Shown: in pieces, positions 1 through 25,913 of the stretch
Numbering within the stretch: position 1 is the first letter of the stretch
How the letters are laid out: each line of letters opens with the position of its first letter
From: a virus
DNA: 25,913 nt
Virus record (IMG/VR): IMGVR_UViG_3300045999_010435
Coordinates: 1-25,913 of that record
Direction: 5' to 3' (one strand)
Translations under genes and position numbers: made by a program
The notes under the pieces: model-generated
Told to the model about the DNA's origin: nothing
What the model saw: only the letters and a program-made list of their open reading frames with translations
Databases searched by the model: none

Positions 1-1
1 A

Positions 2-421
2 AACGGAATTACTGTTTATAACCCAGTAGATGTTACAGTGCCAACTAACCCACCTGTTATTGACCAATCCCTTTATACAAAGCTCTTTATTACCAATATT
101 GAATATGAAAACGCTTTAAACTTTCAGTGTGTTGCAGATAACGGTCCAGTGGTATTTGAAAAAATTTCTGGTCCGTCTTGGATAAATCTTTCACCGAACG
201 GGCTGTTTACCGGTACTCCCCCTCTTGTAACAACCTCTTATAACACTCTTTTTAAGGTATCTAACACTGTAGGACCTACCTACTACTCATTTTTAGTAGA
301 TGTTAATTACACATTACTATTAACACTTTACTATCTATATACAGAAGGTTATGAATTATCAGGTGGAGACGGATTTGTTCTTCAAGAAAATCTAAATAAG
401 ATTATAATCGGAGCAGAATAA
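2..421 (+). CDS. Tail/adhesin protein with Ig-like domain, 5' truncated by the window
   Basis: The frame is open from the first bases of the window, so the true start lies upstream and only the last ~139 residues are visible. The visible part has an Ig-like pattern resembling the bacterial putative-Ig (He_PIG-like) fold: an aromatic/hydrophobic strand, then GPSWINLSPNGLFTGTPP, where Leu-x-Pro-x-Gly-x-Phe-x-Gly-Thr-Pro is the diagnostic run, then a strand ending FLVDVNYTLL. Such domains are common in extracellular and phage tail proteins. The C-terminus is short and polar, ending GAE. It lies 20 nt upstream of a fibre gene, so it probably belongs to the tail periphery. Specific function cannot be assigned. 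Confidence 0.7.
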   Translation, partial: NGITVYNPVDVTVPTNPPVIDQSLYTKLFITNIEYENALNFQCVADNGPVVFEKISGPSWINLSPNGLFTGTPPLVTTSYNTLFKVSNTVGPTYYSFLVDVNYTLLLTLYYLYTEGYELSGGDGFVLQENLNKIIIGAE

Positions 422-426
422 TAATG

Positions 427-434
427 AATAAATA
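427..434 (+). promoter_or_regulatory. Late-promoter-like box AATAAATA before the 442 gene
   Basis: AATAAATA resembles the T4 late promoter element TATAAATA. Its last base lies 7 nt before the ATG at 442. Promoter role is inferred from the motif and its recurrence before many genes in the window. Confidence 0.45.
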
Positions 435-441
435 AAGATAT

Positions 442-1038
442 ATGGCTGATAGAACAATAAGCAATTTAGTAGAAGTCGTTACCCCTGCTACAAACGATGT
501 AATACCTATTGTTAATGCAGCTACTACTAAAAAAGTAAGACTTGATAATTTAGTAAAGAGTAGTTCTTTTAGTAATTTTTCAATTCGTAACTTATCTGAT
601 TTAGACACTTCCACTCCAAGTAACAAGTATATACCAGTACAGAGTAGTGATTCTACACTTGGTCGGGTATCCGTTCAAAGTCTTTACCCAGTAACAAGCT
701 CTTCTTCCAATATTAATTTAAATTTTAATAATAGTACTCGCATCTTACAGGCTTCAATTGTACCAGGCTCATTTACTACTAATCTTTTTAGTACTCAAGT
801 AGTTCAAACAACAGCTATTGCTGATGGTGCTATAACAGAAGCAAAAATCGACCCTAATGCAAAAATAGGGGGAGCTACCGGTGGAGGCACTGACAGAGCT
901 TTTTACGTTAATGATCAGAATGTTAATTTTAATTTTGAGGTACCTGTTGGTAAAAACGCCATGTCAGCAGGACCAATCACTATACAAAATGGTGCTACTG
1001 TTACAGTACCAAACTCATCAGTCTGGACAGTAGTTTAA
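442..1038 (+). CDS. Tail fibre-like structural protein
   Basis: 198 aa, without signal peptide or membrane segment. The N-terminus (residues ~4-40; TNDVIPIVNAATTKKVRLDNL) resembles that of the 3231 gene product, with the pattern D-x-(I/L)-P-I ... T-x-K-(V/I) ... L, suggesting a shared attachment module. The middle is Ser/Asn/Thr-rich with a TAIADGAITEAKI repeat-like stretch typical of fibre shafts. The C-terminus GKNAMSAGPITIQNGATVTV followed by a Trp-Val-Val end is a terminal motif I associate with many phage fibre proteins. The ATG at 442 follows a late box. Role as an adhesin or fibre is inferred from these features; receptor unknown. Confidence 0.75.
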   Translation: MADRTISNLVEVVTPATNDVIPIVNAATTKKVRLDNLVKSSSFSNFSIRNLSDLDTSTPSNKYIPVQSSDSTLGRVSVQSLYPVTSSSSNINLNFNNSTRILQASIVPGSFTTNLFSTQVVQTTAIADGAITEAKIDPNAKIGGATGGGTDRAFYVNDQNVNFNFEVPVGKNAMSAGPITIQNGATVTVPNSSVWTVV

Positions 1039-1044
1039 TAAATA
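1038..1044 (+). promoter_or_regulatory. Late-promoter-like box ATAAATA before the tail-collar gene
   Basis: ATAAATA ends 5 nt before the ATG at 1050 and begins in the stop codon of the upstream gene. The position fits a T4-type late -10 element; alternatively an AT-rich translation signal. Confidence 0.4.
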
Positions 1045-1049
1045 ATAAT

Positions 1050-1679
1050 ATGCCCGTTACAATCTCAGGAACAACAGGAATCGGAACACCAGGTATTAAC
1101 GCCACTGGTAACATTCAAGCTGCAGGTAATGTAATAGGCACCGGGGTGTGCCCTATTGGTGTTGTATTACCTTTTGCTCTTGCAACAACCCCTACAGGCT
1201 GGCTTAGATGTGACGGAACAATAATTCCTACATCCGGTACATTTCAAAGTGTCGATGCAGCTTTGTTGCAAACATTAAGAGGTTTGCTCGGAACAACATA
1301 CGGGGCTACTGGGCAATTACCAAATCTTCAAGGTCAATTTATAAGAGGTTTAACAACAAATCTTTCTACAGCCTCTAGAGACCCTCTATCAGCTTCTAGA
1401 GTTAATCTAATTGGTAGTATTCAAAACGATGTCTTTAAATCTCACAATCACGGAGGAATTACAGGAGACGATTCCCCTGATCACAGTCACCAGTATACGA
1501 GACCTTTAAGTGTAGGGGATAACGACAGAGGTGGTAGTAGCTCTTCATGGTCTATTGACAGCAATCAAACGGTTAGTACAGGAGGCGCATCGACACGACA
1601 TCAACACAGTATAAGCTCACAAGGAGATCTCGAAACCCGCCCTGTAAACATAGCTCTCCTTTACTGTATAAAATACTAA
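1050..1679 (+). CDS. Tail collar domain protein (short tail fibre/receptor-binding type)
   Basis: 209 aa. Residues ~35-105 match the phage tail collar domain: GVVLPFA, then TPTGWLRCDG (residues 48-56), then LPNLQGQFIRG (90-100). The C-terminal part has three His-x-His motifs, HNH (132-134), HSH (145-147) and HQH (184-186), ending ETRPVNIALLYCIKY, the usual end of tail-collar/microcystin-dependent-protein-like proteins. In T4 gp12 and gp37, His-x-His motifs bind metal inside trimeric fibres; metal binding here is inference. The N-terminal ~30 residues are Gly/Thr-rich and may be a shaft or attachment segment. It sits among other fibre genes and is likely an adhesin at the baseplate or fibre tip. 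Confidence 0.88.
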   Translation: MPVTISGTTGIGTPGINATGNIQAAGNVIGTGVCPIGVVLPFALATTPTGWLRCDGTIIPTSGTFQSVDAALLQTLRGLLGTTYGATGQLPNLQGQFIRGLTTNLSTASRDPLSASRVNLIGSIQNDVFKSHNHGGITGDDSPDHSHQYTRPLSVGDNDRGGSSSSWSIDSNQTVSTGGASTRHQHSISSQGDLETRPVNIALLYCIKY

Positions 1680-1681
1680 GC

Positions 1682-1688
1682 TTAAATA
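1682..1688 (+). promoter_or_regulatory. Late-promoter-like box TTAAATA before the PKD protein gene
   Basis: TTAAATA lies 23 nt before the ATG at 1712, the largest spacing seen for this motif in the window. An inverted repeat occupies the extra space. Confidence 0.45.
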
Positions 1689-1708
1689 ATTAGACGATAT
1701 AGTCTAAT
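1689..1708 (+). promoter_or_regulatory. Small perfect inverted repeat between late box and start codon
   Basis: Arms ATTAGAC and GTCTAAT flank GATATA. If transcribed it would form a 7-bp hairpin ending 3 nt before the ATG at 1712, where it could affect translation initiation. It could equally be a protein-binding palindrome. There is no U-run after it, so a terminator is unlikely. Confidence 0.35.
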
Positions 1709-1711
1709 CAA

Positions 1712-3214
1712 ATGACCACGGATTTCTATGTATTATGTGCACAAACTGTTCCTCAGAACTACTCCTGGGACTTTCAAACACCTTTACAGTTTGCTAATAC
1801 TAATCAAGCCGCATATACTACTATCTCAAGTGCTTCCGGGTACGCTCCAGCTTTAAATGTAATCTTTTATAATAACTCTCAATCTGATGAAGGATTTGAT
1901 TTTATAGATTATACTTGGAATTTTGGAGACTATTATCACGATACAACTAATACCCTATCTTTAACTTGTACTAATAGCCTTGTTCAGCACACTTATATAA
2001 TGCCCGGAACCTACACGGTATCTTTAAGACATATACAGTCTAAAGGAAAAACGGAATTAGATCAAACAGGTAACTCATTATTATGCCGCGGAAGATATGG
2101 TATAAGATGGTTTTGGTGGGAATTAAGTTCAAGAAATATAATCAACGGACAAATTAATACTAATGCAATAACCTGGGATCAGACAACATGCATTCCTGCT
2201 ACTGGCACTCTTTTTAACTGCAATAGTGCTCTTGTTTTACCGCTACCAAAAACTTGGACACCAGAGGAAGCTTGTTTTCAAAAATATTGCAAAGCATGGT
2301 CTTGGTACGATTTAGCATCTGAAAGATCAAACCCTGTAAGATGGATAGATACAGAAACAGATCAAGAGTTTCAAAAGAAGTGGATGTTTGAAGCAAATGA
2401 TACTATTTGTAGTGTTGATGACGCTGAATTCTTAGATACCACCGAAACTTTTGAAAGAAGTGTTATTAAAAAGTTTATTATCACTGTAAAAGAATTACCT
2501 CCAGTAGCTTCTATAGTAGCTGTATCAAGTGTTGCTGGTATATCCCCTTTCACTGTTCAGCTTTCCCCAAGAAATTGCAAACCCGGTTCATTCCCTATTG
2601 ATAGAATTGATTGGGACTTCGGTGACGGGTCACCTATAAAAACCGTTACTCGTTACTCATTGCCTTCAGAAAGCGATGTTGTTAATACAGGATACTTTAT
2701 TTCTGACTTAAATGATGTTCGAAATATTGACGTCCTACACACTTATTATAGGAATAAAGATTCCTATCCGGTATTTTACCCGTCACTGACCTGTTACAGC
2801 GCAAACACAAATACAACAGATTCATGCTGTATTACAATAGGGCCCATTTCTTTTGCGACTATACCAACTGAAACTCATTTACTTAAATCTAGAAACACTT
2901 TAAAAGGTAACATATACACATTCTCAGAAAATGATAATATAGCTCTTGTTACTACTACCCCAATTGTTTCAACTTTTATTCCTCAACCAACTGTGCCTCC
3001 TCTTGTTATTCGAGATGGTAAAGGACAAACTCAAGATTATTTTGGCTATGCAAATGAAGATAATTTATTCCCGGGTGAATATATACCGGATTGTAGTTTC
3101 CAAATAGGCTTCTTACCTGAGCGCTACCTTGTAACAGAAAGACCAGAACCTTATGATATTGGTCCTGATGATGTACCAATTAAGACAGAAGCTGATATTT
3201 TCATCTATCCTTAA
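1712..3214 (+). CDS. PKD-domain tail protein with Cys/Trp-rich insert
   Basis: 500 aa. Two PKD (Ig-like beta-sandwich) domains are visible: PKD1 at ~36-108 with YTWNFGDYY and VQHTYIMPGTYTVSL, and PKD2 at ~265-376 with DRIDWDFGDGSP followed by VLHTYYRNKDSYPV. Between them (~125-250) lies a Cys/Trp-rich segment: CRGRYGIRWFWWE, then ITWDQTTC, LPKTW, then CKAWSWYDL, VRWIDTETD and FQKKWMFE. Similar segments occur twice in the 7438 gene product. The strand FIITVKELPP (~255-264) may close PKD1, which would make the Cys/Trp segment an insertion. PKD domains in phage virions are usually carbohydrate- or protein-binding decorations. Precise virion position unknown; placed in the tail/baseplate periphery from context. 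Confidence 0.75.
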   Translation: MTTDFYVLCAQTVPQNYSWDFQTPLQFANTNQAAYTTISSASGYAPALNVIFYNNSQSDEGFDFIDYTWNFGDYYHDTTNTLSLTCTNSLVQHTYIMPGTYTVSLRHIQSKGKTELDQTGNSLLCRGRYGIRWFWWELSSRNIINGQINTNAITWDQTTCIPATGTLFNCNSALVLPLPKTWTPEEACFQKYCKAWSWYDLASERSNPVRWIDTETDQEFQKKWMFEANDTICSVDDAEFLDTTETFERSVIKKFIITVKELPPVASIVAVSSVAGISPFTVQLSPRNCKPGSFPIDRIDWDFGDGSPIKTVTRYSLPSESDVVNTGYFISDLNDVRNIDVLHTYYRNKDSYPVFYPSLTCYSANTNTTDSCCITIGPISFATIPTETHLLKSRNTLKGNIYTFSENDNIALVTTTPIVSTFIPQPTVPPLVIRDGKGQTQDYFGYANEDNLFPGEYIPDCSFQIGFLPERYLVTERPEPYDIGPDDVPIKTEADIFIYP

Positions 3215-3217
3215 CGC

Positions 3218-3224
3218 TTAAATA
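3218..3224 (+). promoter_or_regulatory. Late-promoter-like box TTAAATA before the 3231 gene
   Basis: TTAAATA ends 6 nt before the ATG at 3231 and follows the stop of the upstream gene by 3 nt. Confidence 0.45.
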
Positions 3225-3230
3225 ATAAAA

Positions 3231-4001
3231 ATGGCTATTAGTGTAAAAATATCTCAATTAATTGACGGTGGTAGTGTAAATTCTGCTGACTATTTACCAA
3301 TAGCACGTGGTGTTGACACATATAAAATTCCTGCAAGTCAACTCGTTGTAGCAGGGCAAAATGTTGGGTCTGGCTCTGGTGGTATATTTTTAAATACAGC
3401 TGACGGAAACGGTAGAACATTACAGTTTAGAACTCTTTCAGGCACGGAAGGAATTAGTATAGCCAATGCCGGCAACACTCTTGTTATTTCAACTTCCGGC
3501 CAAAACCCCGTTAAAACATCTTTAACCGGTAACGGAACAACAACTACTTTTGCACTCAATGGAGCCACTTCAGTAAATCCTAATAACTATAGAGTAGACA
3601 TTGACGGGGTATTACAAGAACCTATTAATGATTATAATATAGTTGGGTCAAATATAGTCTTTACCTCAACCCCTCCTACAGGTAGTAAAGTTACTGTAGT
3701 ATCAAATAATCTAGTTAGAGCTTTTGATGTTGTTCCTTCTGATGGCTCTGTTACCCCACAAAAGCTTTCTGCAGGTGGACTGAATTGGAACACTTTAGGA
3801 CAAACAGGTATAGGCACTTCTACACCAAATGCAGCTGCGGTTTTAGATCTAACAAGCACAACTAGAGGATTCTTACCCCCTAGAGTAAGTCAAGCTCAAA
3901 GAGACGCAATAACTTCTCCCCCAGCCGGTCTTATTATATATAATAATCAAACTAATAAACTTAATTTCTATAACGGAACCGCGTGGGAACAAATAGGGTA
4001 A
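3231..4001 (+). CDS. Tail fibre protein with conserved C-terminal tip
   Basis: 256 aa in modules. N-terminus: VKISQLIDGG, then SADYLPIARG and TYKIPASQLV, related to the N-terminus of the 442 product and probably the attachment segment. Middle (~93-158): TFALNG, then YRVDIDGVLQEP and YNIVGSNIVFTSTPPTGSKV, a beta-rich fibre module seen in many phage fibres (F-x-L-x-G ... V-x-V-D-G-V-x-Q ... G-x-x-I-x-F ... P-x-G-x-x-V). C-terminus (~190-256): GIGTSTPNAAAVLDLTST, RGFLPPRVSQAQRDAI, AGLIIYNNQTNKLNFYNGT, ending AWEQIG, a widespread fibre/adhesin tip motif. No membrane or signal segment. Likely trimeric; receptor unknown. Confidence 0.8.
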   Translation: MAISVKISQLIDGGSVNSADYLPIARGVDTYKIPASQLVVAGQNVGSGSGGIFLNTADGNGRTLQFRTLSGTEGISIANAGNTLVISTSGQNPVKTSLTGNGTTTTFALNGATSVNPNNYRVDIDGVLQEPINDYNIVGSNIVFTSTPPTGSKVTVVSNNLVRAFDVVPSDGSVTPQKLSAGGLNWNTLGQTGIGTSTPNAAAVLDLTSTTRGFLPPRVSQAQRDAITSPPAGLIIYNNQTNKLNFYNGTAWEQIG

Positions 4002-4017
4002 AATAAAAAACTAACCA

Positions 4018-4024
4018 TTAAATA
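4018..4024 (+). promoter_or_regulatory. Late-promoter-like box TTAAATA before the 4033 gene
   Basis: TTAAATA ends 8 nt before the ATG at 4033. The 14-mer TTAAATAATTAGAC here is identical to the one at 1682-1695 upstream of the PKD protein gene, but the second arm of that inverted repeat is absent. Confidence 0.5.
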
Positions 4025-4032
4025 ATTAGACA

Positions 4033-4959
4033 ATGGCTGAAATTGTCTATAAATCCCTTTCTAGTCTCTCTCCTATTGAGCTCAGATACGAGTATAATAG
4101 AAATGAAGAGCTTCAAGCCCGCACTGTAACCTATCAAGATGGATTCTCGTTTTATAGTATTGAAGGTTTAAAAAACTTTCAAGACGTCGCTATTAACAGA
4201 GATTCTGTTTTAGTGCTTACTTCTGCTGTTAACCTATCATCTATTTTTGTACCTACCCGAGAGGTAAAATTAGGAAAATTACCCGGAACCTTTCAACTTC
4301 AACCTAGAAACTCTTTTATCTATTACGTAAAGCACAAACCTGCTACAAACTCTTTAGTACAAACCTTAACTTCTGGCTCTACCTTTTATGTACAGCCTAT
4401 TAGTAACACAAATGAAGTAGAGCTTATCGTAGATAACAAATATGTTCAAATTGAAGCAGAATATCCTTATAAAGCGTATCTTAATGAAAGAACACTCGAC
4501 CCTGAAGAAATTAATAGACAAAGATTTGAAGTTGTATATGATAACAGTTTAATCTCTATTAAAACAAAAACAAATACCGGTTACAGATATCTTGCATTTA
4601 ATAACGACAATGTCTTAAGAGCTGTTGGACTCATATTAAACGAAACAATTATAAACGACTATGTATTTAAATGCTTATCAATCTCTGATCCTTTACTACA
4701 GCGAGGCTTCACCCCCGCTAATAACTGGGTAACCTATTATTTTGATATAGAACAAGAAAATGAAAATAAAACTGTAACTATTAATAAAAATATTGAATCA
4801 ATATCTACAAACTTATTAATTGATTTTCCTCTCGAAAAAGCCGCTGAAACCGGGTCTGTAAATATTAATATAGCAAATCTAAAAACATCCTTAACCCCGG
4901 CCGGTGGACCTGCCCCGGTGAATAATGCTTACGATAAAGAAGTAGTAACAACAAACTAA
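4033..4959 (+). CDS. Unrecognised structural protein of the tail region
   Basis: 308 aa. I do not recognise a named family. It looks soluble and beta-rich, with alternating hydrophobic patterns such as SVLVLTSAVNLSSIFVPTRE and FIYYVKHKP, no signal peptide or membrane segment, and few Cys. The C-terminus is a low-complexity linker-like tail (TPAGGPAPVN followed by VVTTN). It starts 8 nt after a late box and ends 1 nt before the ATG of the 819-aa protein, so the two are almost certainly co-translated. Context suggests a virion or assembly component that works with the two giant proteins that follow. Arg is encoded mainly by AGA (about nine AGA, two CGA, one CGC by eye), unlike gp23. Confidence 0.7.
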   Translation: MAEIVYKSLSSLSPIELRYEYNRNEELQARTVTYQDGFSFYSIEGLKNFQDVAINRDSVLVLTSAVNLSSIFVPTREVKLGKLPGTFQLQPRNSFIYYVKHKPATNSLVQTLTSGSTFYVQPISNTNEVELIVDNKYVQIEAEYPYKAYLNERTLDPEEINRQRFEVVYDNSLISIKTKTNTGYRYLAFNNDNVLRAVGLILNETIINDYVFKCLSISDPLLQRGFTPANNWVTYYFDIEQENENKTVTINKNIESISTNLLIDFPLEKAAETGSVNINIANLKTSLTPAGGPAPVNNAYDKEVVTTN

Positions 4960-4960
4960 T

Positions 4961-7420
4961 ATGTCTGACTTACAACAAAGAAAATATTATAAATTGTTTA
5001 CAGGTACTAATCAAGCTGAAGGGTATGATAAAATTCACCTTGGTTACGAAGCAGACACCACTGAGATTATTCTTAAAAAAGATCAAACTACATTCTTTCA
5101 TATGCCGTTCTTTGCTGATACTCAGCCCCTATCAGCTTCTTCTCTTATCGCGGACGGCGCTATCCCAGGTCCTATACCCGCTTTAGCAGATAGAGTTTAT
5201 AAAAAATTAGGCAATTATGGTAATTCTACACCATGGGGTACAGCATCAGAAAGATCTGACGGTCAGTGGCTTTGTTCGTGGTTGTATGCTTTATCATCCG
5301 AGCCTCCGGTATGGCTTGATAGGTACTATAACCCTGGCCGTTTAGCTTATAAAGAAGCTTTAGAAGGTACTGCTAAATTTACAGATTATATTACAGCCGA
5401 TCCTATTTATTTTGACACACCCTCAACAATGACATTTGAAGCCGGGGTACTTTATCAATATTTTCATCAAGGAGAACAAACAGCTTTAAAAAATATTGAA
5501 ACTTTTGCAGGTCTTGATAAAACTAGACTTAAATTAAACATCGACGATTGGTCATGTATGTGTCCGGATAACCCCGAACCTGCTGATAAATCTATTTACA
5601 ACAATACTATTGTTATTGAAAACTTTACTCTTGATTGGGTTGTAAGTTTGTTTGACCCGGGTTATCAAGATAGAAGCTCTTTATCTTTTAATAATACTGA
5701 TTTTATTAATGCTTATGTTATTTACGATAGCTCGTACACATTAGAGAATGAGTTTACAACATCTTTTTGGGTTAATCACCCGAACTGGTCTCAGGCAACT
5801 TCAACTCAACTTTTAGGTAATTTGAGAAGTGGTGGTTATGGGGTTTTTTATAATAACCTTAACTACAACCCTTACTTTGCTATTACTGAAAATACATACG
5901 GACATTTATTTTACTTTAACCAAGAGGGAGAATTTTATATTGAAAAAAATAACCAACTTATATTAGGTGAACCCGCTAATTTTATTTTTACAAATATAAA
6001 CTCTAATACCGAGATTATCGGTATTGATGAAAATAAAAGAAGAGCAGTTAAATTTAATCATATCGGTGATGTGATTACATATACCCGGGATTCCAGTGGC
6101 GGTTTATACGAACTTGAAGGTACACCTAAACACGCCATTATAAACGGAAATGACGATTCTATTTTTGTTACTACTCTGAGTACATATATTTTTGATAAAG
6201 ACCTTATATTAAAAGAAATACTACCACAGCCATACGGGTATAAAGAACAATTAGCTTTTGATATGGAGGGCAATTTAATTCGAGAACTTTCTTGTACTGA
6301 TATTAAATTTGACTCTTTTAATCAAAAGTGGGTTATATCTGAACAGGGTGCGCTTACATGTCAAGGTATAGCCTTATCTGCTATTTCAGATAATATAGTT
6401 TGTACAAATTTAGCTGTAGATCCTGAAAACAATATTTGGGTTTTAGCAGGCAGTAACACCATCTACAAAATAAATGCTACAAACAAAACTTTAATTGATA
6501 CATATGAAGTTGGGGTATTTAATAATGAGCTTGATATTAAAAATATTAGCTTTATTCAAACCTATAACAGAAACACAAATAATTTTACCTGGTATGCTAT
6601 AATATATCACAATTTTGAAAAGACATTATATCAGGTCACCCTAAACGGACAGATATACAAAAACACGTATCTGCCTCCAAAGTTAAACACTTTAAACCCT
6701 GTTACAGCTTTGCAGAACCCGGTATTATTAGAATTTACTGGTAAGGGGGATTTTACTGGCTATGAACGTCGTAGAATCTTTAATAAAGTACTTTATAATA
6801 ATAACCCACAATTTCAGTTTAAAGTAGCAGTAACCTACCCTAATCGTAGCTTACCATATTCTATAAACACATTATCAATACCAGTTCAATATTTAGAAAA
6901 TAATATTTGGCATCTTGTAACAGTTACACTTAAAAATAACACTATTCAAATATTTGTAGACAATTATCTAAGAGATCAATTACAGATACCTGGAAATGGT
7001 GATTTTAATTACGAGTTTAAAAATGACCTTTTTATAGGTTCTCCAACAGGTAAAGCCGAAAATTTAAACAAAGAAATAAATTCAAAGAGTGTTATTTGGA
7101 ACGGATATATAGATAGTGTTCGAATTTACGATTACGCTATAAAACAAGAATTAATTCAATACTTTGTTAGAGAAAAAACCGTTGCAGATGATATACAATG
7201 GAATATACAAACAGCAGCCTTACAGTACGTAGAGGTCGTTGACAGGTTTTTTAAGCATAGAATGCCTGGATCTAAAAGTACTTTCTTTAATATACGACTC
7301 ACCGGTACAAATATTACAGATTCAACAATTAGACAAAGAATTGAAAATGATATTAAGCTAGCTGTTTTACAATTAAAACCTGCTTATGCAGAACTGTTAA
7401 GAGTAGAATGGATTGATTGA
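4961..7420 (+). CDS. Large tail protein with LamG-like fold interrupted by a beta-propeller-like region
   Basis: 819 aa. The N-terminal ~230 residues are unassigned but Trp-rich (GQWLCSWLYAL, PPVWLDRYY). Residues ~238-310 resemble the first half of a concanavalin/LamG sandwich (SSLSFNNTDFIN, then FTTSFWVNHPNWSQ). Residues ~315-570 carry repeated short strands reminiscent of NHL/propeller blades (IIGIDENKRRAVKFNHIGDV, LAVDPENNIWVLAGSNTIYK). Residues ~615-725 look like the second LamG half (NNIWHLVTVTLKNNTIQIFV, then NDLFIGSP and WNGYIDSVRIYD). The C-terminus (~750-819) ends LKPAYAELLRVEWID, a pattern seen at ends of baseplate/tail proteins. A virion role is supported by context; binding function is inference. 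The start is 1 nt after the upstream stop, with no late box of its own. Confidence 0.75.
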   Translation: MSDLQQRKYYKLFTGTNQAEGYDKIHLGYEADTTEIILKKDQTTFFHMPFFADTQPLSASSLIADGAIPGPIPALADRVYKKLGNYGNSTPWGTASERSDGQWLCSWLYALSSEPPVWLDRYYNPGRLAYKEALEGTAKFTDYITADPIYFDTPSTMTFEAGVLYQYFHQGEQTALKNIETFAGLDKTRLKLNIDDWSCMCPDNPEPADKSIYNNTIVIENFTLDWVVSLFDPGYQDRSSLSFNNTDFINAYVIYDSSYTLENEFTTSFWVNHPNWSQATSTQLLGNLRSGGYGVFYNNLNYNPYFAITENTYGHLFYFNQEGEFYIEKNNQLILGEPANFIFTNINSNTEIIGIDENKRRAVKFNHIGDVITYTRDSSGGLYELEGTPKHAIINGNDDSIFVTTLSTYIFDKDLILKEILPQPYGYKEQLAFDMEGNLIRELSCTDIKFDSFNQKWVISEQGALTCQGIALSAISDNIVCTNLAVDPENNIWVLAGSNTIYKINATNKTLIDTYEVGVFNNELDIKNISFIQTYNRNTNNFTWYAIIYHNFEKTLYQVTLNGQIYKNTYLPPKLNTLNPVTALQNPVLLEFTGKGDFTGYERRRIFNKVLYNNNPQFQFKVAVTYPNRSLPYSINTLSIPVQYLENNIWHLVTVTLKNNTIQIFVDNYLRDQLQIPGNGDFNYEFKNDLFIGSPTGKAENLNKEINSKSVIWNGYIDSVRIYDYAIKQELIQYFVREKTVADDIQWNIQTAALQYVEVVDRFFKHRMPGSKSTFFNIRLTGTNITDSTIRQRIENDIKLAVLQLKPAYAELLRVEWID

Positions 7421-7424
7421 AAGG

Positions 7425-7431
7425 TTAAATA
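7425..7431 (+). promoter_or_regulatory. Late-promoter-like box TTAAATA before the 1280-aa protein gene
   Basis: TTAAATA ends 6 nt before the ATG at 7438, in the 17-nt gap between the two largest genes. Confidence 0.45.
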
Positions 7432-7437
7432 TTAATA

Positions 7438-10400
7438 ATGGCTAGTAGCATAACCGTTTTAAATTTTGATAATCGCCCATTTACCCGATCTCTTACTGCC
7501 CGGGCCAACGGAGTAAATAGCACCGATACTATTCGATGGGTGTACCCTTCAAATGCTTCTGCTCAAACAACAGCGTTTGCTGCTTATCCTTCAAATTCTA
7601 CCGCTCTTGTATCCCAAATTGGTACACTTATATTTTCTTTTTCTGGTACTACTTACGATTATAGAACTGAAAATTATACACTCTGTACATTACAGCTCTC
7701 TTGCTTAGGCACATCAACATCAGCAACAACCGGTATAATATTTGACACATTTCCTAATATTGATTTAAAACTTTTTATAAATTACGAAAATACAGAATCC
7801 TCTTCTTATTTTTATAGACTAACCTCAACCCAACCTTTTACGGGAAGTGCTAATCTTGCTCCTTATTTTGTTAATTTAGTAAGTAATAGTTATAACTTAT
7901 TATCAACCTTATCCGCTAGTTATTATCAAACCTGGTATTCATTAAACAGAAATTCAACTCGTTTGACTAACTTAACAGCTTTAACCGGTTTTGATCGAAC
8001 TACCACAACCAGAGTATCGAGTATACAGGCAACATTAACTGCAATAGATGCTCCAGATAGTTTAACACCGTTTTGGTCTCCACATATCCTAGAAAGATCT
8101 CTAAGTGCTGTATTTGTGCCCTATTTTTTATCTGGAGACTTTATTGGCTACCCGAAAGGTTATTTTTCATCTAGAACACAATTCGACACCTTAAATCCAG
8201 TAACTAACTTACAATCTTCCCCGGGGTTGAGATTTTACGGTGAAGGGCACACTGAAACTATATTCTTAAGTGCCACAAAAATAGACTCAAGAGCTACTAG
8301 ATATGTTTGGAGACTTAATAATTCCCAAACTCTTTATCCTTTATTTTCCACACTTTCAGCTCAACCTTTATCGAGTGTTTTTGTTGTTTTAACCTCCCAA
8401 GTCGGAAATTATCCCGTTATTCCAGTTTCTCTTCATTTAACAAATTCATTATTCCTCTCAACCGATCCTTATTATTACTTTGACGATATAACCGGAACAC
8501 CAACACCTTATCCTTATTATATATCAACGACTGACTTTTACGGAAATGAGTCAACACCAAGAAATAAGTTTAAAGAATCTATACATATTTTACCTTACGA
8601 TCCAATAGAGTTTCAATTTATACCTGGAATTAATTCTGTAATTTATTTACCGGTTAACGGTTCTCAAGTTAATTACACTTCTATATTAAGAAACTCTCTT
8701 TTAGGTGAAGGATCTTTATCTGCTTGCTTTGGTCTTTACGGTTTAATATGGAATTGGCTTACCTTTACAGGGTGTTCTGCTAACCCTGGTTCATTTACCG
8801 GTAAACCTTCTTCTTGGGAAACGGTAGCATGTTCAGCTATTTTCCCTAAAACCTGGCAACAAGGACCAGCCCTTTCAGCCAGTTTATTTTCTACTAACCC
8901 TGCTTCTTGTTCCGCTATTAATATGGTTTGGACTCTTTCAACACAAGCTGTTCAATATCAAGTTTCTGCTATACCCGGTGTTGATAATGAGTTTAATTTT
9001 TCATTATCTTTAGAAAATAACGGTGGCAACCTAACTTTAGGAACCGATGGGCGACCAAATATAACTACAAGCTTTTTTACAAATAGTGATGTCTTATTAA
9101 AAGCGTATCAAACAATTCGGTGTCAAATTTCAGCTCAATTAACCTCAAACGCAATCGCCGCTGGTTACACCAATGACTGGAAACCTGCAGACACAGCATT
9201 TGATGAAGTAGTAGAAATAACCTCTGTAGCCCCTCCACAACCATCTATATATACAGCTAATCGTTTTGTATTAACGGGTACAAATGTAGTTTTTGAGAAT
9301 TTATCAGAAAGAACAAACCTACTATCAGCTATAGTTGTAGATTTAGATGACGAAAAAACATTAACTTTACAAGGAGCCGATCTCAATAAACCGTTTAGCA
9401 CGTCTTATGAAGTTGTTGGAGATAAAACAATAAAACTTACCTTATACCCCAACTACGACCCAACACCTATCACAGTAAGTTACCCTAATCTTATAAGAGT
9501 GTTTAACATTTATGACGAAGTATCTCCATCTGAATATCGTTCTTCCCTAACACCTCTTAATTTGCCCTGGCCTAATAAACCTCAAATAGGTTCTAATGAC
9601 TGGGCAGTTGAGGATAATATTAATAACTGGTTTAGAAAATTTTATGAAAACCTTGAGTACTTAGAGTCTCGAGGCCGTACATACCCTGCTACGGTTTCAG
9701 ATTATTTTGGCTATTTGGGTCCTGCCCCTACCGTAGTCGGAGATCTAACTGCTTGTGAAACCTGGACTTGGGAAGACCTCGATTGTTTTAATACCTCTCT
9801 CCCATACTCTGTAACCTGGAGAGATGTTCTTTCAGCTGAAGATCCTACTGACCCTAATGGTAGATTTGTAGATCAAGGTTGTGCAGCATGGCAAACTTAT
9901 GAATGCACTAATCGTCAAATCAACCCAATTTGTTATGGTAAGTATGACGTAGAATGGTCCTGGAGAGCTCGCAAAAAAGGCAATACGTTAACACCAATCA
10001 CTTGGAAACAAACTCAATGCGAGGTCTCAGAAGGAGTATTTCCTAAGTTATGGAAATTTGAACCTGCTGAAAATCAACTTTTTGTAGTATGTGATGAAGG
10101 TCAATGGCATGTTAACATCCCCCAGCTTGATACATTCTATGAACCTATAGCTAACCCTGCAGTACAGTTGAGATGTATATATAACGGAATTGTATCCAGA
10201 GATAATATTTTATATCTTGCACAAAAAACTCAACTCAGATTGCATAATGCGTCTCGCGATGCTGTATTCTTTGATTATCAAGATACTATTGATGGAGTTT
10301 TAAGCTTTTCTAATATTAAAAATGTCAGTCTTGATTCCGTTGGTAAAATCTATATTTTAGATAATATACTTTCTCAGGTTGCTGTTTACTCTTATGAACG

Positions 10401-11280
10401 AAATACTCCGGGTGAAAACTTTAAGTTATTTACTATTTGGGGTGGTTTTGGTACTGCAGCTTCTACTACTAAATTTTCTAATCCGAACGATCTTCATATT
10501 GATCAGCTTGATAATGTTTGGGTAACAGATACAGGTAACGGTTGTGTAAAGCACTATTCGAATACCGGTACCTGGATTAAAACCATTATTGACGACAATC
10601 TAAAATCTGAAACACCTCTTTCAACATGTGTTGATAGTCAACAAAATGTTCATATTCTAACTAACGAAAGTATTCGTGTTTATACATACACTGGAGAATT
10701 TTTATTCAGTTATGACTATAAGAATGATTCTTCAGCTGAACCTCGTAAAATTAATACGTCTTATAATAGAGAGGTAATTTATCTTGTTCTTGATACCCAA
10801 GTTCTTAAGTACTTCCGCAATGGTATATTCTTTGCTTACATAGTTAAAGATAAAGAAAATGTTTATAATATTACAGGGGTATATCAAGATGAGTTTAGAA
10901 ACGTTTTAATTACAACAAATGATAAAGTTTTAAAATATCCTGATATAATGACTATACAACGTCTTAAAGGAATATTACCTGACAATTACTGGAAGCTAGA
11001 GGATATTTTAATTCATAAAGAAGAATATATTCAAAACTGGGTATACACAAAGGCGTTTCAGCGTATGTGGGACAATATTGAAATATTCCGCAACACTATA
11101 TTTTTCGAAAACAGTTTTTGTAAAGGTTATAGACCTCCTGTGCATAGTAAAGATAAGATAATAATCGGGCAGAATGAGATTGTAACAGCTACTGTTGTTA
11201 ATAGAGTATTAGGATATCTTTGGGAAAACTTTACTACCATGCTTGATTACTTTGATCCGAGTTGTGAGGAACCGCTTTAA
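7438..11280 (+). CDS. Giant tail protein with Cys/Trp modules and C-terminal NHL-like propeller
   Basis: 1280 aa, the longest gene in the window. The N-terminal ~420 residues are Ser/Thr/Asn-rich and beta-like. A Cys/Trp segment lies at ~430-473 (CFGLYGLIWNW, SSWETVACSAIFPKTW) and a longer one at ~773-876 (CETWTWEDLDCF, VTWRDVLSAEDP, then ICYGKYDVEWSWRARKKG, ITWKQTQC, FPKLWKFEP). Residues ~950-1170 form NHL-type blades, clearest at 1002-1050 (FSNPNDLHIDQLDNVWVTDT, then GCVKHYSNTG). The C-terminal ~100 residues are probably helical and Trp-rich (DNYWKLEDILIH, YLWENFTTMLDYF). TLNPVTNLQ at 251-259 recurs as TLNPVTALQ in the 819-aa protein. Likely a virion tail or baseplate appendage protein; no catalytic motif seen. 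Confidence 0.72.
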   Translation: MASSITVLNFDNRPFTRSLTARANGVNSTDTIRWVYPSNASAQTTAFAAYPSNSTALVSQIGTLIFSFSGTTYDYRTENYTLCTLQLSCLGTSTSATTGIIFDTFPNIDLKLFINYENTESSSYFYRLTSTQPFTGSANLAPYFVNLVSNSYNLLSTLSASYYQTWYSLNRNSTRLTNLTALTGFDRTTTTRVSSIQATLTAIDAPDSLTPFWSPHILERSLSAVFVPYFLSGDFIGYPKGYFSSRTQFDTLNPVTNLQSSPGLRFYGEGHTETIFLSATKIDSRATRYVWRLNNSQTLYPLFSTLSAQPLSSVFVVLTSQVGNYPVIPVSLHLTNSLFLSTDPYYYFDDITGTPTPYPYYISTTDFYGNESTPRNKFKESIHILPYDPIEFQFIPGINSVIYLPVNGSQVNYTSILRNSLLGEGSLSACFGLYGLIWNWLTFTGCSANPGSFTGKPSSWETVACSAIFPKTWQQGPALSASLFSTNPASCSAINMVWTLSTQAVQYQVSAIPGVDNEFNFSLSLENNGGNLTLGTDGRPNITTSFFTNSDVLLKAYQTIRCQISAQLTSNAIAAGYTNDWKPADTAFDEVVEITSVAPPQPSIYTANRFVLTGTNVVFENLSERTNLLSAIVVDLDDEKTLTLQGADLNKPFSTSYEVVGDKTIKLTLYPNYDPTPITVSYPNLIRVFNIYDEVSPSEYRSSLTPLNLPWPNKPQIGSNDWAVEDNINNWFRKFYENLEYLESRGRTYPATVSDYFGYLGPAPTVVGDLTACETWTWEDLDCFNTSLPYSVTWRDVLSAEDPTDPNGRFVDQGCAAWQTYECTNRQINPICYGKYDVEWSWRARKKGNTLTPITWKQTQCEVSEGVFPKLWKFEPAENQLFVVCDEGQWHVNIPQLDTFYEPIANPAVQLRCIYNGIVSRDNILYLAQKTQLRLHNASRDAVFFDYQDTIDGVLSFSNIKNVSLDSVGKIYILDNILSQVAVYSYERNTPGENFKLFTIWGGFGTAASTTKFSNPNDLHIDQLDNVWVTDTGNGCVKHYSNTGTWIKTIIDDNLKSETPLSTCVDSQQNVHILTNESIRVYTYTGEFLFSYDYKNDSSAEPRKINTSYNREVIYLVLDTQVLKYFRNGIFFAYIVKDKENVYNITGVYQDEFRNVLITTNDKVLKYPDIMTIQRLKGILPDNYWKLEDILIHKEEYIQNWVYTKAFQRMWDNIEIFRNTIFFENSFCKGYRPPVHSKDKIIIGQNEIVTATVVNRVLGYLWENFTTMLDYFDPSCEEPL

Positions 11281-11283
11281 CCC

Positions 11284-11290
11284 TTAAATA
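11284..11290 (+). promoter_or_regulatory. Late-promoter-like box TTAAATA before the small fibre trio
   Basis: TTAAATA ends 7 nt before the ATG at 11298. The next two genes follow at 1- and 9-nt gaps, so this box could serve all three. Confidence 0.45.
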
Positions 11291-11297
11291 ATTTAAC

Positions 11298-11822
11298 ATG
11301 GCTTGCAATTTTACAGTTCAAACAATCGATAAAACAGAATGTATAGGTAACTCACTCTCTAAAATTAATGATAATTTTAGAGATTTGAAAAATTATGCTT
11401 GTCAAAATTTTAATACTATTGATTCTCTTAATGCTCGTATTGCTAATTTAGACGATAGAATTGTTGCATTATCAGGCATAACTGTTCCAGGAACTGCGAA
11501 AGCTTGGGTAAAGTTTGACGGGACCCGAGATACCACAAACACTAATTCAACTTTTAATACAAATAGATTTGTATACAGTTCGTTTAATATTGCCACAGCT
11601 TATCGCAAGAGTAAAGGAGATTACAGAATCACATTTAGTACACCTTTTCGTGCTTCAAACTACCTTGTTTTAGGTACAAGTAGTCAAAAGCAAGCTTCAA
11701 CCGGATTATTTACCTGGCTTCAACCGTATCGATACTCTACCACGTTTGTAGATGTTCGTGTAACAAGTATTAATGCTGCTAGTGTTATCGACGCTGAACA
11801 TATATCTCTAATCATCTACTAA
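11298..11822 (+). CDS. Small fibre-like protein with Cys-Ile-Gly N-terminal motif (copy 1)
   Basis: 174 aa. Residues ~11-30 contain TECIGNSLSKINDNFRDL, the N-terminal motif shared by seven genes of this window (acidic-Cys-Ile-Gly-x-Ser-(L/V) ... I-N-x-N-F). A short predicted helix follows (LNARIANLDDRIVAL, coiled-coil-like). The C-terminal ~100 residues begin AKAWVKFDGT and include VYSSFNIA, then YRITFSTPF, a beta domain strongly similar to that of the next gene (AKATVAFDGT, VYSSFNIA). It is probably a trimeric fibre with N-terminal attachment motif, coiled coil and beta tip. No signal or membrane segment. It and the next gene look like a tandem duplication. Confidence 0.75.
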   Translation: MACNFTVQTIDKTECIGNSLSKINDNFRDLKNYACQNFNTIDSLNARIANLDDRIVALSGITVPGTAKAWVKFDGTRDTTNTNSTFNTNRFVYSSFNIATAYRKSKGDYRITFSTPFRASNYLVLGTSSQKQASTGLFTWLQPYRYSTTFVDVRVTSINAASVIDAEHISLIIY

Positions 11823-11823
11823 C

Positions 11824-12348
11824 ATGAGTATTTGTTTTAATCCGTTTGCTGTACAAACAATTGACCTTGACGAATGTATTGGCTTGTCCCTGGCAACTAT
11901 CAACACAAATTATCAACAGCTACTACAAGAAAACACAGCTACTTGTGAAGAGTTAGATCTTATTTCAAATAATCTTGCAAATCTCTATACTAGGTATGAA
12001 AGTCTTACCTCACAGCGTAGAGGAATGGCTAAAGCTACAGTAGCTTTTGATGGAACGGGAACAGCTACACCTTCTGTATATTCTTCTTTTAATATTGCTA
12101 GAGTATTAAGAAGAAGTACCGGGGTATTTGAACTATCATATTTGTCAGCATTTCCTAATGCAAACTATGCCCTCATTGGAACAAGCATGCTAACAGCTAC
12201 TTCTGCTACAAACTTTTCATGGGTTCAACCTACAACAGCATTTGCAACTACATCAGCTACTATAAATATAAGAGACTTATCTGGAACTTTTGTAAACCCG
12301 GAATATGTATCTATAGCGGTTTATTCAAATCAGAATATGTTTTTATAA
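11824..12348 (+). CDS. Small fibre-like protein with Cys-Ile-Gly N-terminal motif (copy 2)
   Basis: 174 aa, same length and architecture as the upstream gene. It has FAVQTIDLDECIGLSLATIN followed by an Asn-Tyr pair, then a helical segment (LDLISNNLANLYTRYESL), then a beta domain with AKATVAFDGTGTATP, VYSSFNIA, and YALIGTS. The C-terminus has YVSIAVYSNQ against HISLIIY in copy 1. The ATG lies 1 nt after the upstream stop with no Shine-Dalgarno, so translation is probably coupled. Divergence from copy 1 is high outside the motifs, suggesting an old duplication with diversifying tips. Likely a structural adhesin. Confidence 0.74.
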   Translation: MSICFNPFAVQTIDLDECIGLSLATINTNYQQLLQENTATCEELDLISNNLANLYTRYESLTSQRRGMAKATVAFDGTGTATPSVYSSFNIARVLRRSTGVFELSYLSAFPNANYALIGTSMLTATSATNFSWVQPTTAFATTSATINIRDLSGTFVNPEYVSIAVYSNQNMFL

Positions 12349-12357
12349 ATTTAATAT

Positions 12358-12642
12358 ATGTCAAGATTATTTACAGGTTATATCGATGAAGATGAATGTA
12401 TAGGGGACTCTTTAGGACAAGACCTCTCGGTACCAGGAACTATAAACGGCAACTTTTACAATTTAGATACCAATCTAAATAATTTAAGTGCCACAACTAT
12501 ATCATTACTTATACAATACAATCAGCTTAAAATATCCCACAACACACTTCTGCAAAGTTTAACAAGTGTTGGAGCACCCGGGACGACATATACATCCTTA
12601 AGCACAACTTTTAGAAATCTTTCTGCTTTTATTTTACCCTAA
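12358..12642 (+). CDS. Short fibre-like protein with Cys-Ile-Gly N-terminal motif (copy 3)
   Basis: 94 aa. It begins with the shared motif DEDECIGDSLGQDL, then GTINGNFYNLDTNLNNL (Ile-Asn-x-Asn-Phe), with a seven-residue insertion relative to its paralogues. A coiled-coil-like helix follows (SLLIQYNQLKISHNTLLQSL). It stops after a short Thr/Ser-rich end, with no beta tip like those of the two preceding genes. It is either a truncated fibre or a minimal attachment/trimerisation unit. It follows the previous stop by 9 nt and is the last gene before the gap carrying the acidic protein's late box. Confidence 0.7.
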   Translation: MSRLFTGYIDEDECIGDSLGQDLSVPGTINGNFYNLDTNLNNLSATTISLLIQYNQLKISHNTLLQSLTSVGAPGTTYTSLSTTFRNLSAFILP

Positions 12643-12660
12643 AAAACAACACCAAATAGA

Positions 12661-12667
12661 ATAAATA
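12661..12667 (+). promoter_or_regulatory. Late-promoter-like box ATAAATA before the acidic protein gene
   Basis: ATAAATA ends 12 nt before the ATG at 12680. With the terminator downstream it would define a single-gene transcript. Confidence 0.5.
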
Positions 12668-12679
12668 TAATTACAACAT

Positions 12680-13474
12680 ATGAAGAAAAATCCTCTCGAA
12701 GAAATCTACGAATCAAAAGTATTAGCTTCTGAAGCTGTTCCTTCCAACAAAGTTAAGGGCGAAAAAGAACTTGATGCTAAAATCGATGCTAAGAAAGCCA
12801 GACCAGTGGCTGGTCAAGGCCCAGAAGCAGCAAAGAAAGATTTAGATGCACCTAAAGAAATGCACGGTACAGAAGTACATCAACCAAAAGTTCTTAAGGA
12901 TTCAGTAGAAGAAGCTCCTAAGAAATCATTCGAAGGTTCATTTGAAAAGCTCTTTAAAGCAACGATCAACGAACAATTCCCAGGTGAAGAAGAAATGGGT
13001 ATTGAAATGGATGTTGAAGTACCAACTTCAAACGACGATATGGTTGATGAGCTAGAAGGTGAAAAAGATGAAGTATCTGATCTCGTTTCTGATCTTAGGT
13101 CAGTAATGGACCATCTTCAAAACATCCTTGACAAGATTTCCGATGAAACTGCTGGTTCAGAAGAATCTGAAGAAGTAGAAGCTGAATTCGGTGATGAAGA
13201 AACACCTGAAGAAGAAGTTGAAACAGAAGAAGAAGAAGAGAAGCCAATGGGCGAAGCTACTGAATTAAAGCCACTTGGTGATAAGAGTAAAGTTCTTCAA
13301 AATAAAAATAATAAAGTTGGCGGTAACCCAAAAGTACATGGAGGCAAAGCTCACGGCGGTGATGTTGAATCAGATCCAGAGCTCAAGCCAGCTAAGCCTT
13401 TCAATAAAGCCCTTCAGTCACCAAAAGGTAAGGCTGAAGTAGGTAATATCAAAAAGGGCGAATTCTTCAAATAA
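12680..13474 (+). CDS. Highly charged acidic protein, probable prohead-core or capsid-associated protein
   Basis: 264 aa, extremely rich in Glu, Asp and Lys and poor in aromatic residues. N-terminal ~90 residues are Lys/Ala/Pro-rich and probably disordered (MKKNPLEEIYESKV, VAGQGPEAAKKDLDAP). Residues ~85-102 (FEGSFEKLFKATINEQF) and ~131-156 (VSDLVSDLRSVMDHLQNILD) look like amphipathic helices. Residues ~158-192 are nearly all acidic, and the C-terminus is Gly/His/Lys-rich ending GEFFK. T4 prohead core proteins gp67/gp68 are likewise acidic and processed by gp21; (I/L)-x-Glu sites are present here (IYE, INE). Assignment as core or internal protein is inference from composition and context. It has its own late box and terminator, suggesting independent strong expression. 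Confidence 0.7.
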   Translation: MKKNPLEEIYESKVLASEAVPSNKVKGEKELDAKIDAKKARPVAGQGPEAAKKDLDAPKEMHGTEVHQPKVLKDSVEEAPKKSFEGSFEKLFKATINEQFPGEEEMGIEMDVEVPTSNDDMVDELEGEKDEVSDLVSDLRSVMDHLQNILDKISDETAGSEESEEVEAEFGDEETPEEEVETEEEEEKPMGEATELKPLGDKSKVLQNKNNKVGGNPKVHGGKAHGGDVESDPELKPAKPFNKALQSPKGKAEVGNIKKGEFFK

Positions 13475-13482
13475 GAAGTTTT

Positions 13483-13525
13483 AACAGAAATTAAATGACG
13501 GCCCCGCAAGGGGCCGTTTCTGTTT
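13483..13525 (+). terminator. Intrinsic terminator after the acidic protein gene
   Basis: Stem ACGGCCCC / GGGGCCGT with a GCAA tetraloop at 13498-13517, flanked by AACAGAAA ... TTTCTGTT that can extend the pairing, followed by a T-rich run (TTCTGTTT). It is one of the few GC-rich stretches in the window. Its near-symmetry means it may also work in reverse. Confidence 0.85.
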
Positions 13526-13537
13526 ATAGAGAGAAGC

Positions 13538-13544
13538 TTAAATA
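13538..13544 (+). promoter_or_regulatory. Late-promoter-like box TTAAATA before the neck gene block
   Basis: TTAAATA ends 6 nt before the ATG at 13551, just downstream of the terminator, as expected for a new transcription unit running into gp14. Confidence 0.5.
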
Positions 13545-13550
13545 CAATAT

Positions 13551-14129
13551 ATGAAGAAATTGTTTCAAGAGGAATTTGATAAAGCTTATCTACCGTATCA
13601 TACAAATCCTATTTCTCCAAACACTTTAGACCCTCGTGTTTGGAACTTTAATACCCAAGGTGGTGATCCTAGATTACAACCTGGTATAAAAGCTCAAATA
13701 CTTCAAGACATTGATCGTATTAATTCTGCAGAACAAGAGTATGCTAAGAAAAGAGTTTGGGATTACTTTATTGTTGGTCCTGTATTAGAAGAAAACTCCT
13801 CTGAAAAATGTTCTATAAACGTTTTAGTTTTAATTAACAAGACAAACCTGGATGACATGCTTAAAGAGAGAATTCTTCAGATAATTAAAGAACTAAATGG
13901 AAGACTAGCTATTGGCACCCAGCATCCTATTCATTATATTCCTACCATTAGAGATTTAGATCAGGAGAGATACCCAGCCATCTATCACCCCTTTACAGAA
14001 AAATGGGTAAAGAAACCTAGGTTCCTCGGTGAAGCAAAATCAGATTTAGAAAAGCTTTATAAAGACCCGACAAAATTAAAGCATAAAACTTCTCTTAAAA
14101 GAGGTATTAAAAAATTAACAACAATCTAA
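13551..14129 (+). CDS. Phage structural-region protein with possible degenerate nucleotidyltransferase fold
   Basis: 192 aa. N-terminal ~65 residues hold LDPRVWNF and a helix; C-terminus is Lys-rich (KHKTSLKRGIKKL). The centre (residues ~70-135) resembles a nucleotidyltransferase core: VWDYFIVGPVLEENSSEKCS followed by INVLVLINK (Gly76, then beta strand with Ser88-Ile-Asn90 where active enzymes have Asp-x-Asp), then a helix and GTQHPIHYIPTIR as a further strand. The Gly-Ser pair and catalytic acids of that fold are not intact, so enzymatic activity is doubtful. The fold call is inference. It lies 1 nt before gp14 in the same apparent operon, suggesting a role in head or neck assembly. Confidence 0.65.
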   Translation: MKKLFQEEFDKAYLPYHTNPISPNTLDPRVWNFNTQGGDPRLQPGIKAQILQDIDRINSAEQEYAKKRVWDYFIVGPVLEENSSEKCSINVLVLINKTNLDDMLKERILQIIKELNGRLAIGTQHPIHYIPTIRDLDQERYPAIYHPFTEKWVKKPRFLGEAKSDLEKLYKDPTKLKHKTSLKRGIKKLTTI

Positions 14130-14130
14130 C

Positions 14131-14835
14131 ATGCAAAAAGTTCGTTATCTAGACAAAACAATAAACGATAACGAGAGAAATTTAGTCTCCGGTTATTGGA
14201 AAGAACAGATTAACCATTACGGCGCAGAAGTAACTTACTACACCCATGGCTACACTCTTTCTTCCCATTATTACCTTTATGGTGAAGATCCGACAACACC
14301 TTTCGTAAGTGCCGGTCCTATTGTAATGCTCACAGATATTACAAATGATGCCATTATGCTTTCTAAGTTTGGTATTATGGCTGACTGTGATATGACTTGT
14401 GTGTTGCATATTTCATCTTTCCAAGAGTTCTTTGGAACATATAGAGAACCTAAAGCTGGTGATCTTATTGAGTTAGCTGAGTATGGCGGGTACGGAGATA
14501 GACCTGGTGGTAGAGGAGCTCCTGTATACGAAATTACCGAACGAGATGATCAAAATTTACAATTTAATGCTAACCAGCTTATGGGTCACTATATCTGGGT
14601 TATAAAATGTAAGCGTTGGGAATACTCATACGAGCCTGGTACAAAGGCAGAACCTCTTAATGTTCAGTTTAATGATGATGAAGAGTATGGAAGAGAAGCT
14701 GGAGGTGCAAACCCTGAAGACTTGGTACAGCCTTATGAACAATCAAACGATAAAGCTGCTAAATGTATTGTAGATGAAAATGCCCGAGACATCTCTGAAC
14801 CCTATGGCTATTACGGAGGCTTGAAAGAAATATAA
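14131..14835 (+). CDS. gp14: gp14-like neck protein (head-tail connector)
   Basis: 234 aa, near T4 gp14 (256 aa). In T4, gp13 and gp14 complete the neck after DNA packaging, sealing the portal and providing the tail-docking site. Features consistent with gp14: N-terminal VSGYWKEQINHYGAEVTYYT, then DAIMLSKFGI, the segment YREPKAGDLIELAEYGGYGD with the conserved Gly-Asp-Leu, VYEITERDDQN, then HYIWVIKCKRWEYS. C-terminal ~50 residues are acidic and probably flexible. The assignment is strengthened by gp13 immediately downstream (13-nt gap). T4 order is 13 then 14, so the pair is inverted here. The start is 1 nt after the upstream stop, without a box or Shine-Dalgarno. Confidence 0.82.
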   Translation: MQKVRYLDKTINDNERNLVSGYWKEQINHYGAEVTYYTHGYTLSSHYYLYGEDPTTPFVSAGPIVMLTDITNDAIMLSKFGIMADCDMTCVLHISSFQEFFGTYREPKAGDLIELAEYGGYGDRPGGRGAPVYEITERDDQNLQFNANQLMGHYIWVIKCKRWEYSYEPGTKAEPLNVQFNDDEEYGREAGGANPEDLVQPYEQSNDKAAKCIVDENARDISEPYGYYGGLKEI

Positions 14836-14842
14836 TTAAATA
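14836..14842 (+). promoter_or_regulatory. Late-promoter-like box TTAAATA before gp13
   Basis: TTAAATA ends 6 nt before the ATG at 14849, in a 13-nt gap. Confidence 0.4.
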
Positions 14843-14848
14843 ACTAAT

Positions 14849-15709
14849 ATGAACGTACTCCCTCGTTATACAACAGGTTCAACAAACTTCAACTCTGTTA
14901 TCACAAGTTATGATGCCTTGGCACAGAGAATTCGTAGACAAATGGGTGAACCTTTAGTTAACGTAGAGATAGCTAATGAGCAGATCTATGACAATATTGC
15001 CCAGGCAATGGAGTTTTTTACTAAGTATGCCGGGTATACAGAGGAGTTCTTAGTATTTGATTCTAAACTATACACAAGAGGGGTTGGCTTAGATGTTGCA
15101 ACACTTATTAATCAAACAGCAGAGATGTATAAGTCTCAAACACCGGGTCTATCAGCCGGCTATGATTATGATTTGAACTCTTATAGAAGAGTGTTAGATT
15201 GTTTCTCTTTTACATACGGTGAAACTACAGGCATTAACACACTCTTTACGCTAGAGCAGGCCATGGCCCAGCAAATCTATTCTAGTTATATGGTCGGTAA
15301 CTTCGGTTTTGATCTTATAACTTGGGAAACATTAAAAGGTTTTATTGATACTAGAAATAAAGTCCTAGCCATGACCCCGCATTATAGATTTGACCCTAAG
15401 AATCAAATTCTCAGAATTATTCCTGAACCTATACCTGAGCAAACATATATGGGGGTCGTAGGCTGCTATCTTGAAAGGCCTGTAAAGGATATTATTAATG
15501 AGAGATGGATTTACAGATATGCTTTAGCTCTTTCAAAGATTACTGTAGGTAACGTAAGAGGCAAATTCGGTGGTACCAATCTCTTTGGAGGCGGACAGGT
15601 TAACTATCAAGACTTCATGTCCCAAGGCATTACCGAAAGAGACGCCTTAGAAAATGAACTTAAAAACACTTATGAAGATGTTACTGGTGCTATGTTCTTT
15701 ATTGGATAA
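14849..15709 (+). CDS. gp13: gp13-like neck protein
   Basis: 286 aa (T4 gp13 is 309 aa). It acts with gp14 at the portal vertex to complete the head before tail joining. Family features: N-terminal helix region (DALAQRIRRQMGEPLVNVEI, then IYDNIAQAMEFFTKYAG), YTEEFLVFDSKLYTRGVGLD, a central HYRFDPKNQILRIIPEPIP strand pair, and the conserved C-terminal helix WIYRYALALSKITVGNVRGK followed by Phe-Gly-Gly. The C-terminus (ERDALENELKNTYEDV) is helical. It is one of the more conserved T4-type neck proteins and the match is clear. It has its own late box in the 13-nt gap after gp14. Confidence 0.9.
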   Translation: MNVLPRYTTGSTNFNSVITSYDALAQRIRRQMGEPLVNVEIANEQIYDNIAQAMEFFTKYAGYTEEFLVFDSKLYTRGVGLDVATLINQTAEMYKSQTPGLSAGYDYDLNSYRRVLDCFSFTYGETTGINTLFTLEQAMAQQIYSSYMVGNFGFDLITWETLKGFIDTRNKVLAMTPHYRFDPKNQILRIIPEPIPEQTYMGVVGCYLERPVKDIINERWIYRYALALSKITVGNVRGKFGGTNLFGGGQVNYQDFMSQGITERDALENELKNTYEDVTGAMFFIG

Positions 15710-15717
15710 TTACTTTT

Positions 15718-15990
15718 ATGAACTTTGACAATACAGTATTAGAAATTTTAGAAGAAGCTAAAGGTGGTAGATGTACGAAGGTTACTAAACAAATGCCTTC
15801 AAGCCGTTCCGATAAGAAGTATATGAGATGCGCTCGTGTAGATGGTAAACTAAAAAGAGTGCATTATGGTGATCCAAATCTTAGAATTAAAAAATCTAAT
15901 CCTAAAAAGCGTAAATCATTTAGAGCACGTCATAAATGCTCGACTGCTAAACCAGGGACTGCAAAATACTTTTCTTGTAAGAATTGGTAA
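15718..15990 (+). CDS. Small basic Cys/His protein, conserved phage type
   Basis: 90 aa, strongly basic. The N-terminal 14 residues form an acidic amphipathic helix (NFDNTVLEILEEA). The rest is Lys/Arg-rich with Cys19, Cys38, Cys74 and Cys87 and His49 and His72. The C-terminal pattern GDPNLRIKKSNPKKRKSF, RARHKCSTAKP, then YFSCKNW is a motif I recognise from many phage proteins, but without assigned function. The Cys/His spacing could bind a metal and the charge suggests nucleic-acid contact; both are inference. It lies between gp13 and gp4 and its stop overlaps the gp4 start (TAATG), so coupling with gp4 translation is likely. Confidence 0.75.
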   Translation: MNFDNTVLEILEEAKGGRCTKVTKQMPSSRSDKKYMRCARVDGKLKRVHYGDPNLRIKKSNPKKRKSFRARHKCSTAKPGTAKYFSCKNW

Positions 15991-16442
15991 TGCTACAAAG
16001 AAAAAGAACATCTAAGTTTAAACAGGGTATCTTCAACCCCGTTAATAAAGACAAATATAAGGGCACCTTACCTGTACTCTATCGCTCATCATACGAAATT
16101 AAATTCATGCGCTGGTGTGACCACAATCCTGCTGTATTAACCTGGGGTTCAGAATCCGTTATAGTGCCATATCAAAACCCACTCACTCAAAAAGTATCTA
16201 GATACTTTGTTGATTTTAATATAACTTTAAGAAATAAAAACGGTGAGATTAAAAAATATCTTGTTGAAATAAAACCCTCTATACAAACCCTACCCCCTAA
16301 ACCTGGTAAGAACACTAAAGCTTTACTTAGACGTCAGGCTGAGTATGTTAAAAATCAAGCAAAGTGGCAAGCAGCTACTCAGTTTGCAACCAAAAAGGGT
16401 TCAGAATTTGTTGTGCTTACTGAAAAGCACTTAGGACTTTGA
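15990..16442 (+). CDS. gp4: gp4-like head completion protein, TnsA/PD-(D/E)xK-type nuclease fold
   Basis: 150 aa from the ATG at 15990, the same length as T4 gp4 (also called gp50), a head-completion protein acting on filled heads. Restriction-endonuclease-like residues are visible: LPVLYRSSYEIKFMRWCDHN with Glu36, VLTWGSESVIVPY, then RYFVDFNITL with Asp75 and YLVEIKPSIQ with Glu93-x-Lys95, matching the TnsA-like D...ExK layout. Catalysis is inferred, perhaps trimming or sealing DNA at the portal. A TTG six bases upstream would add two residues, but the ATG overlapping the previous stop is the better start. The 3' end overlaps the convergent membrane-protein gene by 12 bp. Confidence 0.88.
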   Translation: MLQRKRTSKFKQGIFNPVNKDKYKGTLPVLYRSSYEIKFMRWCDHNPAVLTWGSESVIVPYQNPLTQKVSRYFVDFNITLRNKNGEIKKYLVEIKPSIQTLPPKPGKNTKALLRRQAEYVKNQAKWQAATQFATKKGSEFVVLTEKHLGL

Positions 16443-17312
16443 AGAATACTTTCTAGTCTTTCCTGAATCGGGAACCACTTCTTCAATAATCTCTTCGGTT
16501 ATAATTGTCTTAGTTTTAGGCTGAGCTGGGATAGGCTCGTCTACTAAGAGCTGTTTAGTTGTTTTAGTCTCTTTTAAAATTGAACCGCCCTTTGCAATGT
16601 TATAAGCTAATACTAAAGCTACTGCCAAAGGATCAAACACGAGAACGATACAGATAATAAAGATCTTCACTACTGTATCGAGAGGTAAGCCGACAGATTC
16701 AGATACAAACTTAAAGGTACCAATATCATGTACTTCATTGCCCTCACTGCTTAAAGAGATAAGTTCATTATCTTTTTCAAATACTGTTGTTTGAAGCTCT
16801 TGAGCTCTTGCTGTTAGACCTTTAATCTCCTCTGCAGCTCTTGCCATGTCTTCATAGACGGGTGCTGCAGACCGGCGTGACATTTGCGGGAGACGAGCTT
16901 CCTGAGATTTACGAGCCTCATTAAGCGTGGTAATACGCGCGTTGATTTGGTCAATTTCATTTTTAATATTTGTCTTTTGTTGTTCAATAAGAGCTACTTT
17001 ATTATCGATTAATTCTGTCTTACCTGCATTTACTTGATACCCAGATGATAGATAACCAAAGATACCCATAGAGGTAATCCCCATAAGCACCAAAACTGCT
17101 GTTATCATATAAACCTTTAAGAACCAAATAATCTTGTTCCAGTAACGATATAAGAAAGAAGTCGCAACTAATTTACCTAATTCTAAAGACCCAGCCATAA
17201 TAGCTACCTGCCAAAAGTGACCAGAGAATAGTGTTGCTATGCCGAGAACGGAAAAATAGGCGCCACACCCGGCTACCAATAAAGCTGTAAATGCTAATAG
17301 TGCTGTAAACAT
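16431..17312 (-). CDS. Four-helix membrane protein with central coiled coil
   Basis: 293 aa on the opposite strand. Predicted membrane segments by hydrophobicity: ~3-30 (ALLAFTALLVAGCGAYFSVL), ~33-53, ~60-88 (IIWFLKVYMITAVLVLMGIT), and ~210-238 (VVKIFIICIVLVFDPLAVAL). Between helices 3 and 4 lies a ~110-residue charged, coiled-coil-like domain (IEQQKTNIKNEIDQINARIT, then a TARAQELQTTVFEKDNELIS helix). The C-terminal ~50 residues are Lys/Thr/Glu-rich and probably cytoplasmic. I have seen similar proteins in marine T4-like phages without known function. Possible roles are membrane-linked head assembly, superinfection exclusion or lysis timing; none is shown by sequence. It has its own late-type box, implying late expression despite its orientation. 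Confidence 0.82.
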   Translation of the reverse strand: MFTALLAFTALLVAGCGAYFSVLGIATLFSGHFWQVAIMAGSLELGKLVATSFLYRYWNKIIWFLKVYMITAVLVLMGITSMGIFGYLSSGYQVNAGKTELIDNKVALIEQQKTNIKNEIDQINARITTLNEARKSQEARLPQMSRRSAAPVYEDMARAAEEIKGLTARAQELQTTVFEKDNELISLSSEGNEVHDIGTFKFVSESVGLPLDTVVKIFIICIVLVFDPLAVALVLAYNIAKGGSILKETKTTKQLLVDEPIPAQPKTKTIITEEIIEEVVPDSGKTRKYSSKS

Positions 17313-17320
17313 ACTGGCAA

Positions 17321-17327
17321 TATTTAT
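17321..17327 (-). promoter_or_regulatory. Minus-strand late-promoter-like box ATAAATA before the membrane protein gene
   Basis: The minus strand reads ATAAATA, ending 8 nt before the ATG at 17312. Finding the box on this strand at the same distance supports its link to gene starts rather than to AT-rich background. Confidence 0.5.
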
Positions 17328-17361
17328 GCTATTTTAACTTGAGAAATTACAACCTGGTAGA

Positions 17362-17368
17362 TTAAATA
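17362..17368 (+). promoter_or_regulatory. Late-promoter-like box TTAAATA before gp21
   Basis: TTAAATA ends 10 nt before the ATG at 17379, in the 66-bp divergent gap shared with the minus-strand membrane protein gene. Confidence 0.5.
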
Positions 17369-17378
17369 ATAGAAACAT

Positions 17379-18053
17379 ATGGGACTTAAATTTTTAGTCG
17401 AAGATATCCATGACGGACTTGATTTCATGATCGAGGAAAAAAATCGTCAAGGTGAACAAAAACTCTACATTACCGGTCCATTCTTAATGGCTGAGCAAAA
17501 GAATCAAAATGGTCGTATCTATAAACTAGATGAGATGGTTAAAGAGGTTAACCGCTATACTGATGAAATGGTTAAGTCCCGTCGTGCAATTGGTGAAATG
17601 AATCACCCTCAGTCAACTGAAGTTAACCCGGTTAATGCCTGTCACTTAGTTACAGAATTAAAACAAAATGGTAATTACTTTATGGGTAAGTCCCAAGTGC
17701 TTAACACACCAATGGGTCAACTTCTTAAGTCCCTTATTACTGATGGAATTAAAATGGGTATCTCTTCCCGTGCTTTAGGCAATATTCAAGAGATGTCAGA
17801 TGCCAAGCACGTTTCAAATTTCCACCTTATCTGTTTGGATGTTGTTCATCAACCTTCAGTACAAAATGCTATGCTTGAGTCCGTCATGGAATCAAGAGAG
17901 TATATGATTCGTCCTGATGGTTCAATTATTGAGTGTTCAGCTCGCGCTAAGGCAGAACTTACCGAAAAGCTTTCTAATATGCCAAAACATGGCACTGACA
18001 CATTCTTAAGAGAGGCCTTGATCGGCTTTATTAACAAGATTAAATTAGGTTAA
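17379..18053 (+). CDS. gp21: gp21-like prohead core protease
   Basis: 224 aa, close to T4 gp21 (212 aa). It cleaves scaffold, core proteins and the major capsid protein inside the prohead before DNA packaging. Catalytic triad candidates of the T4-type serine protease family are intact: His76 in RAIGEMNHPQST, Ser129/Ser130 in GIKMGISSRALG, and Asp154 in ICLDVVHQPS. The N-terminal domain has LYITGPFLMAEQKNQNGRIY, typical of the family's first strands. The C-terminal ~50 residues (SARAKAELTEKL onward) are helical and may be removed by self-processing, as in T4 (inference). It is followed by a 49-aa gene, gp22 and gp23, the usual T4 head-cassette context. Confidence 0.93.
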   Translation: MGLKFLVEDIHDGLDFMIEEKNRQGEQKLYITGPFLMAEQKNQNGRIYKLDEMVKEVNRYTDEMVKSRRAIGEMNHPQSTEVNPVNACHLVTELKQNGNYFMGKSQVLNTPMGQLLKSLITDGIKMGISSRALGNIQEMSDAKHVSNFHLICLDVVHQPSVQNAMLESVMESREYMIRPDGSIIECSARAKAELTEKLSNMPKHGTDTFLREALIGFINKIKLG

Positions 18054-18056
18054 CTT

Positions 18057-18206
18057 ATGACACAAGAAGAACAAAAGACAATTACAGGTTTTATTGGTAA
18101 AATTGCCAATAAAGATTACTCCGATGCACAACAAGCTCTACAAGATGCTGTTGAAGCTAAGATAAAAAATAAAATCCGTTCTTACGTAAACCAAGAAGAA
18201 AATTAA
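18057..18206 (+). CDS. Small helical protein between gp21 and gp22, possible gp67-like core protein
   Basis: 49 aa, beginning MTQEEQKTITGFIGKIANKD and ending RSYVNQEEN. It starts 3 nt after the gp21 stop, so translational coupling is likely, and precedes the gp22 late box. The sequence looks entirely helical: a hydrophobic face FIGKIA, then DYSDAQQALQDAVEAKIKNK. The pattern (F/I)-x-x-I-x-x-x-D-x-x-x-A-x-x-x-L ... K resembles the N-terminal half of T4 gp67-type prohead core proteins, which lie next to gp21 in T4-like genomes. The T4 acidic tail is missing. The gene is supported by position, an uninterrupted frame and composition; function is a guess. Confidence 0.65.
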   Translation: MTQEEQKTITGFIGKIANKDYSDAQQALQDAVEAKIKNKIRSYVNQEEN

Positions 18207-18216
18207 CCCTTTTAGA

Positions 18217-18227
18217 ATAAATAAATA
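18217..18227 (+). promoter_or_regulatory. Overlapping late-promoter-like boxes before gp22
   Basis: ATAAATAAATA contains two overlapping ATAAATA copies, the last ending 10 nt before the ATG at 18238. Confidence 0.5.
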
Positions 18228-18237
18228 TACAACAAAT

Positions 18238-19206
18238 ATGGACTTCAAATCAATTCTCAAAGAACAGTTCAAAGATCTCATCACAGAAGAGACCTTAACC
18301 GCAGTACACGAAGCCTTCGAAGCTGCCGTAAACGAAAAAGCAGAACAAAGAGCAGAACTTGCTGTTGAAGCAGCAACAACAAAGCTTGATGAAGATCACG
18401 CTACTAAGCTCGAATCATTAATCGAGTCAATCGATTCTGATCACACAGCAAAGCTTCAGAAGCTTGTTGAGACAATTGATTTTGATCACGCCCAAAAGCT
18501 CAAAGCAGTACTTACAAAGATCGACGAAGATCACACAGCCAAGTTAGAAGCTGTTGTAGGTAAGTATGAAACAACTTTAAAAGAAGAAGCAGAATCCTTC
18601 CGTTCACGTTTAGTGGACGAGATTTCAAATTACATGGATCTGTATCTTGAAAAAGTAGTACCAACTTCACAAGTTAATGAAGCAGTTGAGAATATCCGTT
18701 CACGCAAAGTTCTTGACGAAGTTCGTAAACTCGTTGGTATTAACGAAGAATTTATCAATGGCGAGATCAAAGATGCTCTCATTGATGGTAAGACAACAAT
18801 TGATTCCTTGAAGAAGGAATTGAATGAAGCATTAGAGGCTAACACATCACTTAACGCAAAGTTAAATAATGCTGAAGCCAAAATTTTGCTTGAAGAAAAA
18901 ACAAAAGATATGCCTGAAAGTACAAAGGCATATGTCAGTAAGTTACTCAAGGGTAAATCACCCGAGTATATTCAAGAGAACTATCAGTACGTAGTTGAGA
19001 TGTTCGAGAAAGAAACTTCCGAACAAGTTGAGGATGCTAAGGAAAAGGTCACAAGACGGATCGTTGAGGCCGTTGACCGCCCTGAAACAGAGACACTTGT
19101 TGAGGAAATTATTTCTGCACCAGCAGTTGAGAATAAATCTCCTGTTGGCGGATATCTGAATGAGATGAAGAAGCTTGACGGCTCTAAGTTAAAACTTAGA
19201 CACTAA
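18238..19206 (+). CDS. gp22: gp22-like major prohead scaffold protein
   Basis: 322 aa (T4 gp22 is about 269 aa). It builds the internal core on which gp23 assembles and is degraded by gp21. The protein is almost wholly helical and charged. Residues 50-109 hold four tandem 15-residue repeats of the pattern I-D-x-D-H-(T/A)-x-K-L. A coiled-coil segment follows (~105-135), then a conserved gp22-type C-terminal half with LVGINEEFINGEIKDALIDG, a helical stretch, and YVSKLLKGKSPEYIQENYQY. (L/I)-x-Glu sites fitting T4 gp21 specificity are frequent (ITE, LIE, LVE). Position between gp21 and gp23 confirms the call. It ends 67 nt before gp23. Confidence 0.9.
   Translation: MDFKSILKEQFKDLITEETLTAVHEAFEAAVNEKAEQRAELAVEAATTKLDEDHATKLESLIESIDSDHTAKLQKLVETIDFDHAQKLKAVLTKIDEDHTAKLEAVVGKYETTLKEEAESFRSRLVDEISNYMDLYLEKVVPTSQVNEAVENIRSRKVLDEVRKLVGINEEFINGEIKDALIDGKTTIDSLKKELNEALEANTSLNAKLNNAEAKILLEEKTKDMPESTKAYVSKLLKGKSPEYIQENYQYVVEMFEKETSEQVEDAKEKVTRRIVEAVDRPETETLVEEIISAPAVENKSPVGGYLNEMKKLDGSKLKLRH
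18385..18564 (+). repeat. Four tandem 15-codon repeats inside gp22
   Basis: Four 45-bp units encode LDEDHATKLESLIES, IDSDHTAKLQKLVET, IDFDHAQKLKAVLTK and IDEDHTAKLEAVVGK. All share Asp at position 2, Asp-His at 4-5 and Lys-Leu at 8-9. The DNA is more divergent than the protein, so the repeats appear to be under selection rather than recent. Confidence 0.9.
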
Positions 19207-19253
19207 GGTCATACTTCATACCTCACAAATAAGGTCGAAAATATTCTTTTTAT

Positions 19254-19260
19254 AAAGGAG
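19254..19260 (+). promoter_or_regulatory. Shine-Dalgarno sequence of gp23
   Basis: AAAGGAG ends 13 nt before the ATG at 19274. It is the only clear purine-rich ribosome site I see ahead of a gene here, in keeping with the very high expression expected of a major capsid gene. The spacing is longer than usual. The preceding TATAAAG and the following ATAAAATA are weak matches to the late box. Confidence 0.6.
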
Positions 19261-19273
19261 AAATAAAATAACT

Positions 19274-20722
19274 ATGGAACTTCTACATATCGATAAAACA
19301 CGCGCTGAATCTTTAGTTGAAAAGTGGACACCAGTTTTGGATTACACTTCCGACAAAGTTGCAGCTATTAACGATGAGCACACACGCTTGAACACCGCTA
19401 TCCTTCTTGAGAACCAAGAAAAGTGGTGCTTTGAGTCAAACACAGCACAAGGCGTATTTGGTAACAACTCTTATACAGCCAGTAATGTGGGCCTTCCAAA
19501 CACCGATACCTATGCTAATGGCGACTATCGTCTACCAAAGGTATTGATCCCAATGATTCGCCGTACATTCCCTGAACTCATCACAAATGAGATCGTGGGT
19601 GTACAGCCAATGACAGGTCCTGTTGGTTTGGCATTTGCAATGCGCTATAAGTACGAGAGCGACGCTCTTGGCTATGGTAACGCGAATGACAGAGCTGGAG
19701 ACGGTAACGCTCCAGCTGGTCCTATCAGTGGTGTTACAGGAACATCTGAAGGAAAAGAAATCGGTTATAACTACTTGAACACAGCCTTCACTGGTACATC
19801 CAGTGCTAAGCTTTCAGGTCTCGGCGCTTCTGGCACAGCTTTCAACGGCTTAGTCGAAGACTCCGGTGTAGCCGCTCTTCTCTCACAGTTTGAGCTTACC
19901 TCAAAGATCCCACAAGTAACTGTTGCTTTCGAAAAGACTGCAGTTGAAGCCGGTACACGCCGTCTCGCAGCTAAGTGGTCTGTTGAACTCGAACAAGATT
20001 TGAAGAACATGAACGGTATCGACATCGATGCTGAATTAACAAATGCTATGTCATATGAAATTCAAGCTGAGATCGACCGTGAAATGATTGCTCGTATGAT
20101 CCAAACATGCTTGAATGCTGGCGCTGGCGTTGGCTATTCAACATGGTCAGCTATCTCAGCTGACGGCCGTTGGTCTGGTGAGCGTGCCCGTGACTTCTAC
20201 AACAGAATTGTTGTTGAAGCAAACCGCGTTGCTGTTCGCAACCGCCGTGGCGCTGCTAACTTCATCATCGCTACACCACGTATCTGCGCAATCCTCGAGA
20301 CACTTCCTAACTTCACCTGGCAGCCCGTAACAGGCTCTGTTAACACAGCACCTGTCGGTATTGCTAAGGTTGGTTCAGTAGGTGGCCGCTTCCAAATCTA
20401 TCGTGACACACGCACAGAAGCACAATCAACACAAAGTTACGCCAATGCTGGTTACAGCACAGGCCGTTCAACAACTGTTGACTACGCTCTGTTAGGTTAT
20501 AAGGGCCCTGAGTACTACGATACTGGTATCGTATACTGCCCATATATTCCTGTCATGGTTCAGCGTACTATCGGTCCTAACGATTTCAGTCCAAGAGTTG
20601 GTCTCTTAACACGTTATGGTGTTGTTGATCACATCTTCGGTGCTTCATTGTATTACCACATGGTAATCTGCACCGGTCTGGGCGCTTCGTTCGTACCTGG
20701 TCAAGCAGCTACATACCTCTAA
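19274..20722 (+). CDS. gp23: gp23-like major capsid protein
   Basis: 482 aa (T4 gp23 is 521 aa), HK97-fold capsomer subunit of the head. Recognisable T4-type segments: ENQEKW near residue 46, IVGVQPMTGPVGLAFAMRYK (~107-126), AAKWSVELEQDLKNMNGIDI followed by DAELTNAMSYEIQAEIDREM, RRGAANFIIATPRICAILE, GGRFQIYRDTR, and near the C-terminus YKGPEYYDTGIVYCPYIPVM and LLTRYGVV. T4 gp23 loses 65 N-terminal residues at a (L/I)-x-Glu site. Here the nearest candidate is Leu44-Leu45-Glu46, and I see none between there and the conserved core. Arg codons are almost all CGC/CGT (about three AGA in the gene), unlike neighbouring tail genes. A terminator follows. Confidence 0.97.
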   Translation: MELLHIDKTRAESLVEKWTPVLDYTSDKVAAINDEHTRLNTAILLENQEKWCFESNTAQGVFGNNSYTASNVGLPNTDTYANGDYRLPKVLIPMIRRTFPELITNEIVGVQPMTGPVGLAFAMRYKYESDALGYGNANDRAGDGNAPAGPISGVTGTSEGKEIGYNYLNTAFTGTSSAKLSGLGASGTAFNGLVEDSGVAALLSQFELTSKIPQVTVAFEKTAVEAGTRRLAAKWSVELEQDLKNMNGIDIDAELTNAMSYEIQAEIDREMIARMIQTCLNAGAGVGYSTWSAISADGRWSGERARDFYNRIVVEANRVAVRNRRGAANFIIATPRICAILETLPNFTWQPVTGSVNTAPVGIAKVGSVGGRFQIYRDTRTEAQSTQSYANAGYSTGRSTTVDYALLGYKGPEYYDTGIVYCPYIPVMVQRTIGPNDFSPRVGLLTRYGVVDHIFGASLYYHMVICTGLGASFVPGQAATYL

Positions 20723-20757
20723 TATAGGTATTGGTGGAAAACCTCAACGATTTAAAG

Positions 20758-20790
20758 AACTCCCGATCGAAAGGTCGGGAGTTTCTTTTT
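20758..20790 (+). terminator. Strong intrinsic terminator after gp23, probably bidirectional
   Basis: An 11-bp stem (AACTCCCGATC / GGTCGGGAGTT, one G-T pair) with a GAAA tetraloop, followed by TCTTTTTTT. On the minus strand the same stem follows the 20791 stop codon and is trailed by TTCTTTAAA, so it may end both transcripts. Confidence 0.93.
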
Positions 20791-21084
20791 TTAAAAAGGT
20801 TCGTTAGGTAAAGCTTCCCAAAAATTAAACTCTTTATTATACTCAACTGTTTGCTGAATCATAAGGTAACGACAGATACGAGCTAGTGTTTCCTGCCTTA
20901 TGGCTCTACCGTCCTTTAAATCTATTCTTTCAATAGGTATATCGGGGAAGTCAGGTGTAAAAACCTGTTTACCGTCATAGAGAAACATCTCTACGTCTCC
21001 GTCTATAGTTAAATAGATAGCAAATTTATCCTCTGTTGTAGGAGGCATAGGCAGAGGAATATACATCGAAGAATATTTTGCCAT
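20791..21084 (-). CDS. Unrecognised small protein (minus strand)
   Basis: 97 aa from the ATG at 21084, which lies 10 nt after the stop of the upstream minus-strand gene. An ATG at 21141 would add 19 residues but overlap that gene by 47 bp, so the shorter start is preferred. The sequence begins MAKYSSMYIPLPMPP, then AIYLTIDGDVEMFLYDGKQV, a beta-like pair, then IERIDLKDGRAIRQETLARI and an aromatic, acidic end (FNFWEALPNEPF). No membrane segment. No family recognised. It lies on a two-gene minus-strand unit ending at the gp23 terminator and has no late box, so it may be an early or middle gene. Confidence 0.6.
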   Translation of the reverse strand: MAKYSSMYIPLPMPPTTEDKFAIYLTIDGDVEMFLYDGKQVFTPDFPDIPIERIDLKDGRAIRQETLARICRYLMIQQTVEYNKEFNFWEALPNEPF

Positions 21085-21094
21085 CGATAGATAC

Positions 21095-21661
21095 TTAAGT
21101 CGTGTACCAGAAGGGTTGAGCACGTTTAGTCCATGCAGCAAATGGTTTATCTTTTATAATATACTGTCGGTATTGTTCAATAACTGAAAGTTTATTAAAG
21201 TCTTTTATCTTCCGGCATTCTGTGTCTTTAGCTATAGCTACTGTAAAAGGGGTTGGTTTATTGTTTGTATGAACAGTCTTGTCTTTATTCTGTTTACACC
21301 ACTCAATAAACTCTTTAGTAAAGTGTGGATTAGATTCCGGCCAACGATAATCTCTTTCATTAAACATCTCTAAAGCATGATCAACAAGCCACATAAAATT
21401 AGCTCTCGATTCCATAGTCCAAAGAGTGCATTGATGTTTGGCATACCCTTTACCAGCTTTACGAACTTTCCCTGTCTTAGTTCGAGGACACTTTGAATCC
21501 TGTAATTGTTCGTTAGTAAAACAATTTTGTAACATAATGGCAGACTCAATCTGCATTTTAGATCTTACATGCTTATCACAAAGCTCTTGTGCTGCAATAA
21601 TCGGGTCTTTATTAGTTACAAATATATTCACAAGTTTAATATACAGGCATTTTAAAAACAT
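21095..21661 (-). CDS. Conserved phage protein with Cys-Asp-Lys-His-Val motif, function unknown
   Basis: 188 aa from the ATG at 21661. A GTG at 21631 gives 178 aa starting (V)NIFVTNKDP, which fits the family N-terminus as I remember it and may be the true start. A longer frame to 21760 would run antisense through the next fibre gene and is rejected. Family-like segments: DPIIAAQELCDKHVRSKMQI followed by ESAIML, then KHQCTLWTMESRANFMWLVD, and near the end QYRQYIIKDKPFAAWTKRAQ followed by PFWY. Similar proteins are widespread in phages and usually unannotated. Conserved Cys, His and Trp residues suggest an enzyme or metal site, but no reaction can be assigned. First gene of the minus-strand pair. 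Confidence 0.72.
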   Translation of the reverse strand: MFLKCLYIKLVNIFVTNKDPIIAAQELCDKHVRSKMQIESAIMLQNCFTNEQLQDSKCPRTKTGKVRKAGKGYAKHQCTLWTMESRANFMWLVDHALEMFNERDYRWPESNPHFTKEFIEWCKQNKDKTVHTNNKPTPFTVAIAKDTECRKIKDFNKLSVIEQYRQYIIKDKPFAAWTKRAQPFWYTT

Positions 21662-21665
21662 GCAA

Positions 21666-21672
21666 TTAAATA
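21666..21672 (+). promoter_or_regulatory. Late-promoter-like box TTAAATA before the tandem fibre cluster
   Basis: TTAAATA ends 8 nt before the ATG at 21681, within a 19-bp gap shared with the divergent minus-strand gene (if that starts at 21661). No box was seen before the remaining genes of the cluster. Confidence 0.5.
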
Positions 21673-21680
21673 TATAATAA

Positions 21681-22316
21681 ATGGCTAACAGGTATCCGCA
21701 ATATGTTGAACCCATAAACCTGACTGAAAATGTCGGTGATTCCCTTATTAAGATAAACAATAACTTTGAAAATCTTAAAAGAGGTTATTGTGACTTAAAA
21801 CAACAAATAGACGATATTGTACAAATTAGAACATTTTTTTATTTTGGTCCTAACGCTCAAGCAGATTCCACTTCCGGAATGCAAAATTATACAACATCCC
21901 GACCCTCTAATTTCACAATACAAACCTTTGTAAATGATGGTTCTCAGTTAAATTTACCTTCAATGTCAGATCCTGGAGATATAGCATTTGTTGTATATCA
22001 AAAAACGGGTTACCTATCACAGCAAGCAGTTAGAACCACATCAGGTTACGTACCTGTTCTAGGCACATCCGCTGCTGGTGCTGGTGTATCCACTTCGAAC
22101 GACCCTATTTATAACCCACCGCTACTAAAATATGCAGCCTGGTCTACAACTACTCCAGATAGATATAATTTATTTTCACCTGCATATGTAATTTGGAGAT
22201 TAACAGCAGGACAAAACAAAACATATACTGTAGATTCTGGTTGGCCGAAATTTACTCAAGCCGAGACTTTAACAACACCAAACTGGAATCAGCCTTGGAA
22301 ATGGGCTAAATACTAA
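21681..22316 (+). CDS. Tandem fibre paralogue A
   Basis: 211 aa. The N-terminus carries the shared motif in variant form, TENVGDSLIKINNNFENLKR (Cys replaced by Asn), then LKQQIDDIVQIRTFFYFGPN. The core SRPSNFTIQTFVNDGSQLNL, then PGDIAFVVYQKTGYLSQQ, a variable loop (~130-160, Ala/Ser/Gly-rich), and the C-terminal FSPAYVIWRLTAG, YTVDSGWPKFTQAE, NWNQPWKW are shared with the next two genes. Family-wide conservation of both flanks with an unrelated middle suggests an adhesin whose loop is the specificity region (inference). No signal or membrane segment. Confidence 0.78.
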   Translation: MANRYPQYVEPINLTENVGDSLIKINNNFENLKRGYCDLKQQIDDIVQIRTFFYFGPNAQADSTSGMQNYTTSRPSNFTIQTFVNDGSQLNLPSMSDPGDIAFVVYQKTGYLSQQAVRTTSGYVPVLGTSAAGAGVSTSNDPIYNPPLLKYAAWSTTTPDRYNLFSPAYVIWRLTAGQNKTYTVDSGWPKFTQAETLTTPNWNQPWKWAKY

Positions 22317-22327
22317 AACAATTTAAC

Positions 22328-23071
22328 ATGATTGCCTGTAATGCGAGTTTAGAACCAGTTTATGATAATGAATGTTTAGGGGATTCTGTACCTAAAATAA
22401 ATAATAATTTTCTCACACTGCAAACCATTCTATCTGGTCTCAGACAAAGAACTGATGATAGAATTGAAGTTAGAACATTTTTTTATTATGGGCCTAATTC
22501 ATCAGCACCCGGCGCAGCAGGTAGATTAACCTCCCCCGGTAAAGGTGCAGGCAATTCTATTATAAATCAAAATTCTCCAGCAGCATCAGGCATGGATGAC
22601 AATCAAACAACTCGTCCTTCAAACCTAACTATTGAAGCTTTTGTTAATTCCCCCACTCAACTAAACTTATCCCAAATATCTCAGCCCGGAGACATTGCTT
22701 ACGTCATATACCAAAAAACAGGATTTTTAAGCTCTATACTACAAAATGCAATTGTTGCTAGTCAACAAAACCCTGTATATTCTTCGTATCAAAATGTTTA
22801 TGGTAAAAAAGGTCAACTTGTCGGTACAATACCAAGGGCACTGTTAACCCCAGCAGGTAAGGGTGGTTATAATGTAAACGCCCAATGGATTACTACAGAT
22901 GATATTGTTATGCAATTATCACCTGTCTTTATTATTTGGAGATTAACCTGTAGTAATCAACTAGCTTATATTGTTGATCAAGGGTTTCCTAAATTCCATA
23001 GAGCACAAACCACAAATACAATTCTTTGGAATCAACCACAACTTTGGAATCAATTTACTGAATATGTCTAA
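22328..23071 (+). CDS. Tandem fibre paralogue B
   Basis: 247 aa, 11 nt after paralogue A. N-terminal motif DNECLGDSVPKINNNF, then DDRIEVRTFFYYGPNSSAPG. Relative to A there is a Gly/Ser/Pro-rich insertion of ~25 residues after FYYGPN. Shared core: TTRPSNLTIEAFVN, then LSQISQPGDIAYVIYQKTGF. Variable loop (~137-190) includes YSSYQNVYGKKGQLV and Gly/Asn-rich sequence, then LSPVFIIWRLTCSNQLAYIV, GFPKFHRAQ and LWNQPQLWNQF. The 3' end overlaps the next gene by 8 bp, so translation is likely coupled. Confidence 0.78.
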   Translation: MIACNASLEPVYDNECLGDSVPKINNNFLTLQTILSGLRQRTDDRIEVRTFFYYGPNSSAPGAAGRLTSPGKGAGNSIINQNSPAASGMDDNQTTRPSNLTIEAFVNSPTQLNLSQISQPGDIAYVIYQKTGFLSSILQNAIVASQQNPVYSSYQNVYGKKGQLVGTIPRALLTPAGKGGYNVNAQWITTDDIVMQLSPVFIIWRLTCSNQLAYIVDQGFPKFHRAQTTNTILWNQPQLWNQFTEYV

Positions 23072-24380
23072 TTGCCCTGTTAATATTGATCTAATTTACG
23101 ATGACGAAAATATCGGTGATTCGTTAAATAAAATTAATAAAAATTTTACAAATATATTGTCAGGTGCCTGCCTTATAGAACAGCAGCTTGATAATATGGT
23201 TAATATTAGAACTTTTTTCTATTATGGACCTAATGCACCGACTGAATCTGAAGCCACTTGGGCTGGTGCTCAAACTGATGCAATATCTCGCCCTTCTTCT
23301 GCTACTATTGAAGCTTTTTTAAATAATAATACCACAGGCCCAATGCCTGGGTTAGGTCTTCCAGCAATTTCAGAAATAGGGGATATTGCTTACGTTATTT
23401 ACCAAAGAACAGGTTGGTTAACACAAACACAACTTCACGATCGAAGCGGTACTGGTTCTTTACCGTTCCAAAGAACAGTTCGTAGAAGAGTGGTTAGAAG
23501 TATTGGTATCGGTGGAGGTAAGTGCTGGGTAGCCCGAGAAATTTATAATCATTATAATCCCAAGTGGCAGATATTTAGAGAGTGGCTTTATACAAAAAGC
23601 CCGCAATGGCTACAAGATCTCTATACAAACAAAGGAGAGCAATTTGCAAAATATATTTCTAATAAACCAACTCTTAAAACTGTTATACGTAAACTAATGG
23701 ACAGTATAGTACCGAATGACAAACTTATAGAGTATTCATACGTTTCAACACCACAAGGCCCTGTTCGTATTGAAGATATTAGAGTTGGAGATACCATTTT
23801 AGGGTTTGTTCCTAAGACTGGAGAAGTCGGGGAATATAAAGTTAAAAAAATAACTAAACCTACTAAAAAAACTTTAATACGGATTGTTCACGAATATGGA
23901 GAACTTGTAGTAAATAGAAATCAGTGGCTGTATTCTGAAACAGGCCGTATTGGGGAAAACAAAAAATATATAGAAGCTAAGAAAATTGCTAAAAACGATC
24001 AAGTGATACTTGAGTGTGGTACAAGGAGTAAAGTTATAAGTGTTGAAACATTTGAGTCAGATTATACCTTACCTGTTTTAGAAGTAGATGATGTTTATAA
24101 CTATATATTAAACGGAATAAGAGTGCATAACGGAGGAGGTGGTGGAGGCGGAGGTTCAAGAGTAACCTACGAACCTTTTGTAGAAACATATTATGTAGGA
24201 TATTCTTGGTCTACAAGAATAACTGATACCTACAATTTTTATGCACCTACATTTGTAATTTACCGTTTAACATATAACGGTACCGCGTATATTATGGATT
24301 CAGGATATCCTAAATTTACTCAAGCCTCAACAGCATCAACTGAATTGTGGAACAGACCTGAGCTTTGGACTACATATTAA
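23064..24380 (+). CDS. Tandem fibre paralogue C with inserted CFI-box-like and Hint (intein-like) domains
   Basis: 438 aa from the ATG at 23064, chosen because it begins MSNCPVNIDLIYDDENIGDS, matching the paralogues; an upstream in-frame ATG at 22971 would run inside paralogue B. Fibre part 1 (1-~125): LNKINKNF, NIRTFFYYGPN, EIGDIAYVIYQRTGWL. Fibre part 2 (~365-438): FYAPTFVIYRLT, MDSGYPKFTQAS, LWNRPELW. Between them: an Arg-rich linker, GIGGGKCWVAREIY starting a CFI-box-like segment (154-213), a Hint-like domain (~224-356) with STPQGPVRIEDIRVGDTILG and VYNYILNGIRVHN, and eight Gly. The Hint lacks Cys1 and has Asn284-Arg-Asn-Gln287 where block B has Thr-x-x-His, while His355-Asn356 at the C-end is kept. 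Domain names are by motif; autoprocessing is uncertain. Confidence 0.85.
   Translation: MSNCPVNIDLIYDDENIGDSLNKINKNFTNILSGACLIEQQLDNMVNIRTFFYYGPNAPTESEATWAGAQTDAISRPSSATIEAFLNNNTTGPMPGLGLPAISEIGDIAYVIYQRTGWLTQTQLHDRSGTGSLPFQRTVRRRVVRSIGIGGGKCWVAREIYNHYNPKWQIFREWLYTKSPQWLQDLYTNKGEQFAKYISNKPTLKTVIRKLMDSIVPNDKLIEYSYVSTPQGPVRIEDIRVGDTILGFVPKTGEVGEYKVKKITKPTKKTLIRIVHEYGELVVNRNQWLYSETGRIGENKKYIEAKKIAKNDQVILECGTRSKVISVETFESDYTLPVLEVDDVYNYILNGIRVHNGGGGGGGGSRVTYEPFVETYYVGYSWSTRITDTYNFYAPTFVIYRLTYNGTAYIMDSGYPKFTQASTASTELWNRPELWTTY
23508..24155 (+). other. CFI-box + Hint insertion in fibre paralogue C
   Basis: Codons ~149-364. Cys154-Trp-Val-Ala-Arg-Glu begins a segment like the bacterial CFI-box C-terminal domain (Cys-aromatic-(I/V)-Ala ..., then Tyr ... 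Asn-Pro-x-Trp ... Phe-Arg-x-Trp, Gly-Glu, Lys-x-x-x-(I/V)-Arg). The Hint part is ~132 residues with no space for a homing endonuclease between blocks B and F. Gly-rich runs border both ends. Paralogues A and B have unrelated, shorter loops at this point. Confidence 0.75.
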
Positions 24381-24381
24381 T

Positions 24382-24876
24382 ATGGAGATAACCTTTGAAA
24401 ATATTTACGAGTATCTAGAAACAAATAAACACAAATTAAATTTTATTCGTCGAGATGATGTCGAAGCTGGAGACTTCGGTACAAGCCAGTTTAGTACTTT
24501 GTTTTGCAATGAAACAAGAGATGATATTCCGGAAGAAATAAAAACCTTTCTTATTGAAAAAGCTTTTAAAATTACAAAAAGAGATTACGACTTTATACAA
24601 ATTCAAAAATATGAAATCGGGGATTACATTCTCCCTCATAAAGATCCTTACCCTTGCTTTGGTCTTGTAATGTTATCAACTTCTAATCAAGATGGGCTGG
24701 TAGTCCAGGGCCGCGACAATAAATATACATTAATACCAGATAAAGTAGGGACTTTCGTTGATGTTCCTAAATTTACATGGCACTGGGTAAACCCGGTGAG
24801 AGAAAAGACTCGTTACTCTGCTGTTTACGGTCTTCACCCTCTTAATGATAAAATTGATGAACTTTTAGACCAATGA
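24382..24876 (+). CDS. 2OG-Fe(II) oxygenase (prolyl-hydroxylase-like)
   Basis: 164 aa. The double-stranded beta-helix metal triad is visible: His86-x-Asp88 in GDYILPHKDPY and His134 in FTWHWVNPV, with Arg144 in REKTRYSAVYGLH in the position that binds the 2-oxoglutarate carboxylate. GLVMLSTSNQDGLVVQGRDN forms the core strands. These enzymes hydroxylate substrates using O2 and 2-oxoglutarate, releasing CO2 and succinate; substrate unknown. Phage-encoded members are common in marine T4-like genomes. It starts 1 nt after the Hint-bearing fibre and its stop overlaps the next gene (ATGA), so it is inside the adhesin operon. Modification of Pro/Asn/Lys in a fibre protein is a reasonable but unproven inference. 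Confidence 0.9.
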   Translation: MEITFENIYEYLETNKHKLNFIRRDDVEAGDFGTSQFSTLFCNETRDDIPEEIKTFLIEKAFKITKRDYDFIQIQKYEIGDYILPHKDPYPCFGLVMLSTSNQDGLVVQGRDNKYTLIPDKVGTFVDVPKFTWHWVNPVREKTRYSAVYGLHPLNDKIDELLDQ

Positions 24877-25406
24877 AAAACTACGCATTATTCTCAGTAA
24901 ATGGCCGATTTATCGGTTTTACTAACTTTAAACCAACTAACGGTCTCTACAAAGAGATGCCCGATAATTTTGACCCTGTACTTCAAGTTTATGCAGGAGA
25001 CTACGAAACAGGCGGCCTTAAAAACGTTGCGGATCTTCAACCTAAAGACTATAGAGAAGCTAATATTGACCAGAAATGGAAAGTATTTGAATCAGAGCTT
25101 AGTGATGAAACCTTTAAGTTTATTACTCAAAAAATGGGTATCCCTCTTTATAAACAAATTAATGCTATAATGGATGTTCTTTACAATAATAGAGATAAGA
25201 TTCAATTAACAGAATCATTTAATACTGTTTATGAGGCTATTCAAACGGTACGTCATAACTTTAATAGCTCAATAGCTACATATGAAGAAGCACCTAAAGC
25301 TGATGTAGTTAAGAAAGGGGATGAGCAATTATTCTTTGAGGAATACACACAAAAACAGTTAAATATATTAGACGAACCTGTTAATATTGCAGTCGTTGAA
25401 AATTAA
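24873..25406 (+). CDS. Unrecognised protein in fibre operon, possible assembly helper
   Basis: 177 aa. Begins MKNYALFSVNGRFIGFTNFK, then YKEMPDNFDPVLQVYAGDYE, a beta-rich N-terminal third, then helical segments (QKWKVFESELSDETFKFITQ, QINAIMDVLYNNRDKI, FNTVYEAIQTVRHNF) and an acidic end (EYTQKQLNILDEP). No membrane or catalytic motif noted. The beta-then-helix layout and its place between adhesin genes would suit a fibre-assembly chaperone, but I do not recognise a chaperone family. Overlaps the oxygenase by 4 bp (ATGA). The next fibre starts 2 nt after its stop. Confidence 0.65.
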   Translation: MKNYALFSVNGRFIGFTNFKPTNGLYKEMPDNFDPVLQVYAGDYETGGLKNVADLQPKDYREANIDQKWKVFESELSDETFKFITQKMGIPLYKQINAIMDVLYNNRDKIQLTESFNTVYEAIQTVRHNFNSSIATYEEAPKADVVKKGDEQLFFEEYTQKQLNILDEPVNIAVVEN

Positions 25407-25408
25407 CC

Positions 25409-25913
25409 ATGCCTGCTGATTACACTACAACCTGTGGTATTGCTTTAAAAGACATTCTCGGTAATGATTGTATCGGGGATACAAAAGATGTTATTAACAA
25501 TAACATAAGAGCTCTTGGTACTGCAGTTTGTTCTGTGAGTGGTCTTGTTTATGCTCCAGGATCAACAGATACCATTCAGCAAAGTATTATCGGTCGTATA
25601 GCTTACCCGAGTTTAAAAGATGATGCAGTAACAACTGCAAAACTTTCAGCACAAGCTGTAACAACAAACAAAATCGCATTAACAGCTGTAACAACAGATA
25701 AAATAGCTTTAAGTGCTGTCACTGCAGATAGAATTAATTTAGTTACAAGTCTTAGCACAAACGGCTATCAAATAATGCCCGGTGGTCTCATTATGCAGTG
25801 GGGCCGGTTAGGACCTTTTACAACACAGGTATCTCCTTCTGCAACTTTTCCAATACCTTTTCCTACTCAATGTATCCATGCGCAGGTAACAGCGAGATTA
25901 TTTACAGCAGCCT
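25409..25913 (+). CDS. Tail fibre protein, 3' truncated by the window
   Basis: 168 residues visible; the frame is open to the window end. N-terminus: ILGNDCIGDTKDVINNNIRA, the shared Cys-Ile-Gly ... Ile-Asn-x-Asn motif. Residues 73-110 are near-perfect 10-residue repeats (AVTTAKLSAQ, AVTTNKIALT, AVTTDKIALS, AVTADRIN), a shaft pattern common in phage fibres. Then STNGYQIMPGGLIMQWGR, which matches the start of the gp53-like tail fibre C-terminal (tip) domain (G-Y-x-x-x-P-G-G-L-I-x-Q-W-G). The rest of the tip lies outside the window. Start ATG is 2 nt after the upstream stop. Confidence 0.82.
   Translation, partial: MPADYTTTCGIALKDILGNDCIGDTKDVINNNIRALGTAVCSVSGLVYAPGSTDTIQQSIIGRIAYPSLKDDAVTTAKLSAQAVTTNKIALTAVTTDKIALSAVTADRINLVTSLSTNGYQIMPGGLIMQWGRLGPFTTQVSPSATFPIPFPTQCIHAQVTARLFTAA
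25625..25738 (+). repeat. Tandem ~30-bp repeats in fibre shaft
   Basis: Four consecutive units of ten codons (the last partial) beginning Ala-Val-Thr. The DNA is similar between units (GCTGTAACAACA recurs), suggesting expansion by slippage or recombination. Confidence 0.8.

Follow-up and report, generated by a model that had tools for sequence, protein, structure and literature searches.

A CFI-box-like module and an apparently splicing-dead Hint domain inserted in a loop of a probable fibre protein of a T4-superfamily phage

Does an intein-type domain that lies inside a probable fibre protein of a phage still process this protein, or is it kept for its fold? The question is raised by a DNA stretch of 25.9 kb (25,913 nucleotides; hereafter the window), whose source is a T4-superfamily phage (major capsid protein, PHROG 138, E 8e-87; head maturation protease).

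Tandem paralogues and the insertion

Three tandem paralogues are localized directly 3' of the major capsid gene, all on the + strand: (i) paralogue 1 (21681..22316, 211 aa), with a short loop and no insert; (ii) paralogue 2 (22328..23071, 247 aa), with a moderate loop and no Hint domain; (iii) paralogue 3 (23064..24380, 438 aa), fibre-like and insert-bearing, whose start (ATG at 23064) overlaps the stop of paralogue 2. Paralogue 3 can be aligned with the two others over its first ~121 and its last ~60-80 residues; with both flanks aligned, identity is 46% to paralogue 1 and 41% to paralogue 2. The coordinates and frame given in a sequence-only reading of this locus are correct, as are the flanks shared with the two neighbours and the short loops of the latter. 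The C-terminal fibre part of paralogue 3 corresponds to residues 365-438 (24156..24377, +).

Neither PHROG nor Pfam gave a match on the fibre parts of the paralogues. The sole link to fibres that was found is a similarity over 38 N-terminal residues (E 2e-7) to a neighbouring protein, which itself matches a tail-fibre PHROG. The paralogues would be virion (probably fibre) proteins, and the terms fibre and adhesin tip, like any place in the virion, are used here in this presumptive sense. Their N-terminal motif (...ECIGDSL.KIN.NF...) also occurs in the window at 11298-11822, 11824-12348, 12358-12642 and 25409-25913; being common to several genes, it suggests a common attachment domain.

A search of IMG/VR with the alignment of the three paralogues gave seven further contigs (L272-L278), the matches in L274 and L278 being identical. 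The gene order is kept in these contigs, i.e., capsid, paralogue 1, paralogue 2, paralogue 3, oxygenase-like gene, next gene, and the identity of the capsid proteins is 80-97% where readable. Orthologues of paralogue 1 are found just 3' of the major capsid gene in L272, L273, L274, L275 and L277. The gene that follows paralogue 3 in the window (24382-24876) is 2OG-Fe(II)-oxygenase-like and is kept at this place in L273-L278. Syntenic orthologues of paralogue 3 in L273, L274/L278, L275, L276 and L277 have no insert; the CFI-plus-Hint segment of paralogue 3 is therefore an insertion.

The insert proper covers about residues 150-364 of paralogue 3 (length about 205 residues) and occupies the loop that is short in paralogues 1 and 2. 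The proposal of a large insert in this loop is thus confirmed; its extent has to be corrected, since the Arg-rich linker TVRRRVVRSIGI (residues 138-149; 23475..23510, +), previously counted in it, is native fibre sequence. The counterparts of this segment in insert-less orthologues read YRVRRIGIG, PIYRRIGIN and PQYRKIGIS, compared to VRRRVVRSIGI in the window. As insert-bearing and insert-less proteins alike have an Arg-rich stretch that ends in IGI, the insert starts after it. The Gly-rich entry described earlier is indeed present in the window (GGGK, residues 150-153; 23511..23522, +) but is not conserved: it is missing in L272, which reads RRIGIA-CWVARE. At the other end, the insert is closed by a run of eight Gly (residues 357-364; 24132..24155, +), the residue at +1 being Gly and not Cys, Ser or Thr.

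The paralogue 3 of L272, i.e., an orthologous fibre-like protein, contains the same CFI-plus-Hint insert, up to the end of the contig inside the Hint domain, before block F. A CFI-to-Hint DNA pattern, scanned with the record of the window left out, gave 43 stretches; among the newly fetched loci from these, L272 is the only contig where a CFI module is followed by a Hint domain. Searches of viral contigs with the insert alone gave no matches, the single-sequence patterns being probably too narrow. The CFI-Hint fusion is thus rare: two contigs were found (the window and L272).

The equivalent loop of paralogue 2 in L277 holds an unrelated insert of ~100 residues or more, and larger copies of paralogue 2 are also found in L274 and L275. 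Since the loop in L277 holds a different large insert, such loops accept domains, and the loops of the paralogues look like general domain-acceptor sites.

The Hint domain and its catalytic residues

The Hint domain covers residues 220-356 (23721..24131, +). By profile-profile comparison (hhalign) with 26 polyGly-flanked phage Hints, it is recognized with a probability of 99.5% (E 3.9e-22); the Pfam PT-HINT score on the window is just under the cut-off. The AlphaFold model has a mean pLDDT of 84.8, most of the Hint being above 90. Its input alignment contained trimmed Hint rows and three CFI rows; the single-sequence model (pLDDT 30) was not used, and a MAFFT alignment in which the Hint rows were mixed with numerous CFI rows was dropped, the former having fallen onto the CFI part. 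The best Foldseek matches are BIL and intein domains (BIL2 6y75, E 1.7e-10). The fold comparison, which covered model residues 75-212 (model residue 75 is protein residue 222), gave Z 17.9 to the RecA intein and Z 17.5 to the Clostridium thermocellum BIL, with many inteins and BIL domains at 17-18. Both marks of the Hint superfamily are found, i.e., the horseshoe fold and the block A/B/F/G sequence pattern. Profile comparison, predicted structure and fold searches thus agree with the identity proposed from the sequence, and the model indicates a genuine Hint fold for residues 220-356. Chance is excluded for this identity because of the hhalign E-value and of the independent second contig.

The columns conserved at ≥ 90% in the alignment with the 26 polyGly-flanked phage Hints are Cys1, a His, the block-B Thr and His, the block-F Asn and His, and the terminal V-H-N. 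In the window: (i) Lys220 (23721..23723, +) is at the position of the intein Cys1, and the nucleophile is lost; this position is also obtained by structure, model residue 75 (protein 222) being superimposed on intein residue 3; (ii) Pro266 is at the column of the conserved His; (iii) block B reads N284-R-N-Q287 (23913..23924, +) instead of T-x-x-H; (iv) block F has Val338 and Tyr345 (24075..24098, +) instead of the conserved Asn and His. By alignment with the phage Hints, His355-Asn356 (24126..24131, +) is the sole catalytic pair kept; the terminal V-H-N is intact and Gly357 is at +1. L272 shares the losses as far as it is readable (Lys, Pro, Asn, Gln), its block B being N-R-D-Q.

Class 1 inteins need Cys1 or Ser1 and class 2 inteins use Cys+1 (PMC4031507); class 3 inteins use a Cys at F:4, and type-A BILs use Cys1 plus Asn (PMC4031507). 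Of the class 1 residues, the window Hint has the terminal His-Asn, and neither Cys1/Ser1, T-x-x-H nor a Cys, Ser or Thr at +1. With regard to class 3, position 4 of block F is Val338 and not Cys; with regard to type-A BILs, His-Asn and Gly at +1 are present and Cys1 is missing. As judged from its residues, this Hint thus has the published requirements of none of these types (classes 1, 2 and 3, type-A BILs). The only intein-type reaction left would be a slow cyclisation of Asn before Gly357, without the usual block-F His. The sequence-only reading had suggested that the Hint domain matures or crosslinks the fibre; the residues do not support this, Cys1, block-B T/H and block-F N/H being lost and Gly being at +1.

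A Hint domain in a virion protein, rather than in a replication enzyme, had also been considered as exceptional. It is not: IMG/VR gave 55 Hint copies that have a VHN-Gly5 exit, in dozens of contigs. About 41 of the 55 directly precede gpJ-like tail-tip sequence (L100, the one checked, has Pfam gpJ domains) and 8 are in Gly-rich fibre-like sequence. The Hints of L088-L151 (e.g., L100 around 1134-1520, L105, L119) are catalytically complete, with Cys1, T..H and VHN-Gly; L105, L119 and L131 have two Hints in tandem. These polyGly-flanked Hints are predicted to be type-A BIL-like. The window Hint shares with them the Hint fold, VHN followed by a Gly run and the location in a virion protein (34% identity to the nearest). 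They differ from it in having Cys1 immediately behind the entry Gly run, as well as T..H and the block-F N and H, all lost in the window; moreover they have no CFI module, and most are found close to the N-terminal end of gpJ-like proteins. A tree of the Hints places the window on a long branch beside the polyGly-flanked Hints with catalytic residues, with weak support (0.39-0.59). With the type-A BIL of C. thermocellum (PDB 2lwy), the fold (same Z of 17.5), the terminal His-Asn and the absence of a +1 nucleophile are common (PMC4031507, PMC7765530), whereas the chemistry of type-A BILs needs the Cys1 that the window Hint does not have. No literature on Hint domains in tail-tip proteins was found, within an incomplete coverage.

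The CFI-box-like module

The module preceding the Hint covers residues 154-226 (CWVAREIY...EYSY; 23523..23741, +) and has four helices in the AlphaFold prediction. It is 50% identical to the C-terminus of HMO-2011 gp25. Across 42 phage modules, the invariant columns are CWVARE, W, FR, Y, G, P, K and M. The CFI-box-like identity proposed previously is confirmed, although below the family threshold: with NCBI CFI_box_CTERM (NF041770), the copy of the window has 17.1 bits against a curated cut-off of 40 bits, and 39 of the 42 phage modules match this model at E ≤ 0.1 (best 4.8e-5), below the cut-off. By its sequence, the module is best described as a sub-threshold, divergent relative of CFI_box_CTERM. 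That CWVA could be a disguised Hint block A was ruled out, the two domains not being homologous (CFI vs. Hint, hhalign 0.1%).

The search for further copies of the module gave 339 viral candidates, and 80 of them were fetched. All 80 non-window copies are C-terminal, after a Gly-rich or hydrophobic stretch; in a further viral set the location is C-terminal in 30 of 31, the exception being L272. Internal copies (25) are found among genome contigs. In the window the module is internal, being followed by 212 residues, and thus departs from the C-terminal location of CFI_box_CTERM. Compared with the CWVAREVYG modules of this family (HMO-2011 gp25, others, Planctomycetota), it has the same motif and the same length, and a Gly-rich stretch precedes in nearly all contexts; it differs from the other phage copies seen, which are C-terminal, in being internal and fused to a Hint.

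The CWVAREVYG module is C-terminal in many phage proteins (L008-L087, L280-L313; HMO-2011 gp25 is L001:2102-4222). One carrier (L079) matches the DNA ejection protein PHROG 4287 (E 4e-14). Each of three carriers examined is directly followed by two proteins, one medium and one very long, an order that would be expected for podovirus ejection proteins. In bacterial genome contigs (L314-L392, mostly Planctomycetota), the module follows long Gly/Met-rich repeats and is often internal; some of these contigs have it twice in one protein. No literature on the CFI box was found, within an incomplete coverage.

Origin and role of the insert

The comparison of these data makes it probable that the insert is a splicing-dead, exapted Hint plus a CFI module, kept as a structural or binding part on the loop rather than for self-processing. 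An exposed, insertion-tolerant loop of a tandem virion protein would have received a CFI-box-like helical module joined to a phage Hint with polyGly flanks. The Hint would then have lost its splicing chemistry, with its fold kept and purifying selection continuing. It may now be a rigid structural or binding decoration that holds the CFI module at the surface of the particle; the surface position and the binding or decoration role of the insert are what we infer from its context. As for the fusion itself, many phage Hints are placed between Gly runs (GGGG-CFxxxT ... VHN-GGGGG) and the Planctomycetota CFI modules start as Gly-rich-CWVARE; the window CFI still has the tail of its own C-terminus (cf. 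...RKIRYAY at the stop of HMO-2011). A GGG-CW CFI module may thus have taken the place of the initial residues of a Hint of the GGG-CF type, a replacement that a join at these similar Gly-rich/Cys-aromatic starts would explain. One point goes against a structural role: His355-Asn356 and the Gly run are kept, and both would be superfluous in a purely structural domain.

A broader proposal is rather unlikely. Hint and CFI box would belong to a pool of polyGly-bordered plug-in modules that phages maintain and that move among virion proteins (tail tip, ejection protein, fibre); two of them would be fused here, the dead Hint scaffolding the display of the CFI module, with possibly a slow Asn-Gly cleavage that frees one end after assembly.

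Cleavage by itself, i.e., C-terminal autocleavage in which Asn356 would cyclise and cut before Gly357, leaving a nicked fibre with the CFI-Hint arm attached on one side, is unlikely. It would agree with the kept His355-Asn356 and the flexible Gly8 that follows, and also with published data: C-cleavage of inteins can be separated from the N-terminal step (PMC4031507), and the type-A BIL domains, which have no nucleophile at +1, carry a terminal His-Asn (PMC4031507). However, the block-F His said to activate Asn (PMC4031507) is Tyr345 here, and the T/H of block B are lost.

It is quite unlikely that the insert is a decaying selfish or neutral element, i.e., a dead intein-like element merely tolerated by the fibre loop. 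The eroded catalytic residues, the occurrence in two contigs only and the long branch in the tree would fit such a decay, but the frame is kept in both contigs. Moreover, dN/dS between the window and L272 is 0.152/1.67 for the N-part of the fibre, 0.235/1.6 for CFI and 0.162/1.39 for Hint (two sequences, dS near saturation), i.e., ratios near 0.1-0.15 in the three parts. With the same limits (two sequences, dS near saturation), both modules are under purifying selection and the insert is plainly constrained, the amino-acid constraint in CFI and Hint being strong and similar to that of the fibre. No homing endonuclease match was found.

Active maturation or crosslinking, with Cys154 of the CFI module as a substitute nucleophile, is very improbable. 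Cys154 is at the start of the insert, as is Cys1 at the start of the polyGly-flanked Hints; nevertheless Lys220 holds the Cys1 position by sequence and structure, none of the helper residues (T, H, N, H) is kept, no Cys, Ser or Thr is at +1, and the same Cys is invariant also in CFI modules without Hint. Finally, an ordinary fibre domain that merely resembles a Hint is hardly credible: the Pfam scores just under cut-offs would allow it, but it is already contradicted by the hhalign E-value and by the Z scores to many inteins and BIL domains.

If the structural or binding role is true, the window would clearly exemplify how an intein-type domain can become a structural part, its fold kept and its chemistry lost, in a virus surface protein. 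The clean empty-site orthologues allow a comparison with the insert-bearing fibre-like protein. The analysis also highlights a larger set, i.e., the catalytically complete Hints with which tail-tip proteins begin in dozens of phage contigs, and ties the orphan CFI-box motif to ejection-type proteins of phages and to Gly-rich proteins of Planctomycetota.
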